A DNA stretch of 64,000 nucleotides from positions 581,396-645,395 of the forward strand of contig NW_012236531.1 in the NCBI RefSeq assembly GCF_000787575.1, in the 5' to 3' direction. The position numbers were made by a program, and so were the translations under genes. Positions 1 through 64,000 of this stretch are shown here, piece by piece (position 1 is the first letter of the stretch; the number at the start of each line of letters is the position of its first letter). The notes under the pieces are model-generated. The model saw nothing but the letters and a program-made list of their open reading frames with translations. It had not been told where the DNA came from and did not search any database. Source of the stretch: Acytostelium subglobosum LB1 (Eukaryota > Evosea > Eumycetozoa > Acytosteliales > Acytosteliaceae).

Positions 1-692
1 ATACTCAAACACCTGTTGCTTGTTCTCTGACACCATTGTAGCATCCTTTAGCCATTCTCGAATTGGTGGAGATACTTGTCTTACACGATCGGGACCAAAT
101 GCTAATGAGATGTTCTCGTAGCAATTGGGACAGTCATGGTAGGACTCCATCAGGAAGATGTACAATGTGAATAGATGATCTATTTCATCTTGTTGGGTCT
201 GAACTGATTCCAAAAGAGTCTTGAGGAATGTTTGATTGATTAGAACAAAGTATGACCAATGTGATTCAGTAACTGCCAAGCTTAGACAATAGCAAGCATC
301 CTTCATCAAGTTTGGCTCTGGGCAAATAATGCCAAACTTAACCAACTTTGTTAGTTTGCGATGAGTAGTTCCACCTTGGTACCATGTCAAGTTGTTGACC
401 AACACTTCCAATGATGCAATGATCTCAGGATCAATCTGTTGTCTCATTCCAAGGACCTTTGGATTGTTTGATTGATTAGTGTGTGGTGGAATGATTCCAA
501 TCATATGATCAATCATACTTGTGATACCAATGACAATAGATAGTCACGTGTGTACACCTTATCTAGTTGGACTTCATCTGACATGTCATCATTCAATGTG
601 TCCAATGACTTTTTAAACTCTGAATTCAAGTCCTTATCAACATGTTGATCCTGAATGAGTTTCCTCAAGAATGTTCCAATCTTTGATAGCAT
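1..692 (-). CDS. Partial gene, uncharacterised dictyostelid family (HWSY/DCPNC type)
   Basis: Not a family I can name. Exons 692-519 and 456-1 join in frame across a 62-base GT-AG intron; the frame is still open at the window edge, so the C-terminal part is missing and 210 residues are visible. The start is the first ATG (MLSKIGTF...). The chain looks helical, armadillo-like. It carries SHWSYFVLIN about residue 127 and DCPNCYENISLAFGPDRV about residue 172. Both blocks recur in the 1036-residue protein at 34679-37934 (PHWSYLVVINSGF and DCPNCFSSISSAFGVDRV), with similar spacing, so the two genes are paralogues. The larger one continues into an F-box-like and LRR-like half; whether this one does cannot be seen here. 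Coding confidence is high, function unknown. Confidence 0.8.
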
Positions 693-969
693 TCTAATCT
701 ACTCAATATATCTATGTTTATTACATTACATATGTATGTATCTTAATGATCGTGAACAAACAAAATGATCAGTTTGATCAGATGTCAACGAGTGATCACT
801 TTTTGGACTTCTGAGGAAAAATGCAGAATGAAGCTCGCTGGCGAGAGGACTCGCCTGGACCTTTGCTCAAGGTTCCATCCATGACAATGATGACAAGATT
901 GTTGTTGGAGTGGAATGTATTTATTTATTATCGCAAGGTAAGAGTGAGAGAGAGAGTGGGTGAGTTTGG

Positions 970-3234
970 TTAATACATGGTAACCATGCGAACTCCTCCA
1001 AAGTCTCCCATGCTGTGTGGCAAATGCTTCTTGGGACAGGCGATGAACATAAAGTTCTTCTGGACATCGAGCATGGTGGACAGCTTCTCGACCACCTGTG
1101 GATTGAACGATGATTTGACGGTGATCAAGTCGATCCTGATCTTTGGATACATCCTGTCCAGGAAGGCCACGTTGGCCGTCAACTCTGTTGGTGGATTCTC
1201 GCTGTCGTAACAATGAACAATGCGCACCCAGTTGGTCTGCTCGTTGTCTCTGATGTAGAGGATGGCCTTGTTCAGGTAGGCCGGGTCCTGCTTCGAGGCA
1301 AAGAACACGATCGACTGTGAGTTGATGCTGTTGATCATCTCGCCAATCCATCTGGAGAATCTGTCTCTGGGCTTCTTGAACTTGGCCAAAATGATCTGGG
1401 AGAAGTACAGCAGCATCTTGAGCAGTCTAGTCCTGACAAACATCGTCATAATGATCAATGCAGTGACAATGAAGTACACGGCAAAGTATGCAACAGTCGA
1501 TGGATCATTGATAATGTTGGCCACCAACGCTGTGAGCACGAAGCACAAGGCAAAGATGACTCCCAACCATGGTGATCTAATCTCTCTTCTCAAACTTGAT
1601 CTCTGTATGTTGTGCGAGTGTTAGTCATGCATGTCCTTGTCCTTGCTTGGCGAGGTGATATAAGACTTACCTTGTACTTCAACAACATGTTACCGATGGC
1701 AAACAAACTCATTACACCAAGGAATGCAATTGTGTAGACTCCTGCGAGAACGGTGGTGTCAAAGCCGGATAGAACAAAGAGGGAGGTGCAGACGAGGAAG
1801 AAGAGGATGATGATAAAGTGATTGGTACGACGCCATGGGTTCTCCTTGAGCAGGAACTGTGGCAGACAGCGATCGAGAGCCATGCGACGCACCAGACCAA
1901 TGATGCCGACATAACTGGTGATCACCGAGCCAGACAGCACGAGACACGCGTCAATGGAGATCCAAACGCCAAACCACTCGCCCATCGCTTGCTTGGCTAC
2001 CGTGGCCAACACACCTCCGTTGGTGCTGCTCGCGATCTGGCAGATGTAAAGGAAGCACAGGTTCAGCAGGCCAATCAGCGGGTTGAAGAACGAGACGATG
2101 GCCCACATGTTCCTGAGGGTCTTGGGGAAGACGCCGACCTCTTGCTGCTCGATGAAGTTGGACGACGTCTCGAAACCTGTGACTCCGAGCATGGCGGCGC
2201 CAAAGCCAAAGAAGATGTCGTAGGCAAAGTTGTGGTTGTTCCACTCGAACGAGCCGGGCAGACAGCTGTCCTCGCTGACGCCGGGCATCAGGTTGGCCGG
2301 GGTGAAGCCATGGAAGTTGTTGACGAGGATGGTCCAGTCGTGGCGGTAGAAGAACACGCCAAAGCCGCCAAACACCAGCATGAGCAGTGTGATCATGTGG
2401 AAGACAAAGATGATAAAGGCCACGATGGCCGACTCGCCAATACCGATGAGGTTGAGCGCGGCGAATGCCGCCAGCAGAACGACGGTCGATGGTTTGTCCG
2501 AGATGCTGGGCACCATGCCCTCGAAGTACTTCATGGCGGTGAAGGCGCTGACGACGGCCGTCGCCACGTACGAGATCATTGTGAGTGCGGCTGCCAGTGA
2601 CGCCACGTGTTTGGAGGTTGTGTTGAGGAGCACATTGTAAGCTCCTCCATTGAGCGGCAGGGCGCTACCCACCTCTCCATAGACCTTTCTAAACAAGTAC
2701 AGCACAAAGCATACTATCAGCAATGAGAATGGTGCATACATTCCAGCTGCTGCCGTACAAAGACTCGATGTATAGAATATACTCGATGTGATCTGATAGA
2801 TTGATTGGAATGATTGATGTCAGTGGCCATGATCAGACTCGTGATGAACACATCCATCGTCGTCGACTACTTACATCATTTCCACAGATGGCTGTTGCTA
2901 ACAGCTCACCAATCTTGTGCTCGTGAGTACCATCGATCTTGCTGACCTCGGGCAGTGGTCCTTGAATGTCGATGTTCTCGTCTCGAGTGCCAAACAGGGG
3001 ACTCTCCTCATCTTCGCCACCACCATTGATCGAGCCAGCTTCACTGCGATATGAGTGGGAAAGCACGTTGTGCATGCTGTTTGCGCCACCATCTTCCAAT
3101 GACAAAGACGATACCATACCCTTACCTGGGTACATAAAGCTATATGGATCATTTGAACCATAACCTGACCCTGATCCAGATCCTGATCCATCACTTTGAA
3201 TCAGTGGACCATTCTCTCCTTTTGATTTTCCCAT
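970..3234 (-). CDS. APC-superfamily amino-acid permease with soluble C-terminal domain
   Basis: Predicted membrane transporter for amino acids or polyamines. Exons 3234-2875, 2792-1671 and 1602-970 give 704 residues with phase-0 junctions. Residues 1-120 form a cytosolic leader with a Gly-Ser run. The transport core follows: GGAYNVLLNTTSK matches the conserved GGxY substrate-site helix of the APC family, and GFETSSNFIEQQE matches the central GFE(T/S) helix motif. About 11-12 hydrophobic segments are visible. After the last membrane helices (near IRSPWLGVIFALCF and YFIVTALIIM) about 120 residues form an alternating alpha/beta tail (SIVFFASKQDPAYLNKAI, WVRIVHCYDS, FMFIACPKKH) that could be a small regulatory domain of universal-stress type; that part is inference. 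The substrate cannot be told. Confidence 0.88.
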
Positions 3235-4208
3235 CTATTATCTCTATATATATGTTCTTCCTCTACTTCTTCTACTTCAACTTCACTAAACTTGCTGTTG
3301 TACTTTCTGTTGTTGTGTCCACTACTAGACTTAATAAATAATGAGTATGATTGATTGAGTGAGGACTATGACATTTAGTAAGTAAGTTAATAAGAATAAT
3401 AATAACTTAGATGTGACATGTTATGAACATGATGATTAGAGTGAGGTTAAGTGAAGAGAGTGAGAAGTCAGACTCGGTGAGTCGAATGTGTGTGTGTGAG
3501 TGTGAGCGACAAGACATGTCTTCTCCATCTTCTTCCAAATAGTGGAACAAGGTGTGGTTGTGTTGGGTGTGGTTGTTGGACATCATTGACATTTGTCCTC
3601 AAGAAGACTCAATTCACTCACTTCACCTCGCACCCATCATTCAAACAAACATAATCATGATAATCTTAACATTGAGACTTTGTACCTACAATTCCTTACT
3701 TTCCAAGACAACAAGTAAATGATTGACTGATTGATTGATTGAATGATTTTGATAGAATGGAGTGATGATGATTGTGTGTATGATAATAGTAGATTGTTTG
3801 ATTGAGTTGTTGAGGGCAATGGTAGAAAGAGAAGAATAGATCGACTATTTGATGATGTGGTCCATTTATTGTTAAGTCTTGGGACGAGTCGAACACCATG
3901 TCCACCTTATGCAAAATATATAACTTTAAATAGATTTTCAACTTTTTTTGACAAATAAATATCTTCTCGCACACGAAAAGAAGGACTCGTCTGTTTGATT
4001 CGTCCACAACACGTGTTTGCACCATCTTAACTTTAAACGCGCAAAAATTGCACCTCTCCTGGGGTCTTGGCATGTTTGATCCTGGGTCCAAATTCAGCCA
4101 ATCCTGGTTTAAGGGTATATGATGGCTCTCCCTCCCAACCATCTTTGAGGGCCAATTTGGGATTGGTTGGTTGATTGATTGATGGTATGATTGAGTGAGT
4201 CAACACTA
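3235..4208. other. Gene-free spacer, 974 bp
   Basis: Short reading frames exist on both strands but have repetitive, low-complexity translations made from TTGA repeats and His/Ser/Thr runs. A TTGATTGATTG tract lies at about 3721-3745. I see no splice-site-supported exon, RNA gene or mobile element. It holds the promoter side of the permease and the 3' side of the small gene at 4209. Confidence 0.6.
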
Positions 4209-4931
4209 CTAGAGGGCACAACGTTTCCTTTGAGTGGCCATGTCATTGGAAACAGGAGGAGTCGATATGTAGTATGGGTGGGCTCGGTAGACTTTTGATG
4301 TAGTCATAAAGAGGCTGTTGGCAATGATCATTACAATGTCGTCGTAAGTGAAATCAATTGGTCGGATGTAGTCCTCTTCAATCGCCTGAAGCAGGAAGCG
4401 AGCCATTGATGAATCAACCAACCAGTGTCGAGGAGGTGCATTCAAGTTGACCAAAGTTTCAGGTTCATTGCAAAAAGTGACAATGTACGATGATAGTTGA
4501 AGGAGTTGGTCAAAGTGGATGGGGATGGAGTAGAAAGACATTCCTTCGAGTCGTCTTTTGAGTAGGTTCTGGAGTCCGGAGGCCATGTCTTCAACGACTA
4601 TAAAGCTAGGGCGCGGAAGTTTGAAAGACTCAATATCTTGTAGGTTGGCCATTGCTCTGAAGAAGTATGGGCATGACTCCCATCTGTCTCCATTTTGATC
4701 AAGACAAATGAAACATTGGGAGAAGCCTGGAAGGTTGGTGTCTCCACCACTATTGAGTTATTTGATTGCTTCTGAAACTGACTTACTCTTCGCCTTTTCC
4801 TCGGCTGTTCTTCCAAAGCATTGTTCATTGTCTAGTATGCGCTTGGCTAGAATGGGAGGAAGTGCTGTCTTGTAGATGTTGAGGTGGCAAGCGTACTTCT
4901 GTGACTTTACTTCTTGGTCTACCACTATCAT
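4209..4931 (-). CDS. Hypothetical protein; 45-base intron or in-frame stop
   Basis: Not recognised. The start is ATG at 4931 (MIVVDQEVKSQKYACHLNIY); the frame further upstream is AT-rich and repetitive, so I leave it out. The frame is closed by a TAA at 4758 but continues downstream in the same register for about 170 codons. A good 5' splice site (GTAAGT at 4786) and an AG ending at 4742 define a 45-base intron, a multiple of three, that removes the stop and gives exons 4931-4787 and 4741-4209 (225 residues). The other AG (37 bases) shifts frame and ends soon after. Downstream sequence includes CFICLDQNGDRWESCP and an acidic segment near FLLQAIEEDYIRPIDFTYDD. Without transcript evidence a pseudogene cannot be excluded. 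Confidence 0.5.
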
Positions 4932-5153
4932 CTTGGGATTGTTGGTATTATAAAGAGATAAATAATACTTATTCGTTGTATTACTATAAATATTAATTAA
5001 AAAATATAAAAAAATAATAATAAAATATAAGTTCTGGATCGACGTATGGGTGGTCAACCAACTTTAGACAGAGGACCAAGTGTCTGGATTGAGATTGGTG
5101 GATTGTTTGGGTGAATGGATAAAGTGTACATTTATGAATCATCATCATCAACT

Positions 5154-6834
5154 TTAGAATGATGATGTACTTGGGTAATAAATCTTGGACTCGCCATCAT
5201 CTAGATATACAGTGAATTGACCATTAGCAACCTTGATGCAGTCTTCAGTTGGCCAGAACCTAGTAATATGTTTGTGTTTGTGTGTGTAAGTGGAATGATT
5301 CCATGATTGATTGATCGTTTGATTGAGTGAAGGGATTGAATGGATGATACATACAGATTACAAAGAATGGTTCCATCTGGATAGTCTTGGTAGGTGATGG
5401 TTCGCTCAATCTGACCTTGGTCCGATCCTCCGTTGGTTAGCGCGATGAATGTGTTGCCACGTGTATATGCGTAGAATGAGTCGTCGGCATAGCGTTGTAC
5501 CTGATCATACTGGCTCAGTGCAGTTTGCTTGACATAGGCATTGATCGTCTTGATGAACTGGTACATTGGAACTGTAGTGTCAAACTGTGTGGGCCACAGT
5601 GGCTCGCGGTTGTCTGGATCCGCTGCGCCATTGAACTCTTGCTCAGTGCCATAGTAGATGATTGGGATGCCAACGCCCGTCAGCACGTATGTAATGGCGT
5701 TGCGGTACAGCGCCAGGTCGGGCTGCTGGTTGAGGAAGCGCACCTGGTCGTGGTTGTCGATGAACGTGCCAAGATACGCGACGTTCTTGAACGACGAGGC
5801 GTAGTCCTGCAGCATCGACTGCAGCCCAAACATGGACTGTTGCGAGGCGAATACGTCGCGAAGGGTGAAGAAGAGCGGGTAGCTTAGCAGGCCGTCCAGC
5901 ACCTCCTGGTAGGACGCGACGTAGCCCACGTCGCCATTGTACACCTCTCCCACGGCGTACATGCCTGCCGCGGCGTTGTACTGTGTCCAAAAGTCGGGCT
6001 CCACCTCGGGCACGGTGTCCACGCGGATGCCGTCAAATCCGTAGAAGGCGGTGATGTTGTGGATCCAGTTGAGGAGTGATTGACGAACGAATGTGTTGTT
6101 CTGGTCGAGGTCGGGCAGACCAGACAGACGGCAGATCTCGACCTCTGACTGATCGTTAAAGTCGTCGATCGAGCAGTCGGAGGGACAGTCACTGCAGCTG
6201 TGATAGTGCGACGCCTGATTGAATGGAACGATCGAGCTGTAGTTGTAGTTGACGGGGCCGACGTGATTGGCCACCACATCAAGCATCACCCAAATGCCAC
6301 GCGAGTGACAAGCCTTGATCAAGTTGAGCAAGTCATCACTCGAGCCAAAGTACGAATTGATCGAATAGATATCTTGTTGCCAGTATCCATGGTATCCGCC
6401 CTTTACCAGTTTGATGAATGAGTGATTGGGATGATTCCAGTGATTGATCGATTGATTGATTGATCGATCGATTGAATGATATAGTGAGTTGGTAGGATGG
6501 GTCAGTAGCCGTGCCATCACTAGGTGGACTGTGAAGTGATTGATGTACATACAGGAGTGTTGGTGACGACGGGAGATATCCAGATGGCATCAAAGCCCAT
6601 GCCTTGGATATAGTCGAGGTGTTGTTCGATACCAGTAAAGGTACCGCCACAATATGTGCTGATATCTGGGCATGGAGTAGTTTGATTGTTTGGCAATGCA
6701 AAACGATCTGTAAGAAGTTGGTATATTACTCTGGATGACCAATCTGATGGCGAAGCGGCGTAGCTTGCATGCGGGGCCAACATAACCACCATCAACAAAG
6801 CAAGTGATAGTGATGATATAATAACCGACATCAT
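5154..6834 (-). CDS. Secreted alpha-amylase, GH13 family
   Basis: Endo-hydrolysis of alpha-1,4 glucan bonds in starch or glycogen, probably extracellular or in digestive vacuoles. Exons 6834-6553, 6400-5355 and 5259-5154 give 477 residues. Residues 1-26 are a typical signal peptide ending in ASYAA. GH13 landmarks in order: DVVANH (about 135-140), GFDGIRVD with the nucleophile Asp about 222, GEVY with the acid/base Glu about 246, and FIDNHD with the third catalytic Asp about 312. GGYHGYWQQD at the start of exon 2 matches the fungal/protist amylase motif. Length agrees with fungal Taka-type amylases. Several NxT/S sites suggest glycosylation. The tail ends YLDDGESKIYYP, like the short beta-sandwich domain C. 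All catalytic residues are present. Confidence 0.95.
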
Positions 6835-7218
6835 ATTGAATATGTATGTATATAAGAATTAACTGTATTTGTAGTTATAAACGTCGTTTACAATTGAATG
6901 AAAAAGAACAACAATGTTGTCGAATTGATCAAAAGAGACTCTTATTCTATTTTTGATTGATTTATTGATCGAATGTCTACTTAAATATCTGGTTCAAAAG
7001 ATATTTTTTCGAACTAAGTTAAGATAAAGTACAACTCCATTCTAACTTTGATGTTGCACTTATCATGGACCTTGCCCTCGCCCTTGCCCTTACGATTACC
7101 CTTGCCCTTGCCCTATTCCTAACCCCAACCCCAACCCTTACCCTTACTCACTTGTTTGTTGAACACTCACAACACATTACTTTAAATACAGATACAGATA
7201 CAGAGTAAACATAAATGA
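6835..7218. other. Divergent promoter with C-rich telomere-like tract
   Basis: Spacer of 384 bp between the divergent amylase and DUF202-like genes. An AT-rich part lies next to the amylase start. At 7071-7147 there is a C-rich tract built of CCCTTG, CCCTTA and AACCCC units, whose complement has many G-triplets. At 7215-7238 a short ATG frame of seven codons overlaps the start of the next gene in another register. Confidence 0.7.
7071..7147. repeat. C-rich telomere-like degenerate repeat (CCCTTG/CCCTTA/AACCCC)
   Basis: About 77 bases of near-tandem six-base units, seen directly: CCCTTGCCCTCG, CCCTTACGATTACCC, AACCCCAACCCCAACCC, TTACCCTTAC. The opposite strand could form G-quadruplexes. Similar tracts occur at 8079-8116 and 27195-27252, each just outside a gene. 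Confidence 0.8.
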
Positions 7219-8061
7219 ATGTCATTGAGAAAGAGTAAAAGTACAACAACATCTTCAAGAAGTAGAAATGATGGATTGTTTGTATCAAGTCCTACATCAC
7301 AACATGTAGCCAACAACAATGATGATAATAACGATGATAATAATGATGATATAATTGGTGATGAAGAGGATGTTAGACATACACAGATTGAACACCAAGA
7401 TGATGTATTGATTGCTGATGAAGTGTTGACTCATCACATGAATGAAGAGGAGTTGGACCATCTCTACAACACTCTAATATTACAATTGAATGAAGGAGAC
7501 TTGGCCGAACTATTCAACCTACATGATCCTGTGGAGAGACAGATTGCCGAGACAATCAAAGAAGATCGTGGCAACGCTTCATTAAAATCAAGCCTTACAT
7601 CATCTGTTGGAAGAGCAACATCGCCTGAGATGATGTCAATGAAGACACCTGCTGCTCCCGCTGCATCGCCTCCCATCGCCGCCACAACGTCACCATTACC
7701 CTCGCCGCCATTATATACACCAGAGGATATGAATGCAGCCGACAGACTACTGGCATCTTGGATCCGTACCGGCTTATCTTTGATGACATTTGGAATTGGA
7801 GTCGGTTCCAAGATGGTCACATCACAGAACTCAATCACATTTGTCACGTCATTGGTATTCTTTGGCACTGGCATTGTATGTGTTCTTTGGGGTTTACTAA
7901 AGAACTACTATGTCACCTATTATCTATTACGAGGCTACTACCTACCCAGCACACTCAGTATCTTCATCATTCTCCTACTATCTTTGTTGGTAACAGGTGT
8001 CAGCTACTGGGCTGTTGTAACAGACTTTGACGGAGGACCAATCATTCCCATTCCGACTTGA
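7219..8061 (+). CDS. DUF202-like membrane protein
   Basis: Single exon, 280 residues. The first 175 residues are polar, with an Asn/Asp run and an Ala/Pro stretch, and probably cytosolic. The C-terminal third starts with ADRLLASWIRTGLSLMTFGI, which matches the DUF202 signature (ANERTFLAW-IRTGLAL type) found in bacterial YidH/YidG-like proteins and at the C-terminus of eukaryotic VTC polyphosphate polymerases. Three hydrophobic segments follow (about 183-205, 208-228 and 250-268), as in DUF202. There is no SPX or polymerase domain, so this is a stand-alone DUF202 protein. ATG at 7215 lies four bases upstream in another frame and encodes only seven codons; the coding ATG is 7219. Confidence 0.8.
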   Translation: MSLRKSKSTTTSSRSRNDGLFVSSPTSQHVANNNDDNNDDNNDDIIGDEEDVRHTQIEHQDDVLIADEVLTHHMNEEELDHLYNTLILQLNEGDLAELFNLHDPVERQIAETIKEDRGNASLKSSLTSSVGRATSPEMMSMKTPAAPAASPPIAATTSPLPSPPLYTPEDMNAADRLLASWIRTGLSLMTFGIGVGSKMVTSQNSITFVTSLVFFGTGIVCVLWGLLKNYYVTYYLLRGYYLPSTLSIFIILLLSLLVTGVSYWAVVTDFDGGPIIPIPT

Positions 8062-8078
8062 CAAGACTGGACAGTACA

Positions 8079-8116
8079 ACCCTTGCCCTTGCCCTTGCCC
8101 TCAACCCTTGCCCTCA
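8079..8116. repeat. Short C-rich repeat (CCCTTG)n
   Basis: Five CCCTTG-type units lie just downstream of the stop of the DUF202-like gene and upstream of the A49 gene. The unit is the same as in the tract at 7071-7147. Confidence 0.75.
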
Positions 8117-8265
8117 CGCACTTCTTCAATAAATTGAAAAAACGACAAAAGTTCGACTTTCAACACGAACGAATCAAACTTTGAATTGAAGAATCATTAT
8201 TCACTTTACATTATTCACGCAACACGTGTACAGATAAAGAGAGAGAAAGAGAAAGAGATATATAA

Positions 8266-9890
8266 GTGATGTCGACAAAGAGAAGCGCACAGATATCATT
8301 CAAGGTTGTGGACAAAGTTGGTGAATGCTCACCTTGTATAGCCAACTTTCGTTGTGGACCACCTCCACTCAGCTTCCTCAACGATGAAGACACAAGCTTC
8401 AAATCATTGACCAACAAGCACAAGAAACAACGTGTCCTACTCTCCAACTCATCAATGGTCGAATACGAATCCGAACCAACTCGTACCGAACAAAGTGATC
8501 TACAACAGTATGTCTCAACTCGAGTTGAGATGTTATTGATTGACTTGATTGAGCAAGAGTGACTAACATACTGCTGCTTGTAGATTGGCTATTGGAAGGT
8601 ACAATGACAGGACTGGCATGATTGAATTGATACCAATTAAGGATGTTTGTCAGATACAGCAATCGATCATTGGTTATGAGATGCGTGCGAAGGAGAACTT
8701 TGACGAGTTGTCATACATGGATAGGACAAAGATGCTCTCCACTAGTTTTGGAAGCAAGTTGTCAAAGAAGATCATTCACAAGATCGAGACTGGCGATGTC
8801 GGCACGCTGAGCAACGAGAAGACCAAAGCTGCCGCCGAGAGCGTCACCAACAAGAGAGCCAACGTCGATGCTGCCGCCAGAGACGAGGATCTGCCGCCAC
8901 ACAACAAGGAGACAGACGTACCAAAGGAGATCTACCCAATCGAAGAGCGTAAGTCATTGTTCATTCTCGAGCTCACTCATACATGTCCACATCACTCACT
9001 CGCGAGTTCCTTACACATACAACAGTCATGCCACAGGACGTCTACTTTGCAATCAATCCACAATACTTTATTGGTCTGGCAAAGGCTCCAGAGAAGGCAC
9101 CAGAAGACATGCCCAAGTACATCAAGAATAGACTGCCACACATGTTGTACACGTACAAGAGGAATGATGATGATGAGCTGGTTGCAGGTGGTGACAGAGA
9201 TCAAGACGATATCGAACATGAGAGCAGGATTCTCACTTATATCTATTACATTACAATGTAAGTAACATCACATCATTGGTAGTTCCATTGGAATGGAGCT
9301 GGATATTGCATGTCTAACAATCAATCCAAAATCCAATCAATATAGTATGAAGGGTTTGGAGAGTTCAAGAGTCACGCTGATGGAGGAGACTTTGAGAAAG
9401 AACAGAGTACATCCATTCGTGGCCAAGTACTTGTGCCAGACCTTTACTCAACAATATGACCAAGTGTAAGTGTTCCAAATGATTGTTGGACAACAATCCA
9501 GGTAATTGACTGACTCAATCATTCAATCAATCAATCAATCAATCAACCAACAGTAAGAGCAAGATGAGCAATGATCATATTTCAAAGTTGCTAAACTATG
9601 CAGTCATCCTTATTCTGCATCTGGAAGACTTTAGAGTCAAGCATGAGGCAGTCCAGCTGCTTTCAGAGGCTTTCAACATGCCAGACTACAAGTATGTTAC
9701 ATCCATCTCACTCCTTACCCAACAACAACAAACTCAATCATACTGACTATTATTCCACCTTCATAGGCTTGAGAAGCATTTCAACAGAGTTGGATGTGTC
9801 GTGGCAAGGAATGGTCAGTACAGAGACTATAAGCTGCGTGCACCATTGAAGCTTCCAGAGGTCAGGGATGTCCAAAGGAAGAAGAGATAA
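8266..9890 (+). CDS. rpa49: RNA polymerase I subunit A49 (POLR1E homologue)
   Basis: Subunit of the TFIIF/TFIIE-like A49-A34.5 module of RNA polymerase I, acting in rRNA synthesis in the nucleolus. Six exons: 8266-8507, 8584-8948, 9026-9257, 9346-9465, 9554-9691 and 9767-9890, giving 406 residues with all phases consistent. The N-terminal part is a beta-rich dimerisation domain (GRYNDRTGMIELIPI). The linker has the family's FGSKLSKK motif. The C-terminal tandem winged-helix part includes HPFVAKYLCQTF, LNYAVILILHLEDFRV and a basic tail VRDVQRKKR. Length is close to yeast A49 (about 415). Introns end in CAATCAATCAACAG-type sequences. Nothing is missing. Confidence 0.9.
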
Positions 9891-10040
9891 GATAAGACGT
9901 TTACTTGCGCCTGCTGGTATCATCAAGCTACTGGTATTATTATTAAACAAACAATCAAGACACACCTCAATCCAATCAATCAATCAATCACATTGCAGCG
10001 CACCAGTTTATTTTAGATTGGGGAAGATATCAATGGGATT

Positions 10041-11303
10041 TTAGAACGACCGAGGTTGGATTGGTATTATTCCACCTGATGTCTGACTGGAGAAGATCAG
10101 GAAATGCTTTCGATCATCTAACAATCTGAGTTGGATATTCTTGATTGATAATAACGTGTTCTCTGTGAAGGATATCGTGAAGGTGTTCAATCTCTCAAGT
10201 GGATAGCATTTTGAATTGATCATGTTATAAAGGTAGTCACGACAATAAGTTATAGTTTTCTTTTGGATACATCTTACTACCAGGTGAAGATGTTTGATTG
10301 AGTCGGGTATTGGATCAGGTCTGCCGGTGGACTTGGCCAGTGTGAGCTCTGTCACTGAGCTTGGTATCACCTTTGGATGTGGTAGATGATCTGCATGAAT
10401 TTGAAGACGTGTCACCGATGGTGGAATTGATCCATCATTCAATGACTGATGGAATGATTGCCCTAAGGTGAGTGATGTGAGATTGGGTGGAAGAACACCA
10501 ATTGGTAGGAAGGGCCAGTTGTATTCCATGTTCAATTTCAATGATCTTAATGAGTTTGGTAATGTTCCAACTTCAAAGGGTTGATTGTAAGAACATGATA
10601 CTATATTAAAGTCTCTGTTCTCAGTGCTACCAAACCTGAGTGAGATTAGACCAGAGGGAAGTGAACCCAACTGAAATGATTGATTGTAGGTCTCACCAAA
10701 CTGGAGCGAGATGAGACCCGACGGGAGTGAGCCAACGTCTATTTGTTGATTGAATAATGAGCCAAAGGTAAGTGATCTTAAACTGGATGGAAGTAGACCT
10801 ATGGGAATAGGCTGATTGAACTTCTGACCAAACTGGAGTGATGTAATGGATGTAGGAAGAGCACCAACAGGGATCGACTTGTTAAAGTATGTTTGAAATT
10901 TGAGTGAGGTCAGCTTGGTTGGAAGAGATCCAATGAGAGGTGTCTCGTTAATGTTATACAACATCGATGTGACTTCAGCTGGGATAGGTATCGTCGAACC
11001 AAGATGATCGTATTCAATGTATGTATCTACTTGTATAACTGTTCTCTTGTTAAGTCTAGAGTAATTAAATGAATGATTAACATGACATGACCTCAAACTG
11101 CTATAGCGTATCCATAACCAATGAATGAATGATGCTCTATGTTTATACCAATATCTACATACAAATGCCAAACAATACCTATCAATATTATCTTCGATGT
11201 AATCAACAATCTGTCTAAGTATTAAAATGGGGAAGTATCGAGGGCATTCGACATCATCATTTGAGTTGTTGTCAATATTGACATTATCGATAGTACTATC
11301 CAT
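10041..11303 (-). CDS. FNIP-repeat protein with F-box-like N-terminus
   Basis: Single exon, 420 residues. Residues 20-60 (YFPILILRQIVDYIEDNIDR and CLAFVCRYWYKH) look like an F-box. From about residue 120 there is a ladder of 22-23-residue FNIP/LRR-type units of the form LPxxLxSLxFGxxFNQPIxxG (LPTSITSLQFGQKFNQPIPI, LPSSLRSLTFGSLFNQQIDV, and so on), about eight copies. FNIP repeats are greatly expanded in dictyostelids; most copies have no known role. A likely job is substrate recognition in an SCF-type ubiquitin ligase, by inference from the F-box plus repeat layout. One unit near 10600 (FGSTENRDFNIVSCSYNQPF) is irregular. Confidence 0.88.
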   Translation of the reverse strand: MDSTIDNVNIDNNSNDDVECPRYFPILILRQIVDYIEDNIDRYCLAFVCRYWYKHRASFIHWLWIRYSSLRSCHVNHSFNYSRLNKRTVIQVDTYIEYDHLGSTIPIPAEVTSMLYNINETPLIGSLPTKLTSLKFQTYFNKSIPVGALPTSITSLQFGQKFNQPIPIGLLPSSLRSLTFGSLFNQQIDVGSLPSGLISLQFGETYNQSFQLGSLPSGLISLRFGSTENRDFNIVSCSYNQPFEVGTLPNSLRSLKLNMEYNWPFLPIGVLPPNLTSLTLGQSFHQSLNDGSIPPSVTRLQIHADHLPHPKVIPSSVTELTLAKSTGRPDPIPDSIKHLHLVVRCIQKKTITYCRDYLYNMINSKCYPLERLNTFTISFTENTLLSIKNIQLRLLDDRKHFLIFSSQTSGGIIPIQPRSF

Positions 11304-11458
11304 TCTTAATGGTACATATATATATTATTATTATTATTTGTTGATAATGAACAAGTCACAAAAGAAATAAATGTGTCTTGTCTAAAGTTCATTCATTTAT
11401 CAATGACGTGTATTTGTACACAAATACATAATTATAAGCTTAGGTGAAGTGGAGGAGG

Positions 11459-12096
11459 ATGAAAGTATTACTTATAACAGCAGTCTCTGATAATAATGTC
11501 ATTGGGAAGGATGGCTTGTTGCCTTGGTCTTTACCTGATGACTATCAACACTTTCAAGACACGACAAGAGGATGGCCTATTATAATGGGTAGACGTACAT
11601 TCGATGATCAACCTGTACGCCCCATCCCCAACTGCTTCACAATCGTTGTCACCAGTGACACTCATCTTACCGATCCCAATGGTCTCATACTCGAAGAGCG
11701 ATCCGGATCACTCCTTCGAACTCGTTCACTCACTGAAGCAATGACCTTTGTTAAAGAGTTTGAGGAGGTGTACATAGTTGGAGGTATGTTATGCTCATAA
11801 CAGTGGAAACCCATTCATTCGCTCATTCTCTCACTCAATCAATCACATTAGGCCGCAGGATATACGAGGATTCACTACAGTTTGTCGATGAACTGATAAT
11901 TACACATGTACATTCGGAAGATGTTGTTGGTGATACACATCTTAATCTGTTCCCTGAGAAGGGATCTTTGCGTGATAGGAACAATGACCTCTGGGAGGTG
12001 GTCAGATCACACTACCATGCCAAAGACGATAGACATCAGTTTGACTACACCATCAAGTATTATAAACGTGTGACACTGCGAACAGTGTTTGCATAA
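11459..12096 (+). CDS. Dihydrofolate reductase
   Basis: Reduces dihydrofolate to tetrahydrofolate with NADPH. Exons 11459-11783 and 11852-12096 give 189 residues; the junction falls inside the GG-RxxY motif. Landmarks: ITAVSDNNVIGKDGLLPW (active-site loop, LPW), LPDDYQHFQDTT with the catalytic Asp at the E. coli D27 position, IIMGRRTFDD (NADPH-binding MGRxT), VYIVGGRRIYEDSL (GGxxxY) and ELIITHVHSEDVVGDTHLNLFP. It is monofunctional: no thymidylate synthase follows. ATG at 11459 is chosen because it directly precedes the conserved N-terminal strand. It converges on the RelA/SpoT-like gene, with 60 bases between stops. The sequence reads bacterial-like, but the gene has an intron and host-like codon use. 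Confidence 0.93.
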
Positions 12097-12156
12097 GATA
12101 TGATATCAACTTCATTGGCAATGGCAATGGTCGGATTGGAGGATAGACGAATAGTA

Positions 12157-13011
12157 TTAGCATTCGCCTTTGTATTGACAATGATTATTCTCGGCATGGT
12201 TGTGCATGTCCACTGTGCGCACTTGCACTTCGATCTTCTGATTGAGTGGACCAACTACATCGAATTGGAGAGATTGATATCCGTTGGACTTTGGACACTT
12301 GATGTAATCATCATACGTTCCTTTGACCTCGGGGAAATGCTGCGTCAGAGTCGATCTGAGCCTGTAGCAGTCTTCCTCCTTCTCCACGATTGCTCTAATA
12401 CCAAACATGTCGTGAACCTCTTCAAACGTCAGTTGTTTGCCCAACATCTTGCGCCATATACTATAGATGTGCTTTGGTCTACCTGAGACTTGACGCACGG
12501 CTATACCACTCCCATTGGCTATCAGTCGGGCCGTGTCGACAAAGTCTTGAATGTACATCTCTCGCTCTCTTCTCGTGCTCTGGAAGTGGTCTGCAATCTG
12601 ATTATACGTGTCTGGATAATATCTCCTGAAGCATATGTCCTCAGCTTCCCATAGCTGGCGTGATGGATCCATTGATATTAATTGATATTTACATTGTTGA
12701 ATTGACATGTCGGTGGCAGTTTGATTATGAGCGCTTGAGTTCGGCATGTCGGTTGGAGTTAGTATATGCCGCGTCACTCAATCAATCCATCCATTCCATC
12801 CGAAGACATACAATGAATGATTATAAATTGCTTGTTGACTTGATATCCTACATGGATCTAATGATCTTGAACTACGTATTATAATAGGTGATGGTGATAT
12901 ATACAGTGCTGAGACAAACATTAACATTGCCAATACTATCAGTATCAATGAATGGTTGTTCTTCTCGCTTCTAATCTCCGAAGAGGTAGAGCCTACTACT
13001 ATTGCAGTCAT
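12157..13011 (-). CDS. Membrane-anchored RelA/SpoT-type (p)ppGpp synthetase homologue
   Basis: Predicted alarmone synthetase: transfers pyrophosphate from ATP to GDP/GTP. Exons 13011-12812 and 12733-12157 give 258 residues; the intron carries a perfect TACTAAC branch-like box. Residues about 21-39 (LILIVLAMLMFVSALY) form one transmembrane or signal-anchor helix. The synthetase domain spans about 100-250: GRPKHIYSIWRKM (GRxKxxYSI), VHDMFGIRAIV (the metal-binding Asp), YDDYIKCPKSNGYQSLQ (DYIxxPKxNGYQSLH), KIEVQVRT (catalytic Glu in ExQxRT) and MHNHAENN. There is no HD hydrolase domain and no TGS or ACT regulatory domain, so it is of the small synthetase type. The usual MHxxAExGxxxHWxYK ends as MHNHAENNHCQYKGEC. 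Activity is inferred from the conserved residues. Confidence 0.88.
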
Positions 13012-13058
13012 ATCTGTTTGACTCTGTGTAAGATTTCCTTTATGTACAGTTGAATAAA

Positions 13059-13117
<59 letters not shown>

Positions 13118-13995
13118 GATGTATGTTGCTTATGCAGAGCCGCATTCAATTCTTTGATCGGATCGAAAGATTGATGACGATGCTATAAGCAATGACACAT
13201 TGCTTGAATAGCTTTACAATGAATAATAATACATATAATATGAATGTTGTTGATACTAAAGAATGAAGACTGGTGATTCACCAACACAATGACTCATTCA
13301 AGGTGTTTGAATTGCGACAACATTGTTGAGATTGATTGGGGGTGGTAACATAAAGGAAGAGACACAAGTCCAAGCAAAATTGTCCTTTGACAAAGCCCAG
13401 TGACTCAAAGTAAATGAAGTTCCCCAATCTCAATGATATACAAAGGCAAGAGTTATCTCGTTCATCGAATATTCAAAGTTGTTGAGATTGATTATATCAT
13501 TAATTAATTAATACAATATAAAATGATGAAGTTATTTATGTCTTACTTGATTTAGAATGGAGGGTGACCAATCATCAACTTCATTTATAATTTGTTGTTG
13601 AAAATATACAAAACAAATAAGGTAAGGTAAGATTGACATAATAATGTAAGTCATTGTAATGGTTAGATACTTATACTATCTCCATTATAATAACAACACT
13701 CACTCACAAACACACTTAAACACAAATACAAGTCAATCATTGGTAAAGTGAGGTTGAAAAGATAATTGATTGACAGATAGATAGTGGGTGTGAGTGATGA
13801 TGAGTAGTCGGAGACAGTACATACTTGGAGATGAGGGGGTTAGAACATTTCCGATGAAGGGCCGACCTAACCTTACCATATCCATATCAATCTCCTTATT
13901 GGTATCTGTCTTTGATTAAAAAATATATATATAAATACCAATATTGATTGATTGTTATAACTCAACATTTTAAATTATCTCTACAACAACATACA
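13012..13995. other. Gene-free spacer, 984 bp, between divergent genes
   Basis: Contains a (TTGA)n tract at about 13061-13117 in the 5' region of the RelA/SpoT-like gene and AT-rich sequence near 13500-13600 and 13915-13950, the latter a likely TATA/promoter region for the gene at 13996. I see no supported exon or RNA gene. Confidence 0.6.
13061..13117. repeat. (TTGA)n tetranucleotide microsatellite
   Basis: Fourteen nearly perfect TTGA units directly upstream of the start codon of the RelA/SpoT-like gene. Read on the minus strand they could encode a spurious Ser-Ile-Asn-Gln repeat; I treat them as 5' leader or promoter sequence. Confidence 0.9.
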
Positions 13996-14888
13996 ATGTA
14001 TAGATATTTATTAATAATATTATTTGTTTGTCTTTGTTATGAGGTATCCAATGCCTCTCAACCATCATCATTCTATTTCTTAAAGTCAACTGGTATTGTT
14101 TGTGTCACAACTCCATGTCCATCATGGGAGATCAATCTTGTAAATTCCCAACAAAACTCAATCACTGTTCATGGATTGAACTTTGCACCAAGTGTCAATG
14201 AAACAAAGGTCTTTGAGGCCAAAGAGGATGAACGTATACTCTATGGCTACTGGTGCAACACCAAAGTCAATGGACAAGATGCTGTCGAGTTCAAAATACT
14301 TGGTGCTCATAGAATGATTGCCATCGATGGATATGGTCCTCCCAGAGCTGGTGATTACCTCTCCCTGTAAGTCCCTCCTCCTCCTCAATCAAACAATCTC
14401 TGTCACTAACATGATTGTATTTTATATATAGATCCTACTACCAATGGAAATGGGTCAACTTCCCCTTCATTACCGGACCCATTGTATCCCCACCTTCCAA
14501 TCCATTCTTGGATTATCCTCACATGGATAAGGAATGGCTCAGGGATAAACTTTATAATCAAGACAAGAAACATCGTGCAATTGTTCAAGCTACAGTTGAC
14601 ACCTTTGGTAAAGTGCTGGTCACTGCAATCTTTGTTAGTTTGGATGATCCTGAACAACCTTGTCCTGGTATTGTGCTCATTGGATGTGATGATGCTCATG
14701 TGATGACATTCAATCGTGATGCCAACAGATGTGTATCATTCGATACATGTGTTGAGCCAGGAGCATGCATTCTCTCCATCCCAGTATGTCCAAAGGGTTA
14801 CAATTTAGTCTCAATTCCATCAAGACCATATGGATGTCCAAAACACTTCTGTGATCCCGATTTCCTCAATCTCACTTGGGATCAATAA
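13996..14888 (+). CDS. Secreted cysteine-rich protein (DUF6748-like?), copy 1 of a tandem array
   Basis: Exons 13996-14366 and 14432-14888 give 275 residues. Residues 1-20 are a signal peptide (MYRYLLIILFVCLCYEVSNA). The mature part starts with YFLKSTGIVCVTTPCPSWEI, a Cys-x5-Cys-Pro segment like the start of DUF6748-type domains; I am not sure of that family name. The C-terminal half has a cysteine pattern ending in CPKGYNLVSIPSRPYGCP and HFCDPDFL. The same two-exon structure, with the intron at the same point (TCC after L), occurs in the broken copy at 15438-16398, and the last part recurs at about 16455-16723. This is the only copy with an intact start and frame. Role unknown; secretion is well supported. 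Confidence 0.8.
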
Positions 14889-15437
14889 TTATAAATTTAA
14901 TCAATCAATCAATTAATTAAGTTAATCAATCAATCAATCAATCAATTAATTAAAAAATAAACCTAAAAGGGTGGACCAACTTACTCAATCATTAAAAGAA
15001 TAATTAGAAAATAGATATTTAGTAGTCTCCTTACTACTTGATAGGTGGGGATTGTAAGTGATCCAAGTTAATAATGGATGATCAAAACTAAATTATTGAA
15101 GATGACATAGATAATATTGTAAAATGAATTTAAATAAAATAATGTTGTGTAAAATAATAAATATATATATTCGTTTGATTATTACAAATAATAATAATTA
15201 GAATTCCATTTATATAAAATCATCTGGATAGAAAACAAATTCAATTATATTTAAATATAATTGAAAGAGTGTGAGTAAAGTTCTAGCTTGGTGTACCCTT
15301 GCTCCTAAACTACATAATTGATGGGGTATGATCACCTATTCAATTGTATATCCCAACAAGCAATTGAATAAGTATTAATACATTTTAGATGGAATTAATA
15401 TTAACCTTTATATTTATTATTAATACTATTACTAATC
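14889..15437. other. AT-rich spacer within tandem array
   Basis: Contains ATCA-repeat stretches (14903-14950) and AT-rich sequence. An ATG frame at 15389 runs only 18 codons to a TAG and lies in a different register from the following paralogue. No gene seen. Confidence 0.6.
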
Positions 15438-16398
15438 AAGATTAGAATTATTTTATTATTATTCTTATCTATTAATATTTGTTTTGAGGTATCCAATGGA
15501 TATAGAACTCAACCAGAACCTACTATATTCTTTTGGTTAAGGTCAACTGGCAAACTATGTGTCAAAGAACCATGTCCATTTTGGAAGATTGATCCTGTCA
15601 ATCTAGATACAAGTGGAACCAACTCTGTTGAGGTTCACTATTTGAAGTTTGGTTCCAATGTCAACTCTACCAAGGTATTGGAAGCAAAAGATAATGATCT
15701 AATTATTGAAGGAACCCTGGAAGAGGATCTTGTTGGAGATGAACCTGGTGTCCATTTGACAATTAATCGAGCTTACAGAAAGATGCCAATCAATCAAACT
15801 TCTACCAAGGGATTTGTTGGTTACTTTTTCTTGTAAGGAAATGAACAAAAATCAATCTATCAAATATTCTTTAATAGAATAATTAGTTAATTAATTAATA
15901 CCTATTTATTATTATTTACTTTTTAGATCCAAAACAACTGATAAGAACAAATGGGAATGGGTTAATACTCCATATGTTCGTGGAGTGTTTGAATCATCAA
16001 TTGGTAATCCTTATATGGATTTTCCATTCTTGGACAAAGATTGGTTGGATGATAAACTTTATTACAATGAAGTTATTCATCGCGCGATTGTAGAAGCATC
16101 AATTAATTCTCGAGGCAACCCTTCCAAGATCCTTTCAATCTTTATCAATTTGGAGGACCCACCTACTCAAACTTGCAGAGTTCCAAGTATACCTGTAGTC
16201 TCTCAAAGTGGACAAGTTGCGACCTTTAGACGTAATGAGGATAGGTGCGTATTGTTTGATAGTATTGTTGAGGCTGGAGTATGTCCCCTTTTTCAACCAG
16301 TATGTACCAAGGGATACAATCTTGTATCTATTCCCTCTACCCCAAATGGATGCTCTAGATTCTATTGTGATCCAGATTTTCTCAGACCAACTTGGTAA
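15438..16398 (+). pseudogene. Start-less paralogue of the 13996 gene (copy 2)
   Basis: Clearly homologous to copy 1 in both exons (about 15438-15832 and 15927-16398; intron in the same place and phase). It has FEVSNGYRTQPEPTIFFWLR against YEVSNASQPSSFYFLK, CVKEPCPFWKI against CVTTPCPSWEI, and CTKGYNLVSIPSTPNGC followed by FYCDPDFL. The signal-peptide frame has no ATG: where copy 1 has ATG-TAT-AGA, this copy has AAG-ATT-AGA, and the frame is closed upstream by a TAA near 15402. The only nearby ATG (15389) is out of frame and stops at once. The rest is open to a TAA at 16396, so loss is recent, or translation starts at a non-AUG codon. Most likely a young pseudogene. Confidence 0.65.
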
Positions 16399-16454
16399 TA
16401 AAGAAATGAATAAATAATCAACCTTCATAAACGCACCCTCATTATAAAATCAAT

Positions 16455-16723
16455 CATTTTTATCCTTAACTTGAATGGACCCTGTATACCCATGCTACCG
16501 ATTAAATATTCCCGAAATCACTCATAGTCGACAAGTACAGACCTTTAGAAGGACATTTGATAGATGTGTAGTATTGGATATGAGAGTTGAAAAAGGAGTA
16601 TGTCCCAACTTTGAACCAGTATGTACCGAGGGATACAATCTTGTATCAATTCCTTCCGAACCACGTGGATGTCCTAAATTCTAATGTGATCCATATTTCC
16701 TCAAACCTGCCGGTAATCAATAA
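16455..16723 (+). pseudogene. 3' fragment of a third tandem copy
   Basis: Homologous only to the last quarter of copies 1 and 2: RQVQTFRRTFDRCVVLDMRV, GVCPNFEPVCTEGYNLVSIP, SEPRGCPKF, then a TAA where the siblings have Tyr or His, then CDPYFLKPAGNQ in the same frame. The sequence just upstream (about 16455-16500) resembles the siblings' SIFINLEDP segment but in another frame, so there is also a frameshift. No exon 1 counterpart was found in the 57 bases between it and copy 2. Decayed tandem duplicate. Confidence 0.75.
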
Positions 16724-17295
16724 ATAATCATTTAAACACTACATATTTATCCATTCTATCAATCAATCAATCAACACTAAATATCATTATGATGAATTTA
16801 GTAAAGTGATAAATACAATCATAATGATGCTTATTCTCTTTCAGTATACCTCTTCACTCTTCAATCCCTACCCTTGTGTTGGTTGATTTGAATGGAAAAG
16901 GGAATGAGTAACACAACTCACAATTGACACACACATATACTTCATCATCATGGCAGCATTTGTGTGTTTACACCCCATTGGGCACTTGAACTGGCCAATT
17001 CCTTCAATTCGGAATATTGATTGGATGGATACATAGAATAGAAGGCAGAATGGTACCATTGTGAATGTAATAATATGTGGTGATACATTCATCATATTCA
17101 TTGTTAGTATGATGGTATTCATAATTATAATGATGTTCATATAGAGAATATAACACCTCACAATATTAAAATATATATATATTCTTCAAATAATTCAATC
17201 AATCGATTCATTCATTCATTCATAAATAATCACAAGCAATTAAACAATTATTCTATTATAAATTATCTATCTCTCTATCTCTCTCTCTTTAAACT
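16724..17295. other. AT-rich spacer, 572 bp
   Basis: Contains a minus-strand frame (16868-17161) with Met/Ile-rich translation and no support, ATCA repeats, and a (TC)n stretch just before the methyltransferase start. I see no convincing gene. Confidence 0.6.
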
Positions 17296-18417
17296 ATGAT
17301 AAATAATAATACCGAAGAGAATGGAACAATCTCCAATGGAGTGGCAAGAACATCGGTTTTGGTGGCCGCCATGCGTACTCATTTGAGTAACCAGATGGTT
17401 TCACTTAATGATCCATCATTGTATAAACCATTTGAACAGAGCTTAGTAAGAGAGTACTCAAAGTTCTGTCCTACCAAGGTTGTAAATATAACCGATCCCA
17501 AGCTGACTGTCATCGACCCGTATGCCCTGTTCTTCCTTCAACATCAAAGTTCACCAGACATAATGGCCGAGTTCTTCTTTTCTATCCCAAAAGTTAGACC
17601 AACTGTCGTTGACGAACCAATGTATCAAGGTCTGATCAAGAGTGGCTTAGATGTATCCTCAGTTGGGTCAATATCTTCATTCTTCAAACATGTGGCCAAT
17701 GATGAACAAGTAATGCTAGGTTGGATGTTGTTATTCGATTTGAACATTACTGTTCATCTTGCAGTCAGAACCAAACTTATTGATGAGTTTGTTCTCCAAA
17801 ATGTCCCTTCCTCGATCAAACAAGTTGTCATCCTTGGTTCAGGACTTGACACCCGTGCTCAACGTCTACCATTCGACGCATCAGTCATTGTATTTGAGGT
17901 GGATCTTCCAGAGGTGGTCGAATACAAGAGGAACATTATGAAGAATGCATCATTGGCCATCACTCCAATATCAATGGCAATGAACATTGATATCAAGGAA
18001 GACCTCAGGAACTTGGATAAATGGACGTCCCAACTTGTATCATCTGGTTTGAAGAAGATTGAACCGACTCTATGGATCCTAGAAGGTCTTCTCATGTACC
18101 TCAAGCCTGAAGAGACCACCAACCTACTCAAAGCAGTATCATCACTCTCATCATCTGGATCTGCTATTGTGTTTCAATCATCAGCACCAATTGATTGGAC
18201 TGCACCATATGTTGGCAAGAGTGTATTCGCCAAGATTGCTCCTGAACTATTCTCCTTTACACCATATCCAGATGAACTTCTGATCAACGTTGGCTTCACT
18301 GATCGTGTATCCACAGTCGATGATGTTGCCCTCATTGAGAGATATGGTACACCTGGTATAGTCCTCTTTGAGTTCCCACCAACATTCCAACGCTACACCC
18401 AAGGATTCAAACCATAA
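17296..18417 (+). CDS. LCMT-type SAM-dependent methyltransferase
   Basis: Single exon, 373 residues. The fold is that of the leucine carboxyl methyltransferase / bacterial TIGR00027 family: ARTSVLVAAMRTHLS near the N-terminus, the SAM-binding motif QVVILGSGLDTRAQRL (about 175-190), VFEVDLPEVVEYKR (acidic ribose-binding loop), and TLWILEGLLMYLKPEE (the W-x-x-E-G-L-x-x-Y-L motif). These are the diagnostic motifs of the family. The substrate is unknown; related bacterial enzymes often methylate carboxyl or hydroxyl groups of small metabolites, whereas true LCMT1 acts on PP2A. The sequence reads closer to the bacterial group than to LCMT1 (inference). No intron, unlike most neighbours. Confidence 0.85.
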   Translation: MINNNTEENGTISNGVARTSVLVAAMRTHLSNQMVSLNDPSLYKPFEQSLVREYSKFCPTKVVNITDPKLTVIDPYALFFLQHQSSPDIMAEFFFSIPKVRPTVVDEPMYQGLIKSGLDVSSVGSISSFFKHVANDEQVMLGWMLLFDLNITVHLAVRTKLIDEFVLQNVPSSIKQVVILGSGLDTRAQRLPFDASVIVFEVDLPEVVEYKRNIMKNASLAITPISMAMNIDIKEDLRNLDKWTSQLVSSGLKKIEPTLWILEGLLMYLKPEETTNLLKAVSSLSSSGSAIVFQSSAPIDWTAPYVGKSVFAKIAPELFSFTPYPDELLINVGFTDRVSTVDDVALIERYGTPGIVLFEFPPTFQRYTQGFKP

Positions 18418-18572
18418 TCCATCATTCAATCAACCAACCATTGATTGTCCTTGTGTATAACAAATAAACACTCGTCAGATACATCTCTTAATCTAGATTT
18501 ATGAAATGATTGATTGGTCCCCGCGTTCATTCATTTGATGTTCACTTTCATACATTCATATACACATACAAG

Positions 18573-19633
18573 ATGACAGGCACTGCTGAAGAGATATACC
18601 CTAGCATCAACCCTTATGTATCACTAGCATTGTCAATCTTCCTCTCCTTTCAGTTTGTTGGTGGACTGTATCTATTCTCCTCAGGCAACAGAGACAACCC
18701 TTTTGTAATCAAACGTCGATTCCAGAGTGTCTTTGTATCATGTATCATCTCATACATAGTACTCTACTATCTGATACCTCAATCATCACAAGTAAGTCCT
18801 GTACACGACGTTCAATCACTCAATCGTGACTAAACAACTATCAATCTTATGTATAGAGAGTATATGTATTCTTGCAAGTCATTGGTGTAATGACAGAGTC
18901 ATACTTGTGGGGCATCATACTACCCTTCTTGTTGACGATGCTACTGTTCAGTGGACCTTTACTGATGGCTTATTTAGACTATGGCATAGAGGAAGAGCCA
19001 TTCGACTTGAGGTGGCTGCGTAACTATGTTGTAGGACCCACTGTTGAAGAGGTTGTCTATCGATCAGCCATCGTACCAATACTCTACTATGGTGGCTACT
19101 CCACACGATCAATCATCATATTCTCTCCACTACTCTTTGGTCTGTCACATCTACATCACATCTTCCCAATGGGCAAGAAGAGAAGAGAAATCATTGCTCA
19201 GTTATTAGTTAGTTGTAAGTTTCAGGGTTGGACTACCTACATCAGACGGACATCATACTGACACTCATCCATCTCATCTCAACTCGTCTCCAGTGCTTCA
19301 AGTACTTTATACAAGTCTGTTTGGAATGTTCACTGCACTGATATTCGTTAGAACTGGCAACCTTTTGTCTTGTATCCTTGTACACAGCTTCTGTAATATG
19401 ATGGGTCTACCGCGCTTCCAAGATGTTCCCCATCACCCTCACTCACGCCGTATGTACTCTCACGTGTGGATGCATGATGATTGATTGATTGATCGATCAA
19501 TATATACTAACTTTGGACCAATCAATCAATCTAATCAGTGTTGTCCATCACCTTTGTGCTTGGCCTGGTTGGATTCTTCTATTACCTGCCACTACTTATA
19601 CATCCAGTATACTTCAATTCATTGTTCATTTGA
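18573..19633 (+). CDS. rce1: CAAX prenyl protease 2 (RCE1)
   Basis: Endoplasmic-reticulum intramembrane protease that removes the -aaX residues from prenylated Ras-type proteins. Exons 18573-18791, 18857-19214, 19294-19449 and 19539-19633 give 275 residues. Catalytic motifs are all present: PTVEEVVYRSAIVPI (EExxxR), LLFGLSHLHH (FxxxH) and VHSFCN (HxxxN). Around seven to eight hydrophobic segments fit the Rce1 fold, and length is close to yeast and human Rce1 (about 300-330). The third intron contains an inverted pair of TTGA and ATCA repeats that could form a hairpin. Confidence 0.92.
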
Positions 19634-19788
19634 TCAATCATATTATTTATAAATAGCCCAGATGGAACAGTTCCACCCATCAAACCATCACATGATGTTG
19701 TGTGAATCAAGATTTTCATTCATTCTCTGATCAATCAATCAATCACTGATCAAACAGATATATAATAAGATACCACTACTAACTCCCA

Positions 19789-20982
19789 ATGGCATCCATC
19801 AAAGACAATGATGACATGCCCAAACAACAACATCCAACACTGCCACTGTTAGTGCAACTCAAGATAATGGAGTATGTGTTGCAGTTTGAACGACCAGAAT
19901 TGGCACAAAGACAATCAGAATACTATGAAGACATCTATAATTATGATAGCCTACCAATATTGAGCGATCATGTTAATGATGATCTGGTACCTTTCATCCC
20001 TGGCACTACATTCAACTTGGCAACAGTGTGTAGACGATGGTTCGATCACATCGCTGCCATCACCAATCATTTGGACGTGACACGTGATCAATCATACCGA
20101 GCCATCTTGCATCTGCGCAAGGATCCGCGACCTTGGAGTCTCCAGTTCCCATCAATACACTTCAATCTGGAACTGGGTAGTAGTCGTGATCTCTATCAAT
20201 CACATCTGCTGCACTACAAGGATGTGGTCAGGGCTAGCGCCATCCACTTGACCAGCAAGGCCGACATATCAGATATCAGATTCATCTTGACTCATCCCAA
20301 CATCTACCCCTTCATTGAACGAATGACCATCCGCATCACAGAGTACATCGATATATGTTATGAAGATGTAGAGTCATTTGTCTCTCAGTTGGTGAGTGCA
20401 CTCGAGCAGAACAACACGATCACATGGTTCCACTTCAACATCTTTGACTACATGTCCAAGACTGAGAGCAAGCATCTTGGAGGCATGCTAAAGAGCATGG
20501 CTAAACGCAACAACTTGAGAACTCTGATATGGGATGGACAAGATGAGTTTGTGGACATTGACAATGTTATCCCACTCCTGGTCAACCTAGAGTCATTGCA
20601 GATGCTGGAAGTGCGACACTGTGCGATGCTTGTCGACCCGAAACGCGTCGAGCAGCAGGCAGGTCTGTTGGTCAACAACATGTATAGGGGACGACCAAAG
20701 CAGTTCGCACTAGACATGACCAAATACGATGTTGAAACGAAGGAGGATGTTCAGTTCGTTGGATACGTTCACAGCAAGCTATTGACAATGTACAAGGTTC
20801 AGAGCGAGTCCACGATCAAACAATACGATTATGATCATAATGAACAGGGGTCAGTGTCCAAGCTCACGATGGTCTCCAATGATAACCAATCAACCGTCGT
20901 ATTTGAACGAGGCAATGATGAATCTTCAGGAGAGTACTGGTTCTCACTGCGATACATCCGGAATGAAAGAATGGATGAATGA
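19789..20982 (+). CDS. F-box-like protein of unknown function
   Basis: Single exon, 397 residues. The N-terminus reads like an F-box: TLPLLVQLKIMEYVLQF followed, after an insert, by FNLATVCRRWFDHIAAI. The remainder has irregular leucine-rich spacing (for example TLIWDGQDEFVDIDNVIPL, LVNLESLQMLEVRHCAML), as in the many dictyostelid F-box/LRR proteins. A role in ubiquitin-ligase substrate choice would be the default inference. Its stop is only 34 bases from the stop of the convergent eIF2B gamma gene. Confidence 0.8.
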   Translation: MASIKDNDDMPKQQHPTLPLLVQLKIMEYVLQFERPELAQRQSEYYEDIYNYDSLPILSDHVNDDLVPFIPGTTFNLATVCRRWFDHIAAITNHLDVTRDQSYRAILHLRKDPRPWSLQFPSIHFNLELGSSRDLYQSHLLHYKDVVRASAIHLTSKADISDIRFILTHPNIYPFIERMTIRITEYIDICYEDVESFVSQLVSALEQNNTITWFHFNIFDYMSKTESKHLGGMLKSMAKRNNLRTLIWDGQDEFVDIDNVIPLLVNLESLQMLEVRHCAMLVDPKRVEQQAGLLVNNMYRGRPKQFALDMTKYDVETKEDVQFVGYVHSKLLTMYKVQSESTIKQYDYDHNEQGSVSKLTMVSNDNQSTVVFERGNDESSGEYWFSLRYIRNERMDE

Positions 20983-21016
20983 TCTTGTAAATAAATGTAT
21001 TATCTTTATGATTATC

Positions 21017-22719
21017 TTAATCCAACTGGTTGCTTATCTGCTTGCTCTTGAGATCTGTTGATTTGAGTTGAGTTGGAAAGTAAGTAAGTATGGATGAGAG
21101 GAGGTGGGTGATGAGGGCATTACCTTTGGAGACTGTGAAACCACTTGCGATCTGGCTATCCTTGACACTCTTGGTTTTAATGTAGACGTTGTTTCCAATG
21201 ATTGATCCACTGATTCCACAACTGTTCCATGATTGATTGAGCGAATGTATGTTAGTGGACAGCTCACTGGACTACAAGCCAAACCAACCCAAGCCAAAGG
21301 GTACTTACTGATCCTCAATTGTGACGTAGTCCATGATGATTGCATTCTCTATTCTTACGCTCTGACCAAACTTGCAATGCTTTCCAATGATTGACTTCTT
21401 GACACTGCACTTTGGTCCAAGGATCGACTCTGTTCCAATGACACAATCGGCACCGACTGAGGTTGGAGCAACCTGTGCCTTGACATCGATATAGTTATTC
21501 TTGCCTGGTGCCTCGTATGGCTTGTATGAAGTCTGTCCAGAGGCCACATCGCGATTAGCTTGAGTATAGTTTTGAATGGTGTTGATGTTGATCGAGTAGC
21601 CGTTGGTTAGGTAGGTGAGACACTTGATGGTGTCTTGGGTATTCTGGTTGATGTGATAAGATGGGTTGAAGGGCGTGGCCGACGTCGACATCGACAGCGC
21701 CAGATCCTGAGTGCGGTTGACTGATGTGGCTGGTAACTTCTTGCCATGACCAGGAATCTGACACTGCAAGAGCAGTGGAATCAATTGCTTCTTGATACTA
21801 GTGATTGGAATGTTCTTGGTCTTTTGCTCCTCAATGATCAGGTCGATGACCCATCTCGAAAAGACGTAGAACTGAGCGTCTTGCAAGTTGTTGTTGACCA
21901 CAATGTTGGGGAAGCTGTGTTTGATTGGTGATGATGAGTATTGAGTTGAGTAGTAATGGGATGACGCCCACCGCGATACTTACTGACGCAACATCTGTTT
22001 GGACACAAGAACTGCATCCTCAATGTCTGTGGCAGGCTCCATCTGAAGGATTCTGTTGGTCTTCTCGTCGAGGACGATGTAGTCGACATAGGTTGAGTCA
22101 GTCGTCTCCTTGACTTCTGTGGTTGCTACCTTCTTTGGATACAACATCATTGTCAATGAAGAGTCGTTTCCTCTATGCAGATCAGCCATCTGTCTAATGA
22201 ATCCTTCGTCTGCAATAAGGTTACCAGTGATCACCATGAAGTTGGTCTATAGCGCATAGCGAGTATGTTAGCGCACTGCTCTGTGCCTGTCCTGCAATCA
22301 ATCAACATACTCTAATCTTCTCTCTTATGCGGTAGAGTATCTCGCAGGTACCAATCTGATTCTGATCCTTGAGCACGAAGAACTCTACTTCCAACTTGCC
22401 TTGGTTCTGATCCTTATACACCTGGTTGACATAAGCTGCTATTCTATTCTGTGCATAATCCTGTGTGACAATCAATACGGCTAAGTTGTAGAGTAGTAGT
22501 TGATTGATTGAATGAGTAAGTAAGTGATTGATCATAGTGTAGTGATCATAGTATCATACACTTGAAACCAGATCTCTCCAACATCTCCAATTGATAGGAT
22601 AGTATTGGTCTGTTTGCGACAGGCAACATGACATGTGGCAGGTTCTCATCGATTGGACCAAGCTTAGCACTTGTATTGTCCACTGCCAATATGATAACTT
22701 GAAACTCGTATGAAGACAT
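21017..22719 (-). CDS. eif2b3: Translation initiation factor eIF2B subunit gamma
   Basis: Catalytic-subcomplex partner of eIF2B epsilon, the nucleotide exchange factor for eIF2. Exons 22719-22560, 22480-22311, 22246-21984, 21914-21309, 21221-21124 and 21054-21017 give 444 residues with consistent phases. The N-terminal nucleotidyltransferase-like domain starts FQVIILAVDNTSAKLGPIDE and LPHVMLPVANRPILSYQLEM (PKxLLPVANxPxIxYxL pattern). TNFMVITGNLIAD matches the strand carrying the usual D of such folds. The C-terminal left-handed beta-helix shows hexapeptide units VGADCVIGTESILGPKCSV, KKSIIGKHCKFG and CGISGSIIGNNVYI. Length matches the family (about 450). The last exon is very short (38 bases) and ends NQLD. 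Confidence 0.93.
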
Positions 22720-23029
22720 ATTTGTATATGAATATATCTCTTCTCTGTAATAATGATAAACGAGTTGACAATCAATCACTTATATATATCTATGTATGCT
22801 TGTTCAAATTACAACGGCCAATGATCATTGTGAGAATCCTGCGAGAAACAAGTTGATCCAAGTCCCAAAACAAGCGAAACAAGTGAAGTGAGGGGTGTGA
22901 AGTGCGCCCCTCCTTTCACTTTGACTTCATCTTCACTTCATCTTAGCGTAGTTGTAGTTGTAGTTGTATTAGTTGTAAAGAATAATTATAATACATACTA
23001 CTCACTCATAGTTAAGACAACTAGACCAG
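22720..23029. promoter_or_regulatory. Divergent promoter between eif2b3 and the Nudix gene
   Basis: 310 bp shared by two start codons facing away from each other. TATATATATC lies near 22780 toward eif2b3, and AATAATTATAATACATAC lies just before the Nudix start. A run of GTTGTAGTTGTAGTTG at about 22950-22975 is a short trinucleotide-like repeat. The regulatory role is inferred from position only. Confidence 0.5.
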
Positions 23030-23713
23030 ATGTCTGATATCGACACAAGATCACTTAGACAATGCGTTGGTGCCATTGTATTCAATGAGCAGGGACATAT
23101 ATTACTTGGCAAAAGGTCCGCCAACAAGAAGTCTGCCATTGGTAAGGTACGCTACGACAATGTATATTCACATCTTCTCATATCACCTCTCTCGCTCCTT
23201 GCTATCCCCGTTACCTCTTGAGACAAAACCATGTTGACTGACACAAGAACATGCTTATACATGTAAATGAACATACTACAACCAATCATACAAACAAACC
23301 AATTCCATCCTCAACAGTGGCAGTGTCCTCAAGGTGGAGTAGAGGAGGGAGAGGATAGACACAAGGCTGTGCTGAGAGAGTTGAATGAAGAGGTTGGCCT
23401 ACTGGCCGACTATGTTAGGTATGTGAGTGTGATCGCCGATCCACTTGTATACTTGCACACGGACAAGGAAAGTAAGAATCGTGGCCAATCTATAACTTGG
23501 TTCTTCTTCTATATGCCATCGGCACAGATCATCCAGTGCAGGTTGGACAATGAGCCAGAACCAGAGTTTGACGAGTTGGCGTGGCGTCCATTCAGCGATC
23601 TGACCAACGAGCAACTGGGCGTCAACTTCAAAGTGGACATGTACCAGCAGCTCCTTGAACTTTCGTCCAAGCCCATCGACATAATACAAGAACACTTGGC
23701 TTCCATGCGGTAG
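23030..23713 (+). CDS. Nudix hydrolase, RppH/Ap4A-pyrophosphatase type
   Basis: Exons 23030-23146 and 23318-23713 give 170 residues. The Nudix box is complete: GGVEEGEDRHKAVLRELNEE followed by VGL fits Gx5Ex7REUxEExGU. It is preceded by WQCPQGG, the W-x-x-PQGG signature of the bacterial RppH and plant/protist diadenosine-polyphosphate hydrolase branch. The likely reaction is hydrolysis of nucleoside di- or triphosphate-linked substrates (ApnA, or 5'-triphosphate RNA ends). Later segments (QSITWFFFYMP, EFDELAWRPFSDL) also fit that branch. No targeting signal is evident. The substrate cannot be decided between these. Confidence 0.88.
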
Positions 23714-24059
23714 TAGAAGAAGGCTTGTGGCGTGATGGACATCCTTTGTCGGACTAGCCCAACCCCCACCTACTGTTTGTCGGGCGATCGATGATTGGAC
23801 AACAACAACCTTGGCTGAATGAATGAATGAATGTCCATGGATATATCTCGTCTGTATGTGATCTGATCAAGGATTCCATTCAATTAATTAATTAATCGAT
23901 GATTCCAATCGATGAATGATCCCAACTTGGCTCCATCCCACCACATCGTAGGTATGTACACATTAATGAAAGAAGAGTATATTTATATATCTCAAATCTC
24001 ATTCAAATAAGACATCACACATTGTTGTTGGTTGAGTCTAATAATGGATTCCAAAGGTG
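23714..24059. other. Spacer upstream of the RNA candidate
   Basis: Contains a GAATGAATGAATG run, AT-rich sequence, and TATATTTATATATC at about 23977-23990, which could be a TATA element for the structured segment that follows. TCCCACCA at 23936 is one mismatch from the dictyostelid upstream element (A/T)CCCA(C/T)AA; this is weak. Confidence 0.4.
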
Positions 24060-24451
24060 CTCAAGTTGTTGGTCTGGACTCAAAAGGCTCAGTTCTGCAG
24101 ATAGGGCCTCGCCCGAAAGACATGATGCCAGGTGGCCTTAATGACGCAAGTTGCCTCACGCACCTCGCCAGGTCATGAGGTGTCACAGGTCCTTTTTGAT
24201 CTAAAATTGTCAAATTCACCCCACGCATGCATCGAAGGACCTCGACTACCCCCCACATGGCATGTCGAGGATCTCTCTTTTAGATGCCCAACATCAAACA
24301 AGTTGTGGAGGGCCTATCTTAATTAATTGTGCATTAGGTAGCCAAAATGCGATAGTTGGGGGTCGTGGTGGTAGTGGCGGGGTGGGGGGATTCGTTAAGG
24401 CCAAAGAGGCCTAAGACTCAAAACTCTAGACTGAGATAGTCTTCTTTTTTT
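24060..24451 (+). ncRNA. Candidate structured Pol III-type RNA
   Basis: Not a recognised family. The segment has no believable reading frame, is richer in G+C and CpG than its flanks, and contains several perfect inverted repeats: CACCTC/GAGGTG (24161-24166 with 24177-24182), AGGTCCTT/AAGGACCT (24187-24194 with 24235-24242), CCTCGAC/GTCGAGG (24240-24246 with 24264-24270, sharing three bases with the previous pair), AGGCC/GGCCT (24398-24402 with 24408-24412) and AGACT/AGTCT (24428-24432 with 24438-24442). The last hairpin is followed at once by seven Ts (24445-24451), as at a Pol III terminator. I compared it by eye with known features of SRP, RNase P/MRP, U1-U6 and U3 RNAs and saw no convincing match. 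Strand and 5' end are inferred. Confidence 0.35.
24445..24451 (+). terminator. Possible Pol III terminator (hairpin plus T7)
   Basis: AGACT-GAGAT-AGTCT hairpin, then TC and seven Ts. It is listed only because it lies at the 3' edge of the structured segment; a T7 run alone is common in this genome. Confidence 0.35.
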
Positions 24452-27268
24452 GATAATGGGTAGCATATTCTAACACACACACAACCAAAATAATATAATT
24501 ATTAATAATAAATAATTAACCGACGACTTCGATAGAGAGCTTCTTTTGGAGATTTGTGGACTCGACTGGTGCGGAGCCCCTGAGCACAGGTCCCCTCCCC
24601 TTGCCATTTGATTGACATTCATTCCAACACCTGTTCAAATCGATAGCCAGCCAACCAACCAACCATTACCTTACCTACCACCTACACACATACATAGTCA
24701 TAGTCATCGTCAGTCAGTCACACTACAGTCAAGTCGTCAGACATACATTCAGTCACAGGTGCCCGCGCCACAGCCATTTAGTCACAGCGCCAGTCAAACA
24801 ATCAATCAATCTATCAAGACGACAACAGCATTAATAAGGTAGGATTCGCGAATCAACGATATCACGGCAACAGTGTTCACCATCATACTCTCGAGTTGGT
24901 CGGTCAGTCGGTCCACGCACTTAGTGCTTAGCGAGAGTGAACTTGACAAGTGTCAAACCAAACAGGAATCAATTTCGATTCGGAAAATGGCGCATGCCAC
25001 TCTGCACGCCAGCCCACCTAAACGATCGATTGGTTGATGATTGCAGCAATCGAATCATCTATCATCATTCATCTTGGTACCAGATTGAACTGTTACAGAC
25101 CACTCTTGTTAATTATGGTTGATCAATCAATCAATCAATCTATCCACACAACACACTCAATCTTCATTGCTCAATTCGGAATGCTTCGTTCCTTCATTCA
25201 ATCCAAACTTACCCCATCCAATCATCAGCCTACCTACAACTCACACTCGCCCTTTGTGTGTGAATTAATATGATCGCCCAGCCCAGCACCCCTTTGCTGG
25301 AGGCCCACACACACTCAGCACACTCACATCGCTCAATAACTGATGCCTGTTCAGTGATCCACAACACCATCTCCCCTTTCTATCTGTATATGTTAATATA
25401 ATTGGTTGATCAACATCCACTCCGCTATCCTCTATTGGTGATTATATGTGTGTATCAGAGTGTGACTGCGTGTATGTGTGTATCTGTGATTGATCAATCA
25501 ATCACTAATCTAAACATCTGATAGATCATTGTCGAATGATTAATAATTACCTGTTTGTGTGTTTTGTGCGTAGATCTAACAGATCAACACTCAGACCTAT
25601 TGTCGCTTAATGTTGCCAATGGCCACAACCTTGATCAAGGGTCATACTCACTTAGCCAGCCCATTCATTCACTCTCTCGCTCAGACTAGCCACATCACAT
25701 ATCCTTTCTCACTTGACCATCATACCCGTTGTAACCAATAATATCAACAACAAACAAACAAACACAGGGAAGGAACAATCATTCCTCCCTCCCTCCCTTC
25801 TTCCCTCCCTCCATCCACTTCACTCCTCCTCTTCTTAACTTAGACATTCGATCACATTAATTAACAAAAGTTATTCATCATCTTATAAACCAATCCAGAC
25901 ATCCATCCAATCCAGGTCATCAAAGTCATCCAAGTTCACAACAATCCCAGTTGTTCGATTCGATCAATCACTTTATCAATAGTCCAATCCAGTCAAACCA
26001 AAGCCAATCAATCAAACATTTTTTTTTGTAAGTATCCAATACTTTTGATTGATTGATTGTCGATGGCAACATCCATCCATCCATCCATCCGTTCAACCAT
26101 CCATATATCCATCCATGTATATCATCATACATCTATACCTCAACACTCAATCACACACTTTATCCTGATGTTATAATTATAATATGTGGATTGATGAATG
26201 ATCTGATAATCAATCAATCAATGAGAGTCATTCACACTTAATTCAGCCCCCCTTCCACCACTCTCATCATTCCATCTGATCATTCAAACTCAACTGGAAC
26301 ACACACAATCAATCAATCACCCCCAACACACACCCCATAACACACAATAACTCAACACATCACGCTGATCTAATTATTATAATGGACCTCTACCAATTAC
26401 CCATCACACCTTGTGCCACCACCTTGCATACCGCACCCTTCCATTCTCCAATAAGTGTAGATTGGATGGATGGATAGAAGGTGAAGTGAGACTACACACA
26501 CATACACACACAAACACCAAAGAAGGGCGCTTATTTCCAGATCATGCTGCGTCCGGGCGGGTGTTTGGTGGTGGGCGAGTGGAAATGGTTGGCGCGGAGC
26601 GGGCTTGTTATAATTGATTAATTGATCAACAGTCAACAACCACTTTATTGGCATCAGCCTCATTGTTAATTTGTATATTAAAGAATTGGATTGGATTGGA
26701 CGAGGTTGATCTCAAACATATTTGGAAATTGTAATCAGTCAGTCATTCAGTCATCTGCAAGTCAACTTACAATCAATCTTACCAAAGTCCATCATCAAAT
26801 AGATAGTTTAGTATTTAGTAGTATTTAGTAGTTATAACACAGCCATCAATCAATCAATCCAGTCAATCACATCAATCACATCAATCGATCAATCACATCA
26901 ATTCAAAGTCGAACACACAAATACTCCAGACGCTCAAACGCGCGCAGATTATAGCTTGAAGTCCCAACACAACATCTGCGCAGACGATTGTGTCACAAAC
27001 CAAAAGGCCCCAAACTCAAGACCCTTTCCATCCCTTTCCACCTCCACTCCATCACCATCACCATCCCTTCCTCTCCCCTTTCCACTATATTGTATACTGG
27101 GCCACAACTATTACACAACGCTTGGCAATGCAGAGCTATGTATGTTTCATTTCGCGGACGTCCTCGCCCCTAGGCCTTGGCCTCAATTGATCAAAACCCT
27201 AACCCTAACCCTTGACCTCAACCCTTGCCCCCACCCTCGCCCTCGCCCTCACACCAACACTCTAGCAA
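24452..27268. other. Gene-poor region upstream of the LRR gene, 2.8 kb
   Basis: No exon could be supported on either strand. The region is full of ATCA-type repeats, CCAT repeats (26070-26115), CT/CCCT runs (25785-25820) and GT/CA runs. A perfect 12-base palindrome GATTCGCGAATC lies at 24843-24854. The telomere-like tract 27195-27252 ends 16 bases before the LRR start codon. Many repeats have the orientation seen in plus-strand introns, so part of it may be the 5' leader of the LRR gene. Confidence 0.5.
27195..27252. repeat. Interstitial telomere-like repeat (AACCCT)n and C-rich tract
   Basis: Starts with AACCCTAACCCTAACCC, an exact (TTAGGG)-type array on the complement, then degenerates into CCCTTG and CCCTCG units. 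It ends just upstream of the LRR protein start codon. Confidence 0.85.
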
Positions 27269-29170
27269 ATGAACAATGTTGATTCATACTACTACATGCA
27301 GGGTCAAGAACAAGCAGGCTCCAATAATGGAGCACAGCAGCTGGACATAAAGAAGGAGGAGGATATTGATACCTTCAGTGCTGGCGTTCAAGACTCTGCA
27401 GCGGCCGCAGCCGTCAAACAAGAACTTGGTGTCAAACTCGATACAAGCGATCACCAACTACAACAACAACAACAACAACAACAATCTCCGACATTGACTA
27501 CGACATCGACCACAGCGACAAGCGATGTCGCATCACCCACCAATGAAGTATATGCCATCTTACTCACACCTGGCGATCGAGCACCCTTCGTCCAGGATCT
27601 GCCCGACTCATTCATCTCGCTGGCATTGGGCCGCGCGCACAAGGACGACCCCGCCTCACAGGTCTTCACCAACACGTCGTCGGTGTGCAAGCGCTGGCGC
27701 CGTCTGTCGGTCGAGCGCATCACCAACTACACATTCATCCTGCCAGCCGACCGCAAGGTCACGCACTTTGTCTACAACATGGCCAACAACCAATATACCA
27801 ACCTGCACGCGTTGCACTACAAGGTCAACTCGCCCACACTGTACGACATCACGGGCTTTGTGCGACCCATACTCTCCAACAACACGACGTTGACGGCACT
27901 GGAGGCGCCCCAATGTGGCATCGGAAACAAGGCCGCGACATCGATTGGCAACTGTTTGGCCACCAACAGCACGCTGACGCGACTCAATCTCTCATTCAAC
28001 TCGATTGGCAATGAGGGCGCCGAGGAGATCTCCAAGGCGCTGGCCGTCAACAAGAAGCTGCTGCACCTGGATCTCTCACTCAACTGCATCGGCCTCAAGG
28101 GCGCCAAGGCGCTCAGCACAGCGGTACAGACCAGCGTCACCCTGCAGGAGCTCAACCTGGCCAAGAACAGGTTCGGCTCCAAGGGCATGGACGTGCTGAT
28201 TGACGCCGTTAGCAAGAACAATGGTCTGCTCAACATCGACATCTCCAAGAACGAGCTCAACGACAAGAACTGCAAGGCACTGGGCGAGGCGCTCAAGAAG
28301 CACAAGTCGCTGCAGTCACTCAATCTGTGCGACACATCGCTCAAGACAGAGTCCACACGATTCATTTGCGAAGCGCTGCAGGGATGTCCGACCATCCAGT
28401 CGGTGGACCTCTCCCGCAATGACTTTGGCTACAAGTGCAGCAAGTTCCTGTCGGCGGCACTCGAGCACAGCACCTCCCTCACCTTCCTCGACCTATGCGG
28501 CAACGACATTGGCGACAAGGGCACAATAATGCTCGCTGAGGGACTGGCCAACAACAAGACCGTTCAAAGCCTCAGTCTGGCCTTCAACAACATTGGGTCA
28601 AGTGGCGCACAGAGCATTGGCAACGCGATCAAGACAAACGACTCGCTCACGCACCTCGACCTGTCGATCAACGCCGAGATCGGACCGTCGGGCGCGGCGG
28701 CCATCAGCGAGGGCCTTTGCTACAACAAGCGTCTGTTGCACGTGTCGTTCTGCACGAACGGCTTTGGACCTCAAGGTGCCAAGGCGCTGGCCGAGGCGCT
28801 GCGCTTCAACACCACGCTGACAAAGATCGAGCTGCGCGGCAATGAGATTGGCGACGAGGGCTGTCGTGCCATCTGTGAGTCACTGCGCAACAACACATCG
28901 GTGGTGGATATCAACCTGTCAGCCAATGGCATCACGACGGAGGGATGTCGGCCACTGTGCGAGGCGCTCTGGTTCAACCGGTCCCTTCAGCTCATGGTCC
29001 TCACACACAACTCGATCGGACAGAGCGATGTCCAGTTGATGAGGTACACACTGCAGCAAGGTTACATCATGACTCTTGACGCCTACATCTATCCTCCCAA
29101 CTCTCAGACCACCCTCTCCAATCTTTACCTCAATCGTTCCAATGGCACTGTGTGTCGTGTAATGATCTAA
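27269..29170 (+). CDS. LRR protein (RNase-inhibitor type) with F-box-like segment
   Basis: Single exon, 633 residues. N-terminal low-complexity part: an acidic/Ala segment and a polyglutamine run near residue 70. Next comes an F-box-like stretch (LPDSFISLALGR, then FTNTSSVCKRWRRLSVERI, about 110-155). From about residue 215 to 600 there are about 13 regular 28-residue LRRs of the ribonuclease-inhibitor/NOD class, for example LTRLNLSFNSIGNEGAEEIS and LLHLDLSLNCIGLKGAKAL. Such ladders bind proteins. The layout suggests substrate recognition or a scaffold; a precise role cannot be given. Coding GC is markedly higher than in its flanks. Confidence 0.9.
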   Translation: MNNVDSYYYMQGQEQAGSNNGAQQLDIKKEEDIDTFSAGVQDSAAAAAVKQELGVKLDTSDHQLQQQQQQQQSPTLTTTSTTATSDVASPTNEVYAILLTPGDRAPFVQDLPDSFISLALGRAHKDDPASQVFTNTSSVCKRWRRLSVERITNYTFILPADRKVTHFVYNMANNQYTNLHALHYKVNSPTLYDITGFVRPILSNNTTLTALEAPQCGIGNKAATSIGNCLATNSTLTRLNLSFNSIGNEGAEEISKALAVNKKLLHLDLSLNCIGLKGAKALSTAVQTSVTLQELNLAKNRFGSKGMDVLIDAVSKNNGLLNIDISKNELNDKNCKALGEALKKHKSLQSLNLCDTSLKTESTRFICEALQGCPTIQSVDLSRNDFGYKCSKFLSAALEHSTSLTFLDLCGNDIGDKGTIMLAEGLANNKTVQSLSLAFNNIGSSGAQSIGNAIKTNDSLTHLDLSINAEIGPSGAAAISEGLCYNKRLLHVSFCTNGFGPQGAKALAEALRFNTTLTKIELRGNEIGDEGCRAICESLRNNTSVVDINLSANGITTEGCRPLCEALWFNRSLQLMVLTHNSIGQSDVQLMRYTLQQGYIMTLDAYIYPPNSQTTLSNLYLNRSNGTVCRVMI

Positions 29171-29672
29171 GACGGCATACAAGTCCTCTTCCCTCCATCC
29201 CTCCCCCCTCCCTCCCTCCTTCCAATCTTTCCATCCTCCCTCTTTCTTTCTCCCTTCCTTTCCTCCCTCCTCCCCTTTCAAACATCCAAACAGCGCACAA
29301 AACAAACAAACAAACACCAGCGGCAACAGAGTGCTAGCAACGACATCAAGCTCAGACCTGACCAATGGCACAGAATCCATCCAACAACGAAACATAATAC
29401 CCACACTGGTGATACGATTGCACCATTCATATATTCCATCTTTCCAACTCACTTCCATCTCAATCACTCAACCACTCAATCTCTCTGCCAACCAACAACT
29501 CAACCAACCGACAATGTAAAGAACTCAATCAATCACGCCAATCCATTCCAGACGCATATCCAATCAATCAATCTATTCCATTCCACTCCACGGCAACAAC
29601 ATACCATACCATCATACCCTTACCTCGCCATCCAACCAACCTACCAAGCTCAAATAAATCATTCCTTATTTA
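29171..29672. other. Spacer between convergent genes, 502 bp
   Basis: Pyrimidine-rich (CCCTCC, TTCC) runs at 29190-29275, AAACAAACAAAC, and ATCA-like repeats. No gene seen. It contains the 3' ends of the LRR gene and of the O-methyltransferase gene. Confidence 0.6.
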
Positions 29673-31119
29673 TTAAGATGTGAAAGACCCAAAGCCAAAT
29701 CCTAAGCCTTGTATCAACCTTCTTCTTGGACTAATGAGTCCGGCCTCTACTAAGCCGGCATTGGCTGTTTGGTCGGGTGCGAGCGCCAGCACTGGCCCAT
29801 CGGCCAACACTAGCGTCATGATGTGCAGCAAGGGTACTGCCGAAGGCCCACCCCCTGTGTCCAGGGGCGCACACTCGCGCATCCTCAGGCCACACGCCTG
29901 GAATATTGATTGCCACGCGCCAATCGTCCTGTGATGGCACGTGGCTATGCTCATGGCCACCAGGCTACTGTAGTCCCAATTGTGGTTCGACAGGCGGCCG
30001 TGGTGGTCCTGTGAGTTGTCCTCGGTGGCACCTCCTGGAAGCACCATGTCGATGAGGAGCAGAACTGGCGAGCCGCCATCATTCATTTGTTTGGCCGCCA
30101 TTGCCTTGGACACGCTCTGCATGATCACCGTTGCCTGGTCGCTCGTGCGCGTCTGAAGAAGGCGGTGGAGTATGTATATATCATCGCTGCCTGGCAGCTC
30201 CAGCTCGCCTCGCACAATGCCAAACTCCAAGCGACGACACTCGAGCATGGCCTTCATATGCTCATCCTTGGCCGCGATCTCCAGACTCTGGCGCACTGTG
30301 TGATAGTCCTCCCAGGCAACAACATGTATTCCAGGATGATCGCGCGCGATCCTGAACGCCAGGTTACAATAGCCGCCACCACATATAGTGGCGACACTGC
30401 GTGCGCCAGGGGTACCCGTGTTGATTGTGTTCAACTTGCTGGAGATCTCGCGATAGCGTCGTGCCTGTGCCTCCTTGTGGCGCATGGCCGTCGCATAGGT
30501 CAACTTGAGGAACCGGCTCCGCAGGTCCACATCACTGATCAATGTATTGCCATACCTCGCGAACCTTGTCAGCGTGGCCGAGAATGATGGGTTGCATACC
30601 CATTCAATGATGTTGGTGGACGAGTCGCAAGACATGTCCTTGTGTGTGCCATGCTGTCCATTATTGGCGCCGCACGCCAATGAGTTGCCGAGACTGTAGC
30701 CATCCATGGAGTGCATTTGAACGAGACCATCTTTGACCATCTTGTCCATCAACAATCTTAGTCCTTGGACATTGCAATGTGTTCGCGACGATAGAGTGTC
30801 CAGTGAGTGGGTTGCGCCACCCTTCATGCAGGCGGTCAGTCTAAGCATGAGACACATGGTCATGCATTGGATGGCAATGGCATCGTCGAATATGTGTGCC
30901 AGGTGCTCGGCGGTGGCCACGTCGTCCCAATGGACGATCATCGTCGTCAGACAATCCTCTATACTCTTGGCGATCGCCGGTTGAATCGGCTGGCGATCCA
31001 AATATCTTCGACGTCCATTCACATCCATATAACAGAATATAAAAACGATCAATACTATATAACTTGGTAGTCCAACCAACAAANGAGCTAGCCAACAGTG
31101 ATGACACTAATGAATCCAT
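29673..31119 (-). CDS. COMT-like O-methyltransferase, N-terminal frame broken at an N
   Basis: Continuous frame from about 31082 to 29673. The first ATG in that frame is 31028 (MDVNGRRRYLDRQP). A better start is ATG 31119 (MDSLVSSLLAS), which meets the main frame only if the single ambiguous base at 31084 is an extra base; the N-terminus would then be a hydrophobic signal anchor running through LLVGLPSYIVLIVFIFCY. The catalytic part is the plant/fungal O-methyltransferase type: a winged-helix-like dimerisation region, then SVATICGGGYCNLAFRIA (SAM-binding GGG), a late segment ELPGSDDIYILHRLLQTRT at the place of the catalytic LHDWxD, and PVLLLIDMVLPGG. The usual catalytic His is in LHRLLQ or absent, so activity is uncertain. 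Substrate unknown. Confidence 0.78.
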
Positions 31120-33441
31120 CCGGGCTTTGAGTGTGAGGGAGGGGGAGGGGAGTTAGTTACATGTTGGGCCATGACTTTAAACTTGGATTGATTGATATGG
31201 TATACCTGGCATTCCATTTAGAATTGTGATCAGTCCTTTGTTTGATAGTGATGATTAAAACTAAACAATCAAACAAGTAAAAGAAGAATGAAGTAAGTGA
31301 AGTAAGTAAGTCCAACAGGCTTGTCTTGGTTGGTTGTTGTCCAATTTGTCGAATGAGCAGGCACACACTCTGACACACCAGAGAGACACTGTTGCTGCTT
31401 GCGGGAAGGAAAGGTGAGGGTTGGATGGATGGTCTCGACAAGCTCAAGCCAAACCAAACCAAGAGAGTGAGAGGTGATTATGTTTGTGATTGTGTCCATA
31501 TCCCATTACCCACATCTCCATCGCAACAGTAGTACCAGTAGTGGGGGGTGGTCAGGTGATTATTGTGATTGTTTGTTTGTTTGTTTGTTTGATGTTTATG
31601 ATGATCGTGATGTTGATGTTGATGGGTGGGGGGAGGGGTGGTGAGTGCCTGTACAAGTGCACTAATTCAGCCAGCCAATCAGTCAACTCAGTCAATCAGA
31701 CATCCATCATGTGATCCAGAAGAATAAGCGTTGTTCCATTCCATTCCGGTCCATTCAATCAATCAATCAAACAATCAACCACCAATGCATTGCAAGAATA
31801 AGCACAACATGCGCAGTGCCATGTCGATTGGAGAATATTTAACATTAAATCGCCAAGCACAACAAGGATAGTTGTTGTAAAGGGCCGTCCGTCCATTCAG
31901 GTCAGAGCTCTAATGTGTTTGATTGATTGTCTGGAATGGAAGAATTGATGGATGGACTGACTGACTTACTGATGATTCGCGAACACACCCCAACACACTC
32001 GACCATGGTCGATCATCTTATCAGACTGACCACCAACATCACTCGTTCCTCACCATGTGATTGTGATTGTGTCAATGCTTGTGTGTGTGTGTGTGTTGTT
32101 GGTCTGACCTGACTGGCAAATTGAAGACGCGAGTGTAGGCTGTGTGTGATTGGTTGTGATAGTTAGTGTGTGTGTGTGTGTTGTTGAAGGAGTGAATGAT
32201 GGATGGTCGCAGTTAACTCTTATTTGGGTTTCATATAACTTATGTGCTCTGGGCAATCAATCAATCAATAAATCACATCGCTTTAGTTCTTTCTACACAT
32301 TGGTTTGTGTGTGTGTGTGTGTGTGAGTGTGTGTGTGAGTTAGTCAAGAGAGAGTCAGAGTTCAATCAAAGACGACAAGTCGTGTGATGTTACAGCTTCC
32401 ATCCACATTAACAACAACAACAACATAATGTAGGTAACAACATCCCGAGAGAGTGATCTTGATTATTATGGGCGAACCTCATTCGACCAGTTTTAAAAGC
32501 AGAGTTTTTGTCGTGTTATAGTTCTGCCCCCAACTAGTTGGCAATCAATTAATCAATCAATCAATCAATATTAGTGAGTTGACTGGTGCTGGTCTGTCTG
32601 TTCGTTAACATCAACAAGAATTATAAATAGAATTTATGTGTGTGTGTTTTTGTTTGTTTTGTTTGTGTGTGTGTAAGGTGGGGGTGTCGTTAACGAATGT
32701 GATCGAGTGTCACAGTGTGGGTGGAAGTTAAACACCATTATGAATGAAAGGGAAGGCAATCATACATGACCCACGAGGATCACGACACATGTGTTCCACC
32801 AATCAGCCTTTGTCATCATACTACCCGACATGTTTTGTGTCAGTAGTCATTTGATCAGTCACTCCCTCGCTCACTCACTCACTCATTCAATCATAAACCT
32901 CCCTTCTTTGCATGCACCAATGTCCTCCTCTCTTACACAAACACCATCCACCAAGCACATCAGCAGCAGGGAAGTAATGGAACTAAGGAATGTAGGTAGT
33001 TTCTGAGGAATGTAGGCCGTTGTAATCAGTGTTGATCAAGTTTGTGATCCTCTTCGATGAATAACATCATGACTCTGCATCATCATGGATGTCATGTCAG
33101 CATCCTTCTGCCATCTGCCAACCTACTTCCATACCAACAACATATATTGGTTGGGTCTTATGAATGAGTGAGCGAGGCCTCTTGCTCATCCAACATCTGA
33201 CAAATATCCCAACGATCAATGTGTATGTGTGTGTGTGAGCGAGTGTGATCCTTGGATACAATGAAGTCATTAAGGTCGGGGTCGGCAACTGATCACTTAG
33301 CCCATCAAGAAGAGGTCCATCTCCACTATATATTTATAATCAGTCTGGATCAATCAATCAATTTCAATCATATATAATATTAATATTGTGTACAAATAAT
33401 AATCAATCAATCATATAATCAATCAAACAAACAAACAAATA
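31120..33441. other. Gene-free spacer, 2.3 kb
   Basis: Rich in simple sequence: GTTTGTTTG (31571-31590), GATGTTGATG (31610-31625), long GT runs (32085-32095, 32167-32182, 32306-32338, 32636-32675), and ATCA/TTGA repeats throughout. Several short frames translate to Ser/His/Thr repeats and are not supported. It lies between two divergent genes, so both promoters are here. No RNA gene recognised. Confidence 0.6.
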
Positions 33442-34630
33442 ATGCTACCCTATATTGTTGCAGTAGTTGTTGTTGGTCTGGCATTGTGGATGTTCAGACC
33501 AAAGGCCTCGACATGTGGCCTCGAGCACCCAGGCGTAATATATAATCGCTGGAGAAATGTTGCCAAGGGCTACAACATGGACAACTTTATGAATGACACC
33601 ATGCCACTGAAGGAGCCACACACCTACAAGACCGTGTTGAAGGAGGCCCTCCATCTCAAGAATGAGGAGATGAAGCATTACGAAGCATTGATGGTCATGC
33701 AACGCGTGGTCGCCACGTACAAGAAGTTGACGATGGATGGTGACAAGCTGGGCAAAGAGATCAAGGACTACATCGAGATGAACAAGGAGTACCGCGTCAT
33801 GTACAACGAGTCCGTCCAACACTACGATCTTGTCGATGCCTTCTTCAACGAGAAGGACTGGACCGTTGATCCCAACCTCGAGCACGAGGTCCAATACTCC
33901 TACCGCACTGAGGGTCGCAGACTCAGATCAAGAAAGTTCATCAGTAAGTTCACACCCCACTGGAATCAGATACCCAAAGGGATAGTTCCATTCATATTAA
34001 CTAACTCTCAATCAATCAATCAACAGAGGTCGTCAACTTGCCATTGAAGAACCTGGCCATGCGTTGCCAAGAGATTGATTTGATCAACACTTGGAAGTGG
34101 TACCAGTCTGGAAAGGTGATCTCAACTCCAACTTCAAAGGGAACTGTTCTTTGCTCAATCATTTCGATCCTCAGCAGAATATTCATCCTGAACAGAGCTG
34201 CCTACTGCTGGAAGCTCAACTTCAGACTGCCGGACAACTCCATCGTCATCGCCTACAACGGAGCCAACAACAGACAGTCCGACTACGATCTCCCCGCCCT
34301 ACCCACCGGATTCGCCTACCCAGACATCTTCTACCACGCGTATGTACAATCCATCCATTGATTGATCATCAATCCATATACATGACACTGACTCTCAACT
34401 CAATCAATCATATCAGTTTCCGTCTCATCCCATTGACTCCACACAAGACTATTGTGATCTCGGTCATGGAGAGTGATCCAAAGATCTGGTTCTTGACTCG
34501 TGAGATGTTCATCAAGCAAGGCAAGACATTCGGATGCCGTGAGTTGAAGCTCATGTCTGACTTCTCAAGCGACATCCATGGCACACCATACCAAGAGTTT
34601 GCCAACCATCCATTCTACGATGGTTTATAA
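33442..34630 (+). CDS. Signal-anchored protein of unknown function
   Basis: Not recognised. Exons 33442-33943, 34027-34339 and 34417-34630 give 342 residues. Residues 1-19 are hydrophobic (MLPYIVAVVVVGLALWMF) and followed by RPK, a signal anchor or uncleaved signal. Residues 45-165 are charged and helical (LKEALHLKNEEMKHYEALMV). The last exon has TIVISVMESDPKIWFLTREM. In the first part of exon 2 a second frame is also open; the chosen frame is required to join both neighbours in phase. The stop lies 48 bases from that of the convergent gene. Confidence 0.72.
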
Positions 34631-34678
34631 ATTATTAAATTTATAATTATAATTAAACAAATAATAATTGGGAATGAT

Positions 34679-37600
34679 CTAACTTCGAATGAATTCACCT
34701 CTTTGTCCAAGATGTGGATGGAAGTTGAGTGCGGACAATGTTGTTTCCAACATATTCTGGTTCAGCCTGCCAATGAGTTTGCCTCCCAGTTGATGATCGT
34801 ACCAAATTGATAGACGGTTCAAATTGTTGAATGTCGGTCGTTTGAGTAGTGCCACCAAGTTGTCAATGACCACTCTTTGAAATGACTTGTCTAAATCCAT
34901 CCTGATGATTGTACAACAATCCATAAGTATATAGTTGAATCTACTTATTGATGTTGTTGTCGAGCAACATTCGACTGGAAGTAAACTTGTTATCTCCCTA
35001 GGGTACTCTGTTGCGAGGGTCAATGTGTCCAACCGTTTGGAATTGTTTTCGAATAATAATAACATGGTGGCCTCATATTGCTCAGGCAATGAATGATAAT
35101 ACCGGTCATTGATCATATATATGTTGTTTAGATTCGATAGTCGATACGCTAAATGTGTTGGAAAGTGATCGTATTTGGATGGTATCCTAATTCTTAACGA
35201 GCTGATGTGTGAACATGAGTCCCGACTGCTTACCACGTCGTCAATCTCATTTACAAGCTGCATTATATGTATATTTAGCTCGCATGATATATCCACCTTG
35301 CTATCTCCATGCCCATCACTGGTTCGAGCCACACACATATATTGTTGAGGGTTTTCCAAGGAGAGTGATGAGCATTCAATCGTTTGAAACATTGGGTTTG
35401 GTGTGATGTAATGTTGATACAGCCATTGGTAGTACATGGCCATGTTGTGTGACTCTAATTCCTTGAAGGTAACTTGTCCTGAATGGTATCGGTATTGGTA
35501 TATGATACGATCGATCTCTACAAGCTTGAGGTGTCTGAGTTGAGGCGTTTCCAACACTGGAAAGGTACCACTTCTAAAGAAACTATCATCATCTTCTCTG
35601 AACATCTTTCCAAACGCAATGATCAATGATTGAAGCCTTGATAGGCATGTGGGCATGTGCTCATCTGGAATGTGTTTGATGCTGTTGTAGTCCAAGTGGA
35701 GAGGTGGTGTGGCCCACAGACAGTAGTTCGAGCCAATGTAATTGATCATTGAGCGCATGGCAAGTGTTTGCAGCACATTGTTGGACACTGATCTCCTGAC
35801 TGACTTGAGAAAATGTTTGGAGACCGTGGCCAACGACACCAAGAATGTTGATTTGAATGGCAAGTCACTGTTATCCAACACAAGGTGATCAATTATGTGT
35901 TCATGTACTATTGATGGAAGCGTAGGGTTGGGCAAGGATGATGTCGATGACGATTTCGAGGCAACACTAATGACGCACTCTCTTGCTGATGAGTTCATCT
36001 TGAATTGTTTGAACTCTTGTCTGGCTGTTTTGAGCCTGTCCAAACATGTTGTGTCCACATGTTCAATCAATATTTGCTTGATCACTTTGTACTTGTACTT
36101 GTTTTGTGATGACGTCGATGGGGTTGAGGACAGGAGCTGCAAGCAGTAGAACCGCCTGAGGATATAGTACATGGAGTAGAGTGGGAGTGTAGACCGGACC
36201 ATGTCACCTACACTCAATAGCATGTCATCGACCAAGCCATTGATCACTGAGTTCATCTTATCGAGTGGCAGGTCATTGGGAGCCAACAGGTCTATGAGCG
36301 ACACCCATGCCGCTAAGACATTGCAACTTGAATTGATAAGCAGTTGTAACTCTGGCCTTGGTTTCCTGTGGAACTCCACCAATACACGATCGAGTATATC
36401 ATTGTCAAGGTAACCTGATGCGTTACATATGATGAAGAAGTGTCCATTGCTCGTCTCCCTATGAATGTGATGGTAGTTTGCCAAGAACTTCTTGGTCTCC
36501 TCGGAATAATTCCTGACGATATTCTCCGTGAGTGTCATATATTCTTGATGTTGTCTACACTGCTTGATGTTCATCAATTGAGCCATGGCCATCTCAAACA
36601 ATTGATATGTATTCTTGTTGGACCTTTCATAAAGTGTGATAAATGATTGAGTAATCAGTGCAATCTCTCGATCATCTGATTGTCCACTTGAGTAGGATAC
36701 TTTGAGTTTGGACACTCGATCAACGAATCGTTGTCTCAAACCCACATCCATGTTGAGACAATGAATGATGCCATCAAGCAGCAGGAGGGCTGAGTTGTCA
36801 TTTGATCCAAGTAGTCTGAATATATGCTCTTCAACCTCCAAATAATACTTGGAGAATGTACTGCCCACCAGTTTGAGGAGTGTATTCTTGTTGTGTACAT
36901 TCTTGAGTCGTTGGAAGCATGAGTTGAATGAGTGTACGGATGATTGAATGTGTGATTGGAACACAATGAATGAGTTGTCTGAATGTGGACCATTTGTAAT
37001 AAGTCCAACCATCTTTTGTTGATATCCATCTTTGTAATATGATCCAACAATGTCAATACACTCGATATGCCATTGGCATGTGTATGTAGCTGTTCTCCAG
37101 TGAGCCTAGTTGAGACTAAAAGACTGGACCACGGTCAGTACATTCATCGAAGAATTGACGAATGATCAACTTACTTAAACACTGCTTGTCCATTGTTTAT
37201 CAAGTGTGATGACTGGTCTGAGATGGTGGCCAGACTGATGAGATGGTTAAGCATGGCATTGGAAAGGTTGTTTGATTGATTGGACACCAATAATTGAATG
37301 AATTGATGATTCACTCGGTCAACTCCAAAGGCTGAGGAGATGGAGCTGAAGCAGTTTGGACAGTCAAGATACTTCGTCATTAACTTGGTATAAAGATTGA
37401 ATAGTTGATCGAATGGACATTGTGGCTGAGCAAGTATCATGCGTATAAAGCCCGAGTTGATCACGACTAAGTATGACCAATGTGGAGCCACTGTGGCTTT
37501 GTGTAGCAAGTGCATTGCTTGGTCCAACAGGCTAGCATTGGACTTTAGTCTACGTCCATCCTCTGTCAGACCAACGAACATATCAGACACCAAGTTACAT

Positions 37601-37934
37601 AGTAACTGCTCAACACAAACAAACACTTTATCAACAATATGTTGTCGGTTGGCAAGTATCTACATGGTTTGTTTGAGTTGTTAGTTACTTAGATTGTTGA
37701 ATTGGTGTCGACTGGACTACTCACTCTTGTTATCAAAGGTAATAAGTATTGAACAATGTATGACTTGACTTCATCATTATCATCAACTCTATCTTGTCTT
37801 GACAATGTTTGATTGACAGCATCTTTGAACTGATCTATCTCTAATAGATTACGACAAATACCAGGTTGACAATAATCTCTATTATATATCCTAAGATGTG
37901 ATACAACACTCTTTAATGGATGTGATGCGTCCAT
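34679..37934 (-). CDS. Large HWSY/DCPNC-family protein with F-box-like and LRR-like half
   Basis: Complete member of the family also seen, truncated, at 1-692. Exons 37934-37725, 37659-37175 and 37094-34679 give 1036 residues; the second intron must end at the AG at 37095 for the frames to join. A GA-repeat in the leader precedes the ATG. The N-terminal 550 residues are helical and contain PHWSYLVVINSGF (about 130) and DCPNCFSSISSAFGVDRV (about 175). At about 625-680 there is an F-box-like stretch (HEHIIDHLVLDNSDLPFKST, VSLATVSKHFLKSVRRSV), followed by irregular leucine-rich sequence. Function unknown; an SCF-type adaptor with an armadillo-like front is a guess from layout. Confidence 0.82.
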
Positions 37935-38500
37935 CTCTCTCTCTCTCTCTCTGTTCACTTCTACTTCTTCATCTCAACTAATTACGGACTTCAAACTTCA
38001 AAGATGAAATTAAACCCATCCTGGTGTGAAGTTGACAACCAGGATTGGTTTAGTTCCAAGAAAGTAGGAGATGGCATAGTCAATGTGACTTTTGTTCGAG
38101 ACTTCATTGTATTATTCATTGGGCTTGCATACTTTATATCTCTTTGAGACAAAGATACTTATTGGTCTCAAGATGTGCACATTAGTATCCACCAAAAAAG
38201 AGATATTTCCATCTTTTTACAGATATTTGACGACCTTCACCTCAAACATACAAGTTTATCCATCCTCATTTACAGGGTTGGGCGCCTCAAGCTCAAAGCT
38301 CAAGGTGATGGGCAGTCCGTAATTATGAATGTAATCAAAGATACACTCACTGTCGTTATCAAGTTCTCATGGTGTGAGTTGAGTGTATGATTGATGTTGC
38401 CCAAACAAAGACATCATGATACTCTCATTCGTCAATCAAATCACTCCATCTTGCAAGATAATTATATAAATACTCTCTGTGTATTGTATACAGTTACATC
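37935..38500. other. Spacer with weak reading frames, 566 bp
   Basis: Begins with a (CT)8 run in the leader of the minus-strand gene. An ATG frame at 38004 encodes about 47 residues (MKLNPSWCEVDNQDWF...), and two overlapping frames cover 38092-38390. None has splice sites that join them, so I do not call a gene. TATAAATA at about 38463 is a plausible TATA box for the gene at 38501. Confidence 0.45.
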
Positions 38501-40332
38501 ATGTTTAACAAGTTTGCAATAATCTTTACTCTGGTCTTGGCATCATTTGCTACCATCGCTGTAAGTCATTCATTCATTCATTCACATCATCGTTCGTCTT
38601 CTCCAATTCACTAACTCACTCACGTATTCCATTCAATCAATCAATTCAATATTAGTTTGGAGACCAAATCTTCTCTTACACTTTGCCATTGGGCGAGGTT
38701 AAGGTTAGCAAGGTAATCACTCAAACATTCACAAATGTACCTTTGCCAGCTGGTGGCGCCGACATTAGCGCCATCCAGGTGTTGTTCTTGAATGACACCA
38801 GCAAAAAGATATACGATCGATCAGTGTTGAAGGTGCTCACCTTTGATCTGACCGTCAATAAGCCAACCACACGCAAGGCCGTCTCATTCACTTTGACCAA
38901 CATCGCCCAGCCCATGGTGTTGCCCTCGCCGTACTCCATCCAGCTGCTCAACGGCACCAGCGCCTCGATCACCGTCAGCTACCTCTCAGTGGACACTTTC
39001 ACCAACTGCAATGTTAGCGTCAACTACATCTTCAAGTGGTCACCCAGCGCTCAGACCACCTCGATCCCCGTGATCCGCTCGGCGTCGTCGGCCACGGCCA
39101 ACTTCTCCTCGTTCAACGTTCCAGGCGGCGGCGGCCTCTTTGTCCAGTTCAGCAGTGCCAAGTGGCTCCAGAACATGAACACCGCGTACTTCCTGGCCTC
39201 TGGCTCACCGGGTATCGTCGACTTGTCATTCATCAACAATGACACTGGTATTGTGCTGTGCTCGTCGATTCCAACGATGGTCGAGGGTGCTCTCTCCATG
39301 TCTGATTGTGAGGGAATTGATTCAATCCAGGCTGGCGTATCATATATTACCAGGGCCACCTATAACAACACTCATCCAATCAAGGGTGTCTTTGGACTGT
39401 TCACAATCTATGTTGCCAATGCTGAGCAACCTACTACCACCACCACATCATCTTCGTCGACGACAGCCACCACCACTGGCAAGACCACAGCCACCACTCA
39501 CACCGGCCCAGCAACAACTACAACAGCCACCACAACTGGCAAGACTACTGCCACCACTCACACCACCACCGGCCCAGCCACCCATTCGACATCTGGTCCA
39601 TCCTCATCGGGACCAACATCCACTGGCCCAGCCACTCACTCAACCTCAGGACCATCATCCTCGGGTCCAACATCCACCGGTCCACACTCAGCATCTGGTC
39701 CATCCTCCTCAGGACCATCATCATCCGGCCCACACACCTCATCAACTGGTCCACATTCATCCTCCTCCGGTCCACACTCCTCGTCCTCCGGCCCACATTC
39801 CTCATCGACCACCCAGTCTGGCACTACCTCTGGAACTACTTCCGGCACTACCTCTGGCACCACCTCGGGAACAACCAGTCCATCGGGAACTACCTCTGGC
39901 TTCACCACAACCGGTACCACCACCCAATCAGGCACCACATCAGGCAGCTCCGGCACAACCCAGACCTCTGGACAGACCACCGGAACCTCTGGCTCTGGAA
40001 CTACCTCGGGTCAGACCACTGGCACTTCTGGACAGACCGCTACCTCTGCCACTACCACAACAACCAGCGGCGCTTCCGGCTCATCAGGCACCACCTCCTC
40101 AGGCCAGACCACCGGAACATCTGGACAGACCACCACCTCTGGAACATCGGGTCAGACAACCGGAACCACCGGACAGACCACTGGAACCTCTGGCCAGACC
40201 ACCGACACATCCGGTCAAACTACCGGACAGACCTCCGGACAAACCAGTGCCACCTCCTACACCGATGGTGGTTTCGAGGCCTGGCAATCAGACTTCAAGA
40301 AGCCAAACAGAAAGCCAAAGTTCATCCTATAA
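38501..40332 (+). CDS. Secreted mucin-like protein with Thr/Ser/Gly repeats
   Basis: Exons 38501-38560 and 38656-40332 give 578 residues. Exon 1 encodes just the signal peptide (MFNKFAIIFTLVLASFATIA). Residues about 21-265 form a beta-rich globular domain with several NxT/S sites (LLNGTSASITVSYL, NCNVSVNYIFKWS). The rest, about 266-550, is low complexity: TTTTTSSSSTTATTTGKTT, then SSGPHSSSSGP-type units, GTTSGTTSGTT and GQTTGTSGQTT units, a classic heavily O-glycosylated stalk. The last 25 residues are charged (KKPNRKPKFIL). No GPI or membrane anchor is seen. Probably an extracellular matrix, slime or spore-coat type protein; that role is inferred from composition. Confidence 0.88.
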
Positions 40333-40477
40333 ATGAAGTAATAATAACTCGTGTTGTACTTACTGATCATCGTCAATCAATCAATCAATCATTGAGCTAG
40401 TGAGTTGTGTTTGTCTGTGAATCGTTGGCATAGGGACATGCCCTGATGCTCTTTTATTATTACTACTAATACTAATA

Positions 40478-41855
40478 TTACTGTTGTTGCCTGCTGTTGC
40501 CACTGCTGCTGTCGACCAAGTTGTCGGACTTGTGAGCATGGCTGCTGCCACCGTGCGAGTGGCCATGACCTCCACCTGCCTTTCTGTTCTTTTGATCCTC
40601 TACGGCCTTGTAGTAGAGTGTACCGAATACAATGATGGCGCCAATCCATTGTAGGTTGGACAATGGATGTGCAAAGAGGATTGTGGAGAGCACGATTGAG
40701 AACACCTGTCTGGTGACCATTATCGTCGAGAAGATCAATGCTCCAAACTCCTTGATCGTGAAGTAAATGACCATCTGACCAAGACTGGCACAAATTGACA
40801 GCATCGTAGAGTCGTACAGAAGCTTCTGGTACTGCATAGTGAACTCCAATGCTGGGAACAATCTGTTGTTGACGATCAACACTGTTTGTTGGTCATGGTA
40901 ATGATCGATGTAAGTATGGGATCATGTGATTGATTGATCATGTGATTGATTGGGACCTTACCAAAGAGTGAGATTAAGGCTGAGAATGAGTTTACATAGA
41001 TCATCTGATCGTAGGTGGACATTGTGTATCCCTTGAACATCTTCTCCTGGAAGGTTGAGGTGAAGCTGTCAAAGAACATATAGGTGGCCATCAATAACAG
41101 GCCATAGATGGTGCTTGAGTCGTCCTCATCCTTGGAGGAGATTTTCTTGATTGATTGAATGAGGCAAAGGCGAGGGCAAGGGTTAGCGCGAGTAAATGTG
41201 CTAGCTAAGTTGAAATACATACACCAGTCATGAAGAAGATCATACAACCAGAGGTGATGGTCAGGGCGATGGCGTAGTCTTTGAAGGAGTACTTCTTGCC
41301 ACTGAGGAAGGTACCGACTAGCATGACTGGCATCATCTTGCCACACTTGCCAAGGGTCTGTGTGGGGAAGTTGACGTACTTGAGTGCCTCGTACTGACAC
41401 CATGTGGCGCAGAAGTTGGACAGAGACACGCCCAGATACTTGTGAAGTGGTGCAACATTCTTTACAGACTCGCCACGATACATAACAATGACGACGGCGA
41501 TGATTGCTGCGAATAGACGGTTGGACAGCACGATGAATGTCGAATCGGTGAAGAACACCTTGTTGCCCTTGTCATCGATATCGTATGGTTGATCCATGAT
41601 CCTCTCTTGAAGTACACCATAAAATATAAAGAATCCCATGATGCCTCCAACACTCATCAACAACTTTGTATTATAACTTGGTCCACTATTGACTGGGCTT
41701 ATAATGCTTGGATTGCCAGTGTCACTATTGCTTGAGATACCTGCCTCTGCATCTGTTATTATTGTTGTTCAGCTGAAGTTAGTTTCATTCATTCAATTTG
41801 ATTCATTCACCTGAATGAGCATACCTCTTTCTTTATCTCTTTCTTCAGATCCCAT
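40478..41855 (-). CDS. UAA-family nucleotide-sugar/PAPS transporter (SLC35B type)
   Basis: Golgi/ER antiporter of the drug/metabolite superfamily. Exons 41855-41825, 41752-41223, 41145-40962 and 40881-40478 give 382 residues. A polar leader of about 45 residues is followed by about ten hydrophobic segments. ALKYVNFPTQTLGKCGKMMP followed by VMLVG is the diagnostic segment of SLC35B2/B3-like 3'-phosphoadenosine 5'-phosphosulfate transporters and SLC35B1; TFQEKMFKGY and NLQWIGAIIVFGTLYYK also fit. The C-terminus is His/Ser-rich (GGGHGHSHGGSSHAHK), unusual for the family and a possible metal-binding tail. PAPS is the best guess of substrate, by motif likeness only. Confidence 0.88.
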
Positions 41856-41961
41856 TGTTTGTTTGATTGATTGTTATCTGTATAAATAATATAACAAGAA
41901 TGAATGTATGATTGAATGAGTGACCAGAGTTCGATTAATTAAGTTAAGTTTGGTAACCACC

Positions 41962-42552
41962 ATGGGCAAGATACTTTGGGATGTGTGTTTGTTTGCAGAC
42001 CGACACAGAGACACGACAACCCCCACTCCCTTCCCTCTTCCATTCTTTTTGATTCGTCCACAAGGTCGTATCCACTTTTTTTGCAATCTTGCAAGGAATA
42101 GTACTTTGCTCATTCAGATAGTAATACTTAAAGGTGTTGGCCCAATGGGAACAAGGTTGCTTGACATCAACACACCCCTAATCATAACAAGTGTTACTGT
42201 GCAAGTGAGTTATTTTCAGAGTTGTTCATGTATAACTCTTTCTATCTCTACCTCTTTTTTGTCACATCGATACATTGATTGATTGATTGAATGTTGTTAT
42301 ATTAATGTTTATGTTCAGTTAATGGTGATTGATTGTTTGCATTTGTAGTTTGAAACGATCACCATCAGCATTATTAAACTGGAACTGAAATGTCATGATG
42401 TTGGCTCCATCTGTTTGAAAGCCTTTCCCAAGCCTCCATATTGTTGTATTAACCCATTTGGGAACAACCCTGAAGACAACCAAAAAGAGATATTTGTGGT
42501 CCAGGACTCAACTCACCCATCACCTGAAATGAAATTGAAATTGTTCATCTAA
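41962..42552 (+). CDS. Doubtful two-exon orphan gene
   Basis: Not recognised. Exons 41962-42204 and 42349-42552 join in phase 0 over a GTGAGT...TTTGTAG intron, giving 148 residues. The second exon is compositionally protein-like (CINPFGNNPEDNQKEIFVV, STHPSPEMKLKLFI) and ends at a TAA. The first part of exon 1 is less convincing, and the intron carries TTGA repeats in the orientation more common for minus-strand genes. It lies between the divergent transporter gene and aminoacylase. It could be a young orphan gene, a remnant or a chance frame. Confidence 0.35.
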
Positions 42553-42629
42553 ACAAACATTTATGTTAAGTTCATTACTTACTTTGCATTATTACATTAC
42601 TTACTTATAATAATAATAATACAGATACA

Positions 42630-44219
42630 ATGCAACAAGAACAAGAGAGTAGGTTGGGTTAACTAGTTCTTACTTGGCCCTCACTCACTCAAACTAATAC
42701 TCACTAAATGATACATTGACAGACAGTTCAGTTACAGTCTTTAGAGAGTTCCTGAGGATCAGGACAGATCACCCAAAGCCAGACTATACTGCATCCACCA
42801 AGTTCCTCGTGGAAAAGGCCCAACAATATGGTCTGCAGTGTGAGGTCTACAATGTGAGTGAGACCAAGACAGGAGGAAGAGGCGGAGGAGAAGGAGGACT
42901 GACTCCCATCAATCAATCAATCAATCAAGGGAACTGGATTACCAATTGTAATAATGAAGATTGAGGGTAGCGAGCCAACATTGCCATCAGTGTTGTTGAA
43001 TGCACATGTTGATGTTGTGCCTGCTGTACTCGATCATTGGAAGGTAAACCCATTCGATGCCTACAAGGATGAGAAGGGCGACATCTATGCCAGAGGCACT
43101 CAAGATATGAAGTGCGTGGCCATTCAGTTCTTGGAGGTGGCTCATCGTTTCATCAAGAGTGGCAAGAAGTTCAGACGTAACCTTTACCTCACCTATGTGC
43201 CCGATGAGGAGATTGGAGCGAGCAATGGAATGGAGCCATTCGTCAAGACTGACAAGTTCAGGGAGTTGAACGTGGGCATGGTCATTGACGAAGGTCTGGC
43301 CTCGCCAACCGAGGAGTTCACAGTCTTCTACGGAGAGAGAGCACCTTGGTGTAAGTCATCAATCAGATTGTAGTTGGATGTTTGAGTGATGATCAAGCGA
43401 CTGACAATCCATCATTCGTGGACATACAGGGATTCACATCACTGCCGAGGGAAACACTGGACATGGATCAAGATTCATTGAGGGTACTGCTGTTGAGAAG
43501 TTGGTAAGTATAGTTTGGACAACATCCGGATGCTTGGCATGCATGGCACTCATACATTCAAACATATTATGTAGATGAGGACTATCAACAAGATGATGCA
43601 GTTCCGTCAGGATCAATTCGATCTGTTGCACAAGGGACATCATGAGTGTGGAAAGAAGCTAGGCGATGTTACAACATTGAACTTGACTGTGTTGAAGGCA
43701 GGCGTTGGTGAGGGACCCTTCCCCAACTACAGCTACAACGTCATTCCAACAGTGGCCGAAGCTGGCTTTGACATTAGAATACCTCCAACTGTCAACCTCG
43801 AATCATTCTTGGATCAGATCAGAGAGTGGACATCAGAGGAGGGACTCTCCTTCAAGTTTGCCAACTACACCGAGAAGAATGAGTTGACCGACCTGAATGA
43901 TCCAGACCTCAAGTGGTGGACTGTCTTCAGAGAGTCATGTGACAAGATGTAAGTTACAAGTTGACCAGTCTTCCGTCACAACATGTCGCTAACTTAATCT
44001 TTCGCGATATACAGGGGACTAAAGTTGGTGCCAGAGATCTTCCCTGCAGCAACTGATTCAAGGTTCATTAGAAACTTGGGCATCCCAGCATTTGGCTTCT
44101 CTCCAATCAACAATACTCCCATTCTCTTGCACGACCACAATGAGTTCCTCAACGAGAAGACATATCTTCGTGGCATTGACATCTACGAGGGTATTATCCC
44201 CAACCTTGCCAACATGTAA
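42630..44219 (+). CDS. acy1: Aminoacylase-1 (peptidase M20 family)
   Basis: Zinc enzyme that releases free amino acids from N-acyl-amino acids in the cytosol. Exons 42630-42648, 42723-42853, 42930-43350, 43430-43503, 43575-43948 and 44015-44219 give 407 residues, the same length as mammalian ACY1 (408). Metal and catalytic landmarks are in place: LLNAHVDVVP (His, Asp), ARGTQDMKCVAIQFLE (bridging Asp), YVPDEEIGASNGM (catalytic and metal Glu), AEGNTGHGSRF (dimerisation-domain GHGS) and ILLHDHNEFLNE (last His). The first exon is only 19 bases (MQQEQE). Confidence 0.93.
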
Positions 44220-44395
44220 TACATCTGTCAATCAATCAATCAATCAGTCTAATGAATGAACGAATGGTTTACACACAACTCGAGTGGTGTTTATTGGTGG
44301 ACAATGCTTTGACACTTCGTCCATCATCGATGATACAATTACAGGCAGACGCGAATGGAATGAATGTATGATCCAATGTTGGGCTGACTGATTGG

Positions 44396-47300
44396 CTACA
44401 AGTCGTCGGACTCTGACTCCTCAGACTCGGATGACTTCTTCTTTGAGTTGATGCTGTTGTCATCATGCCTCAACGACCTCCTCTTGGAGTTGTAGTAGTA
44501 GCTGCGGCATTGATTCAGTGTCTTTGTCTTGAGATAATCGGCGATCGCCTTGAAGTCCATGCCGTACTTGCTGTAGGCCGTGTTGAAAGAATCTCGCTCC
44601 TCGCGTGACCACGAGAACCGTGTCTCTGTGGAGGCATCGGGTGACTGCGCCTGTCCGCTGATCGAGGGTGTAAGTGGCGGCGTGACCACTGCTGTGCTGC
44701 TCACCGATGTTGGCGATGTCTCCTTGGTGCCGGCGCCACCTGCTGAAGTGGAGATGGCCAGAAGGATCTGCTCCCTGGCCGTCAGTCGAGGCGTGGGCGG
44801 TGCTGACAGTTTGTCTGCATCAATCGTCACCTCTGGTGTTGGTTGCTTCGAGGCGCGTGCCTTTTGTTTGTTCGCTGACCTGCTTGGTGGCGCAGGTGTC
44901 ATTGGTGTCGCAGTCGTGGTCGTAGTCGTAGTCGTTGATGTTGTCGCAGTTGATGTTTTGTCATTCTTTACAGTAGTACTCTTGGTTGACAAGAAGTTGT
45001 GTGATCCCTAATTGATTGGATATGAGTTAATAGGCTTGGGGAGGGCACTTGTAAGTTCATGAGTACTTACTGTTCCTCTCTTTCCAGTCCTCTTCTTTAG
45101 AACATTCTGCTGGAGCTGTTCCTTGAGGTCCAGCTTCTTCTTGTTGTTGTAATAAAAGACAACCATGTCCTCAGGTGTCTTGTTCTCAAAGAATGTTGAG
45201 ATCCTCTCGAACTTCTTTGGGTACAGCAGATACTTCTTGACAAACTTGTCCTTCTCCTCCTCGGTCCATTGTATCAGGGATCTTCGTTCCTTGTCGACGG
45301 CAATGGGGTCCTCGATCAGACCATTGTAGTTGATGTACAGCATGTCTCGCTCGTGTTGTGGAATCATTGGCGGCACCACTGCGCTCATGTTGGTGAATTT
45401 ACATACTGGATCCGACTCGTCTTGCTCGCGAAGCTGATCCATGATCTCGATGAACTCGGCTTCACTGTGCACTGCGTCCGACACACGTCGTGATCTGGTC
45501 ACGGCCCGCAGTGGCGTCCTGGCCGATGGTCGACTCGAAGACTTCTTCTTGCCGTTGCCCGCACTACTGTTACCATTGCTGCTGTTGTTGCTCTCCTCCT
45601 CAAGCTTCTTCTTGTACTTGTCCATTCCATTGAGATACCTTATAACCAGCTTCCTGTTGTACAACCCCAACTCTTCCTTCTGCTTCTTGATTGCCATCGC
45701 CAGCTTGTTCTTGACCTTCTTGTGGTTGTCAATCGTCTCCTGGAAGATTGGGAAGTCGCTCACACGCTGGTAGGGCGCGTCGCCATCAAAAGTCTGCAGA
45801 ACCATGTCGTCGGCCTCTTGTGCATTATCCTGGTTGGCCTGGTAGATCGTACTCTGATTCTCAAGTCTGCTGATGGTCTTGCTCGACTGCACAACCACCG
45901 GCGCGGTGGCAGTAGCATTGGCACTGACAGCAGAAGAGTTGGTGGTCTTTGATGGGGAGTTGAGCGGCAGTGAGGGCTTGGTCGCGACAGTCTTCTTCTT
46001 CTTCTTCTTGCTGTTGGTCTGTTGCGAAGATGTGGCTGCCTCCTTCTCCTCTTTGTTGCGCTTGGCGATCATTGTGTCGATCTTACTCAGATAGGTCGTG
46101 TGGGTCTTGATCTCCTTCTCGATCGAAGTGATCTCATTGTCAATGACCTCCATGCGATCGATCAGCTGCTCCTTGGTGGGCATGTGGGGGAAGTACAGTG
46201 GCTGCTGGTTGTTGAGCGCATCTGAGGACCGCGACGGTGTCATGCTCTGCGAGCTCCTGAGCGATATCGGTGACACGGGATCGCTTGAGGAAGGTGGGCG
46301 CATAGATTCGTTGGTCTTGTGCGTGTGAGCGGCCCGATGAGCATTGACAGAGGGCAGTGGCGTTGACATGGGCAGTGAAGGGGATGACAGAGACAAAGGG
46401 GGCATCATTGGTGATGTTCGCTCAGTCAGTAGGCTCGGAGATGATTGCCTTGGTGTGTTGACGTTGTTGTTGTTGTGATAGTTAGGCAGTTCTTGAGTCG
46501 GTGAGCTAGACAGTGATGTTGACATGCCAGTTGCGCGTAACGATGGTGATGGTGAAGATGACATCGAGTCGTTCTCCTGTGTGTTGGACATTATCTCCAC
46601 TCGCTCATGTTCGTCATTGATCTTTGCTGGTCTATCATTGCGTGACTCTACATTCCCGCTCGTCCTGGGCACCTCTCTATCGCTGTCTCTATTATTATTA
46701 TCTCTCTCCCTTTCTCTATCTCTATTATCTCTATCCCTCTCTCGTTCACGTTCACGCTCTCTGTCTCTCTCTCGCTCACGCTCTCTATCTCTGACGACCT
46801 CTCGACTGCGTATCTCCCACTCTCTTTCTCTCTCCCGCTCGCGTTCTCTCTCACGCTCCCTCTCACGCTCTCTCTCCCTATCTCTAATGACCATTGATCT
46901 CTCGTCTCTTTCGCGATCGCGTTCTCTATCTCTATCTCGTTCGTTGTTGCTGTTGCCGTTCAAATTGTTGCCGTTGACATTGTTGATACTGTTTGTGCTG
47001 CCATTGGGTGATAACACCTGCTTGCTATTGCTCAACAATGATTCGTAGGTGGGCGATTGGTTCCTCTCTCCAATGTCGCTGTAATGATTGTCCATGTCTC
47101 TGTCCTTATAGACAAGCGTTTGTTGTTGTTGTTGTTGTTGCTGCTGTTGTGGCTGCTGATGTTGTTGTTGTTTGTTGTAGCCATTGTACATTGGTGCACC
47201 ATAAGACTTGGGATTAGGTGATGGCGGTCTTCGGTATCCTCCACTGTTACTGCCACCACCACCNNNNNNNNNNNNNNNNNNNNNNNNNNNNNNNNNNNNN

Positions 47301-48169
47301 NNNNNNNNNNNNNNNNNNNNNNNNNNNNNNNNNNNNNNNNNNNNNNNNNNNNNNNNNNNNNNNTGTTGCCGATGCGGTGACCTCGACCTTGAACGTTTGT
47401 TGTTGAGAGGCGGCAGCAACTGCGGCGGAGGCGAGTCAAAGTGAGGCGCTGACCGACTTGATGGAGGCGATTGAGATCGTTGTCTTTGATAGCTTGGTCG
47501 TGTTGGAGGTGGTGGGTATCCACCTCCACCCGTTGACTCTAGCTCGCCCGGTTCGACATCTATGCGGCCATCCTTTGTTCTTCTTCGCTTCATGGCGTCA
47601 CTTTGATAACGATCATCATCGGTTCTTTCCCAAGGTGCGGCGCCGTTGTTGTTGTTGTTATTGTTTGTCGACTGAGAGCTACGACCACCAGAGTTGTTGT
47701 TATTGTTGTTGTTGATGTTATTCGATTGAGGTCCTCCTCCATTATTGTTGACAACAGCAGTAGATGTACCATTGCGATAATCCCAGTCACCATTACTATT
47801 ACTACTATTTCCTCCATTTCTAGTATCCCTCTCTCTATTATCTCTAGTATCTCTCGTATCTCTATTATCTCTATCGCGCTCTCGTTCACGTTCACGCTCT
47901 CTATCTCTATCGCGTTCTCTTTCTCGTTCACGTTCTCTATCTCTATCACGCAGTTGTTGTAACTGCATCTCACGATCTCGATAAGAGTATCTATCTTGAT
48001 AGGGCCTTGCATTCCTAATGTAATTGTGTTAGTTCATTGATTGAACGAATACATTGAATGAATGAGTACATTGATGTACATACCTGTCATATGACGCAGC
48101 TAAGCCGTCACCATGATGATTATGTGGAGCATTGCCTCTATACACTCCATTGCTGTTGACGACGCTCAT
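44396..48169 (-). CDS. NCoR/SMRT-type corepressor with two SANT domains; contains a 100-N gap
   Basis: Nuclear scaffold expected to bind and activate a class I histone deacetylase. Exons 48169-48084, 48014-45071 and 45007-44396 total 1213 codons if the gap is counted as 100 bases. N-terminal third: long Arg-Glu/Arg-Asp repeats, Asn and Gln runs. Middle: a coiled coil (KEQLIDRMEVIDNEITSIEK and onward) and a helical region before the first SANT. Deacetylase-activating domain, about 930-1000: YINYNGLIEDP, then QWTEEEKDKFVKKYLLYPKK and FFENKTPEDMVVFYYNNKK, which closely follows the NCoR DAD pattern. The second SANT lies at about 1139-1185 (FSWSREERDSFNTAYSKYG, CRSYYYNSKRR). The C-terminus is acidic. 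Both gap flanks read in the same frame. Confidence 0.88.
46640..46960 (-). repeat. Arg-Glu/Arg-Asp coding repeat
   Basis: Low-complexity part of the corepressor exon: tandem six-base units (GAGCGT/GAGAGA-like on the coding strand) encode RERERERE and RDRERDRE. A second block lies at about 47830-47965. These blocks give long spurious Ser/Leu frames on the plus strand. Confidence 0.85.
47264..47363. other. Assembly gap of 100 N within the corepressor gene
   Basis: Exactly 100 Ns, the usual placeholder for an unknown-size gap. The flanks on the coding strand are GGT-rich (poly-Gly side) and CGG/CAA-rich, so the missing part is probably a glycine- or histidine-rich repeat. Confidence 0.95.
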
Positions 48170-48748
48170 TCTGCGCACACTCAATGAACTGTCGTCTCTC
48201 TATCTTATCGGTACTCTCGAGAGTATGTAGTTGTTGTCGTCTAAGATGTTGATATTAACGTGTCCAATTTAAAAGGTATACAGTTTGTTTCACAAGCTTG
48301 AGAGTGACACCAAAAGAGTTGTTATATGTCCATTGAACCCAATGACCAGAAATGAATGTCTTTGTCTCTTGTCTCTTGTCTCTTGTCTTTGTTGTGTTAC
48401 TCGAGTGATAGTGATGGGTGATGAATGATATCGAATGAATGTGTTATTACTTGTCAAATAACACTCTCTATCTCTATCTCTACCTCTATCTCTTTTTACT
48501 GTATCTGTTTGTTGCTGAGCATGTGGTTGAAGAAGAAGTAGTGTGAGTGAACAAAGTTGCGCGCGTTGTTTGTGACCACTCACATTCACTTACTTTCGAC
48601 AACCTCAACTCAAAATACAACAAAGTGAACAATTTTTTTCAAACTGACATGTACTCACTCAAACAAACACATAAGATTAATAGAGATAATACATACACAC
48701 ACAAACACAAAAGATGAATGAATGAATATAGTATAATATAGTATGGTA
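48170..48748. other. Spacer upstream of the corepressor, 579 bp
   Basis: Contains a TCTCTTGTCTCTTGTCTC run at about 48363-48390, CTCTAT repeats at 48465-48495 and AT-rich sequence. No supported gene. Confidence 0.6.
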
Positions 48749-50810
48749 TTATTTCGAAACAGTTATAGAGGACTTGGTCTTGGGATTGGAGCCGGATAAT
48801 AGGAGCTGTGCTTTCAGTCGCTTGCACTTCTCTCGCTTCTTGTCTAGTTGCACTCGCAATGATTTGTCTTGGTTCTTGATGCGATACAATGTCATCACTG
48901 TATTCAATCGCTCATTCACATCTTTGGACAAACCTATGCGATCAAACTCTTGTTGCAAGTCGTGTACAATGCGATCGACACCATTCTTGGACTTGTCCTT
49001 CTTGTTGTTTAGCGATGATGATGAAGACGATGATGATGAAGTCTCGGACGATGACACCAATGAGGGCGAGGCCACACCATCGTTGTTGGCGCCGTTCAAA
49101 TAGATGTGACTGCCATTGATCATGAGCGATGATGTGGTGGCTGCCGTGGACGCTGGTCTCTCACCTGCCTTCTTGCGCGCCTCGTCGAGCTCCCGCATCA
49201 GCTTGGCATTCACCTCGCGCTCTCGGCGCAACTGCTCGAGCAGTCGCAGCCTCTCCTTCTCCAGCACCGACACGTCGCCAGCTTGGATCTCTGGCGCCAT
49301 CTCGTTCAGCGCGTCATCTTTTTCCTCTTGTGAGTAGCTCATCAATGATCTCCGTAGTGTCGACTGGAACTCGGTCGTCTCCTGGTCCAGCTCCTTCAGC
49401 AGACTGCTACTGCTGCTGTTTGTGCTGTTGCTAATGTCACTCCTACTGCTGCTGTTGTTGCTGTGGCCGCCAGCCTGCTCCTCCTTGCTCTCGCGCGACA
49501 TCAACGCCGCGGCAAACGCCTCACTGTTAAAGTTGAGCTCCAGATTGAAACGGTCACGGGACTGTGCGCTCCTGTCGTCCAGGAAGCAACTGTTGCTCTT
49601 GGTGAACTCGATGTGGTGCTGCGAGAGTCGCGAAGGCAGTGGAGGGCGGAATGAAGACGTCGAGGATTTTCCAATTGTCGCTGATGACAAAGACGGAAAC
49701 AACTCAAACACCGTACTCCTACTGGCAGACTTGTTGTGGCCCATAGTCGTACCAGCTCTCCTCAGAGTATTGAACTCTCTCAATGTCTTCAATGTACCAA
49801 TGATCGATTGTTTGCTACATGACTCGCCCTGTTCAACGCGTTAGGAGTCTGTCTGTCAATCATTCAATCAATGTGCGAGTACTTACAGTGACCCAAACAT
49901 GCTTCAAAGCTTGAGCGGCAACTGGCCTCTTTGAAGGATCGACGGTCAGCAAAGACCTGATTAGACCCTTGGCAGACTCTGATATATTGTCCCACTCTGG
50001 TGATGGGAACTCCAAGTTATAACCAGTTGTCTCATCGAATGGAGGGAATCCACACAACCTATTGGATAATAATGATCAGTTGGACGTCCAGGAAATCAAT
50101 CAATCAATAAGATCAAGACAACTTACAGAATATAAATAATTACACCTAGCGACCACATGTCCACCTCCTTGCTATAGCCATTGCCAGTCATTATCTCTGG
50201 GGCCATGAATGTTGCCGTGCCAACCAGTGAGCGGAGCTTCTCTCCATGTGTACAGCGTTGTGAAAGGCCGAAATCACATAGTTTGATGATGGCCGAGTCG
50301 GAATTGTCCGAGTACAACAGGTTCTCTGGTTTCAGATCGCAATGGACAATGTCTTTGGAGTGAATATAATGAATGACACGAGTCAATGTGTTGACCAGCT
50401 TGGCGGCATCTTCTTCCGTATAACTATTGCGCTCTACAATCTTGTCGAATAACTCGCCACCAGTGACCAGTTCCAGGACCAGGACTACATCGCCCTCCGT
50501 CTCGTATATCTCATGCAACGAAATGATATTCTTATGTTTGATATCCTGCATTATTTCCACCTCTCTTATCAAGTTCTGTTCATGTACCACCGACTTCTTC
50601 ATTATCTTCATTGCCCATGGCTTGCCAGTGTTGCGCTCTGTTGCTGACTTTACAACCGAGAACTTTCCGCTAAGTGTTTGGAATTAGACTAAGTGATCCA
50701 AATGTACCATCATCATGGTCAACAGTGACTACCTACGTTCCAAGTTGGTTTCCAATATCATATGTCTTGTGTAAGCTGGTAGTGATGCTACCTTTGATGA
50801 AGTGCTTCAT
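48749..50810 (-). CDS. CAMK-like Ser/Thr protein kinase with coiled-coil tail
   Basis: Exons 50810-50737, 50669-50127, 50058-49887 and 49828-48749 give 622 residues. Kinase domain about 15-265: GTGKFSVVK (glycine loop), KPWAMKIMKK (ATP-binding Lys), IVHCDLKPENLLYS (catalytic loop), LCDFGLS (DFG), GTATFMAPEIMTG (APE) and DMWSLGVIIYILLCGFPPF. The order and CGFPPF motif fit the calcium/calmodulin-dependent kinase group. The catalytic loop reads HCD instead of HRD, so it is a non-RD kinase. The C-terminal 350 residues are Ser-rich with a strong coiled coil (LEKERLRLLEQLRREREVNA) and another near the end (LRVQLDKKREKCKRLKAQLL). No calmodulin-binding or other domain recognised. Catalysis is likely because Lys, Asp and DFG are present. 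Confidence 0.9.
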
Positions 50811-52617
50811 CTTCCTTTTCTTGTTTGCTGTTCGACAAATCCAAGAAAGGTTGAAAGACTTGATGGATTGACTGATTGAATGCTTCTAAACTCTATAGTT
50901 TGGATGGAATGAATGATACTATGTTAAACCACCGATCAATCAGTGAGTACTAATACAGGCTGGAGATAAACTGGATTGATCCAGGTTTAGGAGTGAGTGA
51001 ATTGTATTGTATTGGCCGGATTGATGTATGGAAAGTTGGATGGGTGATTGATTGATTGGACCGTTGTTGTGGAATATTAGATGTATATTATTGTTGAACA
51101 TATATATAATCCTTCGCCTGTCAAGCTGCCAAACATCGCTTGCCTTATGCCGTGTGTGATTCAAAGAGGTGTTGTACAATATATAACCTCGGGTTAAGCA
51201 GTTGATATCGGTGATGTACTATATTTCCTGACAGACAGACAGTCAGTCGCACTGACTTATGTTATGTGATATGATGTGATGTGTTGCGTGGAAAGGAACA
51301 TACCGATCACTCAATCAAACTCACACTAACTGATGTTGCTGCTGTTAGACACCAACCTAGGTCAAATAATATTGATTGATTGATATTATTAATTAATTAT
51401 AGTTTAGATCGGAATTGATGGTGTTGTTGACAGGAGGATAAACAGTTGGTCGGATACGAATCACGACTCACCAATCAGGTTGTCAACATCAACAACAACA
51501 CCATTCATTCACGACCACCAAAGATGCTAAGCGTCTGTTTGGTAATGACCTGAGCTCACCCCTCCACCACCGATGGATTCCAACGCTCCCCAGTCCATCC
51601 CGCTCTGTAGCAGGCAATTTCATGTGGTTTGATTTATTAAGTGTATCTGTATGTTTGATTGATTGATGGATAGTGTGAGTGTGTGTGGTGGGGAAAGTGA
51701 TTGATCAATCGGGTGTGGACAATGTCTAAATTAAGATATATGCAAGTATGTATTTATCAATACATGTCCGTGCTCTGTCATCAGTATGAGTGTGATGGGC
51801 AATAGATAGTAATGATTGTACAGACTTCTCTCCAATAGGTTAGGTAAATTGGTTACCAAGTTTAGAAGCACTTGATACTTTGATGAGATTGACAAGCGAT
51901 GGATCAACTTCACTGACTTTGTTAAGGAATCAATTGTATCACAAATGATATTAATAGGTACTCGTATGTAGTTTGTACATCTTATTATTTAATCCAGTGT
52001 CATTGCGATTGCTATCAATCTAATTATATACAATTTTTATTGATATATCAACTATCCTGTGATGTAATATTACAATAACATTTAGTACTTTTTGTTACCA
52101 AAGTCCCATTTGTAATACATACATCCTTAGTAGTATATCATGTTATCTAATAGACAATTAGTACCATATTTGATGATGATGTAATAACTCAATAAACATT
52201 GATGAATGATTGAATAATTGTATATTGATGATAGAACAATGTATACATTATCATCATTATAGGCTAATGATGATAGTGAGTGCACTCATCATTGGACTTG
52301 GTTATCAAAGTTGAATGTCCGTATATGTACTACATTAACATAGATAGGTATCATTACTTAATTAAGTGATCAATTCTTGTTGGCTTTGAGTTTGAAAGTT
52401 TGTGTGATTGATGACCAACTTTGGAATCCAAGTTTGTGATACTGGTGCCCTTTCATTTCATGTTTGATTGGTCTTGCAAGTTAAATGAATGGATGACTCA
52501 TATTTACAATCATTCATTCTAATACCTCTTCATATACTATTAAAGAGATATCAAACTACTTACTAATCTCTACTCAACTCATTCAAAACTCTCAATCAAT
52601 TACAATTGTAAATATAT
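50811..52617. other. Gene-free spacer, 1.8 kb
   Basis: Divergent intergenic region, strongly AT-rich from about 51700 to 52560. TTGA repeats occur at 51040-51060 and 51655-51665, and CAGACAGACAGTCAGTC at about 51233. The one longer frame (51731-51913, minus) is Leu/Ile/Tyr-rich and unsupported. No RNA gene seen. Confidence 0.6.
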
Positions 52618-53667
52618 ATGTCAACCTTGGTAGTCTTTGATCATAAATCCAGCAATCTGTTGGAGAGCGCCAAACACATGAATCCTACTATGTACGAAGT
52701 GATTGCAGAACCATCCGATGTCAACAGTCTCCATGCTACACTATCAAATCTGAATACCAATATGTAAGCATTATACGATCATGCTGTTCGATCAAATGGG
52801 AACTCACTTACTCAATGACTCACTCACCCTTGTTCAATCAGTAATGCCGGAGTACTTTGCTTGTATTATGATGAACAATCCATCAATGATTTACTTGCGG
52901 GACGCCGAGATGATATGATCCAGACGATACTGTCCTACTTGGTAGAGCGTCTTGATATGGTATCTCAAAGGAGACCTTTGTTTGGTTTACTGATTGTCAC
53001 AGACACCTACACACAACCATGTGTCATCGAGACATTCACCTCGACGATACAAAACAATGACAAGTTCCTCAATCTCTTCAAGTGCAAAGGAGCAACGGTC
53101 ATCTGTCAGTCACTGAGCACCCGTGAGCTAGAGTTTAACATCGAGTTAATCACAAGGAGCAACACTTACGATTGGGGACACGTGTATGACACCAAGGCCA
53201 AAGGAAATGGTGGTCGAGACCTACCTGGAAAGATCAACTACAAATCAATCGCCCTCTACCTAGTGATGGCAATTATAGTCCTCGCACTCTCTGTGGCATT
53301 ACACCAATATCTAGCAGAAACATTGGTCAAAGAAAGTGATGAAGCCAGGGTTGAACTGGCAAGATTTAGGCAAGTGCATGGAGAATATACGATAATGATG
53401 GAAGACAAAGTAAGGCTTTTCCAAGCAGATCATGATAAATTCACCAATAATGAACGGTTATTCAAAGAAACCCTGGAATCTGCCAACAAAGTCATTGAAA
53501 GACTCTCAAAAGACTTAAAAGAAAGTGATCAAATAAGGAATGAACAGGAAATTTTCATTGCAAAGATAGAAAACCTCTTTTCCTTAAAGAACCAAAGGAC
53601 ATTACCAACTAACGAACAATTGGAAGATACAACCAAAGTTCCTCCAATCCCTGCCATCAGCCAATAA
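52618..53667 (+). CDS. Single-pass membrane protein with coiled-coil tail, unknown function
   Basis: Not recognised. Exons 52618-52763 and 52842-53667 give 323 residues. The N-terminal 180 residues look like an alpha/beta fold (MSTLVVFDHKSSNLLESAKH, INAGVLCLYYDEQS, RPLFGLLIVTDTYTQPCVIE, KGATVICQSLSTREL). One transmembrane helix at about 186-205 (SIALYLVMAIIVLALSVALH) is followed by about 100 residues of heptad-rich coiled coil (ESDEARVELARFRQVHGEY, ERLFKETLESANKVIERLSK) and a Pro-rich end. The layout suggests a tethering or oligomerising membrane protein with a globular domain on one side. Confidence 0.78.
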
Positions 53668-53799
53668 ACCACCCACTCTTGAAAAAGCTGCAATCATGAT
53701 TTTAGTCTTCCTAGTCATTTGTTTGTTCATCACTAACTTACATTCATACAATCTTTAATCGATACATTACACATATTATAATAATTAAACATATACCTG

Positions 53800-55494
53800 A
53801 TGGTAGAAAGCGTAGAACATATGTTGGGCAACAACAACAACATCAACAACAACTCTGTCAATGATCAGTTCATTGAGCAGTTTTGTAAACAGTCGTTAAT
53901 CAATACACACAAGCTTTACAATCATGCACATCCCTCCACAGTTCAATACGCTTCACTACTAGGCGATGACTCTGAGAGCAGAAGAATCAAGGTCTACTCA
54001 AAGATTGTTGATGAATACTCTCAAGTAAAGGACATGCCAGCATCACAATCTACATCATTAGAATCATCTACAACATCAACATCAACATCAACACATAAAC
54101 AACAGAGCACACCAATGAACATCGATCATACATCAAAGGATATAGACAGCATTATAAGTTCATTACCAAACACACAAGAGTATGTCTCTACTTATGACTC
54201 ATTCATCAATCTCATTGTCTACATCATCGCTAACATTCAACAAACACACAGTGATAAACGTAGAAAGTTAGCAGATGGCAATATGAGCATCGTATTATCA
54301 ACAAACTCAAACAATCAGTCCAATCAACTGGCGACGACGACAGGAGGACACTCTCTTACATTCACAAAGCCAGCTTGGCACCCACCCTGGAAGTTGATGC
54401 GAGTTATCAGTGGACACACTGGATGGGTGCGCGCAGTGTCGGTCGATGTAAACAACGAGTTCTTTGTGACAGGTGCAACAGACAACACGATTAAGGTCTG
54501 GGACTTGGCCTCTGGCGAGCTCAAGCTGACGCTGGTCTATCACGTTGGTCCAGTGCGCGCACTTCAGGTGTCTCAGCGCCATCCCTATCTGTTCTCCGTT
54601 GGTGAGGACAACAAGGTCATCTGTTGGGACCTCGAGGCCAACAGGCCGATTAGACACTACTATGGACACAAGAATGGAGTGTACTCACTGGCACTGCATC
54701 CTACACTCGATCTACTGTTCTCTGGAGGCAGAGACTCGACGGTCAAAGTATGGGACATGCGCACCAAGTCTGAGATCTTCTCGTTGACAGGCCACAAGGA
54801 TACTGTCTGCTCGCTGCTCTCTCAATCACCTGATCCTCAACTCATCTCTGGTTCAATGGACAGCACGATCAGACTGTGGGATCTTGCCACTGGAGGCACC
54901 GCTGTAACACTTACCAATCACAAGAAGTCAGTCAGAGCAATGGTCATGCATGAGAAAGAGTAAGTATTACACCATGATGTCTTGTCTGTCTGTCACCGAC
55001 TAACATTGTTTAATGTACTTCATCAATCAGGTTCTCATTCGCATCGGGCAGTGCAGACAACTTGAAGCAATGGAAGCTGCCAGAGGGTCAGTTCATCAAG
55101 AACCTCTCGGGTCACAACGCAATCGTCAACTGTATGGCTTTGAACCAGGACAATGTGTTGGTGTCTGGTGGTGACAATGGATCGATGCAGTTCTGGGACT
55201 GGAAGACTGGCTATTGCTTCCAGAAGGCACAGACAACAGTACAGCCAGGCTCACTTGACAGTGAAGCAGGCATTTTTGCAATGTCATTCGATCGCACTGG
55301 AACACGTTTGATTACATGCGAGGCCGATAAGACGATAAAGATATACAAAGAGGACGAAGAGGCTGTATGTATATAACATGGATGTTATACATACTTTGAG
55401 CGTTACTAACACCAACTTACCATCATATCTTTAGAATGAATCAACTCATCCAATCACAGACTGGAGACCAACAAAGAATATTAAGAGGTTCTAA
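53800..55494 (+). CDS. plrg1: Pleiotropic regulator 1 (PLRG1/Prp46/PRL1), WD40 spliceosome protein
   Basis: Core member of the Prp19/NTC spliceosomal complex. Exons 53800-54959, 55031-55364 and 55435-55494 give 517 residues, close to human PLRG1 (514). The N-terminal 180 residues are Asn/Ser/Thr-rich. The family-specific lead-in to the propeller, [20 protein letters not shown] followed by RAV, is unmistakable. Seven WD repeats follow, with [41 protein letters not shown] and [14 protein letters not shown]. The tail [11 protein letters not shown] matches the family end. Confidence 0.94.
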
Positions 55495-56186
55495 ATAGGC
55501 GATATTAGGACCAAAGACGATATGTGCTATGTACATGGCAGTGAACCCAATAAATTTATTGGATTGGTATGGAAGACAACAACAACACCGAGTGTAGGGA
55601 GCAGGGAGGAAGGACCTTGGCATCCGGTAGACCTGGACTCAGCTTGGACGGATGTATGTGGTGTTGTTGGGGCTTGGACGAAGGCGAGGGACAACCCAAT
55701 GATCAGAAGCCACCATGGCCATAGCGGCAGCAGTAACCCCAGTGGTATCTTCTGCATCTTCGCCAACGAGCAGTGTCATTCTCCATTTGGAGGTCTTGGA
55801 CACCTGTCTTGGATTCGATCACAGAGTGGTCCTTGGCAATTGACGATGATGGATGGCCGAGGTTCATAAGGTTCTCTTGGTGTTGGAGAATGAAAGGAGA
55901 GAAGTAGAAGGGTAATGTTAGGACATGGTTGAAAGAGAGGGAGGATGGGGAGAGTACTTACGGATCAACATGATTGGAATACTTTGGATAACTTTATTGG
56001 ATAAGTGGATAGAGTATATATGTAGAGATAATTGGACAACTGAGTTGAATAGACTAGGAGGAGGGATAATGAGTCCTATTTATACTTATCCTATCCATAG
56101 TGAATCTGTTCGTACATTTAAGGAAGTAGTAATGGTAGGTGATGGAAAAGAGATAAACAATGAATGGACTTATTAGGACGAATAGA
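55495..56186. other. Unresolved pocket with several open frames, 692 bp
   Basis: Frames open for 55-115 codons occur on both strands: plus 55522-55869, plus 55925-56176 (NWTTELNRLGGGIMSPIYTY and onward, stop 11 bases before the ligase stop) and minus about 55957-55711 (with ATG near 55870: MNLGHPSSSIAKDHSVIESK, ending YCCRYGHGGF). None has a good splice site to join it to another; the minus strand has a GTAAGT at about 55961-55956. At most one small gene lies here, and I cannot choose the frame. Confidence 0.3.
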
Positions 56187-57833
56187 TCATATATATTTAA
56201 GTAATAGTTTGCCAGCAGGACTGTATGGCAGGTGGGCATCAAACACTACCGAAGTGGGAATGGTCGCCTTTGAATGTGTAAATCGGAGAAGTAGGCTGTC
56301 AAGACATTGCCTTATATGATCCAAGAGATCGTCCTGATTAGGTAAAGTACGAGTTGCCTTGTCATGGATCTGGATGTTATCCGCAACAACCACTACAACA
56401 TGCAATGTAAGTGTGTTGTTATCGTCGACTAGAACTACATCCTTCACCACACCACCACCACTACTATGATGTCCAAACTTCTGAAGGATATATCCTTCAA
56501 TTGCATTCAGATCCACCACCACCTCTTCATCATCATTGCCATTATTGGAAGAGATGTTGACCATTCGAATGCGATGATGATACCATAGTGTGTCAATGCG
56601 TGTGAGTGCAGTTGTTGTTGTAGTCGACACAGCATCCTTCGTGTGGAACCAACCTTCTGCGTCTACTGCCTGGCGAATGTCTCCATTGTCACCAAGGTAT
56701 CCGAGGGATGAGTAAGGTGACCTCAGCCACAACTCTCGAGGAGCGTCACTTTGACCTGTAGCGCCAGAAGACATGCTTGTTGTGATGTCCTCAAGTCTAC
56801 TCTCGAAGAATGGTAGCAGTGGACCAAGTGGCACTGGATGCCCAATGACAGAGGTAGAGTCAGAGACGACGTCGATTGTGATAGTACCAGTCTCTGTTGT
56901 ACCATAGTTTGCTCTCAATCTAATGCCATGTTTATCCTGTAGTGCTTGACCGAGATCAGCCAACAATGGAGCACCTGCGCACATTGCCATTCGTAGATGT
57001 TTGTTGTTGATACAGTTTGCCAGTTGTTGCTGTTGACTTAACCAAAGATAAGAGTTGCGAACACTAAACATTAAGTTGATCAACAGGTTTGGATGTAGCT
57101 TCTCAATGACGTCGAGATCTGAAAGAGAAGACATTGGCAATACAATTAGAGATTGACATAGTAGTGATGATATGATGCCTCCAACAAGACCGTATGAGTG
57201 AGAGATTGCAGAGTTGACAAGTACTACATCCTCGCGCTTCATATCCAACACTGAGGCGACGGCCACAGCCTCACCAACAATGCCTGGCCATGATCGAATG
57301 GATATCTTTGATGAACGAGATGTTGATCCACTGGTCAATTGACAGACACTTGGTTGGTCCGTGACCTCTCTGATACGGTTGACATCTGTCCACTCAGTCC
57401 TTAGTACTCTGTATCTGTCATACTGGCACACCAAAGCAGTTGTAGGCAATGAGCCCTCTGCAAGCTGAATGCCTGCGGGCACAATGATGTATGGTGTGCG
57501 GGCACGGTCAAGCAAGGAGAGTGTCTCGGAAGGTTTGAGGTTGGCTCCAAACAGTACAACTGATGCACCAACAAATTCAAGTGCAAGCAACAGACATAAT
57601 GAGTCAAAGGTGTTTGTCATGAACAATGCGACAAACTTATCATTTAAATGCTTGGACAGCTGTTCGCTCATCAATGTCGATCTCTCTATGATATCTCCAA
57701 TGCTAAAGTGTCTGTACACGTCCACCTTGTTGCCAGACTCCAAGCAAATGATTGCAGGCGATGTACATGTTGATGAGTTTGAGCCGGCCTTGATTCGCTC
57801 AATCATCGAGACATAAGTTGATTGATCAGACAT
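56187..57833 (-). CDS. AMP-binding (acyl-CoA synthetase-like) enzyme, divergent
   Basis: Member of the ANL adenylate-forming superfamily: activates a carboxylate with ATP, usually for transfer to CoA. Single exon, 548 residues. Motifs: SVCQLTSGSTSRSSK (P-loop A3, normally TSGTTGxPK), LRANYGTTETG (A5), GWFHTKDAV (A7, GWxxTGD) and SPAGKLLLKYI at the end (A10 lysine). The A8 hinge, normally GRxxxxIxxxGxxVxPxEIE, is degenerate (HHRIRMVNISS, then an Asn/Asp/Glu insertion, then DLNAIEGYIL). These changes could lower activity. Just upstream on the same strand, 190 bases away, is a hotdog thioesterase, a pairing that suggests related substrates. Confidence 0.85.
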   Translation of the reverse strand: MSDQSTYVSMIERIKAGSNSSTCTSPAIICLESGNKVDVYRHFSIGDIIERSTLMSEQLSKHLNDKFVALFMTNTFDSLCLLLALEFVGASVVLFGANLKPSETLSLLDRARTPYIIVPAGIQLAEGSLPTTALVCQYDRYRVLRTEWTDVNRIREVTDQPSVCQLTSGSTSRSSKISIRSWPGIVGEAVAVASVLDMKREDVVLVNSAISHSYGLVGGIISSLLCQSLIVLPMSSLSDLDVIEKLHPNLLINLMFSVRNSYLWLSQQQQLANCINNKHLRMAMCAGAPLLADLGQALQDKHGIRLRANYGTTETGTITIDVVSDSTSVIGHPVPLGPLLPFFESRLEDITTSMSSGATGQSDAPRELWLRSPYSSLGYLGDNGDIRQAVDAEGWFHTKDAVSTTTTTALTRIDTLWYHHRIRMVNISSNNGNDDEEVVVDLNAIEGYILQKFGHHSSGGGVVKDVVLVDDNNTLTLHVVVVVADNIQIHDKATRTLPNQDDLLDHIRQCLDSLLLRFTHSKATIPTSVVFDAHLPYSPAGKLLLKYI

Positions 57834-58023
57834 GAATGAATAAGTATCTATCTATCCTATCTATCTATCTATATGTATGCGCTATTAACTCTTGACTGAT
57901 GCCTTACGACGATCATTCATCACAGTTTATTTTACACAATCGGCTTTGGAACCTTTTTGTCGGACTTGGACCCAAGGCCTAAGGGTGGGCCGAGTGAGGC
58001 CGACCTATATCCTACATCTACAC

Positions 58024-58552
58024 CTACAGTGCAGCCTTGCGATGGATGAACTTGGTATGTGATCCTTTGCATACTATCTTGTTGTGATTGTTATAGATGG
58101 CAGTGTCTGTGAATGCCAAGTTCTTTCCAATCTTGAGCACTGTGGACTCTATAGTGATTTTCTCGCCAACTGGTGCTGTTGCTGCATAGCTGACTGACAG
58201 ATCAACGCTCACCGAAGGTGGCATCCTCTCTGGATCAGAAGCAATGATAGCAATAGAGCTTACAACATCTAGGATATCAATGTTAGTATGTCTGATTGAT
58301 TGAGTGAGTGATTGAATGTCCCGTCCCGTTCACATTCAACAACATACCAACTAGAGTGGCCATTGCACCGCCATGTAGTGTAGACAGAACATTACACAGT
58401 TCTTGAGGTACGACCATTGTCATTGTGAGTATCTTCTTCTCGTGGTTATATGTTCCCATCTCAAGGTACTTGAAGAATTCATTGTCAAAGCCTGGAATAC
58501 CCTTCCACTGCTCCAAAACATTGTTCAACATTGTCATTCTATCTGTCTCCAT
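58024..58552 (-). CDS. Hotdog-fold acyl-CoA thioesterase (PaaI/THEM2 type)
   Basis: Hydrolyses acyl-CoA thioesters. Exons 58552-58348 and 58268-58024 give 149 residues, the size of human THEM2/ACOT13 (140). The family signature is visible: LCNVLSTLHGGAMATLVDVV (N/G...HGG..A...D), the D being created across the splice junction. Then SVDLSVSYAATAPVGEKITI (the strand with S-x-x-L-xxxYxxxAxxGD) and LAFTDTAIYNN with CKGSHTKFI. No targeting peptide seen. Confidence 0.92.
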
Positions 58553-58862
58553 TATTTATCTCTATCTGTATGTGTATATATTTATAACTGTATCAATATC
58601 TCAATCTATGATCTGACTTGTTAAGTTTATCAACTCTATCTCTAAATTGAATGAAAAACGATTCTGAACACTTCTTTTGACCTGCAAAAAAACGACAGAA
58701 CATTCCTTTTTTGGAACAAACGACACCCCAGAGACAATCCGAGGACCGAACCCCTTTTGTCGATCCAATGATGCCACACCAACTACTCCAGTAGCTGGCA
58801 TAAGATGTTGTTGTTGTTGTTGTTGACAATCTTGATTGATTGAATGATTGAATGAATGAACT
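58553..58862. other. Spacer, 310 bp
   Basis: AT-rich next to the thioesterase start, then TTGTTGTTGTTG and TTGA/ATGA repeats near the stop of the SUZ gene. No gene seen. Confidence 0.6.
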
Positions 58863-59683
58863 TTAATTGTTGCTGCTGCTACTGTTTGGATGTCGCCTGC
58901 TACCTCGACCACTGAATCCTCTCGTTGATCCATCAGGTCCAACAGGTTGTCGATGTGAAGTGTTGCTGCCACTGCTGTTGCCACTGTTATTGGATTGTTG
59001 TTGTTCAGTTGATGATTGAGTGACACCAACACCCTTTCCAGCAGGTGCACTCTTCTTGAGTGAACCTGGCGAATAAACATTTGAACGATCCCTCGTCGTA
59101 TTCTTTGGACTGTTATAAATTGGACTATTATTTCCACTTCCACTTCCAGTTGTTGTTGTTGATGATCCAGTAGTATTAGTAGTTGATGTAGTAGTGATGG
59201 TATTATCCTCGCTACCTAAATACAGTGCTCTTGCTCTTTGATAATCCTTTTCCCTTTCCTCCAATGTCTTTGTAGGTTGCTTTTGCTGTTATGTACGTAT
59301 GATCAATGAGTTAGAGTCATCCATACATGTATCTCAATCAATGTGATAATTATATTTACAGGTGCTACTTCAGTAGTAGTTGTCTCTTTCTTCCTTGCGA
59401 GTATCTCTGTGATTGAGTGATGAGTGTGAGTGAGCGAACATGTACATGCTCTCAATCATGATCAATCTTACTTACTGAATGTTGGCTTTGATTCAAAGTA
59501 TGGATGAATAGTCTCTAATGAGTATCCTTGATGAGTTGGAGCATCCTCATGGTTTAGCTCGTGCTCTGATGGCAGGTTGATCAATCCCTTTCTCTGCTCA
59601 CGCTCCTGTTGTTGCTTCTCTGGCTGCAATGTTGTATCAAATGTCTCATCTTCCCATGATTCTAGAGTACCTCTCGATGACAT
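58863..59683 (-). CDS. SUZ-domain protein (SZRD1-like)
   Basis: Exons 59683-59476, 59406-59360 and 59285-58863 give 225 residues. It starts ESWEDETFDTTLQPEK, the acidic WEDE-type lead of SZRD1. The SUZ RNA-binding domain is KTLEEREKDYQRARALYLGS (consensus ...REKEYQxARxRIFG). Then low-complexity Thr/Ser/Gly/Asn sequence, a basic SPGSLKKSAPAGKG, and the SUZ-C-like ending QPVGPDGSTRGFSGRGSRR. Order and both ends fit SZRD1. A role in RNA binding is expected from the family; nothing more specific is known to me. The middle exon is only 47 bases. Confidence 0.88.
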
Positions 59684-60113
59684 GTCTCTGGTGTATGTGA
59701 ATAGATGCTGTTACTGTTGATGCTACTGTTACTGCTGCTGTTGTTGTTTGTTCGTTCGTTGTTGCTACTGAGTCACCAAGTTCAATCAACAATCAATCTG
59801 TTTGTTTCTTCTCTCTCAAGTGTACAGCAACGAGATGATAATGTAATGCGAATGGTATGCAAACAAACAAACGATGAATGAACAGATGAGGAGGAAGAGA
59901 AGGAGATAGTTGTTATAGGATCAAGCATCGAACTGATGTCAAGAATAGTATATGTGTATATAATATGTGTAGGTGTAGGTGTAATGGAGTGAAAGTGAAT
60001 GACTCAACTTCAAACTTCAATCTTTGAAAACATTGAAAAAGTAGAGGATGCTTGAATGACTCATTCATTAATCTTGGAGAATACATGTACAAATAGATAG
60101 ATAGAGATAGAGC
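59684..60113. other. Divergent promoter region, 430 bp
   Basis: Between the starts of the SUZ gene and the membrane protein at 60114. TGTTGCTACTG-like trinucleotide runs near 59705-59765, TATAATATGTGTAGGTG at about 59958, and an ATAGATAGATAGAGATAG run at about 60093-60110 just before the start codon. Confidence 0.5.
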
Positions 60114-61594
60114 ATGCAGGTATTGACAAACAATCATAATATCATGAATAATCATCATCATGATGGTCATGGCACTGTTTCAAAAGAAGAAAGAGAGAGA
60201 ATAGAGACATTGTTCTTATTTCAAAGATTTGAACATGTAATAACAGACACTTTAAGATTGATGTTACAATGCTTTGGTGACAACCTTACATCATCATCAT
60301 CGTCATCAAATGCAACAACTACTACTACAACAACAACTACAACTACTACGACCTCGACATCAACATCACTCAATGATAATAATACAATGATAATGGCAAT
60401 GCTTGGAAATGCATCACATTTATGCTCACACTCTGAGTTGTGTCAATGTCAATGGATGTTGGAGATACTAGTTCAATCATTATATGAAGTTGGCAAGTCA
60501 TCAGAAGCACTCAAACTAGTCAACAAGTTCTATCAAGGTGGTCTCACATTCGCTCCAATCAACATATTGACACTTTGGTAAGTGTCCCGACCGACTCATC
60601 ATCCATCGTCTGGACGACTCACTCACAAATTTCTAACTCACTTCCATCCATACATACTACATACAGTATCCATCTATTGGTATACATGAAGAGCTATCAT
60701 GAGGCCAAAGGTACAGTGATCAACTGTCTCAACCATCGACCCATTGTCACAGAGCCAGAGTCACAGATATCTACGTCATTCAATGTCAATCATAATATAA
60801 CTCAAGAGGAGTATGATCAGTTGGCGGAACTACTCGTGTTCCACATCCTCTTTAGAATCGAGGAGATTGATGAGGCCAGGGCATTCCTTCAATGCTCCAA
60901 TCTGCCTCAGTGGAAGCGTGAAGGGTTCACCAAGTCACTCGAGGAAATGGTTCAGATCAGGGAACAAGAGATCAATCAAGCGATCCTCAAGCAGAAACAA
61001 CTACAACAGCAACAGCAACAACAACAACAACAACACAACTCGCCAGTCGATCTGGTCGAGACCAATGGCAACAACAAGCTGACCAAGCCAAGCCCAACAG
61101 GACTAGACAACAAGAACATTAGCCGATATAGTATACATGCATTGATCACATATTTGAAGCAGTTTGGATATAAGAAATGGCTAACGGCATTGTCAAAGAG
61201 ACTGGCTGTGTTCATGATGCGTGTCAAGAACTGGGCCAAGAAGGCCAAGACATTGGACATGCACTGGCTGCGCAAGATGGCACCAGTGATCATCTGGTGC
61301 ACAGTCATCTACTTTGGCACAAGACATCTATTGCGAGGAACACTATCACGTGGAAATAGACAAGACACTGCCAATCGACAACATCATTTGCCCAACACCT
61401 CCCATTATCATGGTGCCTCTCAACCCCAGCCTCCACAACGCATGCGACAACTTGGTTCAAGCAATCGAGCAATGGAGTACAGGGCAAATGGTGTTGGTGG
61501 CACTCACAATGGCGGCAACAATAACTGTGGCAACAGTATCATGGGCTCATTACGCGACCTGGCATCGAACGCCTTCAACTATAGATATGGCTGA
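60114..61594 (+). CDS. Helical-repeat protein with C-terminal membrane segment
   Basis: Not firmly recognised. Exons 60114-60577 and 60667-61594 give 463 residues. Residues 25-320 look like an alpha-helical solenoid (ERIETLFLFQRFEHVITDTL, EVGKSSEALKLVNKFYQGGL, IHLLVYMKSYHEAKGTVINC), interrupted by a Thr run (about 68-82) and a Gln run (about 300). A hydrophobic segment at about 365-385 (MAPVIIWCTVIYFGTRHLL) is preceded by many lysines and arginines, then a polar Asn/Gly/Gln tail. TPR-like solenoid plus basic-flanked late membrane helix resembles peroxin PEX26/APEM9, but I have no conserved motif to prove it. Confidence 0.75.
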
Positions 61595-61652
61595 TCGATC
61601 AATCAATAAACTCTATTATTAATACAATGGTCCATGATTGACCTTCATTCAT

Positions 61653-62913
61653 TCATTTGTATATGGACCATAGAGCTATCTTTAGATCCTTTGACGCTGA
61701 TGCCAGGACATTCTGGCGATTGAAATCAATTGAGTATATACTCTCGGTGTGATACTTGAGGATTGCGAGTGGCGTATGCTTCCTGGCGTTGAATATCCTG
61801 ACACGTCTATCCCATCCGGCCGTAGCGAATATCTTGCCATCATCCCTAATCTTTACATCGGCTATACCATTGTTGTTTAACTTATGATCCACTATCTTGT
61901 CGAACTGGCGCTAATGTTTGGGGTGGACATGACATGTCAGTCAATGATCACGGATACAGACCAAGGTCGACCACCCATACTTACACTCTCATAGTTGATC
62001 TTGAACTCTACGATACGATCATCACCTGAGCCTGATACTCCACAGTCTCCGTTGAGTGCAAAGGAGAGCAGAGGTTCGGTGCTAAGCTTGGACATTGCAA
62101 GGCATTGCTGGGGATTGCTCAGATCCCACAGACACATGCCACCATTCTCAAAGCCAGAGCATAGCTTGAGACGACCGTCTGTGTCTCTCCACAACTTCAT
62201 GCACATTGCCATTCCGAAGCGCTCGCCAATGTTCTGACTAGAGCCAGGCATGCCTGCTGTGGACAGGTCGGCGCGCACTTTCATCACGCACTCGCCTCGT
62301 GTCATGTCCCACAGCTCAATCTGTGACGGCACTTCATCAGATGATATCGCGACAAGGTTTTCGATTGCATTGATCGCTGGCATATTGTTGTTGTTGTTGG
62401 TACCAAGTGATAACGAGTCTAGATTGGGTAGTGCGGGCTCTGTTGACCTTGGTGGCGCATTGATTATTGAAGAGATGTTGGTTACGAGTGGAGAACACTT
62501 GCCCAGTGAGATTGAGTTGGTCTCTAGTTTGTTGAGTAGAGTCAGACCTGACTGATCCAATGTCCACACCTTAACCGTTCCATCTCTACCCTGTGACACC
62601 AATGCATTCTGACCAGGCACAGAGTGTAGAGAGAATACACCTCCCTCTGGATGTGCATGTTGTACAACCTTCAAACATCTCTTGTCCTCAATGTTCCAAA
62701 GTCTAAGCTCACCATCGCCTGACCTACGATAGGTACATGATTGATTGATTGATTGAATGAGTAAGAGATTGTGTTGAGTGATTGATCACATGATCATACA
62801 TACCCTGAGAACAATAGGTTATCATTTGTTCTATCAAAGCATATTGAGTTGATGAAGTATCTGTGGCCTCTGAGAATGAAGTATGGGTCGGGAGGGTCCT
62901 GTTGCTTCTCCAT
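61653..62913 (-). CDS. WD40 protein, GNB1L/ASA1 type
   Basis: Exons 62913-62804, 62723-61985 and 61910-61653 give 368 residues. The start [18 protein letters not shown] (P-x-P-x-x-x-LRGH) is typical of GNB1L and yeast Asa1, a subunit of the ASTRA/TTT assembly machinery for PIKK kinases. WD units follow: [73 protein letters not shown] and [17 protein letters not shown]. The final GWDxRVRI...K.L..LxxH and ending are also those of the family. An Asn run lies in the third blade. Confidence 0.88.
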
Positions 62914-63189
62914 CAGTTGATACTAATAATAATCATCTATTTGTATTTAATGAACAAACAAGTATTCAATGATCTCATGATTGAGATTGAAAGGCAATTG
63001 TGTTGCGTGTTGCCACGCCACTCATGGGCAACAACCACACTCAAGTACCACGATCGATCGATCAAAGATGGATGGATTGATAGTTTGATTGATGGATGGA
63101 TGGATGAGATGTCAGCACTATTTGGCCAACATCTCCTTGCCGCTCTTTAATTATGAGCTTGCATTATATTATTATGATTAATTAACTAA

Positions 63190-64000
63190 TTACAGGTAGA
63201 CTTCATTGAACTCTTCCTCTTCACGCTCGGTAAGCTTAAGGTGTGGCATCTCTGCTCCATCCCTATTAGGTTGTTCAAGTAAGTGTTAGTACCAAGCAAT
63301 CAATCAATCAATCAATCCAGTATCGAACATAACATACCTTAACATTGTGGATTGGTAAAGTATATCAGAGTTTGGATGTGGTAGATATAGGATGGTGAGG
63401 GCAAAGATATAGAGATTGGCCAGACCGTAGAAGGAGAAGAATGTAAGGGAGGACCGACCACCCGAGCCAATAAGACTGAACATCACGCCAAATGCCAGTA
63501 CAGTGACCACAATCACACTGAGCAACAATAATAATCGCAGACGGATATTGATGAATGGCAGTGTCTTGGTCATAACCCATCCCTTGGCAATCAGATACAC
63601 CAAGTAGAATAGGAATATTACCAACATGATCACTGATACCAATGCGAATACCTATTAAGAATGAGGGAGGATGAGTGAGTGATTGGAGAGTAGGGGCCGG
63701 TGATGTTGGAAACATACATCTGCCAAACCTGTTGGGTCTGCCAACGGGTCAGTCTTGAGGCCGTGCTCAAGGGAGCTCATTGTAATCAGTGATGAAATGA
63801 AGAATAATGATGTCAGGATGATCTTGGGCAAGTAGAACTTGGTAAACTTCAACTCTGTTCCATTCTTTCGAATACCATCAAAGATGACGAACCAGAAATA
63901 GAATAGGATGGTGACGAACAGATCAGTGAAGAAGTCATCGATCGTCCTGAATCCTGCTCCCGATGTAATGAGACTAAGCAAGAAGATTGGATCTAGATTA
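63190..64000 (-). CDS. Multipass membrane protein, partial (TMEM181/Wntless-like region)
   Basis: Exons seen: 64000-63718 (open at the right edge), 63651-63338 and 63262-63190, phases consistent; about 223 C-terminal residues. At least six hydrophobic segments: FVTILFYFWFVIFDGIRK, ILTSLFFISSLI, SVIMLVIFLFYLVYLIAKG, LLLLLSVIVVTVLAFGVMF, LTFFSFYGLANLYIFALTIL. The KG-to-LP loop and the pattern FYxWFVIFDG...L.F resemble the C-terminal seven-helix module shared by Wntless and TMEM181-type proteins; this assignment is tentative. The chain ends in a charged tail (HLKLTEREEEEFNEVYL) on the cytosolic side. The 5' part of the gene lies beyond the window. Confidence 0.75.

Follow-up and report, generated by a model that had tools for sequence, protein, structure and literature searches.

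The gene examined here lies on the minus strand of the window, the 64,000-nucleotide stretch of Acytostelium subglobosum LB1 DNA that was analyzed, and extends from position 13011 to position 12157, with the stop codon at 12159–12157. It consists of a proposed exon 1 (12812..13011; 66 codons and two bases, open and in frame with exon 2 once spliced, of putative coding status), an intron of 78 nt (12734..12811), and exon 2 (12157..12733), to which the spliced frame and a Pfam match assign the synthetase; the spliced frame comprises 258 aa and a stop. The encoded protein contains a hydrophobic helix at residues 21–39 (12895..12951), helices homologous to the linker of long RSHs at residues 93–150 (12484..12657), and a RelA_SpoT synthetase domain at residues 151–256 (12166..12483).

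The gene lies within a contig of 1.84 Mb, where it is neighbored by a gene with FNIP repeats (10041–11303) and by a convergent DHFR gene that ends 60 bases beyond the synthetase stop. FNIP repeats, which we take to be a dictyostelid hallmark, gave 207 matches in the A. subglobosum genome (150 of 3777 candidates scored) and no match in any of the 14 prokaryote control genomes searched. Contamination of the assembly with bacterial DNA would explain why the nearest sequences are bacterial, DNA relatives having been sought in prokaryote, phage, viral, and plasmid collections only. However, the gene is embedded in the 1.84-Mb contig with the FNIP gene and the intron-bearing DHFR gene on one side and amoeba-like genes on the other, it has an intron itself, and no bacterial relative above 47% identity was found, which makes contamination extremely improbable.

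Several other features of the neighborhood were recorded. The DHFR gene, on the plus strand at 11444–12096 (exons at about 11444–11783 and 11852–12096, with 11444 being a mechanical GTG start), contains its own GTATGT..TTAG intron, and its top PDB match is 3ix9 (1e-25), which we take to be a bacterial DHFR; this gene was possibly also acquired. A further DHFR-like stretch of the same genome (C48:410747-411357) outscores it and carries four in-frame TGA codons, and could represent a pseudogene, a stretch with an intron, or DNA of a source in which TGA encodes Trp. On the plus strand, a secreted-looking protein (13948–14370) matches DUF6748 (3.2e-9), with ORFs that resemble it by eye at 14415, 15642, 15985, and 16475, perhaps a tandem family, and a 280-aa protein (7219–8061) has a C-terminal DUF202 membrane domain (8.6e-7). 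A CAAT/ATTG repeat tract of 56 bases (13060–13115) lies just beyond the 5' end of the synthetase gene; less extended ones are present at 9523, 14926, 42909, and 63297, and similar repeats in several candidate introns.

The signals of the synthetase intron agree with each other: a GTATGT donor, a TACTAAC branch-like site, an AAG acceptor that is the first AG after the branch, the length, and the frame. Among candidate introns of the genome, 42 of 70 junctions passed a donor filter that we set ourselves, and when the donors were weighted over all 70 junctions unfiltered, GTAAGT and GTATGT led. Many candidate introns have, by eye, a CTAAC/CTAAT-like site about 20–35 nt ahead of CAG or TAG, and the AAG acceptor is less usual among them. 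The pattern GTATGT..TACTAAC..AG occurred eight times in 255 kb (synthetase intron included), compared with a mean of 0.65 and a maximum of 2 in 20 mononucleotide shuffles, an excess of about 12-fold. The synthetase intron is thus convincingly real.

Synthetase domain, catalytic residues, and fold

All the synthetase motifs that the preliminary description had read are legible in one frame of the minus strand, at 12483–12445, 12414–12388, 12309–12268, and 12237–12214. The RelA_SpoT match covers profile positions 1–110 of 113 (E = 2.5e-30); the other Pfam family listed, Smim3, scored 11.9 bits, below its cut-off of 25. The Pfam scan of the 258-aa protein gave no HD match and no TGS or ACT match, and the frame stops at 12157, in agreement with the earlier reading that hydrolase, TGS, and ACT domains are absent. 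Together with the FNIP repeats of the genome, the Pfam result bears out a RelA/SpoT-type, synthetase-only protein in a dictyostelid. No other RelA_SpoT match was reported for the genome (30.7 Mb in 56 contigs), and a search of the genome with the synthetase protein as query found no second copy.

Asp175 (HDMFGIR, 12409..12411) and Glu235 (KIEVQVRT, 12229..12231), presumably the catalytic residues as judged from Rel structures, occupy columns that are D and E, respectively, in 121 of 121 bacterial RSHs. The His of the SLH motif, conserved in all 121 bacterial sequences, is Gln223 in the slime-mould protein, and the adjacent Thr has become Phe224; the last helix, shorter by three residues, has lost the conserved Gly and Trp. 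As read from the alignment, these changes could lower the activity or alter the substrate. In the EXDD motif, which reads TYDD, the DD is kept and the E is changed. Four of the six cross-talk residues proposed in print are changed, while the catalytic residues are kept; for this mapping, F345 of PMC3153485 was taken as the F of EFDD counting from C327, although that paper numbers the motif 348–351. An H354Y change in E. coli RelA is reported to reduce ppGpp synthesis (PMC4154780). By our count, H354 is the later His of AAHW, which is retained in the slime-mould protein. For the role of the SLH His, the literature searched offered no usable source.

The predicted structure has a Rel-like fold, with pLDDT below 50 at model residues 181–186, in a comparison made with VIA-align over the top 1000 Foldseek chains. 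The preliminary description had made its case depend on a model that places the catalytic Asp and Glu as in Rel/RelQ: the fold is upheld by the model and the conservation of both residues by the alignment. A transferred RelA gene that is in decay or has lost catalysis, or one reused for nucleotide binding, would be in keeping with the change of His to Gln at a position invariant in 121 bacterial sequences, the shortened last helix, and the loss of all regulatory domains. Yet the frame is open, the catalytic residues listed above are kept, and the identity is conservation-weighted, so that we consider a dead remnant unlikely, a recent loss of function being still compatible with these features.

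Relationship to long RSHs and small synthetases

The NCBIfam models gave E-values of 9.1e-43 for RelA, 3.8e-42 for spoT_relA, 4.9e-31 for SpoT, and 6.6e-7 for the YjbM-type synthetase. Scores of the long models are far below their curated whole-protein cut-offs because the query is a single domain; the YjbM-type model scored 29.3 bits against a cut-off of 320. Similarly, three E. coli RelA entries matched at about 5e-38 among PDB sequences, followed by other Rel/RelA chains at 2.5e-22 to 5.5e-31 and RelP/RelQ-type chains at 1e-4 to 1e-7. The top PDB match is E. coli RelA 194–350, in an alignment that begins at query residue 93. Since the alignment starts from RelA residue 194, well ahead of the Pfam domain, the helices that link the hydrolase-like domain of long RSHs to their synthetase are present. 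RelP/RelQ proteins are alike in having a synthetase domain only, but besides their much weaker match, their structural matches begin at model residue 33–42, with the first front helices missing. These sequence scores, which cover the YjbM and RelP/RelQ types, disfavor an origin from the small synthetases.

In a tblastn search of the plasmid collection (67 records, 40 of them listed), the top seven matches had 42.1–45.1% identity and were gammaproteobacterial RelA by label or by reading. Among the 40 listed, the next were Acinetobacter (40.0%), Neisseria (39.6%), and Legionella relA (38.4%), and lower ones included Listeria (38.1%), SpoT (36.8%), and Bacteroidota (30–35%); RelA is therefore not uniformly above Rel, as Acinetobacter, Neisseria, and the Legionella relA (38.4–40.0%) lie near Listeria. 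In the genome collection, scanned with the pattern IYSIWRKM, which itself favors gammaproteobacteria, at least 584 stretches were related; the best 80 had 41–47% identity, and 78 of these carried titles that we read as gammaproteobacterial. Two titles among the best 80 came from other classes, Martelella and Chryseobacterium, the latter from a genome with three synthetase matches, and we took both as mislabelled or mixed records. A search of 299 genomes from the phylum likewise peaked at 47% identity, and 129 of them had matches with E ≤ 1e-30. A closer bacterial donor, above 47%, was found neither among the best 80 stretches of the genome collection nor among these E ≤ 1e-30 matches. Pieces of RelA with short open frames, considered as candidate models for the slime-mould gene, occur in two small genomes (G121 and G276), with ORFs of 209 and 253 aa.

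A viral or phage origin was also considered and set aside. The one related viral contig (L082) contains a RelA frame followed by ORFs that were read as prophage-like, and the 32 matching records of the phage collection reached at most 42.1% identity among the 20 listed.

A phylogenetic tree of 45 rows, some of them labelled RelA from their match, and without SAS or eukaryotic RSH rows (the sole SAS-like row was dropped for want of overlap), placed the query inside the RelA clade with support of 97/94 and 96/94 in two runs. The branch of the query is very long, 3.21 changes per column, and a topology test did not reject a position just outside RelA (p-AU 0.173). The tree joins the protein to RelA among bacterial rows and leaves a position next to RelA compatible with the data. 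The small-synthetase lineage to which the protein had first been assigned is not where the NCBIfam models, the PDB matches, and the tree put it; by sequence, the protein looks like the synthetase half of a RelA-class long RSH, cut down, rather than a RelP/RelQ-type enzyme.

Compared with RelA of beta- and gammaproteobacteria, the protein shares the synthetase domain and the preceding helices, up to 47% identity, the DD of EXDD, and the position in the tree. It differs in having no HD-like domain and no TGS/ACT half, in the four changed cross-talk sites, in TYDD instead of EXDD and SLQ instead of SLH, in the short last helix, and in its eukaryotic intron.

A Mesh1-type hydrolase is encoded elsewhere in the genome, at C44:63303-63671 (L083 1285-1941, minus strand), as a single 218-aa ORF carrying HD and ED motifs, and matches PDB 3nr1 (E = 3.9e-51) and the MESH1 entry 5vxa (3.6e-50); this contig holds the genome's only reported HD_4 match. 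With a RelA-type synthetase and a Mesh1-type ORF, the genome therefore probably encodes both an enzyme that makes (p)ppGpp and one that removes it.

Coding status of exon 1

The upstream exon with its single hydrophobic helix, as originally described, stands in part: the intron fits the genome and the helix is in frame, while codon usage and GC of exon 1 look non-coding. The helix has a mean Kyte-Doolittle value of 2.49 over 19 residues and, if translated, could serve as a signal anchor or a signal peptide. Among the 189 open ATG frames that lie outside long ORFs (exon 1 included), some of which may be true exons, no other reaches this value; the next are 2.41, 2.36, and 2.35, and 41 of the 189 reach 1.6. 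In contrast, the codon score puts exon 1 at the 4.5th percentile of coding DNA (399 chunks, slightly flattered by a model trained on the same chunks) and is equalled or exceeded by 81% of 318 non-coding frames; with a synonymous-only score, exon 1 is at the 7th percentile, again with 81% of non-coding frames at or above it. The GC content of exon 1 is 34.5%, against 33% in the 500 bases upstream, 45% in exon 2, and a coding mean of 48.6%, and 5.4% of 423 coding chunks have GC as low. By codon position, its GC is 0.33/0.42/0.27, against a coding mean of 0.50/0.39/0.54. A search for reuse of exon 1 elsewhere in the genome returned only exon 1 itself.

Translation might start in exon 2 or within the intron, at the in-frame ATG at 12708 or 12747, with exon 1 as an untranslated leader or promoter and a soluble cytosolic synthetase as the product. 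The non-coding look of exon 1, both in its codons and in its base composition (overall and by codon position), speaks for such a start, as do the homology that begins only at residue 93 and the presence of in-frame ATGs near the domain. The strong intron signals that preserve the frame, the reading of exon 1 as open from an ATG, and its helix being the most hydrophobic of the 189 frames speak against it; moreover, the sole comparable long ORF with an N-terminal helix in the genome sample likewise has a low-GC, hydrophobic start (0.263). We regard a start downstream of exon 1 as a real possibility and judge that exon 1 is probably coding.

If coding, the exon 1 segment could be an uncleaved anchor, probably with the enzyme on the cytosolic side, or a signal peptide, sending it to the secretory lumen or outside. 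The membrane anchor of the preliminary description thus does not hold as stated, as it depends on an exon whose codon usage looks non-coding and on a helix that could instead be a cleavable signal peptide. Cleavage would release the synthetase into the lumen or out of the cell, a situation known from the exported alarmone synthetases of bacteria. In favor of this, the sequence VSA/LY that comes after a hydrophobic core of 12 residues conforms to the -3,-1 rule for signal-peptide cleavage. On the other side, the 20 residues ahead of the core are long for a signal peptide, positive charges after a helix that is not cleaved favor a cytosolic C-terminus, and exon 1 is itself putative. There are precedents for such a reading: exported synthetases are described for bacteria (PMC12691689), as is, for dictyostelids, the secretion of c-di-GMP made by a horizontally acquired diguanylate cyclase (PMC10559540). 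On balance, we consider a cleavable signal peptide rather improbable. The exported synthetases, for example SaEAS of Streptomyces albidoflavus, are bacterial and share 17% identity with our protein over the structural alignment; a signal peptide has been shown for the exported synthetases, whereas the slime-mould protein has only a hydrophobic segment in an exon of putative coding status.

Discussion

We propose, with a probability of roughly 0.66, that the locus carries an intact, horizontally acquired proteobacterial RelA core that was retained as a regulation-free pyrophosphokinase. Transfer from proteobacteria would be the simplest reading because the scores, the identities, and the tree all point to RelA. 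The slime-mould lineage would have received the catalytic core of a proteobacterial RelA horizontally; the hydrolase-like part and the entire C-terminal regulatory half would have been lost and an intron gained. Most likely, the gene would have been kept as a pyrophosphokinase that moves pyrophosphate from ATP onto the 3' position of GDP or GTP. Its product, (p)ppGpp or a close relative, would be made without ribosome control; output would be governed by expression and location, and the product could be removed by the Mesh1-type hydrolase. A link to starvation and development is speculation.

Alarmone synthetases, introduced in the preliminary description as best known from bacteria and plastids, are not new to dictyostelids: divergent synthetase-only RSHs (divRel) were reported from Dictyostelium discoideum and D. 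purpureum in 2011, with a bacterial transfer and an extracellular signal suggested (Atkinson 2011, PMC3153485). On hydrolases the same paper is inconsistent, crediting dictyostelids with Mesh1 in one passage and reporting in another that Dictyostelium yielded no hydrolase. The A. subglobosum protein resembles divRel, compared here by description only, as a synthetase-only RSH of a dictyostelid with a Mesh1-type hydrolase in the same genome. It differs in that the 2011 members could not be assigned to a subgroup, while the A. subglobosum one lies near RelA. We found no follow-up of the divRel genes in the literature searched, which omits most subscription journals. The present analysis would add a synthetase-only RSH with an assignable position near RelA, whose architecture is stripped, whose cross-talk sites are changed, and which possibly has a segment for membrane attachment or secretion.

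A bolder reading, which we hold to be doubtful, is that a captured bacterial RelA core, rid of its ribosome-sensing control, is stationed at a secretory-pathway membrane, either on it or across it, and that its alarmone is a localized or secreted cell-cell signal. Each half of it has precedent, since exported synthetases are found in bacteria and secreted c-di-GMP in dictyostelids; if true, it would parallel the captured diguanylate cyclase that makes this c-di-GMP.

For the RelA family, the kept catalytic residues and the changed cross-talk residues offer a natural test of which residues of RelA regulate. For the slime moulds, ppGpp was once reported in Dictyostelium and others failed to repeat the finding, according to PMC3153485. 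Whether plastid-less eukaryotes make (p)ppGpp is an old question, and a probable RelA-derived synthetase together with a Mesh1-type hydrolase would make this question testable.
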